NCBI GenBank assembly: GCA_030765065.1
Contig: CM060983.1
Span: 54,186,067 to 54,250,066 of the forward strand
Direction of reading: 5' to 3'
Source of the DNA: Deroplatys truncata
Lineage: Eukaryota > Arthropoda > Insecta > Mantodea > Mantidae
DNA length: 64,000 nt
Of the stretch, positions 1-64,000 are shown in pieces. Positions within the stretch are counted from its first letter, which is position 1. The number at the start of each line of letters is the position of its first letter. The notes below the pieces were generated by a model. That model was not told the DNA's origin, searched no databases, and was given only the letters and a program-made list of their open reading frames with translations. Made by a program: the position numbers and the translations under genes.

Positions 1-380
1 TTTTATTATTCATTACCTTACATCTTACACTACTTCGCCACACAGTCACCGCCGTTATTTAGGTACTTGTAACGAGAAACCAGTTTTTGTATGCCTTCGT
101 CAAAGAATGATGCCGTCTGTAATGAAAGACAAGTCTGCATTTCCTGTTTCACAACAGTGCGGATTTGGCGCCAAGCGATTTTCGTCTGTTTCTTCATCTG
201 AAGAAATCCCTTAGTGTTTTAACATTTCAACGACGATGATGTGAAACAAGAAGTGCAGTTAGCTTTCATCACAGGAGGCATCATTCTTTGACGAAGGCAC
301 ACAAAAACTGGTTTCCCGTTACAAGTAACAGCGGTGACTATGGGGAGAGGTTTTGTAAGATAATGATTGGTAATGAAGTG
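1..380. mobile_element. mariner-type fold-back remnant (two inverted transposase 3' ends)
   Basis: Bases 30 to about 215 read on the minus strand as the C-terminus of a mariner-like transposase, ending ASFFDEGIQKLVSRYKYLNN then GGDCVAK and a stop; the upstream part reads KKQTKIAWRQIRTVVKQEMQ. Bases about 265-330 carry the same segment on the plus strand (ASFFDEGTQKLVSRYK, then a stop). The two arms are inverted copies of one end, separated by about 150 bp. This C-terminal pattern is typical of mariner transposases in insects. The N-terminus, catalytic domain and original 5' end are absent. The left boundary is close to the window start, so the outer inverted repeat may be cut. It cannot encode an active enzyme. 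Confidence 0.75.
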
Positions 381-432
381 TTTAGAAAATAATGTTCTGT
401 TATTTTTTTTAAAAAATATGAGTACTTTAAAA

Positions 433-1244
433 ATTATATGTGTTACACTCACATGGCTTTCTCTACTCTTGTTCAAATTATTTTTACAAACGCTTATTCT
501 CCACATGCTTCATGTTAATCGAGATGTTAATTTTATTGCTAATTTTCTTGTAGGTGCAAGGGGAATTGGTAGGCTTTAAGCGATAGTCAAATATTTTAAG
601 AGCTGGTTGCTGTGTGAAGCATTCCATTTTCTTTGCATGTCCAGGACAAAAAAACGAATAACGAATTCCCATTTGAGAAAAAGTATAAGCATTGGAATAT
701 TCAAAAATAACAAGGAATATCTCGAAATGGTTCACTTCACATACAAAAAAATATGACATAAATTGTGTGTTTTAACGAGATCTACATCTTTTACGGTTTA
801 GTAGTTATGCAAAAGCTATTCAGAATGAAGAGGACTTTTGGGGACATTCCCAGAAAATTCAGGATATATATTTTATTTGCCAATAAAATATCCTAAACAT
901 GTGATACTTTAATCAAAGTCGTAAGAGCAATTTTTGAGAAAATCAAAATTTTCGAAAAATATTCCATGTAAAGCATAGTCTGGGGTAGCGGGATTTTGTT
1001 GAAAATCTTTGTGTCACATCCTTGGTAAATACTAACCTCAAATACCAAGTTCGGTATTTATCGGACTTTTCGTTTTTGAGCTATGTTCACAGGCAGACAC
1101 ACAGACGCACACGCACGGACGTTTCCAAAAATGCTTTATTTGGATTCACGGCGCCTCAAGACATGTATTTCCGATGAAATCTCAGTATCGAATTTTTGGG
1201 TGAAAAGCAATGCTTCCCCTACTTACTAGCAGAGAAAGCAAAAA
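433..1244 (+). repeat. DR1 dispersed repeat, near full length
   Basis: The copy starts with ATGTGTTACACTCACATGGC followed by the CTTTCTCTACT 12-mer region and ends near CAGAGAAAGCAAAAA. It abuts the mariner remnant on its left. The internal CA tract is short (about 1,093-1,120). It aligns over its length with copies at 21.0, 39.7, 41.5, 43.5 and 61.8 kb. Confidence 0.92.
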
Positions 1245-1381
1245 CACGCCTGTATAAGCAGCAGAAGCTCGTGGGTGTTCACAAAGCTTTACTCAGACAG
1301 CTCTGAAAGTGTGAAACGGCATCTGCTGTATAATGTTATGATTATGAACAAATTGATATAACTGCTCCCAACAACAAATAT

Positions 1382-1382
<1 letters not shown>

Positions 1383-1429
<47 letters not shown>
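1383..1429. repeat. (AAT)n microsatellite
   Basis: About 16 tandem AAT units. The poly-tyrosine frame on the minus strand here is only this repeat. Confidence 0.97.
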
Positions 1430-1430
<1 letters not shown>

Positions 1431-1499
1431 CTTAAGTGTGACGAAACAAAGGGTTGTTTTGTGGATGTTTGTTGTTGTGTACATCATTAATTACAGCGT

Positions 1500-2124
1500 T
1501 CTAGGACAAGAGCGAAGTAATGTGTAAATTAAATTGTAGTTAATATGTCTGGAATAACCGGGAGAAGTTTCCGCTCTCGTGCAAGTTACCTACTTCTGCC
1601 GTGATGCTACCATCTAGTGGCATTAACGTAAAATTGTAGGGATAGTATGGAAACAGTAAGGTATAAGCTTGTGCACGCCTTCATGTACCCACGACCCGTA
1701 TGTATTTGGCCCACAAGATAATTACGCCGTACCAATTGCGCATGCGCAAAAGCTCCTTAAAACGGCACAAGTTAAGATGTACTACCGACCCTGTTGCCAC
1801 ATTTCATCGAGTTTAGAGGAGTAACGTTGTAGATTCACACACAGTAGATTTTAAATTAGGCATATATGTTATGTTTAATAGCATTCAAAGCAAAAACAGC
1901 CAATAAATCCTCAAGTTGTCGAAAATTAGGGTGTTCATGTGCTCTTATACAGCCCTGTACTATAAGTGTAAAAAGAAATGATACGGAAAACGGAGACATA
2001 TGTATTCCTAGAGAATGCTCTGGGCACAATGAATTCATTGGTTCCTAAAAAAGGCTGGTTTGATATACGTATGACTAAATGTAACTCAATTGAATTATTA
2101 AAACCAGTATTTTGGTTGCTGTTC
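1500..2124. other. Unassigned intergenic DNA
   Basis: Mixed-composition sequence with no recognised gene or repeat. Short open frames on both strands (for example 1,856-2,048) overlap each other and lack any domain signal. Confidence 0.5.
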
Positions 2125-2379
2125 TGCGCCTTGGTGTTGTGGATTAGAACGTGGATCTCTAGTTCTCGGCTACAGAATGCGTCCGGGTTCGATCCCACCC
2201 ATGGGATGTGGATTTTAAGCCCCGATATAGGACCGGTGCGTAATGAGGAAACTGGGGAGCTGCGATAGGCAGCGATCCTGGCCTCCTGAACTAATTTTCC
2301 GGTTGGATAATCGCCTACCTCAGCCGGGCATAAGTGGGCGTGAGGTCGGCAGTCGGATAGTAGCTGTAGCGCCACTCAT
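2125..2379 (+). mobile_element. tRNA-headed SINE-like element (family S6)
   Basis: A box-like TGTGGATTAGAACGTGGATC near 2,137 is followed about 45 bp later by the B-box GGGTTCGATCCC (2,187-2,198), the spacing of a polymerase III promoter. The GC-rich body (about 2,200-2,379) stands out from the AT-rich surroundings and stops where a DR1b copy begins. No second copy is seen in the window, so the right boundary is inferred. Confidence 0.6.
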
Positions 2380-3222
2380 TGCTTTCTCTACCACGTATAT
2401 AGTAAATAGAGATAATAGGTATTTCATTCTATGCAAAAATTCGATAGCGAGATTTCATAGAAAACACATGTTTTGAGGGCCCTGAATAACAAAAAGATTT
2501 TAGAAAAAGAATGGTTCCATGCGTGTGGTGAGTGTGTATGAACAGCATAGGTAACTCAAAAGCGAATAGTCTGATAAATACCAAACTTAATATTCAAGTT
2601 CAGTAATTTCCAAAGATGTGACAGGAAGATGTTCAAGAAAATCCCCCACCCTAACTACCCCTTACATGGAACATTTTTCGATTATTTTATTAAAATACGA
2701 TGTATTAAAGATATTTACAATACAAATAAAATGTATATCTTGAATTTTCTGCGAAAGGCCTGTGAAATCCTTTCATTGGGAAGGAATTTTGTATAATCTT
2801 GAAAAACTTGTGAACGTTAAGCGATAGACGAAAATGAACTCCACAAAAAATGTGGATCTCTTTCAAACACACAATTTACTTGAAATGACCCTTTTTGTGG
2901 CATAAGCCATTTTCGAGGTATCCGCAATTAATGGTTCGAATTGCTCAATACCTTTTTCATTCTTTTCATGTTGATTTTCAATTGTTTCTCAGGATTGCAT
3001 GGAAAGAGTATGAAATTTTAAGGCCACTATATAGCGTCCAGTTTAAGAACTTAAACATCTGACTATCGCTGTATCTGTAATGAAATACGTAATGCAGATA
3101 TTTCTGCACAGATTTAGCACGATTACAAGTAGATAGAAAAATTAAGCTTTCGTAGGAATAGTTTGCATACCCATTAATAAACGTTAGGGAGTAGAGAAGG
3201 TCCTGTGGGTATAAAACATCAA

Positions 3223-3225
<3 letters not shown>
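2380..3225 (-). repeat. DR1b (older subfamily) copy
   Basis: It reads in reverse, from TGCTTTCTCTACCACGTATA to GGAGTAGAGAAGGTCCTGTG and ATAAAACATCA. The CCACCCTAACTACCCCTTAC block and the later AAGCCATTTTCGAGGTATCC block match other DR1b copies at 24.3, 36.2 and 55.5 kb. Confidence 0.88.

Positions 3226-3270
<45 letters not shown>
3222..3270. repeat. (ATT)n microsatellite
   Basis: About 16 tandem ATT units directly follow the A/T-rich end of the DR1b copy, which suggests growth from the repeat's terminal AT tract. Confidence 0.97.
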
Positions 3271-3274
3271 TAGG

Positions 3275-4478
3275 TTCTAAAAACGAGAAAACAAACTATG
3301 GTTTATATGAAATTATGACTGCGTTTTAAAAATAATGAATTTTGGGTAAATAATTTCTGTTTTATTCGTGACATAGTCCTAGCAAATGATGCTTTTGATT
3401 TGTAAATCCATATCTCGTCACTTCGTGACTCACAAATTTGTCCATGGTTTGGAAATCTCTCGTGGTATCACCTATGATAATGTATGGGTATATCTGGTAT
3501 TATCAGATTAACCGAAGATAAATTATGACGGTGTCGCCAAATCCCGCGCTAGTTCTGTATACACCTGTGTGGAGGGCAAAGAGGAGCGTGTTGGATTAAC
3601 TTTTCAGGCATACGTGAGCCCATGTTGACAAGACTTCCTTTTTAACAATTTCATCTGTTGACTTTGCGACGGCTTCAAAAGCCCCGACAGGCTGACTTAT
3701 GCATGAGACTCGCGTGCGCATGCGCGATGCAATAGTAATGGACGTGTTGCGCGGCGGGCACTTAAAACTTTCATAGGAACACATGATGTATTGCTGTTGT
3801 CATGGCGATGAAGTTCATCTTGGGTCCCGCGACAGTCAGACGATGCCTTGCAGAAAATTGCATCTCTCCATCTCCCTCTCTCTCTCTGCCGCCTCCTCGG
3901 TCGATGGAAGTTCTTGGCGAAAAGCAACCCCAAGCGGCCGATACACTCCGAACTAGTATCTAGTGCATCTTCTCCTGCCATCAGAGAATACTTGCGCTTT
4001 CATTCGTACCAACTTCTACGGTTTGCCCATAAAAATTATGGGAGTGGAAGCTATTTACGACTTTATGGCAGTGGATGCGTTTGTACTTTTTTGGGGGTGG
4101 GGGGAGACGATTCTAAGTGTTACAGATTTTCGCCACGAACATGACAAAACATTAATTTCTATTGCCCTATATTGTAATTTTTATGATACTAATGTAAGGT
4201 TTCTCACTAAAGTTTGCTGCCCGAATGTGCCTATGATAGGCCAGAACTTATCTGTGTGTCTATCCGTCATTGGGCTGCTACGAAATCAATGCATGTGTAC
4301 TTTGTTTTGTGGGATTTAAAATTTTATTGCATCACTAGTGACTTCTAGAAATAACCAGCGAGTAGTAATTAGGCGCGAACATTCAGTAATAAATGACGTG
4401 AATTGTAAAGCCCCCCTCGTAAATTATCTCATTCGCGTTCTATGGTTACCACATAAAAGTTTAATATATTTTGTTTAT
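3275..4478. other. Unassigned intergenic DNA with an unrecognised 118-codon frame
   Basis: This 1.2 kb stretch is less repetitive than most of the window and contains a CT-rich tract near 3,866-3,900. A plus-strand open frame (3,963-4,319, 118 codons, hydrophobic and cysteine-containing) has no motif I recognise. Frames of this length occur by chance in such DNA, so I do not call a gene. Confidence 0.4.
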
Positions 4479-5298
4479 ATAGGGTAGTTAAATTATATTC
4501 GAACCCACTAGCGGCCTCTCTCTACTGCACGAGACAGCCGGCAGTCGCCGGGGAAATTACGCCGGCAGAGACGGACTAAAATCCTTACCTTATAATAGAT
4601 GCTGGAAATATTGACCTTCTGCTCTCAAACAGGCAGCATATCTTGTGTAAATATTCTCGCTCACTCTCTGAAGCTCAGCAGCAGGAATTCTTGTGATTTC
4701 TTGCACAATGTTTTCTCTAAATTCCTGTAGTGTGCGAGAATTGTAACGATACGCTTTCTCTTTTAAAGAACCCCATAAATAAAAATCACAGCTCGTTAGG
4801 TCAGGAGAACGGGGGGGCACAAATCATCACTAATTATTCTGTCATCAAACACCTCTTTTATTGCATGTAATGATTCGGCAGCGGTATGCGCTGTTGCAGA
4901 ATCTTGCTGTAACCAACCATACGATTTCTCTTCATCTGTCAAGAGATTGCAAAATGGCCTCAGAATTAACCTGTGATATCGCTCTGCATTTATTGTTTCA
5001 TCAAAGAATATGGGAGTATATTCTTCTAGCACTTATCGTACACCACACTCCAATTTTCTGATCATAATGAGGCGTTTCATCACAAGAATTCCTGCTGCTG
5101 AGCTTCGGAGAGTGAGCGGGAATATTTACACGAGATATGTTCCCTGTTTGCGGACAGAAGGTCAACATTTCCAGCATCTATTATAACATAAGGGTTTTAG
5201 TCCACCTCTGCCGGCGTAATTTCCCCGGCGACTGCCGGCTGGCTCGCGCAGTAGAGAGAGGCCGCAAATTGGTTCGAATATAATATAACTACCTTATA
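4479..5298. mobile_element. Fold-back DNA transposon, IS630/Tc1-mariner-related, copy 1
   Basis: The terminal inverted repeats are about 200 bp. Left reads AGGGTAGTTAAATTATATTC; the right end, reverse complemented, reads AAGGTAGTTATATTATATTC. Both arms continue through the GC-rich GCCGGCAGTCGCCGGGGAAA and into the transposase C-terminal coding sequence. The left arm belongs to the main transposase on the minus strand; the right arm (about 5,080-5,298) is an inverted second copy of the same 3' end. TA flanks both ends, the usual target for this superfamily. The left-hand half of the original transposon has been replaced. Confidence 0.9.
4590..5060 (-). pseudogene. Transposase C-terminal half (IS630/Tc1-mariner-related)
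   Basis: Transposases of this type cut and rejoin the element at TA sites with a D,D,D/E catalytic domain. The minus strand reads YTPIFFDETINAERYHRLIL, then a GWLQQDSATAHTA block (second catalytic Asp), then PPRSPDLTSCDFYLWGSLKE (third acidic residue) and a C-terminus ending AACLRAEGQYFQHLL. A frame change lies between the two blocks near 4,800. The DNA-binding N-terminus and first catalytic Asp are missing because the element was rearranged upstream. The related copy at 48.1 kb reads through the same join in one frame. Confidence 0.85.
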
Positions 5299-5657
5299 GT
5301 TTATGTTATGAAGCGTAAAATATGGACTAGAAATGTGTGTATAGCCTAGAAAGTGATGTTCTTTATAACCGTTTAATACTTATTGTGTGGTATACTGGCT
5401 TCCATTTATGCCCCCCCCCGCAGCTTTGTGAGGTATTCTATTGTCCTTCACTGGTGGAGTATGTATAGCAAGGAAGACATATGTGTAGCTGTTTACCTTT
5501 TCGCGCATGTTGGCGTCCTGTTTTACGTACATACTTTAAGATTATTCACTTGTGTAACTTTTATGTAACTTTTAACAATAGCTTTCTCGTTATCACTTAT
5601 AATACCATGTTTAAATATATAACCAAATAAAATGTTTTGTTTATGTTTTGCGCAATA
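5299..5657. other. No feature recognised
   Basis: AT-rich spacer between two DNA transposons. A nine-base C run (about 5,411-5,419) lies in it. The 61-codon frame here has no domain signal. Confidence 0.5.
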
Positions 5658-6425
5658 TACGAGGGTTGGAACTTAAATAGTGGCAACACTGCTGTAGAGA
5701 AGCTATGCAACAGAATCTAATATTGTCGCTGATAGCACACATTAGTTACATACCTACCTTACCTCAGAGCAAATGGACTCTCCCATCTCACTTCACCTGC
5801 ATGCACACAGTCGAGAGAAACAAAGTCACTTGTGAGCTAGCGGTCTAACGTAGTTTTTTCATGATGTTTTCGAAACAGGAACAACGGAGTTGGATCAAGA
5901 TTGAATGTGCCAGAGGTCCTACAGCAAGACAGTGTCATCGAGGTCTTCAAGAGGCTTGCGGAGAATCTGCATTGCCTTACAGAATAGTGGCACGTTGGGT
6001 AAAAGCCTTCAACGATGGTCGGCAAATTTTGGCAGACATGTATCGGGCAGGTCATCCTAGCGTCAGCATAAAGCACAAGCTGTGGCTGATTTGTTCGCTC
6101 AATGGAACTGGGAAGTGCTGTACCATCCACCATACTCCCCGGACTTAAGTCCTTGTGACTTTGATTTGATTCCAAAGACGAAAGAACCACTTCGTGGCAT
6201 TCGCTTCAGAACTGTTCCATGGATTCGTCAGGCAGTAGACCGCTCCATTCGCACTATCAACAGAACGGGCTCTGCTAAAGGTATACTACGATTTCCACGT
6301 CGCTGGCAACGGGTTATACACAACGCTGGTGACGACACTGAAGGGTAGTAAAGGTTACTAACATGTAACTCTTTTGTATCGGCTGTAAATAAATAGTTGC
6401 CACTATTTAAGTTCCAACCCTCGTA
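5658..6425 (+). mobile_element. mariner element with intact inverted repeats, internally deleted
   Basis: Both ends carry the terminal repeat TACGAGGGTTGGAACTTAAA followed by TAGTGGCAAC; the right end is its exact inverse over about 30 bp. The element sits at a TA site. At 768 bp it is shorter than a full mariner (about 1.3 kb) because the middle of the transposase gene is missing. The matching ends suggest it is among the younger DNA transposons here. It may be mobilisable in trans, but cannot make its own enzyme. Confidence 0.93.
5861..6348 (+). pseudogene. mariner transposase, central region deleted
   Basis: The N-terminal frame (from MMFSKQEQRSWIKIECARGP) carries a helix-turn-helix-type DNA-binding segment with RIVARWVKAFNDGRQ and a degraded RAGHPS linker, where families usually have SGRPS. 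The sequence then jumps to the C-terminal catalytic end in another frame: WNWEVLYHPPYSPDLSPCDF, containing the last catalytic Asp. The first two catalytic aspartates and their surroundings are absent. The join lies near 6,060-6,090. The C-terminus runs to about 6,348 and the 3' inverted repeat follows within 80 bp. Confidence 0.88.
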
Positions 6426-6444
6426 TTCACGAAAAAAACATTTT

Positions 6445-6680
6445 AATGGTTGCATAATGTAAAACTGAAATGCATTATACTTTTTGTCACAGAGACATTT
6501 ACTAAATATTATTGGAATCATCTGTCCAATCTAAATATACAACTAAATGAAACACTGTTTTGCACAGTTTCACCATGAAGAAATATATTTATGAAATTGT
6601 AATGCAAAACTGAAATAAATTATACTTTTTACTCTTAAAGAGGACACCTTTACTAGACATTATTTTAATAATCCGTCCAT
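6445..6680. repeat. Two diverged direct repeat units of about 80 bp
   Basis: Bases about 6,448-6,526 and 6,597-6,678 share AAAACTGAAATGCATTATAC versus AAAACTGAAATAAATTATAC, then TTTACTA, ATTATT and AATCATCTGTCC versus AATAATCCGTCC. They lie about 150 bp apart. Confidence 0.7.
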
Positions 6681-7167
6681 ACGAATGCTGCATGGAATTG
6701 CCGTAGCAATGTTTCAAATGGAAAATTGACTCCCCACAAAGCCACAATTCTTCCCCAATACAGCTCCTAAATATTTGCATACATCGCGTGAGCTACAGTT
6801 AGCCTACACCACTTCTTGGTCGAACAAGAAAGACCAGACCTTCCAGACACACCCCTCCCTGCTACGTACGCGCCCGCTGAGAAGATTGGTAAAATACCTC
6901 CCGAAGATGCGGTAACGGCATAAATGGAAAGGTGTGTAGTAGGAAGAGTTTAGCAAGTGTGACAGAAAGAAACAGTACTAACATGTCCGCAGGGATTCTT
7001 ATAACATGAAAGTACCATTTATTTTACATATAACATTTGTACATTTACTGCACTGAACATTTTACTAATTGTAATTTTCATGTTAAGACACAGAATTATG
7101 TAAAGATTTCCTGGACAACGGAATGTTTTAAGGGTTTCAATTTGGAAGTTGAAAAGTATGCACAATA
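6681..7167. other. No feature recognised
   Basis: Intergenic sequence, GC-richer near 6,830-6,900, with no domain, promoter pattern or known repeat visible. Confidence 0.5.
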
Positions 7168-7640
7168 TACAGGGTGAGCCAAAAAACTACGAACCAGCTG
7201 CGCGGTGTTTTTCCTGTTTGCGTCCTCGGCGCTTGCTGCCGTCTGCCGCTATCGTAGAAAGGGGCGGATGAAACCATACAACATTTTAAAACTACTTTTA
7301 AAGGCTTTACTTACCAACTTTAAGAAGGGAAATGCTGAAACTGGCCACCGTCGTAGTCCATACAGTTTTGGCACCTCTTTAGGAAACTATCCATCACTCG
7401 CCGTAGTTCACGTTGAGAAATGCTGTCAATTTCCTGGCGGATATTTTGGTTTAATTCTTGCAGGGGTGTGTGGGTTTGTCTTGTACACTTTGTTTTAAGT
7501 TATCCCAGAGATAGAAATCGCAGGGCTTTAGGTCGGGTGATCGAGGGGCCACAAATCTGTACTAATAATTCTGTTCTCAAACAGAACTGGCCGTATAAGC
7601 TGTTTCAGAGTCTTGTTGAAAAAAAGGCAAAATGAGGCTC
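7168..7640 (-). pseudogene. Decayed IS630/Tc1-mariner-type transposase end
   Basis: The minus strand reads the signature APRSPDLKPCDFYLWDNLK (about 7,490-7,555), the block around the third catalytic residue, followed by degraded C-terminal sequence. It is the same broad transposase class as at 4.5 kb but a different family, with different terminal repeats. Everything upstream of this block is absent or replaced by DR1. Confidence 0.8.
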
Positions 7641-7663
7641 CCTGGCTGTTAAATCTCTAAAAA

Positions 7664-7860
7664 ATCTGATGTGTTACACTCACATGACTTTCTCTACTCC
7701 TGTACAAACTATTTTTACAAACGCTTATTCTCCATATACTTCATGTTAATCGAGATGTTAATCCTATTGCTAATTTTCTTGTAGATGCAAGGGGAATATT
7801 GTAGGTTTTAAGCGATAGTCAAATCTTTTAAGCGCTCTTTGCATGTCCAGGACATAAAAA
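7664..7860 (+). repeat. DR1 5' fragment
   Basis: It holds the first 197 bp of a DR1 copy, from AAATCTGATGTGTTACACTC to GCATGTCCAGGACATAAAAA, where a second DR1 copy begins. Confidence 0.9.
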
Positions 7861-7861
7861 C

Positions 7862-8640
7862 ATCTGATGTGTTACACTCACATGAGTTTTTCTACTCTTG
7901 TAGAAACTATTTTTACAAACGCGTATTCCCTATATGCTTCACTTTAATCGAGATATCGAGATGTTTATCTTATTACCAATTTTCTTGTAGATGCAAGGGG
8001 AATTGGTAGGCTTTTAACTATAGTCAAATATTTTAAGAGCTGGTTGCTATGTGAAGTATCCCATTATCTTTGCATTACCAGGACAAAAAAAAAAGAATAA
8101 CGAATTCCCATTTGAGAAAAAGAATAACTTTTGGAAAATTTAAGGGAATAACAAGCAATATCTCGAAAATGATTCACCCAACAATAAAAATGTATATGAC
8201 ATACATTGTGCATTTTAACGCGATCTACATTTTTTGTGTGGTAAACGTTTGTCTATCTCTTATGGTTTACCAGTTATGCAAAAGTCGTTCACAATGAAGA
8301 ATACTTTTGGAGACATTCCCAGAAAATTCAAGGTATACATTTCATTTGTCATGAAAATATCTTAAACATATGATATTTTAATCAAAATCGTTCTAGCCAT
8401 TTTCGAAAAATGTTCCATGTAAAGGGTAATCTAGGGTGGGGGGATTTTCTTGAAAACCTCCGTGTCGCATCTCTGGAAGATACTGAACCTAAATACAAAG
8501 CTTGGTGTTTATCCGACTGTTCGTTTCTGAGTTATGCTGTTCACAGACACACAGACACACACACGGACATGTTTCCAAAAATGCCGTCTCAAAACATATA
8601 TTTCCGGTGAAATCTACTATTCGTAGTAGAAAAAGTAAAA
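7862..8640 (+). repeat. DR1 copy, near full length
   Basis: It starts ATCTGATGTGTTACACTCAC immediately after the preceding partial copy and ends CGTAGTAGAAAAAGTAAAA. About 70 bp near the 3' end, including the block ATCTCGGTATCGAATTTTTG, is missing. Confidence 0.92.
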
Positions 8641-8933
8641 ATGGGGAAAATTTGTATTGACATATGTACGGGCTTCAACTGTTGACTCGAAAAAAATTGG
8701 TGAGTGGTGGATAGTTTCCTAAAGAAGTGCCAAAAATGTATGGACAACGACGGTGGCCAGTTTCAGCATCTCCTTTCATAAAGTTGGTAAGTAAAGCCTT
8801 TAAAAGTAGATTTAAAAATGTTGTATGGTTTCCTCCGCCCCTTTCTATGAGAGCGGCAGACGGCAGCAGGCGCCGAGGACGCGGACAGAAAAAACACCGC
8901 GCAGGCGTTCGTAATCTTTTGGCTCTCCCTGTA

Positions 8934-9486
8934 CTATTGCTGAATGAGATATCGGGATAACAATCCTGGAATAATTGTATATATTGGCAGTATGTTTCTT
9001 CGGTATTGGCAGCATCGCTTTTTAGATAAAATATAAATAACGCTTTTGTGAGTTCGGGCATATTATTACGTTAGTAAGGCTGATCAACTGCTACTAATGG
9101 ACATGCCATCGGTACTTCAAATTCAGATGTGGTACGTACAGACTGTAATTGCACAGAATCATTGGCGCTGACAGTTGCATATAATGGAACCGTTCTTCAG
9201 CTCTTTCACACACCGCATAACATTAACAGGGAGGGCTAACATTTCGCTGTACCGTAACATGCCATCATGTGCGTGATGTGTTCCGTTTTAATCTAATCTC
9301 ATTAGGAGACAATCTCACTGAGTGACTCAACTTCCCATGGGAGACAATCCACACGCTGGTTCCGAATCCGCTTCACTTTTTCTTCCGCTGTGTTGGTAGA
9401 ATTACGCGGGAAGTATCATGGCGGACAGAAGCAGTGCCGTCGCCAGAATACGAGCAACTGGGGAAGATGGGATGCTTGGTATAAAA
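8934..9486. other. No feature recognised
   Basis: Intergenic sequence with no repeat of this window's families and no supported frame. Confidence 0.5.
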
Positions 9487-10129
9487 GTCTGTTATATTCA
9501 CATGACTATCTCTATCCACTCTTGCACAAACTATTCCTCCAAAAAGGTTTATTACTTTTTCTACTACGTACAGTATGTAGGGGAAGTATTGTATTCCACC
9601 CAAAAATTCGATACCAATATTTCACCGGAAATATATGTTTTGAGGCCCCCTGAATCGAAAAAAAGATTTTTGGAAATATGTCCGTGTGTGTGTCTGTGAA
9701 CAGCATAACTCAGAAATGAACAGTCGGATAAACACCAAACTTGGTATTTAAGTTCAGTATCTTCCAGAGATGCGACACGAAGGTTTTCAAGAAAATCCGC
9801 CCATCCCAGATTATTCTTTACATGCAACATTTTTCGAAAATCTTAATTTTCTCGAAAATGGCTTATTCTTATTCTTTTTCTCAAATGGGAATTTGTTATT
9901 TATTTTTTTTTTGTCCTGGTAATGCAAAGAGAATGGAATACTCCACATAGCAACCAGCTCTTAAAATATTTGACTATCGCTTAAAGCCTAGCAACTTCCC
10001 TTGCATATACAAGAGAATTAGCAATAAGATTAACATCTCGATTAACATGAAGCATATGGAGAATAAGCGTTTGTTAAAATAGCTTGTACAAGAGTAGAGA
10101 AAGTCATGTGATTGTCACACATCAGATTA
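9487..10129 (-). repeat. DR1 copy with internal deletion, plus a forward DR1b start fragment
   Basis: Bases 9,487-9,552 resemble the first 60 bp of a forward DR1b copy. A reverse DR1 copy then runs from ATTACTTTTTCTACTACGTA to AAGAGTAGAGAAAGTCATGT and ends CACACATCAGAT. A middle portion of roughly 250 bp is missing near 9,855. The arrangement resembles the nested copy at 39.77 kb. Confidence 0.88.
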
Positions 10130-10144
10130 TTTTTCTATTCACCT

Positions 10145-11275
10145 CGTATTATTCGGTATAAACATTTCCAGAAATGGTTTCGTTACCAATTTTTTGTACG
10201 TACAACAGGGTTACAAGAGACTTAAACAATAGGCAAATGTTTAAAGAGTTGTACGCAGTGCGCCGGTTTTTGAAATTTCATTCTTTGTATGACCACGAGA
10301 AACAATCGAATGGTTTGACAAATTGTCTTCTAACGAGATGTACATTTTTTTGTTTAGTAAGGAATTCGTGTCTGTCTTATGATTTACCAGTTATAAATCA
10401 TATACAAAATCCTAATGTAGATCAAAAGGGCGGGGGAAGAGAATATATACAACATATTATATTTGAATGCAAAGAAACAGAGATTAGGAGTAAAGAAATA
10501 AATAGGAATAAAGAGATATATACAATTTTAGACAAAAACTGTAAAAATATATAAATACTTAGAGAAAGTAAAAAATAAATAAATAAATAAATAGATATGG
10601 TCGGTTAAAAGAGGAAAAATAATGAAAATATAATTAAATAAATATAAGAATTACTAATTGTATTAACTTGTAATTTACATGACAGTCCATCTTAATCGAC
10701 AGGGCCAAATAGAGAAAGCTGTCTAACATGTAATAACTTAATGCTCATAAATTAATATATTATTATTATAACCAAAGGAGGGGAGATGACTATAAAATGG
10801 CCAGGGCCAGAAGCAGTCACTCCCAATATGATTGTAATTATCTTGGCGCTCAATAAATATTACATTGCATTACATACAAGAGTCATTATGAATGAAGAGG
10901 GCTCACAGGCTATTCCCAGAAAACTGAAGATGTTTATTTTATTATTGATGCGGATATATCTTAAATGTATAACATTTTCACCAAAATTGTTTGAGCAGTT
11001 TTTGAGAAAACAGAAAGTACGAAAAATTTCCACGTAGAGTTAGTTTGGTTTGGGGGATATTTTCTTGAAAACCTTCATGTGGCATTCTGTGGAAGAAATT
11101 AAAATTAAACACAAAATGTTGGTGTTTATCTAGCATTTTTTTTAGTTATGTTCACACACACGCACACACCTATTTCCAAAATGCATTTTTTAATCAGGGG
11201 CCTCAAAACTTGCATTTGCGGTGCCATCTCGCATTTTTGGATGGAATGCATATCTTCTAGGCAGGTACTACAGAA
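10145..11275 (+). repeat. Old DR1b copy split by a LINE 3' end
   Basis: The left piece (10,145 to about 10,405) holds diverged DR1b blocks such as TTATGATTTACCAGTTATAA. The right piece (about 10,877-11,275) resumes at ATGAATGAAGAGGGCTCACA and runs through AACCTTCATGTGGCATTCTG. The order of blocks across the gap fits one repeat interrupted by an insertion. Confidence 0.7.
10410..10876 (+). mobile_element. LINE 3' end (ORF2 C-terminus plus 3' UTR)
   Basis: The frame ends GREYIQHIIFECKETEIRSK, the H..H/C tail of the zinc-finger-like motif found at the C-terminus of several LINE ORF2 proteins; the partner CPIC lies upstream of the break. The remaining ~300 bp is AT-rich 3' UTR with AAATAAATAAATAAATAA runs and ends near CAATAAATATTACATTGCAT. 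It is a 5'-truncated insertion inside an older DR1b copy, as expected for target-primed LINE insertion. Confidence 0.65.
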
Positions 11276-11279
11276 ATTA

Positions 11280-11985
11280 AAAATGTGGTTATAAAATGTT
11301 TCAGTGTTCCCTCTCGTGCTCATGCGTGTGTATTGCAACATGCTTGTTTCGAGGTTATACTAACACTGTTCGTGAAAATATAGACTAAAACACCTTTGAG
11401 TTGCGTGAGGAAACTGCTGTAGGAATGTTTCGGCGTTGGTTTTTCTTCCGTAAGAAGAAAAGACAATACAACATCGCGTTATTTTGCTGGTTTTTCTATA
11501 TCTTCGTTGAACAAAGTACTGGTGAAAGCTAGCGCTGTTTAGATAATTTAAAAAATTTACGGAAGAAACAGACCTATTGTCATATTGGAGAATCGGTCAC
11601 ATTTTTTGCTCCCAAGTATGTATTTTAAGAGCAGAAACTACACAGAAGGAATGTGGTGTGGTTTGAAAGCTCAGTGCCTACTTATACCGAAATGAATACT
11701 TTTAGTGTGAAACTGCAGTTTAGTATTTAATATGATGCTTTAGTCCCTCCGCAGTACCGCAGTACACTCTCAAAACGGTTGGTAGCAAATTATTATTTAG
11801 TGCCGTCAAGGACACGGCGTTTGCATTCCCGCACAGAACACCACAGTATTCAATGGATGCTTGGTGTCAAACTGTCTTTGCTAGCGTATAACTGTGTTTG
11901 CATTAGAGTTAAGTTGAAAATATTTTGGATTGATCAGAGTGTTTTTAGTGGACAAGCTTTTTAGAGAAGGTGGTAAACATACAGA
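11280..11985. other. No feature recognised
   Basis: Intergenic sequence. Small frames at 11,126-11,341 and 11,779-11,964 have no domain signal. Confidence 0.5.
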
Positions 11986-11989
11986 AAAC

Positions 11990-12831
11990 TCTGATGTTAC
12001 ATTTACATAGCTTTCTCTACCTTGTATCGTTTGTTGGTGGGTATACAAATTATTCTTACGAAAGTTTATTTTTCCATCTACTTCATTTAATTAATATAAA
12101 CCTTCCTGGAAATAGTTGCATTGCACATTTCGCTATAGATACAAAGAAAACAGCGATAGTCAAATGTTTAAGAACTGGACGGTACATGCTGACCTTAAAA
12201 TACCATACTGTTTCCATGACATCGCGAGAAACAACTGAAAATCGACCTTTAAAAGAATGACTATGTATTGAACAATTCGAGTTATTAATAACGGATATTT
12301 CGGAAATGGCTGAAGCCACAAAACAAGTTATTTGAAATAAATTGTGTGTTTTAAAGAGATCTAGAATTTCTTGTGTAGTACCTTTTCGTTTATCGCTTAA
12401 CGTTTATCAGTTATAAAAATTGTATAAAGTTCTTTCGACTGAAGAGTACTTCACAAACTATTCCCAGAAAATTCAAAATAAACATTTTATATTCCATATA
12501 AATATCTTTAATAATGTGTTTTAATCCAAATCGTTAGAGCCATTTTTGATAAAATAGAATATTTTGAAAAACTTCCCTGTAAAGGGTAGTTTAGAATGGA
12601 GGGGGATTTTCGTGTCGCTTCTTGGAAAATACTGAACTACCGATATGTCGTTTTTGGGTTATGCTGTGCACACACATACACATAAACCCCTCCCCCACAC
12701 ACGAACCTTTATCTAAAAATGCATCTTTATTATTTTCTTATTCAGGGGGTCAAAATATATATATTTCCGATGAAATCTCGATATCGAATGTTTGATTGCA
12801 GTGCTGTATGTACGTGGTAGAGAAAGTAAAA
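11990..12831 (+). repeat. DR1b copy, near full length
   Basis: It runs from CTGATGTTACATTTACATAG to GTACGTGGTAGAGAAAGTAA. It shows the DR1b-specific middle with ACAAAGAAAACAGCGATAGT, CCATGACATCGCGAGAAACA and GATATTTCGGAAATGGCTGA. Confidence 0.9.
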
Positions 12832-12834
12832 AGT

Positions 12835-12960
12835 GAAACAAAAATTTGCAGAGGAGTTTCGAAATTCCAGAGAGTACTTACGATTTAATAAGACAGCTTC
12901 GTGAGACTGGTTCTGTCCATGATGTTGCAAGAGATGATAGACCCCGATTATTTCTTTTAA
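12835..12960 (+). pseudogene. Transposase N-terminal helix-turn-helix fragment
   Basis: The plus strand reads RSFEIPESTYDLIRQLRETG then SVHDVARDDRPRL, matching the recognition-helix and GRPR-linker region of IS630/Tc1-mariner-type insect transposases (families read RETGSV followed by GRPR). Nothing of the catalytic domain follows, and no terminal repeat is identifiable. Confidence 0.6.
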
Positions 12961-13127
12961 GGTGCTGCAAACTCAGAGTATAAAGATAATCAGAAAACAA
13001 TAAATGAACTGAAATTGGCAATAATAAGTTACCTAACTCAGTCACATAAAAACTTTAATCAAGCTGTTTAACAGGATCTAGGATGTGTTTATCGGAGGGG
13101 ACACCTCGCCACTGCGACCAGCTTGAT

Positions 13128-13525
13128 GTATTGTGACACCAGCAGGGATGGTGTGAAAGAACCATAGGATTTCGCAGGCCCACAGAGACGCGCAGAAGTT
13201 CCTAATATTTCCAGTCTTGAACAGACGCGCACCAGTAGAAGGGGAAGTACCCCGAGAGAGGGCAACGAAGCTACCCTAACAGGTGGGACAACGCACCCTG
13301 ACGTTCACGGGGAGAAATAGTTCCAATGTTCAAGCAACTACGCCATCTGTCCAACACAACCAACACTGCAGGACCCGAAGACCCACCTGCAACGTGAAAG
13401 GGAGAGAAGAAGTGGGGGAAAGGAGAAATCGTGGTAGAATACACTACCCCGGCATTCGCCTAGCCAACCAGGGAAAACCACGAAAAAACCATTGTCAAAG
13501 TGGGCGGTCTCTAGGAATCGAAACT
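13128..13525 (-). mobile_element. SINE family S2, diverged copy, head incomplete
   Basis: On the minus strand it aligns with the copies at 46.8 and 54.5 kb: GGATTTCTCC-like blocks, GACAGATGGCG, CTGCGCGTCTCTGTGG and a 3' end TCCTATGGTTCTTTCACACC. The B-box region (about 13,510-13,522) is degraded and the A-box head is not visible. Confidence 0.72.
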
Positions 13526-13609
13526 GAGTGTTTAACAGTAAATTACACTGGTGATCTACGCCTTCAACCTAATGAGGGGTATTTTCAGCATCTTCTATGA
13601 ATGGGAAGT

Positions 13610-14139
13610 TAATTCTGATTCTTTTTTATATTTATACTGCTTTCTCCAAATTCATTCCTATAGCTTGTCTCACCTTAAAAGAGTATGGATGTAAATGGGA
13701 TATCTCTGTCTCTATCTAACGCATACATGTTGCCATTAACTTCGTCCTTTACTACTCTGGCACTACGCCAAGTTGCTAATAAATAATAACATGGTGTAAA
13801 TATTCAGTTGCTATAAATATTTGAACAGCTTTGAACACATTGCCGTATGCAGAATGTATTTCTCTATCAGATTATATCATTTTTGGAGCCTTTATAGATT
13901 TCTGCAGCCACAAATTTCTAAAGAAAGCGTATTTTCCAATAAAAGTTGGATATTTGCTGTTTATATGCTTATCATGCATTAACTAGGAAACTAAAGAGTA
14001 GAACGTAACAATATTTTTTTATGAGCTAGAGAAAGCTAGTGTGCTGATATCTACCCAGTTTGAATTCTCTACCTTTAATAAAATGAGCGTTATCATTTTT
14101 TAAATTATATATGCAGTAGAAAAGTCAGCCAGCGAGAAA
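13610..14139. other. No feature recognised
   Basis: AT-rich intergenic DNA without recognised repeats or frames. Confidence 0.5.
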
Positions 14140-14830
14140 CGTTTTTGTTATTGGGTTGACAACGGGGACCAAGCGCGAGAAAATGTTGAGGAAGTTGGAG
14201 ACTGTTTTCAAAAGGAACCGGCCACGAACTGAAAAATATACAAGCTTCTCCCGTGAATGTAAATTTAAGAGCAACAAGAATAAAAAGGTAACATTTTGCA
14301 GCTTATCAAACAGTTGAAAATAACTTTGAAAAACGAAAGGCTACTCTTGATGGATTATACCCAATCTCGCCGTCACGAAGCCAGAACACGAGTCTGGTTG
14401 CTATCCACTCGGTCCCTGGCCGAAAAGTGAGTTTGCTGCCTGCCCAGGAGTTGCTGATATTGACCACAAGCGTGATGACGCTGGCATTAGTAACGCGAAA
14501 TGCATGACGACATCTTTCTCGAAACTTCGGTTGTTAACTGTTTCTCTCGATGATCCACGTCATCATTTCCGAAGCATTGGGCCGTTTTTGAGCTGATTGC
14601 ATAAGTCATGACCAAGGGGAGGGGGAGACGGCACAATTAAGAAGAAACGTAAAGTAATAATGAATGTGTTAGATAATGTTTCAAGTAAAATGAGTGTTAG
14701 TTGGGCAGTAAAAGAAACGGCTAAGGCTACCCGGGTGACAGAAACAGTAGTGTATACGATAAAAAAAGGAACGAATGTAAAGACATCCAAAGACTCATAA
14801 AAAGAATGCAGAAAAGGATGGGGAAACAAA
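14140..14830 (+). mobile_element. DNA transposon fragment with transposase N-terminus (family T6)
   Basis: Bases about 14,255-14,640 recur inverted at 51,025-51,355, with shared blocks TGACGACATCTTTCTCGAAA, TCATTTCCGAAGCATTGG and GAGCTGATTGCATAAG. Immediately downstream (about 14,640-14,800) the plus strand reads KKKRKVIMNVLDNVSSKMSV then SWAVKETAKATRVTETVVYT, the helix-turn-helix start of a transposase class common in insects. The frame stops after KTSKDS, so only the DNA-binding start survives. The repeated upstream part is probably the 5' terminal region. Confidence 0.62.
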
Positions 14831-15488
14831 ACTATAATAGATTAACGCATAATGAAATGACGCAAAGTGAAGTGTGGCGCTTCGTTCATTATATGCTGTT
14901 TGAAATCACGTTGAATGTGATTTTGTCAAGGGTAAACAGTGAAGTTATAGATTTTATCATTTTATATTTCCATATTTCTAAGGCAATATACGTATTAATG
15001 CCTGTAAAATCGTATTTAGAAGTACTAAAAATATAAAGAGAAGACACAGAGTGCAAGTGGAAATTAAACGTCTTACGATTGCCTTAAATAGCAATACAGA
15101 TGTTTCACTATTGGCGATTTATCATTCACAAGACAACATTAAACTGGTACACCGATCGCAACTGGGCGCCAAAGTTTCGAGCGTAAGTGGAAACATTGCG
15201 CTCCATTTAACCTGTATTGTCTTTTAAGGCTGAGACGCGATATACCAGTCCACTACTATAGCATCACAAATGCATAGTCAGTGTTACCACCACATTCCAC
15301 TCTTGCTTATTCCACTAGTGTGCAGGAATTTGAGATCACAGGAAGGTGTAGTGTAATTAAATTAAAGTATTTGATTATGTTCAACTAAAAATGTTGCTGA
15401 GGAAACAGTTCTTCGAGAACTAGTAGCTATTTATAAACAAAATGAAAATTAAGAAACAATGAATTATGAGTAGTTTGTGTATGTGATT
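14831..15488. other. No feature recognised
   Basis: AT-rich sequence. It may include further decayed transposon 5' of 15,050, but nothing is readable. Confidence 0.45.
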
Positions 15489-16262
15489 TTTAATTTCTCT
15501 GCTATGTATAGTAAGTAGGTGAAGTATTGCATTCTACCCAAAAATTCGATAGATTTCACCGGAAATTCATGTTTGGAGGTGCCTGAATAAAACAAAAACA
15601 TTTTTAGAAAAAGGTCCGTTTGTGTGTCTGTGAACAGCATTAACTCAAAAACGAAAAGTCGGATAAATACCAAAGTTGGTATTTAGATTCAGTATCTTTC
15701 AAAGATGAAAATATTTCCACCCCAGACTAGCCTTTACATGGGACATTTCTGGAAAATTTTGATTTTCTCAAAAATGTCTCTAAACGATTATGATTAAACT
15801 ACCAATTATTTAAGATATTTTCATGACAAATGTAATGTCTATCTTGAATTTTCTGGGAATGCCCCCAAACGTCCTCCTTATTCTGAATGGCTTTTGCATA
15901 ACTGCTAAACCGTAAGTGATACACAAACTCTTTCTACTCAGAAACGTAGAGCTCGTTAAAACACACAATTTATATCATATACATTCTTTTGTGGGGTGAA
16001 CCGTTTCCGAGTTATTCGTTGTTCGTTTTTTTTTTAATCTTGGATATACAAAAGAGAATGGAATGCTCCACATATCAAACAACTCTTAAAACATTTGAAT
16101 ATCGCTTAAAGCCTACCAATTCCCCTTGCACCTACGAGAAAATTAGCACAAGCCTCTGCAAATGTTTATCTCTATTAACATGAAGTAGATGGAGAATAAG
16201 TGTTTGTAAAATAGTTTGTACAAGAGTAGAGAAACTCATGTGAGTGTAACACATCAGATTTT
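15489..16262 (-). repeat. DR1 copy
   Basis: It runs from TAATTTCTCTGCTATGTATA to AGTAGAGAAACTCATGTGAG and ACACATCAGATT, with CCACCCCAGACTAGCCTTTA in the middle. The CA tract is nearly absent. Confidence 0.92.
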
Positions 16263-16784
16263 TAACCAATAAAATTTATTATGCCTCTTATATTAAAAAA
16301 GGCACCTTTTTTTTCCAGAGTGCCCCTTACCGATACTCCTATTAACGAAAGTACATTTTCCTACTACTGGTCCATATTTTCCACTTGTATTTTAAATTAT
16401 TATTTTTTCACAGTATTTGAGTTATCGAACCTCTCTCACATATCCAACCACGCGTAATATAAGCTCTATAGCATGGGTAAAAATCCCACTTTCTACGAGT
16501 TTCCATCCTGATTATTTCATACAACAAGTGAAGCCGTATTCCATTATCTACTGAGCTAATGATGTAAACCCTCCATGCTTTTTAGCATTCTCCTATTAAA
16601 ATATAAATCCCTTCAAGGATTCCTGTTCGCTGAATACGTATATGTAAAAAGAGGGCAAATTCTATCTCGGGACGGCATGTCAGATATAACATAAATTATA
16701 CTTCGTGAGATATATATTAACTATTTCATATTGTATCAAGTGGCTAGTCCCGAATAGAAATGCCTTGAATGCTGTCAGTTTTAT
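16263..16784. other. No feature recognised
   Basis: AT-rich intergenic DNA. Confidence 0.5.
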
Positions 16785-17588
16785 TGCTTTTTCCACTATG
16801 TACAGTAAGGGAAGTATTATATTCCACCCAAAAATTAGATATCGAGATTTCATCGGAATTACATGTTTTGAGGGCCCCTGAATGAAAAAAGTTATTTTTA
16901 GAAAAAAAGTCCATATGTGTGTGTGCGTGTGTGTGTGTCTGTGAACAGAATAACTAAAAAACGAAAAGTCGGATAAATACCAAACTTGATATTTAGGTTC
17001 AGACCTAGGACACGAAGATTTTCAAGAAAGTTCCCCCACCGTAAACTACTCTTACATGGAACATTTTTAGAAATTTTTTATTTTCTAAAAAATGGCTGTA
17101 ACGACATTGATTAAAGTATCATAAATTTAAGATATTTCAATGACAAATAAAATATATATCCTGAATTTTCTGGAAATGTCCCCAAAAGTCCTCTTCTGTT
17201 TGAATGACCTTTGTATAATTAGTACACCGTAAGATATGGACAAAATTGTTCTTCACAAAAATGTAGAACTCGTTAAAACACACAACTTATGTCATATAAA
17301 TTTTTTTGGAGTGAACCATTTCCGAGATATTCCTTGTTTTCTTGTTTTTTCTTTTAATTTTCCAATACTTTACTTTTTCTCGAATCGGAATTTATTTTCG
17401 TTCTTTTTATGTCCTGGACATACAAAGAGAATGGAATGTTCCACATAGCAACCAGCTCTTAAAAGATTTGACTATCGCTTAAAGCCTAGCATCCTCTTGT
17501 ACCTACAAGAAAATTAGCAATAAACATTTGAAATAATAGTTTTTTAAAGAGTAGAGAAAATCATGTGAGTGCAACACATTAGATTTTT
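16785..17588 (-). repeat. DR1 copy
   Basis: It runs from GCTTTTTCCACTATGTACAG to AGTAGAGAAAATCATGTGAG and ACACATTAGATT. It contains a (GT)n tract at about 16,914-16,940. Confidence 0.92.
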
Positions 17589-17599
17589 TAAGTTCCATT

Positions 17600-18219
17600 T
17601 ATACCGTGGCATTGAGAAATATTATAGTATTGGAAAATTCAACCAAATGACAAGGAATATTTCGGAAATGGTTCGTTCGATCGACCCATAAAGAAAGTAA
17701 TTAATGTGACATAAATTGTGTGTTTTAACGAGATCTACATTTTTGGTGTAGTAAGATTTTGCGCATCTCTTACGGTTTACCAGTTATGCGAAAGTCATTC
17801 AAAATGAAGAGAGCTTTTAGGGACATTCCCAGAAAATTCAAGATAGAAATATGATTTGCCATGAAAATATTTTAAACATATGATATTTTAATCAAAATCG
17901 TTAGAGCCATTTTTGAGAAAGACAAACTTTTTCGAAAAATGTTACATGTAAAGGGTAGTCTGGGGTGGGCAACTTTCTTAAAAATCTTCGTTTTGTGTCC
18001 TTGGACGATAGTAAATTCAAATCCAAGTTTGATATTTATCCTACTTTTCGTTTTTTTGAGTTACGCTATTCACAGACACACAGAGATGGTTCCAAAAATG
18101 CTTTATTTGGATTTATGGCACCTCAAAATGTGTATTTCTGGTGACATCTCGGTATATATTTTTCGGGTAGAATGCAATACTTCCCCTACTTAAATATACA
18201 TAGTAGAGAAAGTAAAAAA
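17600..18219 (+). repeat. DR1 copy, 5'-truncated
   Basis: It lacks the first ~230 bp, begins around TATTGGAAAATTCAACCAAA and ends CATAGTAGAGAAAGTAAAAA. It lies head to head with the preceding reverse copy. Confidence 0.9.
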
Positions 18220-19094
18220 TAATCAAAAAAAAAAAAAAAAGAAACGAAGCTCGCTCACGCTAATTCGCCAGGTCCTACTTGCCCGTGTTTACTCGGATTT
18301 GCCCCGTGGAGTTCTTCAACTCTTTCAACGCACGAAGGGCTTTAAAAATTGCTAATAAAAACGTGAAGCTTAAGCACAATAAAGAATCAAAATACTAAAG
18401 AATTTTTAGTAACTTTCTTTCAGATTTCACTGATACATTGCCCTAATTATACAAAAAGTTTAAGGTATTCCATTTAAACTAAGCGAGCTACATATTACGG
18501 TAAAATCAAGAGTATAAGGCTTACAATATTACATTTAAATGCCTATGTTTAATTAATCCCACATATCAAATTTCAAGTAATTGAAACTCATATCGCCATT
18601 CAGATAAGCGGAACCTTTAACTGAAATAAATACACATGTAAATAATATCTGTAACAAGTTATTGGAGGAACTAGGCAAAGCTATAGCATAACATTGCTGT
18701 CCCAGGGACGAGAAGGGTTTTCGACAGCTGCAGCTGTTTCACGCCAGAAAGCAACAGTGTTGATATTACGTTGTCTTGGAGTTATAACGTCTTGTTTTTG
18801 TGACTTTTCTTACTTTGGTGGACGAGACGTTGAGAGCTGTGTGTTTTTATTGATCGTAGCAATTCCAAAGTTTGGGAACTCGTGTTAATATCAGTTCTTA
18901 TGCTGGTATACTACGTGTAGGCTCTGAGACGAATATATTGCTCTATGTATATAAACTGCGCGTGGTATTAGGTGTGTTTCTTCATTTCTCTGGTTTAGAG
19001 AAAAAAGTTACATTCTTCATTGATAAAAATCGTATATACTTAATACATTCACACAACTTTCTTTACCAATGAAATATTCACAAATAATATACTC
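18220..19094. other. No feature recognised
   Basis: Starts with an A-run (about 18,226-18,240) and continues as low-complexity intergenic DNA. The 64-codon frame at 18,694-18,888 has no recognised domain. Confidence 0.5.
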
Positions 19095-19410
19095 GTTGTA
19101 CAGGATGATTTATAAAGAACTCACACATTTATTCTTTAATTGTTTCAAAAGGAGTTATGCTAGCCTCAACTTATTATACCTGAAATATAGAACAATTTTG
19201 GGAGATTATTTACCTCTATGGCAAATGTTGAAAATGTCCTCCATCCTGCATAAGGCACAACACGTCGTTCCATGTTATTCGCCACTCGTTGGAGGACTCT
19301 GTTGTCAGTAGCTTGAATCTCCTGTGTAATGTTGTGCTTCAGATCGTCCAATATCTGGGGACGTGTGGCATAAACCCTGTCTTTTAAGTAACCCCATAGA
19401 AAGAAGTCCC
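19095..19410 (-). pseudogene. Transposase C-terminus, 5'-truncated transposon
   Basis: The minus strand reads DFFLWGYLKDRVYATRPQIL then DDLKHNITQEIQATDNRVLQ and RVANNMERRV, the C-terminal tail of IS630/Tc1-mariner-type insect transposases. The right end of the element begins near TACAGGATGATTTATAAAGA at 19,099. Sequence upstream of DFFLWG is lost at about 19,410. It is a different family from those at 4.5 and 7.2 kb. Confidence 0.82.
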
Positions 19411-19750
19411 TAGTAACCTCTCTTTCAAGAACGTTCCTTCTATATAAGGAGATTGGAACTCGATGAACATTTACTTTTCATCAGAGGGTTTGTCAACGAA
19501 GAGGATGTAGCAGCCCTTCAGACGACGTTGAAGACCAACCAATGAGACAGCCTTAACTACAAGTTCCGAGGAATTACAGCCGCGAGCGTCGAAGATTCAA
19601 TTAATTCACCCTATACTTCACTATAACTTTTCACACACTACTTTCTTTACCTCCTCACCCTGAATTTCCAAGCACGTAAGCAGGGCCTCGGCGTCCTGGC
19701 ATCCATCCTTCACCTGGCTTAGGTCCCCTGTGGCCGGCCAATATATTCGT
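19411..19750. other. No feature recognised
   Basis: Intergenic, with nothing I can assign. Confidence 0.45.
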
Positions 19751-19990
19751 TCCATCAATACGCAGGTGCAACCGGGTACTGCCTCAGTTACACCCCTCCC
19801 GAGGTCGCGGGTTCACACCCTGCGGAGGGTGATGACTTTTTTCGGGCGTAAAAATTCTTAGCAGTGCTTCCTTCGGAAGGGAAGTAAAGCCGTAGTCCCG
19901 GTAGTAGATTTACGGCATATAAAAGAACCTCAAGCCTGAAAAGGAGGTCTCTGATAATAATTTCCGATCTTTCACGCCCAATATACCTAG
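19751..19990 (+). mobile_element. SINE family S5
   Basis: It is homologous, in opposite orientation, to 54,147-54,378. Shared blocks are TTTTTTCGGGCGTAAAAATT, GGAAGGGAAGTAAAGCCG, TAGATTTACGGCA and ATCTTTCACGCCCAATATA. The B-box GCGGGTTCACACCC is at about 19,807. The A box is poorly preserved. Confidence 0.78.
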
Positions 19991-20505
19991 GTAGAATGCG
20001 ACGCTAAGAAAGTTAAAAAAGCAAATAAAACTCAATGAAGTTCAATTTTACCCTTGAATTCCTTCTTGTCTTTCCTTCCGGTGGAGGGGTTTTAGTGGGT
20101 ATGGCCAAGTGGCGAGTCCCGCGCTCGCAGTTATAGCTGCGGTTGATGCGCAAGAAGAATGTTTCCCTCCACTCGAGACAAACAAAGAGATTTGAGTTCA
20201 GTTAGTTATGAATTTACAGGTAAAAATGAACAGTTCCGAGTGCTGTTCAGTTGTGAGCTTTGACTCAGCAGTTCAGTTTGTGATTTGACAATCAGTTGCA
20301 TTCAGTTCAGAGGGAGTGTCGACAGTGTATCAAGTGTAACGTTTGTGCTACGCTGAGCACCTAAGCGATAAATAAAGTGTGCTTAGCAGCAATTGGTGTT
20401 CTCCTTTGTTACAATCCCCTATCCACTTCACGATATTCTACATTTTTGCTCACGAAAGATTTCAAATTAAGACAGAGGTGCTTAGTTCGAAAGGTACAAA
20501 ATTTG
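19991..20505. other. Unassigned DNA, possible LTR-like tail
   Basis: Bases about 20,200-20,420 contain repeated CAGTTCAGTT-type motifs, GATAAATAAAGTGTGCTTAG and then TTCTCCTTTGTTACA, an arrangement resembling the polyadenylation region and end of an LTR. No TG start or target duplication could be paired with it, so this stays a suggestion. Confidence 0.25.
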
Positions 20506-20533
20506 CAGTGCGATCGTTTTATGGTGAGGCCAC
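20506..20533 (+). repeat. 28-bp motif repeated inverted at 22,079-22,106
   Basis: CAGTGCGATCGTTTTATGGT continues into GAGGCCAC. The inverse at 22,106 reads CAGTGCGATCGTTTTAAGGT then GAAACCAC. Beyond this the two sequences diverge. CAGTG ends occur in some DNA transposons, but the flanks show no matching target duplication. Confidence 0.55.
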
Positions 20534-20639
20534 GGATCGCACGCGCGTATGCTGCTCCGCACAGTCTTTTACACTGGCGGTTTGTCGTTCCGTAACCCCC
20601 GCGTTAATAACATGCACTATGACTACTAACCTTGTTTAA

Positions 20640-21009
20640 CCGGTATTAACTGCGTGAAGCCATTGCTGGTATCCTCGGATGAAATGTCCATTCACTTGCA
20701 TAAGTTCTTCTTGACAAAGTTCATAATTTATGTTTTTATATTGTTCTAACTTTTGTCTATAGTGCGGGGATTATTCCTATAAATTTTATTTTTAGGGTTT
20801 CCCACAAATAGATGCACCAGTTTCGTCAGTTCTTTTCCTCCGTCAGAACATCTGGTTTTCACTTCTTAGGTTTAGCGTTGATCTAAACTTATTAACCAGG
20901 CGTCTAACACTTTCTTTACCTGAAACTGGAATACCAGAAAAATTCTCCTGAAGTTGTCTACATACTTGTCTACATGGATTAGTTTCTGCGCACGTATTCT
21001 ACATAAAAA
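20640..21009. other. No feature recognised
   Basis: Intergenic DNA between the CAGTG motif and the next DR1 copy. Confidence 0.45.
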
Positions 21010-21849
21010 ATCTGATGTGTTACATTCACATCACTTTCTCTACTCTTGTACAAACTATTTTTACAAACTCTTATTCTCCATCGAGATATCGAGATGTTAA
21101 TCTTATTGCTAATTTTCTTGTAGATGCAAGGGGAATTGGTAGACTTTAAGCGATTGTCAAATATTTTAAGAGCTGTTTGCTATGTGGAGTATTCCATTCT
21201 CTTTGCATTACCAGGACAAAAAAATGAATAACGAATTTGAGAAAAAGTATAAGTATTAGAAAATTTAAGGGAATAACAAGCAATATCTCGAAAATGGTTC
21301 ACTCAACAAACAAAATGTATATGATATAGATTGTGTATTTTAACGCGATCTATATTTTTTGTGTAGTAAAATTTTGTCTATCTCTTATGTTTTACCAGTT
21401 ATACAAAAGTCGTTCACAATTAAGAATACTTTTGGAGACATTCCTAGAAAATTCGAGATATACATTTCATTTGTCATGAAAATATCTTAAACATATGACA
21501 TTTTAATCAAAATCGTTAGAGCCATGTTTGAGAAAATTAAAATTTTCGAAAAATGTTCCATGTAAAGGATAGTCTGGGGTGGGGGGATTTTCTTGAAAAC
21601 CTTCGTGTCGCATATCTGGAAGATACTGAACCTAAATACCAAGTTTGGTGTTTATCCGACTCTTCGTTTCTGAGTTATACTGTTCACAGTCACACACACA
21701 GACACATACACACGGACATGTTTCCAAAAATGCTTTTTTTGGATTCAGGGGGTCTCAAAAGTTGTATTTCCGGTGAAATCTCGGTATCGAATTTTTGGGT
21801 GGAATACAGTACTTCCCCTACTTACTATAGGTAGTAGAGAAAGTAAAAA
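21010..21849 (+). repeat. DR1 copy, full length
   Basis: It runs from ATCTGATGTGTTACATTCAC to GGTAGTAGAGAAAGTAAAAA. It is a good reference for the family. It contains a 93-codon open frame (21,553-21,834) found in the same place in many copies. Confidence 0.95.
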
Positions 21850-22264
21850 TCATTGTTCAAGCGTGATTTTGTCGGCAGGTATTGAAGTGAACTATTAACA
21901 AGACGTTGACACTCTTAAGCAAATCACACACAGTCTTGAATAAACTTTCGCCTTTGAGATGCACAATGCACAACTCTCTGTGCAACACGAACACAAAGCA
22001 GTGACTGAAGCAGAGCTGATAATAATAACCTTGAACGCGCCATGTGCCACCAGTTGCGCATCGGAAAAGAATCAGTCTGTGGTTTCACCTTAAAACGATC
22101 GCACTGTAGAAAAAATATCCAAATGTTTATTCGAGGTAACAAGCTCTTGCAATGGAGAGAAAAAAGAAAGGGGAGGGAAGGAGCGTGGAGAAATAATCAT
22201 AAATGTCAAGTATGTTCTAGATGACGCTTTTAAAAGGAGAACCTGCAATATGGGATATTAGGGA
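21850..22264. other. Unassigned DNA around the second CAGTG motif
   Basis: It contains the inverted partner of the 20,506 motif (22,079-22,106). A 72-codon minus-strand frame (21,924-22,142) has no recognised domain. Confidence 0.45.
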
Positions 22265-22630
22265 AAAATGACACAAAATGGTGTATTTTTTTAGGTTCTA
22301 TGTTTTCTTTTTGTGTACATAGGTTTTGTCTATCTCTTAGGGTTTGTTAGTTACACAAAACTATATGATATTCAGACTAATGGAACTTCTAGTCAGCGAA
22401 TAAATGTCTACCTGAAGCTTATTTATCACGTGAATTTATAAAGCGTATGATATTTTTAACAAATTCGTTACAGTAATTTTTTAGAAAATATTTTAAAAAA
22501 TGAAAAAATCGTCCTTGCAAATGGTCGGATTTTTACAATCTTCGTAAAATCTTTGCATTGTTGGAAGATGAAAAGCTTAAGTACCAAGTTTGGTATTTAT
22601 CACATATTTACTAACGATTTAAATTTTAGG
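22265..22630 (+). repeat. Highly diverged DR1-related fragment
   Basis: The block order matches DR1: TTTTGTCTATCTCTTAGGGT, GAATTTATAAAGCGTATGAT, CAAATTCGTTACAG and ACCAAGTTTGGTATTTATCA. Divergence is high, so this is an old copy. Confidence 0.65.
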
Positions 22631-22678
22631 TCACTTTAACTAATCAAGGTTATCGCGACCATAGAAATTAACACACTA

Positions 22679-23220
22679 CACCGAGCGGGATGGCTCAGAC
22701 GGTAACATCTGCAGTCCAAATTTGGGAGGTCGTGGGTTCGATTCTCGCGGCCGACCTTCCTGATCCATGGGTTTTTACGGGGATTTCCCCGGGTCGCTAA
22801 GCGAATGCTGAGAATGTTCATTACATTCCTCGTATTTCCTGTCCATCAATTTTATCCCGTTCTCATTTCACTTCGCCTTTCATCTGCTTAGCCTGTTTCA
22901 GGGTTGAAAGGATGCTCTGGGAAACCCTTCGTTCCCTGGAATGGGGGCAGTCTCAGAGTCCCGGGCCCCCCTGTGGTATATGCATGCCCTTAGAGGGGAG
23001 CGGGGCCAGTTGCACCAGCTGCCATCTGGAGAGTTTCAATCTGTAAAATGTAGGGACCCTGCCCTCTGCTCTGCCGCGCCTCCTTGTCCGACCCGTTCTG
23101 TCAACTCACCCCTCCGTCAGGGGGCGCCCGTCTGGGGTTTCAGGCACAAAAGATCTTGTAGGTCGAGGTGCTAAGTTCCCCTCCGCTCCTAGTACTACCC
23201 CTAACAATATATCTCAGTGA
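22679..23220 (+). mobile_element. tRNA-derived SINE family S1, copy 1
   Basis: The A box (GGATGGCTCAGACGGTAAC) and B box (GGGTTCGATTC, 22,734-22,744) are well formed. The body has GGGGATTTCCCCGGGTCGCT, AATTTCCTGTCC-like and GTAGGGACCCTGCCCTCTGC blocks and ends near CCTAGTACTACCCCTAAC. The copy at 55.6 kb matches throughout. At about 540 bp it is long for a SINE, which suggests a composite body. Confidence 0.88.
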
Positions 23221-23393
23221 CAATAACAATAACGAGTCATGGCAGTGTATTCTTTGTTTCCATTTTATATACTATGTGGTTGTAATACCTTCTTGTTGAG
23301 GGTTTACTCAGTAAAGATTGATGGATTGAAGCTGATTTTCAGTATTTAAGGGAAATGGCTACCAACAGTTCGCTGTTGAAATACAAGAATTTC

Positions 23394-23420
23394 TTTATTA
23401 TTATTATTATTATTATTATA
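23394..23420. repeat. (TTA)n microsatellite
   Basis: About nine tandem TTA units. Confidence 0.95.
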
Positions 23421-23457
23421 AGCATCATTATCACTATAATATTCCTAAGGTGATGGC

Positions 23458-23860
23458 TTGGAGAGAAAGAGAATCAAAAGAAACAGGCCTTTGGAAAGAA
23501 ATAAAATTAAATTGATGATACTGCAATTCAGGAAACGCTTGGTACCTTTTAAAAACAAAAACTCACTGAACATTTGCGGAGAGTTAAAGTTAGAATGGGG
23601 AAACGGAGATAAAGCTGCCACGGAAGGGCAGCTAGAACAGCCGTGGTAAAATTGAAAGGTTTAAGAGAAATAAGAGATTTAGACGTATGTCCAATATGCG
23701 AAAAGAAGGATAATTAATTATTAAGGAGAGTGGTAGCTATTTAGGAAAGGAAAAAAGAAAACGGATAAGAAAATTCATTTCTGGAAAAATACATGGTAGG
23801 TAAACATTCTGTGCACTGATTGGTTCTCGTGATAACCGCAGTGTGAAACCTTACGGGGAC
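23458..23860 (+). mobile_element. LINE ORF2 C-terminal remnant
   Basis: The plus strand reads ERKRIKRNRPLERNKIKLMI and, after a frame change near 23,640, KLKGLREIRDLDVCPICEKK. The CPIC finger start is the same type of C-terminal motif seen in the LINE pieces at 10.4 and 31.7 kb. No reverse transcriptase domain is present. The frame ends soon after the finger. Confidence 0.6.
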
Positions 23861-23984
23861 CAATAAAATAACAGTCAGCAAATAATAATTTGACTAATGT
23901 GTAACCATGTTATCCAACTGCGAAGATTGCTATGGGGTTTCTATCCAAATTGAATAGTTACCTTGACATATGTTCTCAGTGTCA

Positions 23985-24298
23985 TATGAGTTCCAGTCGA
24001 AAAAGATTGTTATTGTGCATTCTGAGATCGTTCAAAATGAACTATGCTATACAAAGTCTCGTCGACTATGAGGTGAGAGATTTATTCGATGTCTGAATGC
24101 TCGAAAGAAATATGAGGAAGGGTATAAGACGTTCAACAATGGAGGAAGAAATGTACTTAACGAAACTCGACCCACTCATCACAAATGATTTGAAGAATCA
24201 AGCGAAAAACAAAATCCTGTAATATTGGAGGAGTTACAGATTTCTTTCGTAAACATTTCTCATTCTTTGCTTGGTGAAATTGTGTCCAAACATCTTGA
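23985..24298 (+). pseudogene. mariner transposase N-terminus, decayed
   Basis: Shifting between plus-strand frames it reads EVRDLFDV, then KKYEEGYKTFNNGGRNVLNE and ILEELQISFVNISHSLLGEI with VSKHL. These follow the order of the mariner helix-turn-helix pair (EVRAVIRFL..., FNEGR.N..DE, and ...LHEIVSEHL). Several frame changes are evident. It stops where a DR1b copy begins. Confidence 0.62.
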
Positions 24299-25040
24299 CA
24301 TTCCACCCAAAATTCGATACCGAGATTATACCGGAAATACGTGTTTTGAGGTCTCCCGAATAAAAAAAAATATAAAAAGATCCGTGTGTGGTAGGTTCAG
24401 CACTTTTCAAAGTTGCAACACAATATTTTCAAGGAAGTCTCCCCACCCCAAACTACCTTTATGTGGAACATTTTTCAATTTTTTTTTATTTTCAAAAATG
24501 GCTATAACGATTTTGATTAAAATACCATATATTAGAGATATTTAGAGACAAAATGCATCTATTAAATTTTCGGGGAATGGGCTTTAAGTCCTCTTCCTTC
24601 GAAGGAATTTTGTATAATCTTGTATAACTGGTAAATGTTAAGCGATAGACGAAAACGTACTACACAACAAATTTAGTTCTCTAAAACATGCAATTTGTTA
24701 CAAATAACATTTTTGTGGCATCAGCCATTTCCGAGATATCCGTTATTAATGGTTCGAATTGGTCAATACTTAGCTATTCTTATAAAGTGCTTTGGACTTT
24801 CAGTTGTTTCTGTTGATGTCTTGGAAAGATTATGGCATTTTAAGGCCGGCATATAGCGTTATAGGGTCCAGTTCTAAAAGATTTGAGTATCGCTGTTCCC
24901 TTTTTATCTATAACGAATTGTGAAAGGTTTAATTCGATTAAAATGAAATAGATATGAAAATAAGCTTTCTAAGAATAAATTGTATACCCGCTAATAAGGG
25001 AAGAGGATACGGAAACTCGTGTGAATGTAACACATTATAA
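24299..25040 (-). repeat. DR1b copy, outer 3' end missing
   Basis: It begins inside the family at ATTCCACCCAAAATTCGATA and runs to CGTGTGAATGTAACACATTA. The middle has CAGCCATTTCCGAGATATCC and GCATATAGCG. Confidence 0.88.
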
Positions 25041-25955
25041 AGTATTTATTAAGGCCAAACGGTCGTTACTTCCTGGATTACCCTTGTATATGCAAGTTGA
25101 AGAAAATAATAATTGCCACTATCTGTAATTATCGCCCAGGTGCCATAGGAAGCTCGCGAGCCCCATGTAGCGAATCCCTGTTCCAGGCACGGGAAATCCT
25201 TCATATGTTGCAATGTTTGAAGACAGGTACATGCTCAAAGGTAGCTGACACTTGTGCAAGATTGCTGACCTGCTAACCTGCAGGAGTAGCAACAACACGC
25301 CAAGTTTGCTTAATTGCTGCCTGGGGGCTTGTTTGTGGTTTCGGAGTGCAAAGTTTGCTATGTGCACCCCCCAAAACGTCGATACAACTTGCTGAAGAAA
25401 GAACACCAACCGCGCTTCAGTTTACGATATTTCTGTGTCCTGTGTTCACCTCTTCCCCCAACTTTCGTGCTGCCGGAGTTTTACAAGTTTCTGCAGACCT
25501 AATTGAAGAGGTAGTTAAAATAACTGCGCATAAGGCTACATGACCTAATTATGGATCCCATTAAAAAAAGAACCCCTATACCTTGCCTTCAAAGTTTGTT
25601 GTACGTATTTCAACCGGTAGAAACCCCAGTTCCGCTGATGTTATTGCTTCCACTGTTAAGGCGTAAATAATGTGCTATCTTATTCAATGGAAATCAAATC
25701 ATACGATTTTCTGCTTAATCATCCACATAGAATATCATTTCGATATTATTTATTCATTTCTCAAGCTACATGCAGCCAAAGTTAGATGAGCTACAAGATC
25801 TGCACTACCAAACTTAAGTGGATTTAGCTTCTTCAGCTAATATATTTTAAATTATAGTACAGGTTGTCTACTGTTACTGGAAGTTACTTGAATTTTATTT
25901 TTATTAATTTGTTTTACATAATTATACTGGAATTATTGATTACATACTGGAAAAC
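25041..25955. other. No feature recognised
   Basis: A 0.9 kb stretch free of this window's repeat families. A 96-codon minus-strand frame (25,119-25,409) and overlapping plus frames show no domain. Confidence 0.5.
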
Positions 25956-26905
25956 TCTGATGTGTTACATTCACATGACTTTCTCTGCCCTTTTCTGTCT
26001 ACTACATTTTATCGAAATAAACCTTTGCAGAAATAGCTACATTACACATTTCGTTATAGATACAAAGAGAGCAGCGACAGGTCAAATGTTTAAGAACTGC
26101 ACGCTATATGATAACCTTAAAATTCCACACTGTTTCCATGACAGCGCGAGAAACAGCTGAATGTTGACAGGATTTAACGATTCGAACCTTTAATAACGGA
26201 TATCTCAGAAACGGCTTACGCCACAAAAAAAACTTATTTGAAATAAATTGTGTGTGTTAAAGAAATCTACATTTTTTGTATAGTGTGGCGTATTAATAAT
26301 TTAGGGGGTTTCATTGTCATTATCAGACATATTGTTATTCTGCATTGTCATTACCAGACGTATTGTTGTTTTCGTCTCTCAGTCAGTTTTTCTAGTCACG
26401 AGTAGTGGGGATACCGTCTGTCTTACTTAGGATTTCGAGAGAAGCGGATCGCGCGTGCCAGCCGGCCTATCATGTTTAATATGTAGGAACCCCTTGGTAT
26501 ATAAATCTAGGAATGTGTAAGTAAATTTGTGTTCTAGATTTTGTACAGTGAAAAACTCACGCCTTCCTCTTAACCTTCGCACCACGTTTCGGTCCTCCGC
26601 GGCCAAGAGAGTACACGAACCCTCAATGTACGTGCTGGGTACTAAAAATTAATTTAATTTTTCATGTGAACCTTTAGGCCTCTACGTAGTACGTGACAAT
26701 AGTATATTTACATCTATCGCTTAAGGCTTATCAGTTATGCAAGATTATGCAATATTTGTTTAAAATGAAGTGTATTTCACAGGTTTTTGCCTGAAAATTC
26801 AAGATGTATGTTTTTGTAATGTAGATATCTTTAACATATGGTATTTTAATCGAAATGGTTATGTCCATTTTTTAGAAAATCAAAAACTTTTGCGGAAAGT
26901 AATTA
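25956..26905 (+). repeat. DR1b copy split by a solo LTR
   Basis: The left part (25,956-26,283) starts CTGATGTGTTACATTCACAT and stops in TACATTTTTTGTATAG. The right part (26,699-26,905) resumes ATAGTATATTTACATCTATC and continues through the family's GTTATGCAAGATTATGCAAT block. Confidence 0.9.
26284..26698. mobile_element. Solo LTR, 415 bp, with 4-bp target duplication
   Basis: The unit starts TGTGGCGTATTAATAATTTA, ends CTACGTAGTACGTGACA and is flanked on both sides by ATAG (26,280-26,283 and 26,699-26,702). It contains a TATA-like GGTATATAAATC near 26,497. TG...CA ends with a 4-bp duplication fit a Ty3/gypsy-type LTR. No internal region remains. It is not related to LTR-P or LTR-Q. Confidence 0.85.
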
Positions 26906-27815
26906 AGATAAGATTTATTATGTAACTGAGACCTAACCTAATCATATATGGTATTCGTGAAGAGGGTCATACAAAAAATAAATTTTAAAACTTAGGATTT
27001 TTCTCTTTAGACTGGCCCATTATAAACAAAAAATTACCACAAAGATAGTTTAGATTTTTATAGTATGTAAGAATTTGTCAAAAATTTTAAAAATGAGTAA
27101 AATTTATGCAGTTAAGAAAGAGGTTTTAGGGCTTTAGATTGCACGAGGAGCTGCACACTAATACAGTGCACTTTGTGTCATTTATGTTTCGTTTTCCATC
27201 ACTACTTCAAGATTTGAACCACGATGGACGTGCCGGGAACACAAAGGACTTTAAAGCACCCTTATAAATATCAATTCGGTGAAGACAGGTCGGACGAACG
27301 GAAGGCCGTCCCAACTGGAGTCTGAACGTGTGCTGAACCATAAGAAGATGGTTTGACCCTTTGTGAACCTCAGCACTTCTTTGTATTAAATGGTGCACGA
27401 TTTTATGTGCCTATCTTACACAATAGAGCCAGAGAGGGGAGAAGTAAATAAATCATCGACATTGCTGCCAAAATTCTTTTAGCTGGCCTTAAAAATGTAC
27501 CATCTCCTCCCCAAATAAAAACTGTAACTCATATTACCAGGCGATCCTATTAATATTATGATTTATATGAAATTGCTAAACAATTTTCGAGTAAAATTCA
27601 ATTTTTTATTTATACCAAGCTAATACTGTGAATATGACATCCCAGGCTCTTAGCAAGTCATATTCAATACATACTAATATAACTTATATATACAATACCT
27701 TAAAAATTATAATATTATATATACTAAAATTGTAGCGGTAAGTTACTGTTGATGATGTTATCTGGCACCTAACTTGATTGTTTATCTTACAAAGTTATTA
27801 ATTATTATTGTTGAT
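26906..27815. other. No feature recognised
   Basis: Intergenic. A small GC-richer block at 27,205-27,400 includes a B-box-like GGTTCAAATC on the minus strand, but no A box or second copy supports a SINE. Confidence 0.45.
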
Positions 27816-27819
27816 ACTT

Positions 27820-28905
27820 ACTAGATAGATAGATGACATAACTTTATTTGTACATTTTTATACACAATTCCTTTTACAATATTCCTCTTATAAACTAACT
27901 TAACCTATGTACAAATTTCCTTGCCAGCTTTACTGCTCATTTTGCCTGGCACCCTGGCCTTTTGGCTTATCTGAGCATCCCTTGCTACCCTTAATCCCTA
28001 TTGCCCATCCTCTCCTTCCTCCATTTGCCTTTCTACCTTTCTTATCTCTCTTACTTTTCTAATCCATTTCTCTTTTACTTTCTTTAAGAATTCCCCCATA
28101 TTCTTATTTTTCTTTTCTTCTTTTCTTGTTAACATTTGAATTGCTACTATTTTTCCATCCATTTTTTCCCATTTTTCCTCCCATACTTCTTGTCTTCATT
28201 CTGCTAATTCTTTGTATTCTGTCATATAATCCTCTGTGCTTTCATGCCTCCGCATAACTCACAAATTCCGTTTTTTTTCTACCTCTTAGCCCTCTCAGAT
28301 ACATTGATTCTGTTCTCATCCATGCAAACGCTTCTTTTTCTGCTCTATTACAATAATCTACATAACCTTTCTTCCCCATTTCCTTTTTACTAATCTATAG
28401 ATCCTAGTGACTTTTTATTCTCTAAGCTTCCCCATATCTCTTGTCTTTCTATGTTCTCCAGTCTATTTCTTACTGTTATCCAGAAGCCATTGCTATTTCT
28501 TTCTCCTGTTCTCCAAATATCTCCCATTCCTATCTTCTCCATAATATTTGCTACCCCTGTCCACCAGCTATTTGTATTTTGCATAGTCTTTTGTTGTTCC
28601 ATGCATATCTTTAAAATTCCCTCTCCATCATTTCTCAGGCATCTAAACCAAAATTTCAATATCCTTTCTAGTATCACTCCCTCTCTTCTTGTTCTTCCTA
28701 ATTCCACTTCCCCTAGTGCTGATCTTGGTAATCCCAATAGCTCTTTACAGGACGTTCTGTAGTTCTGGTCTATTTTTCTGCTTAATTCAAATCCCCCCAA
28801 ATTTCTACTGCATATAGCATTCTTGCTTCTACCAATAATTCATACATTCTTTCTATCCACCTAGTTGGCATTTCTAATTTGTACTATTTTCGGGTTCTGT
28901 TCTTA
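27820..28905 (-). mobile_element. 5'-truncated LINE (reverse transcriptase C-terminal region and 3' UTR)
   Basis: The minus strand begins TRWIERMYELLVEARMLYAV then EIWGGFE (about 28,865-28,785), the segment just downstream of the reverse transcriptase palm in LINE ORF2 proteins. It continues in the same frame to 28,390: CKELLGLPRSALGEVELGRT, ILKFWFRCLRNDGEGILKIC. A finger-like ICELCGG block follows near 28,270 in another frame. The 3' UTR ends AAATAAAGTTATGTCATC with a (TCTA) tail near 27,822. The LINE copies itself by target-primed reverse transcription; this copy has lost everything upstream. The antisense frame at 28,451-28,762 is a shadow. Confidence 0.82.
28390..28800 (-). pseudogene. 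LINE ORF2 C-terminal frame, 136 codons open
   Basis: This uninterrupted frame encodes a Trp- and Arg-rich helical segment (IWGSLENKK, GDIWRTGERN, ILKFWFRCLRN) downstream of the reverse transcriptase domain. The catalytic F.DD motif would lie upstream and is absent. It is the longest single open stretch in the window with recognisable family character apart from the transposase pieces. Confidence 0.78.
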
Positions 28906-29050
28906 CCATGTGTAACTTGGCAGGGGTGGACACAGGTAAGGAAGATATATCTGCGTAACATAATTTACAGCACAAACATTTCTAAATAATGCTCTATCTT
29001 TAATGCACACTAGAGCAATGGCTAAACACTTTGCACTGTTTTAATATACA

Positions 29051-29515
29051 CAGGGTTATTCAAAAAGAAGGAACAGATTTTAAATATTTATTTCTAATGA
29101 ACGACTATAGATAGCAACACATACGACACATCATTGAATAGAGGAAAATTCAAAATTTTAACTCCCTACCTATTAGTTCCATTCAGTGCCTACAGCGGCG
29201 CTGGGTTTGTTTACGAGAAAATGGCAACGCCGCAGGAAAAGTCGTTTTGTGTGCTGTAGTATACATCGAGTGAATCCATTGTTTCATTGCAGCGTGCATT
29301 TCGTTGTAAGCTCAACAAAGAGCCACCTTTTCATAAAAAATTTACAATTGATGCAATAAATTCGTAGAAGATGGATGCGTATGGAAACGGAAAAGCTCTG
29401 GTCGTCCTCGCATAACATTGCTCATTTTGAACTTTCCTCTATTCAGTGATGTATCATATGTATTGTCCTTTATTAGAAATAAATATTTAAAGTCTGTTCC
29501 TTCTTTTTGAATAAT
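29051..29515 (+). mobile_element. Internally deleted DNA transposon keeping the transposase N-terminus
   Basis: The ends are inverse over about 45 bp: TTATTCAAAAAGAAGGAACA then GATTTTAAATATTTATTTCT, with the inverse at 29,470-29,514. A plus-strand start at 29,221 reads MATPQEKSFCVL, stop, YTSSESIVSLQRAFRCKLNK, then KFVEDGCVWKRKSSGRPR in a shifted frame. This is the helix-turn-helix start of an IS630/Tc1-mariner-type transposase. The catalytic part is absent; the right end is joined shortly after GRPR. Confidence 0.87.
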
Positions 29516-29518
29516 AAT

Positions 29519-29820
29519 ATATACCGGGTGAGTCTTCTCAGCCTGCGGATTGAGAAGTTATGCAGTCCCGGCGTTGTACAGGTATGCTGTAAACACTGTC
29601 CACTGTATCGCGTCGTATCAATTTCGGCCGAAATGACTGATTTGCACTGTATGTCCCCGCACTGCCATAGAACATGAATGATGTGAAGCAACGCATCTCT
29701 GCTATAGTGGACCTGATAGCCAAGGAGATGTTGGCTCGCGTCCGGGAAGAAATGGAGTGCCCGGTTCGATATCTGCCGTGTCACTCGTGGGACTCACATT
29801 CAACACTTGTAATGTCCATG
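29519..29820 (+). mobile_element. DNA transposon remnant: terminal repeat joined to the transposase C-terminus
   Basis: It starts TATACCGGGTGAGTCTTCTC directly beside the preceding transposon. From 29,670 the plus strand reads MNDVKQRISAIVDLIAKEML then ARVREEMECRFDICRVTRGT and HIQHL (reading through one base difference in frame near 29,760), the standard C-terminus of a transposase class common in insects. The N-terminus and catalytic core are missing. The 3' inverted repeat is not obvious. Confidence 0.72.
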
Positions 29821-30240
29821 TAAGCTTAAGATGTTATATCATTTCATATCATTTCAAAATATAATATATGTCCTTTATCTTTGCACCATCATTTTTAATT
29901 ATATAATGTATAACTTATTCGTTGAAGCTATGATGTTTTACAAGTGTAGATGCCATCATTACTAACTGTAATTTATAAGGTCTCACTTTATGAGTTACAT
30001 ATTTCACACACGTACATAAAAATACTATCTGCGTACTCTTAATGTTAAGATATTTACAAATATAATATAATCCCTTGTCATTTCTACATTCTTTACGGTT
30101 ATAATCACTCCCATATCACCAAAAGATGCAACTATGATCCGTGCAGACTGATAAGCACACAAGAACTAACTTTAGCTAGTTAGGGGTTACGCGACTCCGT
30201 ACTTATTTTCAAACATTTTAAAAATCTGTACATTTAAACC
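29821..30240. other. No feature recognised
   Basis: AT-rich intergenic DNA. Confidence 0.5.
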
Positions 30241-30247
30241 TTATTGG

Positions 30248-30517
30248 CTAAATTGTCTCTACTGGAAACCTTTTATATTTAACTCTCAAGATATTTGCTT
30301 CTACCAAACATGCGGCTAACTTTCTAATTTTTGTATCTGCCATGACTTCTGCTACTTCGCCAGCTGGCAGTGAAAAATTTCCTTCTTTCCCCTGGCTTAA
30401 CATGCAATACACCAAGGACAAGTCCTTTGTATGAATCGAATACCTACACCCTGGTTTCTTGCACCCTCGCTCTGAAAATATATCCTCGTGCACTTTTTTA
30501 GCTTCCAACAGTCTCAA
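30248..30517 (-). CDS. Unrecognised 89-codon open frame, possibly a decayed element or exon
   Basis: The frame starts MRLLEAKKVHEDIFSERGCK and contains CKKPGCRYSIHTKDLSLVYC and GEVAEVMADTKIRKLAACLV. Composition is balanced (charged, Cys, Gly, Leu) rather than the biased output of AT-rich noise, and it does not overlap any repeat seen elsewhere in the window. I recognise no family. No splice structure, promoter or paralogue is visible. It may be part of an old retroelement, a processed fragment, or chance. Confidence 0.25.
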   Translation of the reverse strand: MRLLEAKKVHEDIFSERGCKKPGCRYSIHTKDLSLVYCMLSQGKEGNFSLPAGEVAEVMADTKIRKLAACLVEANILRVKYKRFPVETI

Positions 30518-30670
30518 CGAAACTTATAAGATCCTTACAAGTTAGCAGATACGTTAAAATTACGAGAAAACCATTATAATTATTAATATAATCATACATG
30601 GTTCAATGTCATATTATTACATATTCTTAGGTGTTATTAATTATCGTTATTGTTAATATTTATAATATTT

Positions 30671-31697
30671 TGAGAAAGTTTTTATATAGCTCCACGTATG
30701 GACGCCAATTTGAGAAAGTAGATATTGTCTTTACGTTGTTTGCACCACGCTTTGGGCGTCAATTTGAAGTAATTTGTATTGAAGGAGTTGTATTATATTT
30801 CAACTGTTGGGGAGCCGAACTTGTAATAGTTGCAAACGCACGTATAGTAAACAGTTTCCGGTAGCCTTCGCCCCAAATGTACTTTCAGGTGGCCTTTGCC
30901 TCAAGTTTAAAAAAATATTAACTTTGTAATTAAACTGTTTCTTTAAATATTTAATATTTATATTTGCCTCGGCTGCGTCAGTATTTATTTTAGAGACATG
31001 GATATATTGGCAGGGTTGTGATGCGACAAGAATGTAGGCTTACACAGATTATAATTTTACTTCACTCTTATTATTAATGCTTGATACTATTTAAAAACAC
31101 TTCACTGATATAGAGAGCTGTGAGATTCTTTTTATTAATTAATTATACTTTTTAACACGTAAAATTATTTTTCGTCCCACATGAATACATATTATATTTC
31201 TTGAGGACCCTTTTTGCGTCTGGTTAGTAACGCTGTCTGCAGGCAGCTGAACTCTAAATTTGTAAAATGTTCTCCTTTTCAGTTTCTGATTGGCTAATCC
31301 TACTCCAATAGAATACCTTCATTTAACTAAAGCTTTTTCTAGTTGTGGATTGGCTATTTTATAAACTGACACTAAAATTACATTATTGTTACTCCAAGGA
31401 TCACAAGTAGTACTGTTAAACTTTCTTACTCATTATTGACTCAAGGTTACCTCATTATTACCTCATTGTTAGCAACTTTTAACTTATTATTTTCACAGCT
31501 CCTACATTATTAAATTATGTAATAAATTCACATAACATTATTACACATGGATACAATAACATAAACATATACAATGACTGTAATATACACTTTTTATATA
31601 TTGTTACATATACATATTGCTTTAAGGCGGGCTGTTATTGAATTTACATATTATATAATTAGACTGAAATTATGTAAGTGTTAAAAATACTGCCTCA
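30671..31697 (-). mobile_element. LTR-P copy 1 (solo LTR), 4-bp target duplication ATTT
   Basis: The unit is 1,027 bp, flanked by ATTT at 30,667-30,670 and 31,698-31,701, with TG...CA ends. Orientation is set by the primer-binding-type motifs, which read on the minus strand, where the LTR starts TGAGGCAGTATTTTTAACAC. Its far end holds three such motif units (about 30,688-30,830). It contains CCAAT/ATTGG blocks and repeated ATTGGCTA motifs in the middle. It is an old LTR fossil of gypsy-like type with no internal region. Confidence 0.88.
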
Positions 31698-31705
31698 ATT
31701 TATCA

Positions 31706-31978
31706 GTGACCAAAAATACTGCTACATAATCTACTTAGTAGTTATGTTTATGCTATCTCTCTTTTAACAAACTAACTACACTTTTTATTCTGCCTAATAA
31801 CTGTTGTATTTTTTTATATTTTCTAAACATTTCAATCAAATCTATTTTTTTATTTAATTTAAACAATTTCTGATTTATTAGCTCGTTCCTCCACTGATCA
31901 GACCCTCTACAGTCAAATAATATATGTTCAATATCTTCATTCCTTCTGCAAATAGGGCACTGGTTTTATGTGACACCC
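31706..31978 (-). mobile_element. LINE ORF2 C-terminal remnant
   Basis: The minus strand reads NQCPICRRNEDIEHILFDCR then GSDQWRNELINQKLFKLNKK and IDLIEMFRKYKKIQQLLGRI, ending SVVSLLKE. The C-P-I-C...H...C pattern is the C-terminal finger of several LINE ORF2 proteins. The upstream reverse transcriptase is missing. LTR-P copy 1 sits on its 3' side. Confidence 0.78.
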
Positions 31979-33499
31979 TTTTATGGCGTGTGTGTGTACA
32001 TTCCCTCAAGAAAGTATTCACCTGCACTTTACAAAGATCTAGCTAATGGAGGAAAACATCTAATTTTTTGGAAAGGTAAAATGGTAATACAGTTTACATT
32101 TTTGTTTGTTTATGTATTACTTGTTTTGCGGTGAAAATAGCATTTTATTTGATGGAGGAATAAAATGTCAAAGTTGGGAATTTTCAACGTTTCTGCCTTA
32201 ATTACTCGTTTTTGGCTCGCTTTTTCGACTTCACCAATTTATTTCTTCACCAGTTTAAGTAACATGTCGATGAAAGTGCGTGGATGTATGCACAAAAAAA
32301 AAAAATGTTCTACCCAATGCATGAAATATAATTTTGAAAACACCACATACAAAACAGTTGTAATTTTTGCATATTTTTTAAAAAATTATAAAATTGACAA
32401 AATGAGCGATCTGAAAAACCGCCAAAACACATAAACTACATTACCATTTGATCTTTATGTCCAAAAAAATTAGATTTTTCCTACCATTAATTTGGCTGCT
32501 AGAAATTTTTAAACTACAGACGAATATTTTCTTGAGGGGCTGTATATATTTATATACATATTTATTTTCCCTTTCCCTGGTGTTCTTCATTGAAATATAA
32601 AATATTAGAGATTGTTTTTTCAGTTACCTTACTGAAGAGCTTTCGAAAGTAAAATTATATCCTCACTAAGAGAGAATTGTGATCTACTCTTACATTGAAC
32701 AATAATTCTATGTACAGAGAAGAATAAAAATTATGTTCTAGTTATTCTATTCGTTGAATATTAATTTCAGCAGAAAAAATATAGTTTTGTGCGCTTTTCG
32801 TGTCACTATTATTCAATTATGGAACGATTTACAGTCTTATCGAATTTATGTGTATAACAGGTGAGGTGCACTTTTTTCTTTTTTTATTTTCATTCTATCT
32901 TAAGAGCCTTGTTTCGAGAAAATTTAGCATTCTTGCTCCGTGTAAATCATAGCTTTCGCAAGAGTTAATACGTTGGAGGTAAGCCATGAAGGCGCCTCCT
33001 GTGTGGCATTAAATACAGACACTGCGGTATCGCGCGCTATGGAGAGAGTTGATTATGCTGTGATTTCATTTAGTTTTTAATTTCTAATCTTAAAAGTTTA
33101 AATGCAAATAATGTGTTTATTTTTAATGCATCTAATCTTGTTTTTACTTTATACTCTAGTTCTAATTTATGAATTATATAAAATATGCAGCACGTTATAC
33201 TTTAATACAAATAATATGTTTGTAGCAACTATAGATTATAGAAAAAGCATAACTCATTTTGCAACTGGACTACTGGTGTAACTTTACTGCAGTAGTTTTA
33301 CAACAGTATTCTGTTTAACACCAAAAAATATGTGTCAAACTAGCAACTTAAACATTTCACATGTACTATAGTATTCATGTAAAAAAGGAGTTTTTATATT
33401 CACGTTATGTTACTCGCGATAAATGTTCGTCCAGAAGTAATCCCGAAGTAATGAACCCATGCGGGAAAAACAACATCCCATAAGATGCTTTAGATGTCG
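31979..33499. other. No feature recognised
   Basis: 1.5 kb of AT-rich DNA without this window's repeat families. The 89-codon frame at 32,165-32,434 is AT-driven and carries a poly-Lys run; I see no domain. Confidence 0.5.
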
Positions 33500-33990
33500 C
33501 AGGACATTTCAAACTGGGAAAACTATAATGCGAACAGTTCGAAAACTGCTAATGTTGCAGAAAACGTTATTTGATATAAATTCTGTATTTCAAAGAGCTC
33601 CACATTTTTGTGAGATAACTTTTATTTCTTATAGTTTATCAATTGAACAAGACTATAAGTTTCATCCCGAATAAAGACAGGATATTCGGGCATATATTTG
33701 AATATATGTGGTAATATTTGCTAGGACAGACACTTTATCAGTCACGCACTGTACCTTAAATATGCTATTTTTTAATTAAAATAGGCTTTTTTTTGGAAAA
33801 ATAAGCATAACCAACATTTTTCCATGCAAAGTGTAGTTTGGTGGGTCGGAAATTTTGAAAATTATGTTGCATCTTTGAACAGCATTATTAAAATCGAAAA
33901 GTTGGAGAAATAGAAAATTGTTATTTAGTTTAGCACCTTCCAGACTGCGACAGAAAGGTTTACTTGAAAGCCCCTGAAGCCAAACTACCT
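33500..33990. repeat. Highly diverged DR1-related pieces, mixed orientation
   Basis: Forward blocks such as GAAAACGTTATTTGATATAA and CATGCAAAGTGTAGTTTGGT are followed from about 33,915 by a reverse-looking CCTTCCAGACTGCGACAGAA and CCAAACTACCTTTATTTG. The copies are old and partly rearranged. Confidence 0.5.
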
Positions 33991-34544
33991 TTATTTGTAG
34001 CAACTCTTAGGGTAGTTAGCCCCGGGGGTTGCTTACATTGCTTACAACAGGGAGGAATAGGTTCAGATGGTCGAGATGGTCGGGGCCGGAGTGATAGGTG
34101 CCATAAGGATGTTCGGAGAAGGTTAAATATGTACCCAGGGATTTTATTAAAAAACTTAATGACTATACTCTCGAATAAATTAGAGTAACGTTGGTAGGGG
34201 GAAAGAGGGGGTGTTTGTGCAAGAGCTTAATGGTACTCACACATGACTTACCTTTCGAGTTGTCGGAGACCTTAAAAATAACACAGTGGTAATAGTTAAC
34301 TCATTAGGGTGGGGCTCAGAGACATAAAAGACATAACCTCGGCGTCGTTACATGTCATGGAGTGAATTGAAAGGATTGCCCCGCTTTCGTGGTCAATAAA
34401 TATCTATCTGAAATCCAGCTAAGGAACTTAAAGCCAGCTCTTCCTCTATTAGCACACCTTTCGAAACTTAATGCAACTTGAGGCAACTCTCCACCCGCGG
34501 TCCATCGAACTCCACAACGGACTACTACAGTATGGAACAGATTT
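33991..34544. other. No feature recognised
   Basis: Intergenic DNA with a GC-richer patch near 34,020-34,100. Confidence 0.45.
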
Positions 34545-34784
34545 TTTTTACTTTGGTTTTCTCACAAATAGCTTTTGCGGTTTTGGTTAAATCTTTGATT
34601 TCCTGTGAATAACCAGTGAAGTCCTCTTCATGCTAAAATCATTTTGTATTACTGGTAAACCATAAGAGACAGACAAAGTTTAGCAAACAAAAGAATGTAG
34701 CTTTGTGTAAAGTAATGTTTGCGGTATTAACTATTTCCGAGATATTTGTTGCTATTGGTTTTAATTTTCCATACTTCACTATTT
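34545..34784 (-). repeat. DR1 fragment
   Basis: It holds a middle segment of a reverse copy: GTATTACTGGTAAACCATAA, GACAGACAAAGTTTAGCAAA and CTATTTCCGAGATATTTGTT. Confidence 0.8.
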
Positions 34785-35291
34785 TTACGCTTTCTAGCAC
34801 GTACATAGTAGATAGAGGAAGTACTGCATTCCACCCAAAAATTTGATACCGCATTTCACCGGAAATACACGTTTTGAGGCTCCCTGAATCCCAAAACAAA
34901 ACATTTTAAGAAAAAGGTCCGTGCGTCTGTGTGTGCCTCTATGTATGTGTGTATGTTTGTGTGTGCGTGTGAGAACAGCATAACTTAAAAACAAAAAGTC
35001 GGATAAACGCCAAAATTGGTATTTAGATTCAGTTCCTTCTAAAGATGCAACACGAAGATTTTCAAGAAAGTCCCCCACTCCAAACTACCCATTACATTGA
35101 TGATGTTTCGAAATATTTGATGTTCTAAAAATAGCTATAGCGATTTTGATTAAAATATCACATATCAGTGATTTTACATGACAATAAAATGCGATTTTCT
35201 GCAAATTGCCTTGGAAGTCCTCTTCATTCGAAAGAAAATTTATATAAACTTGTATAACTATAAACATTTAGCGACAGACGAAAACGTACTT

Positions 35292-36189
35292 TGATGATGA
35301 TGTTGTATTGAAGGAGCTGTATTATATTTCAACTGTTGGGGAGCCGAACACTTGAAGTAGTTGCAACCGCACGTATGGTACCCGGTAGCCTCTGCCCCAA
35401 TTTGTTTAAAAAATATTAACTTTGTAATTTGACTGTTTCTTTAAATATTATATATTTGTGTTTGCCTCGGCTGCGTCAGTATTATTGTTAGAGACATGCA
35501 TGTCCTAGCAGGGTTGTGGTGCGACAAGAATGTAGGCTTACACAGATTATAATTTTACTTCATTTCTTTTATTAATGCTTGATACAATTTAAATAACACT
35601 TCACTGATAGAGAGAGAGAGAGAGGGGGGAGCTGTGAGACGTTTTTATTAAATACTTGCACCTTTTAATACGTAAACTATTTTTGTCTCACATGAATACG
35701 TATTATACTTTTCGAGGACGTGTCTCGCGTCCGGTTAGGAACACTGTTTGCAGGCAATTGAACTGATTTCAACCGCCTAATCTTGTAAATTTCTGTATTT
35801 CAAGTCTCGGATTGGCTATTCCTAATCCAATAGAATGCATTCTTTTAATTAAAGCTTTTTTGATTTATAAACTGTCACTTTTATTACATTATTGCTTCCA
35901 AGAATCACAAGTAACATTATTAAACTCTCAAACTCATTATTGCCTCACGGTTACCTCATTGTTAGCAACTTTTAACCTATTGTTCTCACAGCTCCTACAT
36001 TATTAAGGTAGTAATATATCCACATAACATTATTACACATGGATACGGTAATATAAACATATACAATGACTGTAATATACACTTTTTATATATTGTTAAA
36101 TACACATATTACTTTAAGGCGAGCTGTTATTGACTTTATATATTATATAATTAGACTGAAATAATTTAAGTGTTAAAAATACTGCCTCA
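35292..36189 (-). mobile_element. LTR-P copy 2 (solo LTR), inserted in DR1b
   Basis: The unit is 898 bp with TG...CA ends, flanked by ACTT (35,288-35,291) and ACAT (36,190-36,193). It aligns with copy 1 along its length but its primer-motif end is shorter, with one recognisable unit (TTCGGCTCCCCAACAG on the minus strand). An AG-rich tract lies at about 35,609-35,628. It is an old fossil. Confidence 0.86.
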
Positions 36190-36484
36190 ACATCACAAAA
36201 AATGTAAATTTCTTTAAGACACGCAATTTAGTTCAAATAACTTTTTTGTGGCCTAAGCCATTTCCGAGATATCCTATATTAAAGGTTCGAATTGTTCATT
36301 ACCTGGTCATTCTTTAAAACCCGTTCAACATTCAGTTGCTTGTCGCGATTGTATGGAAACAGCATGAATTTTTTTAGTTCCTTTAACTATATTGGTCTAT
36401 CAGCGGCCGTTCCCTTGGAACTTATTGCCTATTGGCAGTGGTGCTAACTCGTCTTCTCTTGTAATTGGGTTTCTTGTACATTTT

Positions 36485-36662
36485 GGATTATATCTTTAAT
36501 TATTATATCCATATACATTCACAGTCCTATTCATACTTCCAAACTCTGGGAGGATAGAGAGTAATCTTGGCTAGGAAATATTTCCACCCCAGCCGAGAAT
36601 CAAACCCAGAACCCTTTGCACAGCAGGCAGATGCTCTACCGATTAAGCTACGGGGCCAGGGA
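36485..36662 (-). mobile_element. tRNA-derived SINE family S3, copy 1
   Basis: On the minus strand the head reads GCCCCGTAGCTTAATCGGTA then GAGCATC (A box) and GGGTTTGATTCTCGG (B box), very close to a tRNA. The body is GGAAATATTTCCTAGCC and CCTCCCAGAGTTTGGAAGTA, and it ends in AT-rich sequence. Related copies lie at 61.5 and 63.4 kb. Confidence 0.85.
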
Positions 36663-36878
36663 ACATGGAATTCTAAAGCCAGCGTATAGCGTAAACATTT
36701 GACTATCGCAGTTCCCTTTGTATCTGTAACGAAATGTGTAATGTAGCTATTTCTGCAAATGTTTGTTTGGATTAAAATGAAGGTGACAGAAAAATAAATT
36801 ATAGTGAGAATAGTTTGTATATCCACTAATTAGCGATAGAGGGTGGAGAAAGTCATGTGAAAGTAACACAGAATTTTT

Positions 36879-38200
36879 TTTGAAGTGGACACCGCCCAGT
36901 GGGTGCCTCCAATTAATGAATGGGACCAGCCATCACTTAGTGGAATGAGATTTCCCCGAAGGTCGTTGACCACATAAGAGGCGTTGAAATAGCAGCAACA
37001 TTTGTTAAGTGCTAAGGGACCACTCGTTTATTTCTCGTGATGTCATTAAAAGGGTATGTAATTTCAGAGTCAGCATATAACGACTCGCTTTTTAAGGATC
37101 CTACAGTCGCTTTAGCCTACTGACCCCTCTTGTAACTACAAATAAATGAGCTGTGAAACCATTTCTGCAAACGTTTATCTCGGTTAGCAAGAAATATCGA
37201 AAAATAACATCTTTTAAAGAATAGTTTACACAAAAGATGTAAGTAGAGGAACGTTTATTTTATGGTGGTGTTGTATTGTATTTCGGCTGTTGGGGAGTCG
37301 AACTTGAAGTAGTTGCAACCGCACGTAAGGTAAAAAGTTTCCGGTAGCCTTCGCCCCAAATTTACTTTCCGGTGGCCTTTGCCCCAAGTTTAAAAATATT
37401 AACTTTGTAATTTGACTGTTGCTTTAAATATTATATATTTATGTTTGCCTCGTCTGCGTCTGTATAAATTTATAGAGACATGAATTTCATAACAAGGCGT
37501 GGTGAGGCTGAAGAATGTAGGCTTACAAAGTTATAATTTTTACTTCACTCCTTTTTATTAATACTTGACGCGATTAAATACCACTTCACTGATATATAGA
37601 CAGCTGTAGGATTATTTATTAATTACTTGCACTTTTTAAACACGTAAACTATTTTCATCTCACATTGAATACGTATTAAACTTCTCAAGGACGCGTCTCG
37701 CGTCCGGTTAGGAACGCTGTCTACAAGCAACTAACTTCTGAATTTGTAAATTTTGCTCCATTTCAGTTGCTGATTGGCTAATCCTACTCCAGTTGAATAC
37801 TTATATTTAACTTAAGCTTTTTCTGGTTGGTGATTGGCTATTTATAAACTGCCTCAAAAATTACATTATTGTTTCCTAGAATTACCAGCAGCATTACTAA
37901 ACTTTCTAATTCATTATTGCCTCAAGGTTACCTCATTGTTAGCAACTTTTGACCTATTGTTCTCACAGCTCCTACATTATTAAATTACGTAATACATTCA
38001 CATAACATTATTAAACATGTGCATAATATAAACATGTACAATGACTGTTACATAGGTACATTTCATATGTTATTTATACACTTATTTCTTTAAGGCCGGC
38101 TGTTATTGAAATTATATTATATAATTTGACTAAAATCATTTAACTGTTTAAAAATACGATAGTTGGTAGATAAAGTCGTATGAATGCAAAATAAGTTTGT
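36879..38200 (-). repeat. Old DR1b-related sequence split by LTR-P copy 3
   Basis: Left (about 37,060-37,262) has diverged DR1b blocks such as TTTCTGCAAACGTTTATCTC. Right (38,158-38,200) reads CGATAGTTGGTAGATAAAGT, the family's start in reverse. The first part (36,879-37,060) is not clearly assignable. Confidence 0.6.
37263..38157 (-). mobile_element. LTR-P copy 3
   Basis: About 895 bp, colinear with copies 1, 2 and 4. It has a single primer-motif unit near 37,290-37,320 and its opposite terminal bases are not recognisable. It is inserted in old DR1b sequence. Confidence 0.82.
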
Positions 38201-38749
38201 TTTGTACCTCTTTGTTTTTAAATTTTTATTTTCCATGTTCCTTATTGAAGTAAAACTTAATAGTGGAAATATCCTTCAAAGGCATGAAAGATTTTATATG
38301 AGTTGGATGAAACTTCCATCCTGCTAAGCAATTTTAATGGGGGAGAGAGAGTACTGGGAAAAACTTTCCTTAAAGCTCAAATTTTTAAGTGTAAAGATTT
38401 TGTTAAAGATTTTTACAACTTATGGTATGAAAAGGCGGGTTTCTACAAAATAAGACAGGAAGATACATTCTAAAACTATAGGTCTTATTTTTTGGGAGGG
38501 GATACACAATTCAAATGTGTAGTTACGTGATATTTTCTTTAAACTCAGCAATCTGAAATTTGACCAAAAATTGTGAAAAGTAAAAAATTAAAAATTTTTG
38601 TTATAGGGTAATGCAATTCCAGACTTATGAAAACATTGTTCTTTGGACTTGACGCATTAAAGTACCAATTATCTGAAGCTATAAATTGACAGGCGCGTGG
38701 TTATTAATAGGCACGCTCGCATTTAAACCTTGTTTTCCCGGAAATCTTT
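38201..38749. other. No clear feature
   Basis: AT-rich. A block near 38,550-38,600 (CTGAAATTTGACCAAAAATT) recurs at about 59,886, so this may be the edge of the DR2 repeat. Confidence 0.4.
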
Positions 38750-39240
38750 TTTCAGCATTTTTCCATAGTCAAAATGTTCCACACAATGTAATTCATTACT
38801 AATTGGTTTCAAAATGTTTTCATTTCTTCTTAGAGGTACATTTAAGAAAATGTCCATATGCTTTTCAAAATAATCTTCCAATTTTGAAAAATAAAGTATT
38901 AACTTTATGAAAAATCAAGAATGTTGGAGGTAACAAAAAGTAATAATTTTTCTACAGTAAATAGTCCTTAATATAAAATATATGATGTGATAGGCCTTTT
39001 TGTAGACTCATTTTCTGTAAGGCCTAAATTTTTTATGTGAATATTTTTTAAAATGTGGAGCATTGTTTTTAGAATAATGAATTTACGCAATAATTTTTTA
39101 ATATTTAAATAACCATACAAGCTATAAGTTTGAAACGCGACAAAAAAGTACTGTTATTGTGTGTAATGAGTGACATAAATTTCAACAGGTATTCTATATT
39201 GTGTATATTTCAAATTTCACAGACTTTAAGCGCAACATTT
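38750..39240. repeat. DR2 dispersed repeat, copy without the DR1 insertion
   Basis: It is homologous to 61,612-61,837 plus 63,127-63,365. Shared blocks include AAAATGTTCCACACAATGTA-like, TATTAACTTTATGAAAAATC, CTAATATAAAATAT-like and ATTTCAATA-type blocks. In the 61-63 kb copy a DR1 element interrupts this sequence at the base equivalent of about 38,980. Confidence 0.72.
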
Positions 39241-39726
39241 AAATGTTGATGTGCAGTATCGGATTAAAATATGTACTTTGTTCCCGCTGTAATAATGGGA
39301 TATTTCATATTTTTATTCCATTTATACCGCTTAAAACACACACGTGGTGTAACCCACAAGTAACATTACTCTCTTGACCACACTGCTTACGCCACCCAAT
39401 TAGCATTGTGGTTGGCAGAACTGAATCCAGCTGCAGCCCTAAGTCAGGAGTGTTGCGGTGGATTCCGTGGTTGTCGTGTATTTTATCGCGGTTTTTTTTC
39501 ATCCGGGAATCAAAAGCACCCGTTCCAGTAATTGGTGGTTCTGGAAACAGTTTAAGAAATTGTGAAGAAGTAATCTAGTGACGCGAAAAAAGAGTTTTAT
39601 TGATTTGGTTTCTGTCTTAAACAACGCAGCTTTGTGTATCACAAAGGGACTTAAGACCACTGGGAGATTGAGATGCTTAAAACGTTTAGTTCTTAATTTT
39701 CATGTAATAAAAAAGAAAAACAAATT
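39241..39726. other. No feature recognised
   Basis: Intergenic, with TTCCATTTATACCGC near 39,319 shared with other DR2-like stretches. Confidence 0.4.
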
Positions 39727-39772
39727 CTGATGCGTTACCTCACATGACTTTCTCTACTCTTGCAAAAACTAT

Positions 39773-40652
39773 TACTTTCTCTACTACGTATAGTAAGTAG
39801 GGGAAGTATTGCATTCCACCCAAAAATTCGATACCGAGATTTCACTGGAAATACATGTTTTGAGACCTCCTGAATCCAAAAAAAGCATTTTTGGAAACAT
39901 GTCCGTGTGTGTGTCTGTGTGTGTGTGTGTGTCTGTGTGTGTGTCTGTGTGTCTGTGAACAGCATAACTCAAAAACGAACAGTCGGATAAACACCAAACT
40001 TGGTATTTAGGTTCAGTATCTTTCAGAGATGCGACACGAAGGTTTTCAAGAAAATCCCTCCACCCCAGACTACCCTTTACATGGAACATTTTTCGAAAAT
40101 TTTAATTTTCTCAAAAATGGCTCTAACGATTTTGATGAAAATATCATATGTTTAAGATAAAGTCATGAGAAATGAAATGTATATCTCGAATATTCTGGGA
40201 ATGTCTCCAAAAGTATTCTTCATTGTGAACGACTTTTGCATAACTGGTAAACCATAAGAGATAGACAAAATTTTACTACACAAAAAATGTAGATCGCGTT
40301 GAAATACACAACTTATGTCATATACATTTCTTTTGTTGAGTGAACCGTTTTCGAGATATTGCTTGTTATTTCCTTAAATTTTCCAATACTTAATCTTTTT
40401 CTCAAATTCGTTATTCATTTTTTTATGTCCTAGACATGCAAAGAGAATGGAATTCGCCGCATAGCAACCAGCGCTAAAATATTTGACTATCGCTTAAAAG
40501 CTACCATATTCCCCTCGCATCTACAAGAAAATTACCAATAAGATTGACATCTCGATTTCTCGATTAACATGAAGCATTTGGAGAAAAGGCGTTTGTAAAA
40601 ATAGATTGTAAAAGAGTAGAGAAAGTCATGTGAGTGTAACACATCAGATTTT
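39773..40652 (-). repeat. Nested DR1 copy, full length, reverse
   Basis: It runs from TTACTTTCTCTACTACGTAT to AAGTCATGTGAGTGTAACAC and ATCAGAT. A (GT)n tract lies at about 39,903-39,957. No duplication of the target is visible; the junction bases are only T and A. Confidence 0.94.
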
Positions 40653-41295
40653 TTTTACAAATGCTTATTCTCCGTATGCTTCATGTTAGTCGAGATATCT
40701 TGATGTTAATCTTATTGGTAATTTTCTTGTAGAAGCAAGGGGAATTGGTAGGCTTTAAGCGATAGTCAAATCTTTTAAGAGGTGGTAGCTATGTGAAGTA
40801 TTCCATTCTCCTTGCATTACCACGACAAAAAAGTGAATAACGAATTTGAGAAAAAGTATAAGTATTGGAAAATTTAAGGAAATAACAAGCAATATCTCGC
40901 AAACGGTTCACTCAACAAAAGAAATGTATATGACATAAGTTGTGTATTTTAATGCGATCTACATTTTTTGTGTAGTAAAATTTTGTCTATCTCTTATGGT
41001 TTACCAGTTATGCAAAAGTCGTTCACAATGAAGAATACTTTTGGAGACATTCCCAGAAAATTCGAGATATATATTTCATTTCTCATGACATCATCTTAAA
41101 CATATGATATTTTAATCAAAATCGTTACAGCCATTTTTGAGAAAATTAAAATTTTCGAAAAATCTTCCATGTAAAGGGTAGTCTGGGGTGGGAGGATTTT
41201 CTTGAAAACCTTCGTGTCGCATCTCTGGAAGATACTGAACCTAAATACCAAGTTTGGTGTTTATCCGACTATTCGTTTTTGAGTTATGCCGTTCA

Positions 41296-41317
41296 CAGAC
41301 ACACAAACACACACACA

Positions 41318-41358
<41 letters not shown>

Positions 41359-41371
41359 ACACACGGACATG
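41296..41371 (+). repeat. Expanded (CA)n tract inside DR1
   Basis: About 75 bp of CA repeats with periodic CACAGACA interruptions sit at the position where every DR1 copy has a CA tract. Confidence 0.95.
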
Positions 41372-41500
41372 TTTCCAAAAATGCTTTTTTTGGATTCAGG
41401 AGGTCTCAAAACATGTATTTCCGGTGAAATCTCGGTATCGAATTTTTGGGTGGAATGCAATTCTTCCCCTACTTACTGTACGTAGTAGAGAAAGTAAAAA

Positions 41501-42018
41501 ATATACGACATAAATTGTGTATTTTAACGCGATTTACATTTTTTGTGTAGTAAAATTTTGTCTATCTCTTATGGTTTACCAATTATGCAATAGTCGTTCA
41601 CAATAAAGAATACTTTTGGAAACATTCCCAGAAAATTCGAGATATACATTTGTTATGAAAATATCTTAAACATGTGATATTTTAATCAAAATCGTTAGAG
41701 TCATTTTTGAGAAAATTAAAATTTTCGAAAAATGTTCCATGTAAAGGGTAATCTGGGGTGGAGGGATTTTCTTGAAAACCTTCGTGTCGCATTTCTGGAA
41801 GATACTAAACCTAAATTCCCAGTTTGGTGTTTATCCGACTGTTCGTTTCTGAGTTATGCTGTTCACAGACACATACACACACGGACATGTTTGCAAAAAT
41901 GCTTTTTTTGGATTCAGGGGCCTCAAAATATGTATTTCCGGTGAAATCTCGGTATCGAATTTTTGGGTGGAATATAATACTTCCCCTACTTACTATACGT
42001 AGTAGAGAAAGTAAAAAA
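41501..42018 (+). repeat. DR1 copy, 5'-truncated, abutting the previous one
   Basis: It begins at ATATACGACATAAATTGTGT (family middle) immediately after GTAAAAA of the preceding copy and ends GTAGTAGAGAAAGTAAAAA. Confidence 0.92.
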
Positions 42019-42609
42019 CTTCAGCTTGCGGTGCCCTCGTCCGTACCTTTTATCGTTACCTTAAAACAGCTCGAAATTTTTCGTACTGAACCCTTTTCTA
42101 TCTCATACGATTTCCCAGTTATACAATATTATACAGCATTCAAATAGAAGGGAAAGGATTATCCCGAGTTCCAATCCCGTTTAGACTAAGCTACCAAGAT
42201 TAGTGTTTTTTTCGGGGTTTTTGCTTATCCTGGGAAGACGAATGTGCGTAGCTATGAGATCTGGGGACCTCGGCCATATTTCGGCTTCATTTCAACAATT
42301 TCATTCATTCACCATCTGATATGATCTACCCGGTTAATGGGAGAGGGGAACAGTCTATTTACAAAATGTATTAGAAGTATACATTCTGTCAAGTCGTGCC
42401 TCACACATATTGATACTTCAATTAAAATTGTAGTTTTTGAGATGAGGGACGACAGTTTTGATTGAAGAGAGTTTCTTTTAAATCCCCTCATTTAAAGAAG
42501 CTTTGGTTTTTGTTTATATTTTCGTTTTGGAGTTATGCTATTCAAGACACGCGGGCGCGCACAGGCACACACACTAACCTCATAATCACACTTAAAATAC
42601 TTTTAAAAA
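42019..42609. other. Diverged DR1b-like pieces and unassigned DNA
   Basis: Bases 42,040-42,150 retain weak DR1b blocks (CCTTTTATCGTTACCTTAAA, TTTCCCAGTTATACAATATT). The rest has no recognised content. Confidence 0.4.
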
Positions 42610-43314
42610 AATCTTATGTGCTGCACTCACATGACTTTCTCTACTCTTGTAAAATACTATTTTTACAAACGCTTATTCTCCATCTACTTTGTTAATCGAG
42701 ATAAACGTTTGCAGGCACTATTTTATTACTTATTTTCTTGTAGGTTCCAGGGGATCATGATAAAGTATTGGAAAATTCTAACAAATGACAGGAAATATCT
42801 CGGAAATGGTTCACTCCGCAAAAAAAACTGTATGTGGCATAAATTGTTTTAACAAAATCTGCAATTTTTGTGTAGTAAAATTTTTATCTCTTACCAGTTA
42901 TGCGGAAGTCATTCAGAGTGAAGAGGAGTTTTGGGAGCATTCCCAGTAAATTCAAGATACACATTTCAATTGACATGAAAGTATCTTAAACATATGATAT
43001 GTTAATCAAAATCGTTAGAGCTATTTTGAAAAGCAAAATTTTCGAATAACTCTCCATGTACAGGTTAGTCTGGCGTGGGGGGAGTTTTTTTGAAAATCTT
43101 CGTGTCGCATCCTTAGAAGATTTTAAATTCAAATACCATGTTTGGTATGTATCCGAATTTTCGTTTTTGAGTTATGCTGTTCATAGACGGACATGTTTCC
43201 AAAAGTGCCACTTTTAGATTCAGGGCACCTCAAAATGTTATTTCCGCTGAAATCTCGGTATCGAATTTTTGAGTGGCATGCAATACTTACTATACGTGGA
43301 AGAGAAACCAAAAT
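42610..43314 (+). repeat. DR1 copy with internal losses
   Basis: It runs from ATCTTATGTGCTGCACTCAC to ACGTGGAAGAGAAACCAAAA. Sequence after the first ~145 bp and the CA tract are shortened. Confidence 0.9.
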
Positions 43315-43546
43315 ACTGTGTTTGAAATCTTTGTATTTAGTTATTTTGAGCTAACTTAATATTACTCTTATTAATATTTATCTTTACATTAACTTTGCAT
43401 TGCATTTGAGTTCTCATAGTAGCGTTAAACATTTTCTTTGTAAACAACCCTTCACATCATACTTAATTACAGACTATCCACGTTTCGACGTTCAAAAATT
43501 GCGATATACTGATAGTTCTACGGTCTGACTTAATTTTGATGAAAAA

Positions 43547-44395
43547 ATCTGATGTGTTACACTCACGTGACTTTCTCTACTCTTTACAAACTATTTTTAC
43601 AAACGCTTATTCACCATATGGTTCATGTTAATCGAGATGTTAATCTTAGTGCTAATTTTCTTGTAGGTGCAAGGGGAATATGGTAGGCTTTAAGCGATAG
43701 TCAAATGTTTTAAGAGGTGGTTGCTATGTGGAGTATTTCATTCTCTTTGCATGTCCAGGACATAAAAATGAATAACGAATTCCATTTGAGAAAAAGTATA
43801 AGTATTGGAAAATTTTAGGAAATAACAAGCAAAATCTTGAAAATGGTTCACTCAATAAAAAAATGTATTTATTGTGTATTGTGTATTTTAACCCGATCCA
43901 CATTTTTTGTAGTAAAATTTTGTCTTTCTCTTATGGTTTACCAGTTATGCAAAAGTCGTTCACAATGAAGAATGCTTTTGGAGACATTCCCAGAAAATTC
44001 AAGGCATGGATTTTATTTGTCATGAAAGTATCTTAAATATATGATATTTTAATCAGAATCGTTTGAGCCATTTCTGAGAAAATTAAAATTTTCGAAAAAT
44101 GTTCCATGTAATGTGTAATCTGGGGCGGGGGGATTTTCTTGCAAACCTTCGTGTCGCATCTCTGGAAGATACTGAACCTAAATACCAAGTTTGGTGTTTA
44201 TCCGACTGTTCGTTTCTGAGTTATGCTGTTCACAGACACACATGGATAAATTTCCAAAAATGCGTTTACTTTCTCTACTACGTATAGTAAGTAGGGGAAG
44301 TATTGTATTCCACCCAAAAATTCCATATCGAGATTTCACTGGAAATACATGCTTTGAGGCACCTTGAATGCAAAAAAAGCATTTTTGGAAACATG

Positions 44396-44439
<44 letters not shown>

Positions 44440-45142
44440 TGTGAACAGCATAACTCAGAAACGAACAGTCGGATAAACACAAAACTTAGTATTTAGGTTC
44501 AGTAACTTCCAGAGATGCGATATGAAGGTTTTCAAGAAAAAACCCCCAACCCAGATTACCCTTTACATGGAACATTTTTCGAAAATTTAAATTTTCTCAA
44601 AAACGGCTGTAACGATTCTGATTAAAATATTATATGTTTAAGATATTTTCATGACAAATAAAATGCATGTCTTGCATTTTCTGGGAATGTCTCCAAAAGT
44701 ATTCTTCATTGTGAACGACTTTTGCATAACTGGTAAACCATAAGAGATAGACAAAATTTTACTACACAAAAAATGTAGATCGTGTTAAAATACACAATTT
44801 ATGTCACATACATTTTTTTTGTTGAGTGAACCATTTTCGATATATTGCTTGTTATTCCCTAAAATTTTCCAATACTTACACTTTTTCTCAAATTCGTTAT
44901 TCATTTTTTTTGCCCTGGTCATACAAAGAGAATGGAATACTCCACGTAGCAACCAGCTCTTAAAATATTTGACTATCGCTTAAAGCCTGCCAATTCTCCT
45001 TGCATCTACAAGAAAATAAGCAACAAGATTAATATCTCGATATCTCGATTAAAATGAAGCATATGGGGATTAAGCGTCTGTAAAAATAGTTTGTACAAGA
45101 GTTGAAAAAATTCATGTAGTATACGTAGTAGAGAAAGTAAAA
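43547..45142 (+). repeat. DR1 copy split by a nested reverse DR1 copy
   Basis: The outer forward copy runs 43,547-44,265 (AAATCTGATGTGTTACACTC... to CCAAAAATGC) and its last ~25 bp reappear at 45,118-45,142 (AGTATACGTAGTAGAGAAAG). The reverse copy lies between. Confidence 0.9.
44266..45117 (-). repeat. Nested DR1 copy, reverse
   Basis: It runs from TTACTTTCTCTACTACGTAT to GAGTTGAAAAAATTCATGT; the outer ~20 bp of the family start are missing. A 40-bp (GT)n tract is at about 44,399-44,439. Confidence 0.92.
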
Positions 45143-45770
45143 AGTCAAGTTATATAACTAGTGATAAAGTTTTTAAACCAGCCATAAAAAACTATCCCTA
45201 TCTTGAAATTCAGAGAACATAAACCTTTCCTCATAATGTGATTCCCTTGTCGCACACGAAAAATCAAAATACTGCCTCGAGCATGCAATTAATCTGTCCC
45301 AAACTGCATGGGATAATTGCTCTGTTCAGATAATTCAGTTGTGCTGTGCATCCCCTGCTTTTGCCTGGCCTCGTATCCTAAGGGGCTACGTTATGTGCAC
45401 CAAAAGGGTTATAATAACCCTTGTCTCGTGTTTCAATTAGGTTTCGTACCATACAGAGCTTTTTTGGGGGGCCCAGAAATTGAATATGATAATGAGCAGT
45501 TCGAGTTACTCATAGGAGTAATATATCGTATAGAGGGAGGGGAAAGTATGGAATATTGCTTATAAGTTTATAATGTAAATGTCTCTTAATAAAGTTAAAC
45601 GATGCCTTTGTTGGATTTGCATCATTTAACATTTTGTTCATAATTTGGAAAATGTGGGTCCCCCAAGTATACCATCACACGCTTTTTATTCTCTCTACCA
45701 TTTACCTATAGGAATAGGATACACAACTGACGGGGATACCTCACGCACTGCGGCCTTCATAGTTCTATTG
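45143..45770. other. Unassigned DNA with an 82-codon open frame
   Basis: The plus frame 45,317-45,565 starts MLCSDNSVVLCIPCFCLASY and contains GFVPYRAFLGGPEIEYDNEQ. A stop is followed 25 bp later by AATAAAG. No family is recognised and no other copy is present. The frame-plus-polyadenylation layout is weak evidence only. Confidence 0.3.
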
Positions 45771-46783
45771 TGAAGATGAAGTATTTTATTAGCTCTACGT
45801 ATGGAAGCCAATTTGAAGAATGTAGTTGGTTGGCCCCACGTTGGGCGCCAATTTGAAGATGGTTTGTTACGTTATTTTTTACCACGCTTTGAGCGTCAAT
45901 TTGAAGAAGTTTGTATTGAAGTAGTTGCAACCGCACGTATGATAAACAGTTTCCGGTGGCCTTAGCCTCAAATGTACTTTCAGGTGGCCTTTGCCCCAAG
46001 TTTAAAAAAAGTATTAACTTTGAAATTTGACTGTTTCTTTAAATATTATATATTTATGTTTGCCTCGGCTGCGTCAGTATTATTGTTAGAGACACGTATC
46101 TCTTGGCAGGGCTGTGATGTGACAGGAATGTAGGCTTACACAGATTATAATTTTAAATGCTTGACACGTTTTAAATAACACTTCACTGATATATATAGAG
46201 AGAGAGCTTTTATTAATTAATTACACTTTTTAACACGTAAACTTATTTTTCGTCTGACACGAATACGTATTAAATCTCTCGAGGACACTTTTTGCGTCTG
46301 ATTAGGAACACTGTTTGCAGGCAACTGAACTGATTTCAACCTATTAAACTTGTAAATTTCTGTATTTCAAGTCTCTGATTGGCTATTCCTAATCCAATAG
46401 AATATCTTCTTTTAACTAAAGCTCTTCTGGTTGTTGATTGGCTATTTTATAAACTGTCACTAAAATTACATTATTGTTACTCCAATAATCAGAAGTAGTA
46501 TTGTTAAACTCTGAAACTGATTATTGCCTCAAGGTTACCTCATTGTTACCTCATTATTAGCAACGTTTAACTTATTATTCTCACAGCTCCTACATTATTA
46601 AATTACGTAATGCATTCACATAACATTATTGAACATGTTTACAATAAAGTAAGCACACGCAATGACTGTTACATACATTTTACAAATTATTACATACACA
46701 TATTGCTTCAAGACGGGCTGTTATTAAATTTACATATTATATAATTTGACTGAAATCATTTGAGTGTTAAAAATATTGCCTCA
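45771..46783 (-). mobile_element. LTR-P copy 4 (solo LTR), 4-bp target duplication ATTG
   Basis: The unit is 1,013 bp, flanked on both sides by ATTG (45,767-45,770 and 46,784-46,787), with TG...CA ends. On the minus strand it starts TGAGGCAATATTTTTAACAC. Its far end carries three primer-motif units, one of which is a perfect tRNA-Lys-type sequence. It is colinear with copies 1-3. A SINE (S2) directly follows its start. Confidence 0.9.
45833..45850 (-). promoter_or_regulatory. tRNA-Lys-type primer-binding motif inside the LTR end
   Basis: The minus strand reads TGGCGCCCAACGTGGGGC, the 18-nt sequence complementary to the 3' end of tRNA-Lys(CUU) that primes reverse transcription in several retroviruses and gypsy-type elements. 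It is preceded by CTTCA and AAT, matching an LTR end plus spacer. Unusually it lies about 60 bp inside the outer boundary defined by the target duplication. Confidence 0.85.
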
Positions 46784-46787
46784 ATTG

Positions 46788-47220
46788 TGGCTAAGCAGTG
46801 AAGGAACCACAGGAGGTTACAAGTCGCAGGCAGACAGGTCTCAGAGACCCGTGGAAGTCCCTAAGATCAAGTTGGAAGATCAATTCCACTGCTGGAGCTG
46901 TCGAGAGAGGCCAGAACGACCCGTCGATCAAGCAGCCCTCTAGTGTCAATGGGTAGTACTCTTTCCTTTGAACAAGCATCCGCGCCATCTGTTCGGCACC
47001 ACCTTACGCCACGAAATCTATAAGCACACTTGAAAAATGAGAAGGAAATGGAGTGAAAGGAATATGGCGGAAAGGAAATCGTGCCAGATAAGAAGCCAGC
47101 CCAGCATTCGCTATCGACCAGGGTAAACTCAAGGTCAGATTGAGCGGTCGACGGGAATCGAACCTGGGACCTCCGGAAGGCGAGCCTCATAGTTACCGAG
47201 GAGCCATATCGCTCGGTATA
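46788..47220 (-). mobile_element. tRNA-derived SINE family S2, full copy
   Basis: The minus strand starts TACCGAGCGATATGGCTCCT then CGGTAACTATGAGG (A box), with the B box CAGGTTCGATTCCCG at about 47,155. The body includes GATTTCGTGGCGTAAGG, CAGATGGCGCGGATGC and AGAGGGCTGCTTGATCGACG, and it ends in CTCTGTGG-like blocks CCTGTGGTTCCTTCACTGCT. It matches the 54.5 kb copy throughout. Confidence 0.9.
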
Positions 47221-47786
47221 CTGTTTACCTATAATAGTATTGCATTCCATCCTCGGTAACGAGATTTCACTAGAAATAAATGTGTTGAGACTTCCTGAAT
47301 CCAAAAGCAAAACCATTTTTAGAAAAATGTCCGTGTGTCTGAACAAAACGAAAATTTGATTAAATATCAACCTTGGTATATAAGTTCAGCTTCTTCCTAG
47401 GATGCGACACGAAGATTTTCAAGAAAAGTTCTCCACCCCAACTGCCCTTTATATAGGGAAATTTTCGTTATTCTTGATTTTTTTCAAAAATGACTCTTTA
47501 AAAACATCTTAGATAGTTACGTGAAAAATAAAATGTATATCTTGAATTTTCTGTAAATAGCCTGCTAAGTGTTCTTCATTTTGAAAATAATTTTGTACAA
47601 TTGGTAAACCGTAAGAGATAGGCAAAATCTTAGTACATGAAAAATTTATGTGAAATATGCATTTTTTTTGTCGCATTAACTATTTTCGAGAAATTCTTAG
47701 TTATTGGTTTGACTTTTTAAATACTTATACTGTTTCAAGTAGAAACTCGCTATTTGTTTTTTTTTGTGGTTATGCTGTCACATACT

Positions 47787-48574
47787 ATAGGGTAGTTAAA
47801 TTATATTCGAACCCACTCGCAGTCTCTCTCTACTGCGCGAGACAGCCGGCAGAGGTGGACTAAAATCCTTACCTTATAATAGATGTTGGAAATCTTGACC
47901 TTCTGCTTTCAAAAAGGCAGCATATCTCGTGTAAATATTCTATCTTACTCTCCGAAGTTTAGCAGCAGGAATTCTTGCAATGAGACGCCTCATTATGATC
48001 AGAAAATTGGAGTGTGGTGTGCGATAAGTGCTAGAAGAATAATTGTTTCATTGATGAAACAACAAATGCAGAGCGATATCAGAGGTTAATTCTGAGGCCA
48101 ATTTGCATTCGCTGGACAGAAGAAGAGAAATCGCATGGTTGGTTCCAGCAAGATTCTGCAACAGCACATACGGCTGCCCAATCATTACATACAATAAGAG
48201 AGGTGTTTGATGACAGAATAATTAGTGTTGATTTGTGGCCCCCTCGTTCTCCTGACCTAACGAGTTGTGATTTTTATTTATGGGGTTCTTTAAAAGACAA
48301 AGTGTATCGTTCCAATCCTCGCACACTACAAGAACTTAGAGAAAACATTGTGCAAAATATCACAAGAATTCCTGCTGCTGAGCTTCGGAGAGTGAGCGAG
48401 AATATTTACACGAGATATGCTGCCTGTTTGAGAGCAGAAGGTCAATATTTCCAGCATGTATTATATGGTAAGGATTTTAGTCCGCCTCTGCCGGCGTAAT
48501 TTACCCGGCCACTGCCGGCTGTCTCGCGCAGTAGAGAGGGGCCGCGAGTGAGTTCGAATATAACTTAACTACAC
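47787..48574. mobile_element. Fold-back DNA transposon, copy 2 of the family at 4,479
   Basis: The ends read AGGGTAGTTAAATTATATTC and, inverted, AGTGTAGTTAAGTTATATTC. The left arm (about 47,787-47,985) is an inverted copy of the transposase 3' end; the main transposase lies on the plus strand to 48,478 and the right arm follows. The switch point (CAGCAGGAATTCTTG joined to ATGAGACGCCTCATTATGAT, about 47,960-48,000) is the same as in the 4.5 kb copy, in opposite overall orientation. Confidence 0.92.
48100..48478 (+). pseudogene. Transposase C-terminal half, open copy
   Basis: The frame reads WTEEEKSHGWFQQDSATAHT then AAQSLHTIREVFDDRIISVD and LWPPRSPDLTSCDFYLWGSL, ending AACLRAEGQYFQHVL. The QQD aspartate and the SCD aspartate have 38 residues between them by my count. 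This is the catalytic D...D/E region of an IS630/Tc1-mariner-type transposase. The N-terminal DNA-binding domain and first catalytic Asp are absent because the 5' half of the element was replaced. Just upstream (48,010-48,090) a short frame carries the IVSLMKQQMQSDIRG shadow of the IFFDETINAERY block with a frame change. Confidence 0.88.
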
Positions 48575-48686
48575 TTTGGCTGGCTTTTTAAAATTTTGAC
48601 TACTGCTGTATCCTACATATAATGTTTTTGTAAAATAGTTTGTAAGAAAGTGTGTAGAGAAAGTCATGTGAATGCAACATATAAGA

Positions 48687-48858
48687 TGCTTTTAGAAAAA
48701 GGTCCCTTTGGTGTCTAAGACTCAAAAACGAAAAGTCTATTGAATATCAAATTTGGTATTTTAAGTCTAAATTTTTCTTCTAAAGATAAGACACGAACTT
48801 TTTAGTGGAATGAAAGACTCCCTCTGCTTACTATAGGCACTTTGTAGAGAAAGTAAAA
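48687..48858. repeat. DR1 end fragments
   Basis: Reverse-type blocks (TTTTAGAAAAAGGTCCCTTT, AAAACGAAAAGTC) are followed by a forward family end (CTTACTATAGGCACTTTGTA then GAGAAAGTAAAAG). Confidence 0.75.
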
Positions 48859-50119
48859 GTAAAACGTTTTAACAAATAAAAGCTAAAACCATAACTGGAG
48901 CCGAGATAATGAGGGGTGGAAGTATTATATACAATCTGTATTTGATGAAAGGTATATCGTTAGTAGAAGTGTAGATAAACCAACTTATAAATCCCACAAG
49001 CATTTTTTCGAATTAATTTTTGATTCCATTTCCGCAACATTTTTTAATTACAAGAAGCTACAAATTTAAGAACATTCGGAATTGGCCTGTGAACCTTATT
49101 CTTATCCGGATTAACATTTCCCTTGTTTGAAAATGTTTCCACAATGTTAAGCGTTCAGGCAATATTTTAAGAACTTTTGTATAAGAATGAGTTTTATAAA
49201 AATAAGCACACAAAAATGTTAAACATAGTGAAAGAAAACTTTTGCAGGTAGTTTTTAGAAAACGAATGTAGGTTTTTTGAATTTAACTCTGCAGACATAG
49301 ACTGTCCAATTTCTTTTAGTTAAATGTATTGGTAAAAGTATTTTATCTTTTGTTCCAGGTAAATATATCGGTGGTGGTCGAGGAAGGCTGCTTTATATTT
49401 CAAACCCCAAAAATGGATCTACCTGTATATACGTAACTACAAGCAAAAATATTATTAAGATGAAATCACATTATATTTTTAACACAAGTAACGTAACCTT
49501 CAACATTAAATTGCATGTTCACATGGATGATTTAATTTAGTAGTTCTTTTATAATGTAGACAACATTCAACATTCAGAACCCGGCAATATTTATATGCTG
49601 ACATCACCTCATGAGAAAACGCCAAAAGAATATTTAAAAAGTGGTTTAAGGATCAATCTCTTTTTAAAAAAAGCATAAACCGCACATGTTATTGAGGTCT
49701 ATATAATGTTTAATTACCTCTTAAGGTTTACTAAACTAACATCTTATCTGGAGGAAGCGTGATGCTTACCACACCGTGTACCCGTATCATTCTTTAACAC
49801 CCACCTTTGCGGTGTGTATGTTGGCGTCAGCTAGCCACTTGACGTTACAGACAAACGAGGGCTTCATCAAGATTGCCTGCGCAGAGAGCAGAACGTCAAG
49901 TGGGAGATTACTTCGGAGATTTGGAAATGCACTCTTTGGGGTGTACTGTATAAAAAATAGTGTTTAGATAAGGGTCCAGTGAACAGCTGGTTCCTTTTTT
50001 ACATACCAGTGAATGAGATGAGTATCATTAAGAAGTAATTAAATAAGTCAAGGATTCAGAGAGCTTGGAGTTACTCAATGTTTCTTTAGGATAAGAGAAA
50101 AACCAGAGGAAAAACAATC
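48859..50119. other. Mostly unassigned DNA
   Basis: 1.2 kb with no supported gene. Bases about 49,830-49,885 recur inverted near 50,355-50,410 (CTTGACGTTACAGACAAACG versus CTGGACGTTACAGACAGACG), indicating an unclassified short repeat. Confidence 0.45.
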
Positions 50120-50292
50120 AGACACTCACACACAGACATTCAAATTCGCACACACACACACACACATAAGCACGAACCTATTTCTAAAACAGATTTTTTG
50201 AGTTTAAGGGCCTCAAAACGTGTATTTTCGGTGAAATCTCGGTATCAAATTTTAGGTGGAATGCAATTATCTCTCCACCTACTATCCATAGT
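50120..50292 (+). repeat. DR1 3' end fragment
   Basis: A (CA)n tract (about 50,148-50,165) is followed by GGGCCTCAAAACGTGTATTT and CGGTGAAATCTCGGTATCAA, then a degraded family end. Confidence 0.85.
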
Positions 50293-51024
50293 CAGCTGTT
50301 TAATAGCAGCTCACTATATTTTGGATTTAAAATTCCATAGTCTTTCCGTGACATCGCAGCATACGTAATGAAGTCCTCGTCTGTCTGTAACGTCCAGTAG
50401 CTAACCTTGGTTCACTTTGGTACAGTTTTTGGGTTTTGTTCCGCTGACGTGTACGGATATCGTGGTGTGTCCTGTAATGGCGTAGGTGCCGAAATTTATC
50501 CTTAACCAAGGGATTTCTCACTGTTGACTTTTACTTGGGTTATTTCGTTGCATTTTGTGATTTTGAATATAAGAGATTCTCGAGCAAATGGGAGCCACAG
50601 ACTGTGATCGGGCCATGTTTTTATTTTCTAATGCAGCAGTTCAAATTTCCGCATTGTGTATTTATATTGTCACATTTAATGTGCGTTGTTGTATTCTCGT
50701 TGTTTAATGTTCAGAGTTCATCTAAATTGTTACACAGTTTATTTAGCTCAATAAATTAATGTTCAGAGTTTATCAAAATTGTTAGTAATCAGGGTTCATT
50801 AAAGAGTTGCTGTTAGATTCTATTTTATGTAAAAGCCTTTGATCTGCATTCTTAAATTTGGCTGCATACGTAATGCTGACTGCGTCATGTGAGGTAGGAC
50901 GGTTTGCTGCCTGTTGATACTTAACACTAAATTTTTGTAGGTACTGCAGGTTTCTCCCACACCTTTGTTTGTTCCCTGAGTGTTTGTTATAATGTTCCTG
51001 TTAAAATAGTATAAAGATTCATAT
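50293..51024. other. Mostly unassigned DNA
   Basis: It contains the inverted partner of the 49.83 kb repeat. The 64-codon Arg/Thr/His-rich minus frame at 50,327-50,521 and the 74-codon plus frame at 50,535-50,759 have no recognised domain. Confidence 0.4.
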
Positions 51025-51370
51025 ATCCACATTTTGTGCCATTTCCCTTCTCCTCCTTGGTCATGGCTTATGCAATCAGCTCAAGAACGGTCCAATGCTT
51101 CGGAAATGACGACGTAGGTCATCATGCGAAGCTTCGAGAAAGATACCGTCATGCATGACGTAATTCATCATTCCAAACTCAAAGCGTCGTGCAGAATTAC
51201 CATTGGCTGGTTTGCTTCACGGCACTGACGAATAGTACCCAGACTCGCAAACCACAAAGAGTAACCTTTTGGCTTTTCTTAATTCTTTTCAACTGTTTGG
51301 TAAGCTGCAAAATTTAACCTTTTTACTCTTGATGTTTCTAAATTCACATTTATGTCAGAAGCATTCATAT
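51025..51370 (-). mobile_element. DNA transposon terminal region, family T6, inverted relative to 14.3 kb
   Basis: On the minus strand it matches 14,255-14,640: AGGTTAAATTTTGCAGCTTA, ACCAAACAGTTGAAAA, TCATGCATGACGGTATCTTT, CATTTCCGAAGCATTGG and TGAGCTGATTGCATAAGCCA. The transposase start that follows this block at 14.64 kb is not found here. A DR1 copy is inserted at its upstream edge. Confidence 0.72.
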
Positions 51371-52178
51371 TACTTTCTCTATTTCGTATAGTAAGTAGGG
51401 GAAGTATTGTATTCCACCCAAAAATTCGATACCGAGATTTCACCGGAAATATATGTTTTGAGACCCCCTTAATCCAAAAATCAACATTTTTGGAAACATG
51501 TCCGTGTGTGTCTGTGAACAGCATAACTCAGAAACGAACAGTCGGATAAACACCAAACTTGGTATTTAGGTTCAGTATTCTCCAGAGATGCGACATGATG
51601 GTTTTCAAGAAAATCCCCCCACCCCAGATTAGCCTTTACATGGAACATTTTTCGAAAATTTTAATTTTCTCAAAAATTGCTTTAACGATTTTGATTAAAA
51701 TCTCGTATATTTAAGATAATTTCATGACAAATAAAATGTATATTTTGAATTTTCTGGGAATGTCTCCAAAAGTATTCTTCATTGTGAACGACTTTTGCAT
51801 AATTCTGTTTACTACACAGAAAATGTAGGTCGCGTTAAAATACACAATTTATGTCATATATATTTTTGTTGTTGATTGAACCATTTCCGAGATATTGCTT
51901 GTTATTCCCTTAAATTTTCCAATAATTATACTTTTTCTCAAATGGGAATTCGTTATTCATTTTTTTTGTCCTGGTAATGCAAAGAGAACCATATAGCAAC
52001 CAGCTCTTAAAATATTTGACTATCGCTTAAAGCCTAGCAATCTACAAGAAAATTAGCAATAAGATTAACATCTCGATATCTCGATTAACATGAAGCATAT
52101 GGAGAATAAGCGTTTGTAAAAATAGTTTGTACAAGAGTAGAGGAAGGCATGTGAGTGTAACACATCAGATTTTTTTTC
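51371..52178 (-). repeat. DR1 copy, full length
   Basis: It runs from TTACTTTCTCTATTTCGTAT to AGTAGAGGAAGGCATGTGAG and CACATCAGAT. Its (GT)n tract is short (about 51,502-51,512). Confidence 0.94.
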
Positions 52179-52839
52179 ACTTCCTGTAATATTGCATTGT
52201 ATTATTGGTTGTTTCAGAAATATTTTCGATTTATAGGGCAACTTAAATTCTAAAAAGGTCAAAGAGAATATTATGTTGTCGTCTCCGAGAATATTATTTG
52301 TAAACCACAAAACCTTTAAAATGTTAAAGCAACCTGATCATTGAATTGTTAACAAATGCAACACTTTATAATAAATTGTTAACATATGTAGCGGTGATCT
52401 TTTCAATTCCTAGTTCCTATGCAATAGTCCTTTCCACAATATTTGGCACCTCTGGGTATGGGAAAAGCCTACTGGTGCAATTTGTAAAATTATTGTGTTC
52501 CTAATCGTGTAGCATTTTCAATCAGTATGTGTTTTTGTTAGTTCAATTAATATATACACAAAACCCAGTGTTAAGATATTGAAATTAAAGGCAGTCATCC
52601 TCACTTATGTGTTATGTACACATTTTTGGGGCCCTCCCCTACCTTATAACGGGTTTTGCCGTCACCTCGTTCAAAGATCCGAACGTTTCTACGATTAGGC
52701 TCCTGCATCACAGAAGTGAGTACGGCAAGTTAGTGTACTGTATGCAAGGGCTTGTTTGTAGGGACGAATTTATTCTAAATGTTCGCTTCACTCGCTTTAA
52801 AGCGGCCTGAATAAAGCACGAGTTTATGGTATATATCCT
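52179..52839. other. No feature recognised
   Basis: AT-rich intergenic DNA. Small frames at 52,065-52,310 and 52,607-52,810 have no recognised domain. Confidence 0.5.
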
Positions 52840-52962
52840 TATTCCTATTCTTTTTGTGAGATAATACAGTTCACACACAGTATTGTCCGGAATACCGGTG
52901 TTGAATTTTTTGATTGAATGCAATAATGCTCTATCTTAGATAAGCGATAGAGAATGTAAATT
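52840..52962 (+). repeat. Old DR1 3' end fragment
   Basis: GATAATACAGTTCACACACA, GGTGTTGAATTTTTTGATTG and a terminal GCGATAGAGAATGTAAAT preserve the family order. Confidence 0.65.
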
Positions 52963-53059
52963 AGGAATATTCAGGAATACCTTGCTCTTTAATTCATTTA
53001 TCAGTCCTAAAATACCTGATTGCAGCTTTGCCAATTTGCTTAATACCCACTGGACCCAA

Positions 53060-53758
53060 GAAAGGCATTTTAAATAAAAGAACTGCAAGGGGAGTGTCTA
53101 TGAACAGTAAATTCAAAATCTTGAAGACAGATGAATACGAGCATCGTTTATGGATACAGTGTGGACATTTTCAAGGAATTCCCGCCTAGGTGAATTACCC
53201 TGTAGAGGAAACCCATTCCTGTGTTATAAGTTCTCAAATGGCTGAAAGAACTTTGATTAAAACTTCGTATGCTTGAGATACTACCATAAAAATAAAACCT
53301 ATATGCTGAATTTTTGTGATAGTCTGTGGAGTTATTTTATTCGCATTGCGTTTTATATAATTAAGAATACCTAATAAAAAACGTAGTTGCGAAAGAAATA
53401 TAGTGTTCACTAAAATATAATTAGTTTCAAAGAAGTTCTTTTACGATTTTCAAGCATTTTAAATTTTCTTAGGTTGAAAACACTCAGTTATTTTTCTTTT
53501 CCTATATGGGATGATTTCTTTATAATGGAAAGGAAAAAGAGCTGATTTGTAACATAAACAGTTGGCTTGTTTTATAGATCGTGCATGGAAACAAGTTCGT
53601 ATTTCTTAAGTGGAGATGCTTTTATTTATCATTTTCTGAATAACGGAAATGGAGAGAAAAACACTTGTTATTTGAATAGTACAATGTCTAAGGGATATAG
53701 TCTGTTATTTTGTAATGAGCAAGGAAAGTAGAAAACCGATTATTGCACATCAGATTTA
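53060..53758 (-). repeat. Old, strongly diverged DR1b copy
   Basis: It retains GTGTCTATGAACAGTAAATT, CATTTTCAAGGAATTCCCGC and AAAACTTCGTATGCTTGAGA blocks and ends GAGCAAGGAAAGTAGAAAAC with TGCACATCAGAT. Confidence 0.7.
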
Positions 53759-53911
53759 ATAGGTTCCATTTACATACCACTTTTAATATCTAATGTTACA
53801 TTTGTGGTTTTGTGTAAATAAGTTTATCGGCAGTGATGGTTGGTTGACAATTGGTTTTAAGGTTGGATTTTTTTATACTACTCTTGTTCTTAATTTGGAA
53901 AGGTTTCAATG

Positions 53912-53942
<31 letters not shown>

Positions 53943-54146
53943 ATCCAAGTAAGATATATATGACGTAGGTTCTTGCTAAAATTCATTTCATAAAGATCCT
54001 AGGTAGATCAAGAAAAGTCAACATATAGCGTAACTTCATTCTGTATACCAGCTAAAGGGGTCTCTAAAACTGGCAGTTAGCGAAAGGTTAGAATTGAGTT
54101 TTATTTATGGACGCTCTTTAACTGCTGTGGTCCTTAGCGTCCCATT
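53759..54146. other. Unassigned DNA with an AT repeat
   Basis: It includes (AT)n at 53,914-53,942. The block TCCATTTACATACCAC and following GGCAGTGATGGTT resemble sequence at 61,345-61,440. Confidence 0.5.
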
Positions 54147-54378
54147 CTATATTGGGCGTGAAAGACCGGTAATTTTGCTCAGAGGTCTCTTTATCAGTCT
54201 TGAGGTTCTTTTGCTTGCCGTAAATCTACGACACGGGACCAACGGCTTTACTTCCCTTCCAAAGGAAGCCATGCTAAGGATTTTTACGCCCGAAAAAATT
54301 CATCGCCCTCCGCCGGGTTTAAACCCTTGACCTCGGGAACTAGAAGCTAGCATAGTAACCACTTCACCACGGAGGACG
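54147..54378 (-). mobile_element. tRNA-derived SINE family S5, full copy
   Basis: The minus strand has the A box GTGGTGAAGTGGTTACTATG and B box GGTCAAGGGTTTAAACCC, then CGGGCGTAAAAATCCTTAGC and GGGAAGTAAAGCCGTTGGTC, ending with GGTCTTTCACGCCCAATATA. It matches 19,751-19,990. Confidence 0.87.
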
Positions 54379-54465
54379 ACACTAAAGTTTAGGTTAGGTT
54401 AGTTAGAGTTTATACAACGCACTGCGAACTAATAGATCCATTACTGCTACCATCCCTAGGAGTAA

Positions 54466-54887
54466 GAGTTGAGATGAAGGAACCATAAGATGCTACAGGC
54501 TACAGGCAGACAGACCACAGAGACGCGCGGGAGTCCACAACAATTCCAGGCTTGAAGACCCGTCCCATTACTGGAGCTGCCTATAGAGGGATAAACGTCC
54601 CATCGACCAAGCAGCCCTCTAGGTGTCCTCGGAGAGTACTCTTTCCTTTGAGCAAGCTCCACGCCATCTTTCCGACATTGCCATACGCCACGAAACCTAG
54701 AAGCACAACTGAAAGACGAGAAAAAGGCGGAATGAAAGGGAAATGAACGGAAAGAAATTATGCCAGATGAGAAATCACCCCAGCATTGCCCTACCGACTG
54801 GGAAAAATCGCGAAAAATCCAAGTTCGAACCCGGGACCCCCGAAATGGGAACCTCACAGCTTACCATGGAGCCATCTCGCTCGGTAT
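54466..54887 (-). mobile_element. tRNA-derived SINE family S2, full copy
   Basis: The minus strand starts TACCGAGCGAGATGGCTCCA and has the B box CGGGTTCGAAC. The body blocks GGTTTCGTGGCGTATGGC, GAAAGATGGCGTGGAGC and GCGCGTCTCTGTGGTCTG follow, ending CTTATGGTTCCTTCATC. The open frame at 54,456-54,857 is a by-product of this GC-richer SINE. Confidence 0.9.
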
Positions 54888-55204
54888 TTGCAGTAAATAG
54901 TCCCTATCTGTTGCTGCAGATAGCAGCAATTTCCCTTTTGTTAAGTGAGATTAGTCGGTTAACAAAGCACCTATACATGGAGGAAAAAGTGTAAATATCA
55001 CATTTAATGGTTTACTTCATGTATGTACATTTCACGTAACAGTATCTCAACGAAAAAGAGGCATTTGCTTGTTTTCTAAAGCGATATCACTCAACAATTG
55101 AAACTGTTTACGAAATAAATAGACTAAAACAAATGCCAAGTATTCCTAATAGAGCGTCATCGCATTAATGACAGAGTAGATAAACTGCAAGGTTTCTGCA
55201 AATG
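54888..55204. other. No feature recognised
   Basis: AT-rich intergenic DNA between a SINE and a DR1b copy. Confidence 0.5.
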
Positions 55205-56519
55205 TAGTCCCAGGATAGAGCTGCCCTGTGTGTACATGACTTTCCCTACCCATTATACCTTATTTTTATATTGCTTATTTGTCTATCTAGTTATATTAAA
55301 TCAGGATAAACGTTTGTAGACATAGTTCACTAACACATTTCATTGTAGGAACATGGAAGATGCACGAAACCGAATCTATAATCAAATGTTTAAAAGCAGG
55401 TCACTGTATGTTGCCCTTGAAATTACGTACTCTCTCCATGACATCGCCAGAAAGCACTGACTGATGCCCACTTCAGAAAAATGACAAAAGTATACAAAAA
55501 TCATAATAATTAAGAACGTATATCTCGGAAATGGCTGATGCCACCGAAAAAGTTATTTGAAATAAATTGTTTTAAATAGATCTGTGCTCTTTGTGTGGTT
55601 GGTAAGGGGGGATGGCTCAGGTGGTAACGTCTGTGGCCCGCATTCGGGAGGTCGTAGGTTTGATTCCCGTGGTCCTGACTAGTGGTTTTTATCGGGGTTT
55701 CCCTAGATTGCTAGGCGAATGCTGGGAAGGTTCATTACATCTCCCGAATTTCCTGTCCCTCCATTTCACCTACATTCTCACTTCACTTCACCTTTCATCT
55801 ACTAGTACTTGATCTGTTTTTGGGTTGCAAGTTTCCCTTCATCACCTGGAATGGGTCGATCTCCAAATCCCGGGGCCTAGTGGGGATGTGCAAGCCTGCA
55901 GAGGGGTAGGGGAGTCGGTTGTACCAGCTGCCATGCGAGGAGGTCTCAAGCTGTAAAAGGTAGGGACCCTGCCCTCTGCTCTGACATGCCTCCTGTCAGG
56001 CCTCCCTTTGTGTCCTCTCAGTCCACCCTTTCCTCTCGGGGTCTTGTTGGTAGAGGTGCTAAGTTCCCCACTCCGTACCTTGTCCTACTCCTAATATACA
56101 ATATTGTATAAACTTCCATGTGAATGAAGATTTCGCAGGCTATTCCAAGGGAATACAAGACGTTTATTTTATTTGGGATATAAGTATCTTAAATATATGG
56201 TGTTTTAATCAAAATTGTCTTAGGAATTTTTCAGAAAATGAGAAACAAGCAACATTTTCAATGTAAAGGGTAATCTGGGGTGGGGAGATTTTCTTGAATA
56301 TCTTCGTGTTGCATCTCTGGAAGATGTAGTACTCAAATAAATATCAAGTTGGTATTTATGTAACTTTGCTCTTTTCGAATAATCCTGTTCACACACACAT
56401 ACATACATGGTGCTTTTTATAGAGGTGATTTTTTATTCAGGGGCCTAAAAACATGTATTTCCAGTGATGTCTCAGCGTCCAATATTGCTTATAATTTTTC
56501 TACCTATTAGAGAAAGTAA
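55205..56519 (+). repeat. DR1b copy split by a SINE
   Basis: Pieces are 55,205-55,600 (GTACATGACTTTCCCTACCC through ATATCTCGGAAATGGCTGAT) and 56,106-56,519 (ATGTGAATGAAGATTTCGCA through CTACCTATTAGAGAAAGTAA). The SINE lies between them. Confidence 0.86.
55601..56105 (+). mobile_element. tRNA-derived SINE family S1, copy 2
   Basis: A box GGATGGCTCAGGTGGTAACG and B box AGGTTTGATTCCCG are present. It shares with 22,679-23,220 the blocks GGCGAATGCTGGGAAGGTTC-type, TTTCCTGTCC, GTAGGGACCCTGCCCTCTGC and AGAGGTGCTAAGTTCCCC. Confidence 0.9.
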
Positions 56520-56671
56520 TTATAATTTTTCGTTTTAATCCAGCTTTTCGGAAACAGCTGCATTACTTATTTCATTATAGGTACAAAGGGAACACCGATA
56601 GGAAAATGTTTAACTGAACGCTATATGCTGCCTTAAAATTCCATACTCTTTCTATGACATGGCGAGAAACA

Positions 56672-57465
56672 AATAAAATAAATAAATAAAACCTGAATAT
56701 ACTATCCCGCACTTTGGTTACTGCACCGGGACATACATTCGAACTTTACATTTATTCTCACAAACACTTTTACATTTTAGATTACATCAAATTTTTTCAG
56801 CTAAAAACTACAAACTACACAACGTCAACAAAATAATAATACATAAAAATAAAACAAAGGAAGAGAAATAGAAATTATTAGATAGAGTAAAGGCGTAAAA
56901 AAAACTTAATTACAATTCTAAATTCTGTGTTTATCTACACTTGCTGGAAACCAGCAAAGAAACAATGTGGAGCGAGGGTCTACCAGGACAAAGCCGGCGC
57001 CCTAAGTTCCCCTTCAAAACCCAGGGTTCAGCGCCAACCAAGCGGCTCTCCAAACCGTGGAGGCCAATATCTTGTTTCCTAAAAACGCCCCCCGCTTGCG
57101 CGGAGATGGAAGTGGATACGCCACTTACGCGTGTCATCCCGAAAGGGCAACTACCGATAACCTCGGTGGGGCCGACAGCAATCTAGCATGCCATCTACCG
57201 GCTCTCCAGGCGGTACCGGAGGACATTGAGGCGTCTCACAACCCCGCCTGCACGGAAACCCGAACAGACGTACCCCAATCACCCATGGGTATCGGGAACC
57301 ACTGCCCCGTCGAGACCAACCCAATCCGAACAGCTCCCCAACGGGAGGGGCTCGAATGTTCGGCCCGACGTACTTCTAGCAACGTCAGAAGTACCACGAA
57401 TGCTAGGGGTCTCCTGCGCCCGCACCACGGTAGGTGAGGGGGTCGGAACCTCCCTGAATATCGAA
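56672..57465 (-). mobile_element. GC-rich retroposon with A/T-rich tail, unclassified
   Basis: It is inserted in DR1b and is GC-rich for its 5' 500 bp on the minus strand, in contrast to every neighbour. The 3' ~270 bp is AT-rich with GAATAAATG and ends in a TTTATTTATTTATTTTATTT tail. GAAAC-type bases flank both ends, consistent with target-primed insertion. The minus strand has open stretches such as MTRVSGVSTSISAQAGGVFR ending SSKCR, stop (56,931-57,137). I cannot place it in a LINE clade; it could be the joined 5' and 3' ends of one, or a SINE-like derivative. Confidence 0.6.
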
Positions 57466-57515
57466 ACGACTTGAAAAGAATGACAAAGTATTGAACAACT
57501 CGAACCATTAATATT

Positions 57516-58579
57516 TGTGGTGGTATACTTATAATGTTATATTTAATTTGTTGTTGAGCCCCATGTTTGGGAGCCAATTTGCGGTGGTATTACTTATAAT
57601 GTTTGTGTATTTGTGTTTACTCCACGTGGTGAAGCCATTTTGTGAAGTGATTTTTTGTTAGGTTTGTTAGCTCCATCTGGTGTTAGCAATTTGTGGCAGT
57701 ATTAGTGTTTGTTTGAAAAAATGCTACTGTGATTTTATTTAATTTTGGTTCACTGTCCTCCGGCTAGCTATTATCCTTTTGGTCGAGCACATCTCTTTAT
57801 ACAGGTTGTGTAAACGGAAAGGAGTCTTTTATCCAAAGATAAAACTGATGAAAGAATTTGTTTTACACTTTTATTGTCGAACACATTCACTATCACATTT
57901 ACATATTGATCTTGACACTCGCCAAACTGAAACTGTTATAATAACTTCATTACTCATCATTCTTAATTCACGTACTTCAACTTTTTGTGTAATTAACTTT
58001 ACAACACTTTAGATTTTTCATAACTCTGCTACGCGTATCCTGCGAATCGATAGCCGACGTGTACTGTACAAATATTTCTGCTGGACTGAAGGCGACGTGT
58101 AACGTACAAATATTTTCGTCGAACTGACGGCGACGTGTAGCGTACAAATATTTTCGGTGAACTGGCGGACTGAAGGACTTTACCTCTAACCTAGCCCTTT
58201 TTATACTCCTACACCCCGATATGCCTAAATATTATAACCGAGCTGCTATTGGCTAATAAAACGCGCCAACATTAGCGTCTATTGTTATATCCAATGAAAA
58301 TTATGAATACATATGCTCTAGGGAAAATGTTCCAGCAAATTCTAAAGAAAAACGCGCCAACATTACGTAACTTCCTCGTCTCTAATAATGATAAACAGCT
58401 CACCCCCTCGCTGCATTATTGCACGCTATTATTGTCAGTTTCAATAAGGCCGTATAAACTTACTTCTCAACAATAATTATAATCAACAAACATCTCAAAT
58501 CAATGTCACATAAAAATGCATATTCATATTATAATCATTCTTTACATTTAAATAATTTATGATACAAATTACTGCATCA
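57516..58579 (-). mobile_element. LTR-Q (solo LTR), 4-bp target duplication TATT
   Basis: The unit is 1,064 bp, flanked by TATT (57,512-57,515 and 58,580-58,583), with TG...CA ends. On the minus strand it starts TGATGCAGTAATTTGTATCA, similar to the LTR-P start TGAGGCAGTATTTTTAACAC. Its middle has three or more tandem units with CGACGTGTAACGTACAAATA near 58,055-58,160. Its far end has three primer-motif units. It is an LTR fossil related in design to LTR-P, inserted in DR1b. Confidence 0.87.
58055..58165. repeat. Tandem ~45-bp units inside LTR-Q
   Basis: CGACGTGTACTGTACAAATA, CGACGTGTAACGTACAAATA and CGACGTGTAGCGTACAAATA follow each other at 44-48 bp spacing, each with TTTC and GAACTG nearby. 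Such tandem units in LTRs can be enhancer-like, but no function is shown. Confidence 0.85.
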
Positions 58580-59166
58580 TATTAGATATCTCGCAAATGG
58601 CTGATGCCACAAAAAAGTTATTTGAAATAAATTTTGTGTTCTAAGGAGTTCTATATTTATTTGTGTATATGTCTATGTCTATCGCCTAACGTTTACCAGT
58701 TAGTTATACAGGATTATCCTTCCGAAAGAAGGCTTCATAGGCTTCAGAAAATTCAAGATTTACATTTTATTTGTAAATTAAATATCTTTAATATATGGTA
58801 TTTTATCTAGATCGTTAGAACTGTTTATCAGCAAATAAAAGATTTCGAAAAATGTTCCATGTAAAGCGTAGTTTGCGTTGGGAGGTTTTTGTTGAAAATC
58901 TTCGTGTCGCATCTTTAGAAGGTAGTAAACCTAAATACAAAGTTTGGTATTTATCCTACTTTTAGTTTTTGAGTTATGCTGTTCACACACACACACATAC
59001 ACGAGGACCTTTCTCTAAAAAAGTTTATTTGATTCAGGTGCCTCAAAACATGTATTTTTCGTGAAACCACGGTATCGAATTTTTTTTGGTTGAATGGAGT
59101 GCCTTTTCTACCCACTAGGTACGTGGTAGAGAAAGTAAAACTTGGATCAAAATAATGAAGTAAAGT

Positions 59167-59186
59167 GTAGCAATAATAATAATAAT

Positions 59187-59232
<46 letters not shown>
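59167..59232. repeat. (AAT)n microsatellite
   Basis: About 20 AAT units with one ATT interruption, directly downstream of a DR1b A-rich end. Confidence 0.96.
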
Positions 59233-59938
59233 GCTCTCTGGAAGGATGCCATCAGGTACTCTGTTTTATTTTGTTAATTCGGTCCTTATGGAATAAGGCA
59301 GGAACAAACAGAATTAAATATTTGAGATCGTAAGGGATGTTCGGCCGGATTTGGCACGGAAGTAACGGTACGCATGCTCAGAACAGACAAATATTTGACT
59401 TCTCGCTGCGCATTTACTCGAAGAGAGAAGTGGATTCCCTTTGATATGTACTAATTTAACTGGATCCGCTCGTTCTGTTATCATAAGGAACTCGAGTTTC
59501 TTCGCTTAGCGCGGATTGTTGGCAGGGGTTATACAAGATAAGAAAAATAATGTTTAAGGAACTGCTTCTCCACAATAAGCTTCTACTCGGTCTTACAAAG
59601 TATCAACGCAACACTGAAAGTGGATTTTATAAATTGTTTAGGGAAGCTAGGGTTACCAGCTTCTATAAGGATACTGCTGTGTCGCAATCTTTCCCTACGC
59701 CTACCTACCAATAGGCAGACGAAATGTTTTCTTGTCTCTGTTTACAAGTTTATGCAGTTTTTTAACATCTTAGATTATCTCGGCGGCTATGACTTTGAAA
59801 CAGTTGCTCATCGGCAATTATGTTGTTTATTATTGCTTTTGTGTTACCTTGAACTTCTTAAATAAATATTAAGGTCATGCATCTGTGAAATTTGACCAAA
59901 AATAGTAAAAAATAAAAAACAGAATAACAATTTCAAAG
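59233..59938. other. Mostly unassigned DNA, DR2-like at its end
   Basis: No gene is recognised. Bases about 59,765-59,900 share blocks with 61,365-61,420 (ATCTCGGCGGCTATGACTTT versus ATATCGGCGGCTTTACCTTT) and with 38.55 kb. Confidence 0.45.
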
Positions 59939-60115
59939 GAATTAATTGTTCTTCCACACAAGCCGTGTGTTGGACAAGGTTGGAAAGGTAGAATCAGACG
60001 ACTGAAGAATTCAACGCCAAGGTCGGGATTTGAACCACGGATCTCCTGGTCACCGATCGGTTGCACAGCATACCCCAATGACAACTTATAGTATTGTACG
60101 TTTGCTTTAAGTTTT
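59939..60115 (-). mobile_element. tRNA-derived SINE family S4, shortened copy
   Basis: On the minus strand the B box GTGGTTCAAATCCCG is followed by TTCTTCAGTCGTCTGATTCT and ends CACACGGCTTGTGTGGAAGA with ACAATTAATTCC. The A box is degraded. Confidence 0.85.
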
Positions 60116-60139
60116 CAGTTGTCTGATTCTACCATTAAT

Positions 60140-60410
60140 TGACATAATAGTGGTTGAAACTATGAAGCCCGAGACTTAAAGTACAACATTGTAAGTCGAC
60201 ATTGGGGCATGTCATCTCAATGCAATTTGAGATCTCCTTGTGGTTTACCGGGAAAAATGCGAATCACTTGGAGAATTGAATGTTGTCCTGGTATGTTTGC
60301 CATGGTAGCTCAGTGGTTAGAGCAACCGGACGGAGACCGGGAGATCCATAGTTTAAATCCCGGCCTGGACATTGAATTTTTCAGTCGTCTGATTCTACCT
60401 TTCCAAGAAT
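60140..60410 (+). mobile_element. tRNA-derived SINE family S4 with upstream leader
   Basis: The leader GGTTGAAACTATGAAGCCCG and ATTGGGGCATGTCATCTCAA (60,150-60,290) is shared with the 62.4 kb copy. The tRNA-like part has A box TAGCTCAGTGGTTAGAGCAA and B box AGTTTAAATCCCGG, then the family body TTTTTCAGTCGTCTGATTCT. The usual 3' end CACACGGCTTGTG is absent. Confidence 0.87.
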
Positions 60411-60521
60411 ATAAAACTTTAATAAAACAGTTTTTTTCTCACTTGGCGTATTTAAACTGGTGCCATTTAACTGAAGCTTTAAATCAAAGGTCCATAGTTA
60501 TTAATAAGCTCGCCCAGTCTT

Positions 60522-61340
60522 TTTGCTTTCTCTACTGCGTATAGTAAGTAGGGGAAGTATTATACTCCACCCAAAAATTCGATACCGAGATTTCACCGAA
60601 AATACATGTTTTAGGACGCCCTGATTCCAAAAAAAGCATTTTTGGAAACATGTCCGTGTGTCTGTGTGTGTGTCTGTGAACAGCATAACTCAGAAACGAA
60701 CAGTCGGATAAACGACAGAATTGGTATTTGGGTTCAGTATCTTCCATAGATGCGACACGAACGTTTTCAAGAAATTCTCCCCACCCCAGATTCCCTTTTC
60801 ATGGTACATTTTTCCAAAATTTTAAATAAAATATCATATGTTTAAGATATTGTCATGACAAATGAAATGTATATCTCGCATTTTCTGGGAATGTCTCCAA
60901 AAATATTCTTCATTGTGAACGACTTTTGCATAACTGGTAAACCATAAGAGATAGACAAAATTTTACTACACACAAAATGTAGATCGCGTTAAAATACACA
61001 GTTTATGTCATATACATTTGTTTTGTTGAGTGAACCATTTTCGAGATATTGCTTGTTATTCCCTTAAATTTTCCAATACATTTTCTCAACTGGGAATTCG
61101 TTATTCATTTTTTTTATGTACTGGACATACAAAGAGAATGGAATGCTCTACATAGCAATCAGCTCTTAAAAGATTTGACTATCGCTTAAAGTAGGTATAC
61201 CATATTTCCCTTGCATCTACAAGAAAATTACCAATAAGTTTAACATTTCGATTAACATGAAGCATATGAACAATAAGCGTTTGTAAAAGTAGTTTGTACA
61301 AGAGTAGAGAAAGTCATGTGAGTGTAACATATCAGAATTT
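60522..61340 (-). repeat. DR1 copy, full length
   Basis: It runs from TTGCTTTCTCTACTGCGTAT to AAGTCATGTGAGTGTAACAT and ATCAGAAT. About 30 bp near 60,824 is missing. Confidence 0.94.
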
Positions 61341-61474
61341 TTTCCCCATTTATATGCCGCCTTTAACATCTAAGCTCATATCGGCGGCTTTACCTTTGGA
61401 ACAATTGCTCATCAGCAGTGATGCTTACTCGTTTACACCGATGTTAATCTTTGAGTTGGTATTACTTTTGGTTA
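61341..61474. repeat. DR2-like block
   Basis: CATTTATATGCCGCCTTTAA, CTCATATCGGCGG and TTGCTCATCAGCAGTGATGC resemble sequence near 53,765-53,850 and 59,765-59,815. Confidence 0.5.
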
Positions 61475-61610
61475 TTGGATTAAATTCACACACATTTACA
61501 CTCATTCATACTTGCAGACTCTAAAGAAAAATTCCCATTCTTCAGCCGGGAATCGACCTCGGAACCTCTGGATTTGGACCACCAGACCCCAAAGCCAGTC
61601 TCGCCCAATC
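61475..61610 (-). mobile_element. tRNA-derived SINE family S3, copy 2
   Basis: On the minus strand the B-box region reads GAGGTTCCGAGGTCGATTCC, followed by GGGAATTTTTCTTTAGAG and GCAAGTATGAATGAGTG. The layout is that of the 36.5 kb copy with a different head. Confidence 0.75.
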
Positions 61611-61611
61611 T

Positions 61612-61837
61612 TGATTTGTCACATATTCGGTATGTTTTTATACTCAAAATGCTCCACGGAATGCAATTTTTACTAGTATGTTTCAAAATGTTTGGCCTGC
61701 CTCTCAAAAGTACACTAAAGAAAATTGTCACATTTTTTTAAAAAAATAATATTCAGCTTTGAGAGATGAATTATTAACTTTTGAAAAATTCAAGAACTTT
61801 GGAGAGTTTGTACATTAAGAATTTAGGGGCTAATATA
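61612..61837. repeat. DR2 repeat, left part before a DR1 insertion
   Basis: It matches about 38,760-38,980 and stops at GGGGCTAATATAAAATAT, where a DR1 copy begins. The right part resumes at 63,127. Confidence 0.75.
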
Positions 61838-63126
61838 AAATATCCGATGTGTTACACTCACATGACTTTCTCTACTCTTGTACAAACTATCTTTACAAAC
61901 GCTTGTTCTCCATATGCTTCATGTTAATTGAGACGTTAATCTTATTGCTAATTTTCTTGTAAATGCAAGGGGAATTGGTAGGCTTTAAGCGATAGTCAAA
62001 TATTTTAAGAGCTGTTGCTATGTGGAGTATTCCATTTTCTTTGCATGTCCAGGACATAAAAAATGATTACCGAATTCCCATTTGAGAAAAAGTATAAGTA
62101 TTGGAAAATTTAAGAAAATAACAAGCAATATCCCGAAAATGGTTCACTCAACAAAAAGAATGTATATGACATAAATTGTATATTTTAACGCGATCTACAT
62201 TTTTGTGTAGTAAAATTTTGTCTATCTCTTATGCTTTACCAGTTATGCAAAAGTCGTTCACAATGATGAATACTTTTGGAGACACTCCCAGAGAATTCGA
62301 GATATCCATTTCATTTGTCATGAAAATGTCTTAAAAACATGATATTTTAATCAAAAACGTTATAGCCATGGAATTAATTGTTCTTTCACACAAGCCGTGT
62401 GTTGGACAAGGCTGGAAAGGTAGAACCAGATGACTGAAAAATTCACTGCCATATCCGGGATTTGAACCAAAGATCCCGGTCTCCGTCCGGTTGCTCTAAC
62501 CACTGAGCTACCATGGCAACATGCCGACACGACATTAAATTCTCCAACTGATTCTCCACAAGGAGATCTCAAATTGTATTGAGATGTCATACCCCAATGG
62601 CGACTTACATTCTTTGTAAGTACTTAAGTCCCGGGCTTTATAGTTTCAACCACTAATAGGTGAGTTAATGGAATTAATTGTTCTTTCACACAAGCCGTGT
62701 GTTAGACAACTCTGTCCGGTTGCTCTAACCACTGAGCTACTATGGCATTGAATTTTTCAGTCATCTGGTTCTACCTTTCCAGCGTTAGAGCCATTTTTGA
62801 GAAAATTAAAATGTTCGAAAAATGTTTCATGTAAAGGGCAATCAGGGGTGGAGGGATTTTCTTGAAAACCTTTGTGTCGCATCTCTGGAGGATACTGAAC
62901 CTAAATACCAAGTTTGGTGTTTATCCGACTGTTCGTTTCTGAATTATGCTGTTCACAGACATACACATACACACAGACACACACACGGACATGATTCCAA
63001 AAATGCTTTTTTTTTTTTGGATTCAGGGGGTCTCAAAACATATATTTCTGGTGAAATCTCGGTATCGAATTTTTGGGTGGAACACAATACTTCCCCTACT
63101 TACTATACGTAGTAGAGAAAGTAAAA
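61838..63126 (+). repeat. DR1 copy split by SINE S4
   Basis: Pieces are 61,838-62,369 (from CCGATGTGTTACACTCACAT) and 62,783-63,126 (to GTAGTAGAGAAAGTAAAAA). The SINE insertion duplicated CGTTAGAGCCAT of the DR1 sequence (CGTTATAGCCAT on the left). Confidence 0.95.
62370..62782 (-). mobile_element. Complex SINE S4 insertion with 12-bp target duplication
   Basis: The target duplication is at 62,358-62,369 and 62,783-62,794. The main unit on the minus strand has A box TAGCTCAGTGGTTAGAGCAA, B box GGTTCAAATCCCGG and the leader shared with 60.15 kb. A second family 3' end (AATTAATTGTTCTTTCACAC at about 62,672) and a second A-box stretch follow. The last 34 bp (from TGAATTTTTCAGTCATCTGG) is an inverse of the body at 62,417-62,449. 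Confidence 0.9.
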
Positions 63127-63365
63127 ATTTGATGTTTGGGATCTTTTCGTAAACTCATTTACTGTATAGCCTGGATTTTTGTTGTGAAGATTTTCTAAAA
63201 TACATGTATTGAGCATTTTATTGGAACAGTTCAAGTCACACAATATAAATTAATATTTAAATGAGTATTAAAGCTGAAGTTTTGAAAAATGGCAAAATAT
63301 CACCGTTATAACATGTAATAAATGGCCCAAATTTCAATAAGATATCTTATATACTGAGGATTTCA
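63127..63365. repeat. DR2 repeat, right part after the DR1 insertion
   Basis: TTTGATGTTTGGGATC, TCGTAAACTCATTTACTGTA and TAATATTTAAATGAG correspond to 38,985-39,200. Confidence 0.72.
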
Positions 63366-63384
63366 CAGAAGCAGGACCTTAAAT

Positions 63385-63510
63385 CCCCATACACGGACAC
63401 AAACATACAAACTCAAACTATTATTCATATTTCCAAGGGAGGATATTGAATAATTCTGGCTAAAGAAACATTCGTACCCTCCAGCCGGGATTCGCCGGGG
63501 CCTCTCAGGA
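63385..63510 (-). mobile_element. tRNA-derived SINE family S3, 3' part
   Basis: On the minus strand GGCGAATCCCGGCTGGAGGG (B-box end) is followed by TTTCTTTAGCCAGAATTATT, ATCCTCCCTTGGAAATATGA and ATAGTTTGAGTTTGTATG. The A box is missing. Confidence 0.75.
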
Positions 63511-63579
63511 GAAAGGAAGACAGAGGACTGTATTCTACCCAACAATTCCCTCAATGCCCCACTAAAGGAAAGCATTTTT

Positions 63580-63733
63580 ACGAAAATTCTGTGCTCTTCG
63601 TGTGTATACGTCGTGATACAAAAATAAGAAGTCAATTAATTTCCAAACTAGTTTCGGTCGGGAGATTAGAAAACCTTAGTGTCGCATCCCCGGAAGATGA
63701 ACTTAAATATGAAGTTTGGTGTATAGCCGAGTT
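63580..63733 (+). repeat. DR1b fragment interrupted by LTR-P copy 5
   Basis: AACCTTAGTGTCGCATCCCC and GAAGTTTGGTGTATAGCCGA are family blocks. They stop at 63,733 where the LTR begins. Confidence 0.75.
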
Positions 63734-64000
63734 TGAGGTAGTATTTTTAACACTTAAATGATTTCAGTCTAATTATATAATATATATATATATTCAATAA
63801 CAGTCCGCCTTAAAGCAATATTTGTATGTAACAAGATATAAAAAGTGTATATCACAGTCATTGTATATGTTTATATTATTGTAAACATGTTCAATAATGT
63901 TATGTGAATGTATTACGTAATTTAATAACGTAGGAGCTGTGAGAACAATAGATTAAAAGTTGCTAATAATGGAGTAACAAAGAGGTAACATTGAGGCAAT
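63734..64000 (+). mobile_element. LTR-P copy 5, cut by the window end
   Basis: It starts TGAGGTAGTATTTTTAACAC and continues CTTAAATGATTTCAGTCTAA and GTCCGCCTTAAAGCAATATT, the reverse complement of the right ends of copies 1-4. Its orientation is opposite to the others. The primer-motif end lies beyond the window. (AT)n bases at about 63,778-63,792 interrupt the first part. Confidence 0.88.

Follow-up and report, generated by a model that had tools for sequence, protein, structure and literature searches.

It is an open question how LTRs become longer, and their border with the leader is usually treated as fixed; the LTR-P copy A on the minus strand of the window (the whole 64,000-nt stretch of DNA analyzed here) raises the question of whether that border can move. 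This copy (Table 1) ends in three units of CTTCA-AAT plus a primer-like motif, the middle one being an exact 18-mer that we take to be the complement of the tRNA-Lys 3′ end. On the minus strand, CTTCA starts at 45917, 45902, 45854, 45814, 45777, and 45771; the last two form the terminus, and the target duplication adjoins the last. The sequence-only reading had placed all three units inside the border fixed by ATTG on both sides, and both the units and the flanking ATTG were found as it described them.

Table 1. LTR copies, border units, and target duplications in the window
Feature	Position	Strand	Remarks
LTR-P copy A	45771..46783	-	1013 bp, TGAGGC...CTTCA; ATTG/ATTG borders; without leader after
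Copy A unit 1, degenerate primer site TGACGCTCAAAGCGTGG	45882..45898	-	CTTCA-AAT directly before
Copy A unit 2, exact 18-mer TGGCGCCCAACGTGGGGC	45833..45850	-	CTTCA-AAT directly before
Copy A unit 3, degenerate primer site TGGCTTCCATACGTAGAGC	45792..45810	-	CTTCA-AAT before; spacer and terminal CTTCA after
Target duplication ATTG (+ strand), array-end flank of copy A	45767..45770	.	
Target duplication ATTG (+ strand), TGAGGC-end flank of copy A	46784..46787	.	
LTR-P copy B	30671..31697	-	AAAT both sides (minus strand); design as copy A
Copy B divergent first unit	30804-30818	-	
Copy B further units	30742-30761 and 30689-30707	-	
LTR-P copy C, LTR core	35352..36190	-	then (below 35352) divergent first unit only
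LTR-P copy D, LTR core, start mutated	37304..38156	-	then (below 37304) divergent first unit only
Copy of second LTR family (Q-like)	57516..58579	-	AATA both sides (minus strand); ends by eye
Q-like copy, one unit inside LTR	57558-57576	-	

Target duplications were scored across the genome (4.29 Gb searched). An array query from the window gave 1,774 candidates, and 39 non-window loci were taken from the best 40 scored places. The test set comprised 35 copies: the 33 of these loci in which both the LTR start and the array end were located, plus window copies A and B. Left out were L019, L022, L029, and L047 (start not found), L020 and L043 (array end not found), and window copies C and D. A duplication directly after the last unit was exact in 20 of the 35 copies and matched in at least 3 of 4 letters in 32, compared to means of 0.85 and 4.83 and maxima of 6 and 14, respectively, in 20,000 trials with permuted flanks. 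The end of copy A was placed by hand at its last CTTCA (without copy A, the exact count was 19 of 34), while the rule misplaced that of L011 (by eye, ATCT), a copy scored as a miss. With the border set at the end of the LTR core, a target duplication fit none of the 29 copies tested, and with the border set at inner unit joints it fit 4 of 103. The comparison of array ends with core ends therefore places the units within the LTR borders, and the true LTR end was not found to precede the first unit. Three extra copies met by chance, with right ends set by eye, had exact duplications at L014:2287 (AATG) and L031:528 (CAAG) and a match of 3 of 4 letters at L030:4756 (GTGT/GAGT).

LTR-P copies in the test set were 991 to 1,624 bp long (one was lengthened by an insert). 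As the sequence-only reading had anticipated, the units varied in number: the 20 exactly bounded copies had 2 (11 copies), 3 (5 copies), 4 (2 copies), 6 (1 copy), or 18 (1 copy), as counted by a script that omits the divergent first unit, such that a by-eye count may differ by one or so. These numbers lean towards the array in the window because the 39 loci are the best matches to it. The 18-unit array lies at ~1850 to 2540 of the oriented locus L031 and consists mostly of near-uniform ~39-bp repeats, with ACGA on both sides. Target duplications do not separate growth before integration from later tandem expansion, and the largely uniform L031 array may be a case of the latter.

The sequence of the units bears on what they are. 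Among 195 units from 73 loci (a set restricted to units starting with TG, CG, AG, or TA and excluding those with more than 5 edits), CA occupied the LTR-end place at −5 and −4 in 179, and CAAAT directly preceded the primer site in 169. The units thus lie between copies of the LTR end, also as proposed from the window alone, and because CA and CAAAT are kept before primer sites, we regard the units as complete borders. Successive recognized sites were spaced 18 to 69 nt apart, with a median of 28 (73 gaps in 34 arrays). The 25-mer TTCAAATTGGCGCCCAACGTGGGGC, which is the exact 18-mer with TTCAAAT, had 1,180 matches in the 4.29-Gb genome, and genome-wide, near-complete exact sites formed 218 closely spaced tandem pairs; the reversed control gave 0 in both cases. 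A scan of IMG/VR with a 23-mer yielded 0 matches. Within arrays, units farther from the LTR core were nearer to the 18-mer (mean within-array rho of −0.67, reached in 0 of 2,000 permutations), with mean edits of 5.5, 3.53, and 3.48 for units 1, 2, and 3 in 34 arrays, a gradient that partly reflects one shared ancestral first unit counted many times. A core-nearest (type 1) unit was present in all 34 arrays, which were chosen with a query containing such a unit. Exact 18-mers accounted for 3 of the 115 units in the 34 arrays.

Young elements in which both LTRs can be compared reveal where the border itself falls. Two of these, Q1 (from C1:9532384) and Q2 (C1:139647-139654 kb), have near-identical LTRs, TG...CA termini, a target duplication, and a primer site after the 5′ LTR, as is characteristic of LTR retrotransposons. 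Q1 has the form LTR-internal-LTR-internal-LTR, with three LTRs that are at least 99.8% alike and AGTT on both sides. Its 3′ LTR terminates in CGCTTCA; its 5′ LTRs have the same CGCTTCA at the border, followed by AAT and an exact primer site. Within the LTR there is one degenerate unit, which all three Q1 LTRs inherited; another is in the leader. In Q2, for which the compared LTR pieces were identical and ATGG was found on both sides, two exact sites are present, and the border CTCTCGCA precedes the first of them. From these border structures it follows that two related young elements are bordered at different units. By BLAST, Q1 and Q2 were 84 to 85% identical over a 116-column stretch of the LTR body and 67% identical over the whole border stretch; judged by these alignments, they are relatives and not parent and offspring. 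The Q1 open reading frame had no Pfam match above the cut-off.

The same features of an LTR retrotransposon were found for an LTR-P element, C16 (C16:305759-305764 kb, with ATAC on both sides), which is older and for which part of the 3′ LTR was read. Here the 5′ LTR has 1 unit versus 3 in the 3′ LTR, and the site at the 5′ border falls, in the alignment, opposite the first of the inner units in the 3′ LTR. Such unlike arrays within one element are not expected from simple alternative priming, and a second event is needed; this single case could be explained by mis-annealing during the second strand transfer or by a later change. In L048, the locus whose internal region was read, the longest open reading frame listed was 139 amino acids and had no Pfam match above the cut-off. 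Evenly spaced repeats, each made of a primer site and internal region, were seen in Q1 and Q2 as well as at C1:181481420/181482906, C14:27621924/27625263/27628602, and C5:23079467-23093471. Such spacing suggests tandem LTR-internal arrays in several places, those besides Q1 and Q2 (read in part) being judged either from the spacing only or from short stretches of sequence.

Leader sequence has also been captured within an LTR. In L043, a primer site and 165 nt of leader are caught between units, and the copy ends in a genomic repeat; its target duplication, outside the 35-copy count, matches by eye in only 3 of 4 letters. Leader and unit are joined at a TGGGGC common to both, which suggests template switching. 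The 165-nt leader occurs at 39 further places (the best scored of 1,470 candidates) with 88 to 91% identity. LTR-P sequence lay upstream of the leader in 15 of the 18 loci taken (not in L053, L057, or L065; L063 by eye), and in these a variable number of units is followed by the last site and then the leader. An exact 18-mer at or beside the leader was seen by eye in 3 of the 18 (L052 and L053, plus L061 at one step upstream); most borders seen there are therefore old. Many of the leader-side last sites in L050 to L067 carry extra letters, e.g., AGCTGCGTGG instead of AACGTGG, as a recurrent variant. For L058, its own 3′ LTR was sought and was absent from the best 40 scored places, and for L092, a leader-rich query for its own 3′ LTR returned other copies over the full query as its best 40 matches. 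Fifteen further loci with exact sites (L079 to L093) were hand-picked from the first part of the 25-mer match list. In 7 of these (L079, L080, L083, L084, L085, L090, and L092) the site precedes a leader, and in the other 8 it lies, by eye, inside copies ending in a CA terminus plus unrelated flank. The one of these 8 with an LTR start in hand, L082, has TGTT on both sides; nearly all of its LTR body is missing, with ~30 bp of LTR start followed by one exact unit.

Judging from sequence comparisons such as these, LTR and leader probably meet at a modular border, with the module that is primed in reverse transcription fixing the LTR end. Each unit would consist of a U5 end (...CTTCA), the 3-nt spacer AAT, and an 18-nt primer site, and would as a complete border supply both a place for priming reverse transcription and the CA end needed by integrase. 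Three steps that we infer would move such a border: alternative-unit priming, refreshment by the tRNA, and template switching. Priming at unit k would copy units 1 to k−1 into U5 of both LTRs and leave the units beyond k in the leader, such that the LTR would grow by whole units when an outer site is used and shrink when an inner one is used. Copying of 18 nt of the tRNA into the plus strand would refresh the used site to the exact 18-mer, and unused sites would decay. Template switching among the repeats would give rise to new units and to occasional longer leader pieces. A tentative extension, in which we place somewhat less than even confidence, is that these elements are a natural retrotransposon group with an evolved multi-start border, made of several complete tandem modules of primer site plus integrase end, by which LTR length and border are chosen anew at each reverse transcription and each array preserves, in partly legible form, the primer sites used earlier.

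An unlikely alternative is that primer-site capture occurred once, long ago, and that the arrays since reflect tandem-repeat dynamics in U5, by slippage or unequal exchange, with the true border fixed outside. The mostly near-uniform repeats of L031 would fit such dynamics, and the unequal LTRs of C16 could likewise be a post-integration change. Yet exact 18-mers stand beside degenerate sites within arrays (copy A, L015, L034, and L070 to L072), the border position differs between Q1 and Q2, leader was captured in L043, and the sequence after the 18-mer varies widely, all of which argue against a fixed outer border and repeat turnover alone.

That last variability also bears on the mis-processing of the tRNA primer, suggested by the sequence-only reading, by which tRNA-derived sequence would be added stepwise to the LTR end; we consider this very improbable. 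The motifs do match the complement of the tRNA over 18 nt, and many LTR-P leaders continue with TCGAA, as that complement presumably does, yet TCGAA follows only 2 of 39 exact sites. After these 39 sites, some of them within one element, 23 different 5-mers occur, and the likeness therefore ends at 18 nt, as would follow from the tRNA having served as template; a modified tRNA base stops copying after the 18 nt. Mis-processing is disfavored because it would leave tRNA-derived letters without LTR-end copies between them, whereas the sites lie 18 to 69 nt apart, each with a new LTR-end copy before it. The arrays are explained more simply by priming at a different one of several complete sites, together with template switching. 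The other part of the earlier proposal, that the LTR grew by capturing its primer site and leader, fares better: it agrees with the captured leader of L043 and with the borders of Q1 and Q2.

It is also barely probable that the array is kept for some other function, such as an enhancer, insulator, packaging, or tRNA capture: repeats in retrotransposon untranslated regions can be regulatory (PMC3286476, the part accessible), but distal units differ between copies and most are not exact sites. The reading of the units as ordinary leader of 5′-LTR fragments with coincidentally matching flanks, for which it can be said that in most of the 18 leader loci the LTR core is followed in series by units, a primer site, and leader, retains next to no probability and is contradicted by duplications that were exact at 20 of 35 array ends and at 0 of 29 core ends, and by the 3′ LTRs of Q1 and Q2, which themselves fix the borders.

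A modular border has partial counterparts among known systems. HIV-based vectors with two primer-binding sites, the subject of Voronin and Pathak in 2004, reportedly undergo frequent dual initiation, judging by the title; as in the present arrays, there is more than one primer site per RNA, but these vectors are engineered and not a natural array within an LTR. The Osvaldo lineage (Ty3/gypsy) of Culex has LTRs of 997 to 2,055 bp and a primer site that is always tRNA-Lys, and three of its elements have unusual conservation across the border between LTR and primer site (PMC3286476, accessible part). LTR-P is similar in its LTR of ~1 to 2 kb and its presumed tRNA-Lys primer site, which provides a lead, based on these two traits and not on a reverse transcriptase phylogeny, that it belongs to this lineage; arrays of border modules, present in LTR-P, are absent from the accessible part of the lineage's description (PMC3286476). 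In cqgypsy_1 of Culex quinquefasciatus, as far as the same part relates, 26 nt of the 5′ LTR are directly duplicated at the border between LTR and primer site, but the copies flank a tRNA dimer (a SINE-like insertion) in one peculiar element with no series of units (PMC3286476). In three Mag-lineage insect elements the 5′ UTR contains tandem repeats, which like those of LTR-P are located close to the internal region's 5′ end but are not stated in the accessible text to hold primer sites or to lie in the LTR (PMC3286476). Primer-site arrays inside LTRs were not described in the literature searched, which comprised titles and the starts of abstracts from mostly non-subscription sources. As the border seems to shift by whole units in datable copies, LTR growth and shrinkage become traceable, and exact 18-mers may continue to mark those sites that probably served for priming. 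Programs for finding LTRs may place such borders wrongly if they look for a single primer site immediately outside the LTR.

Other repeats in the window have features of their own. Target duplications were sought at the ends of LTR-P copies C and D, and none was recognizable. The unit nearest the LTR core is CGGCTCCCCAACAG in copy B and near 35333 and 37287; it resembles what we take to be the primer site of another tRNA-Lys and may be the trace of an older primer change. A dispersed repeat of ~310 bp occupies 44800 to 45117 and recurs in both orientations at 13 further places, with matches within the window of 170 to 331 columns at 78 to 87% identity.
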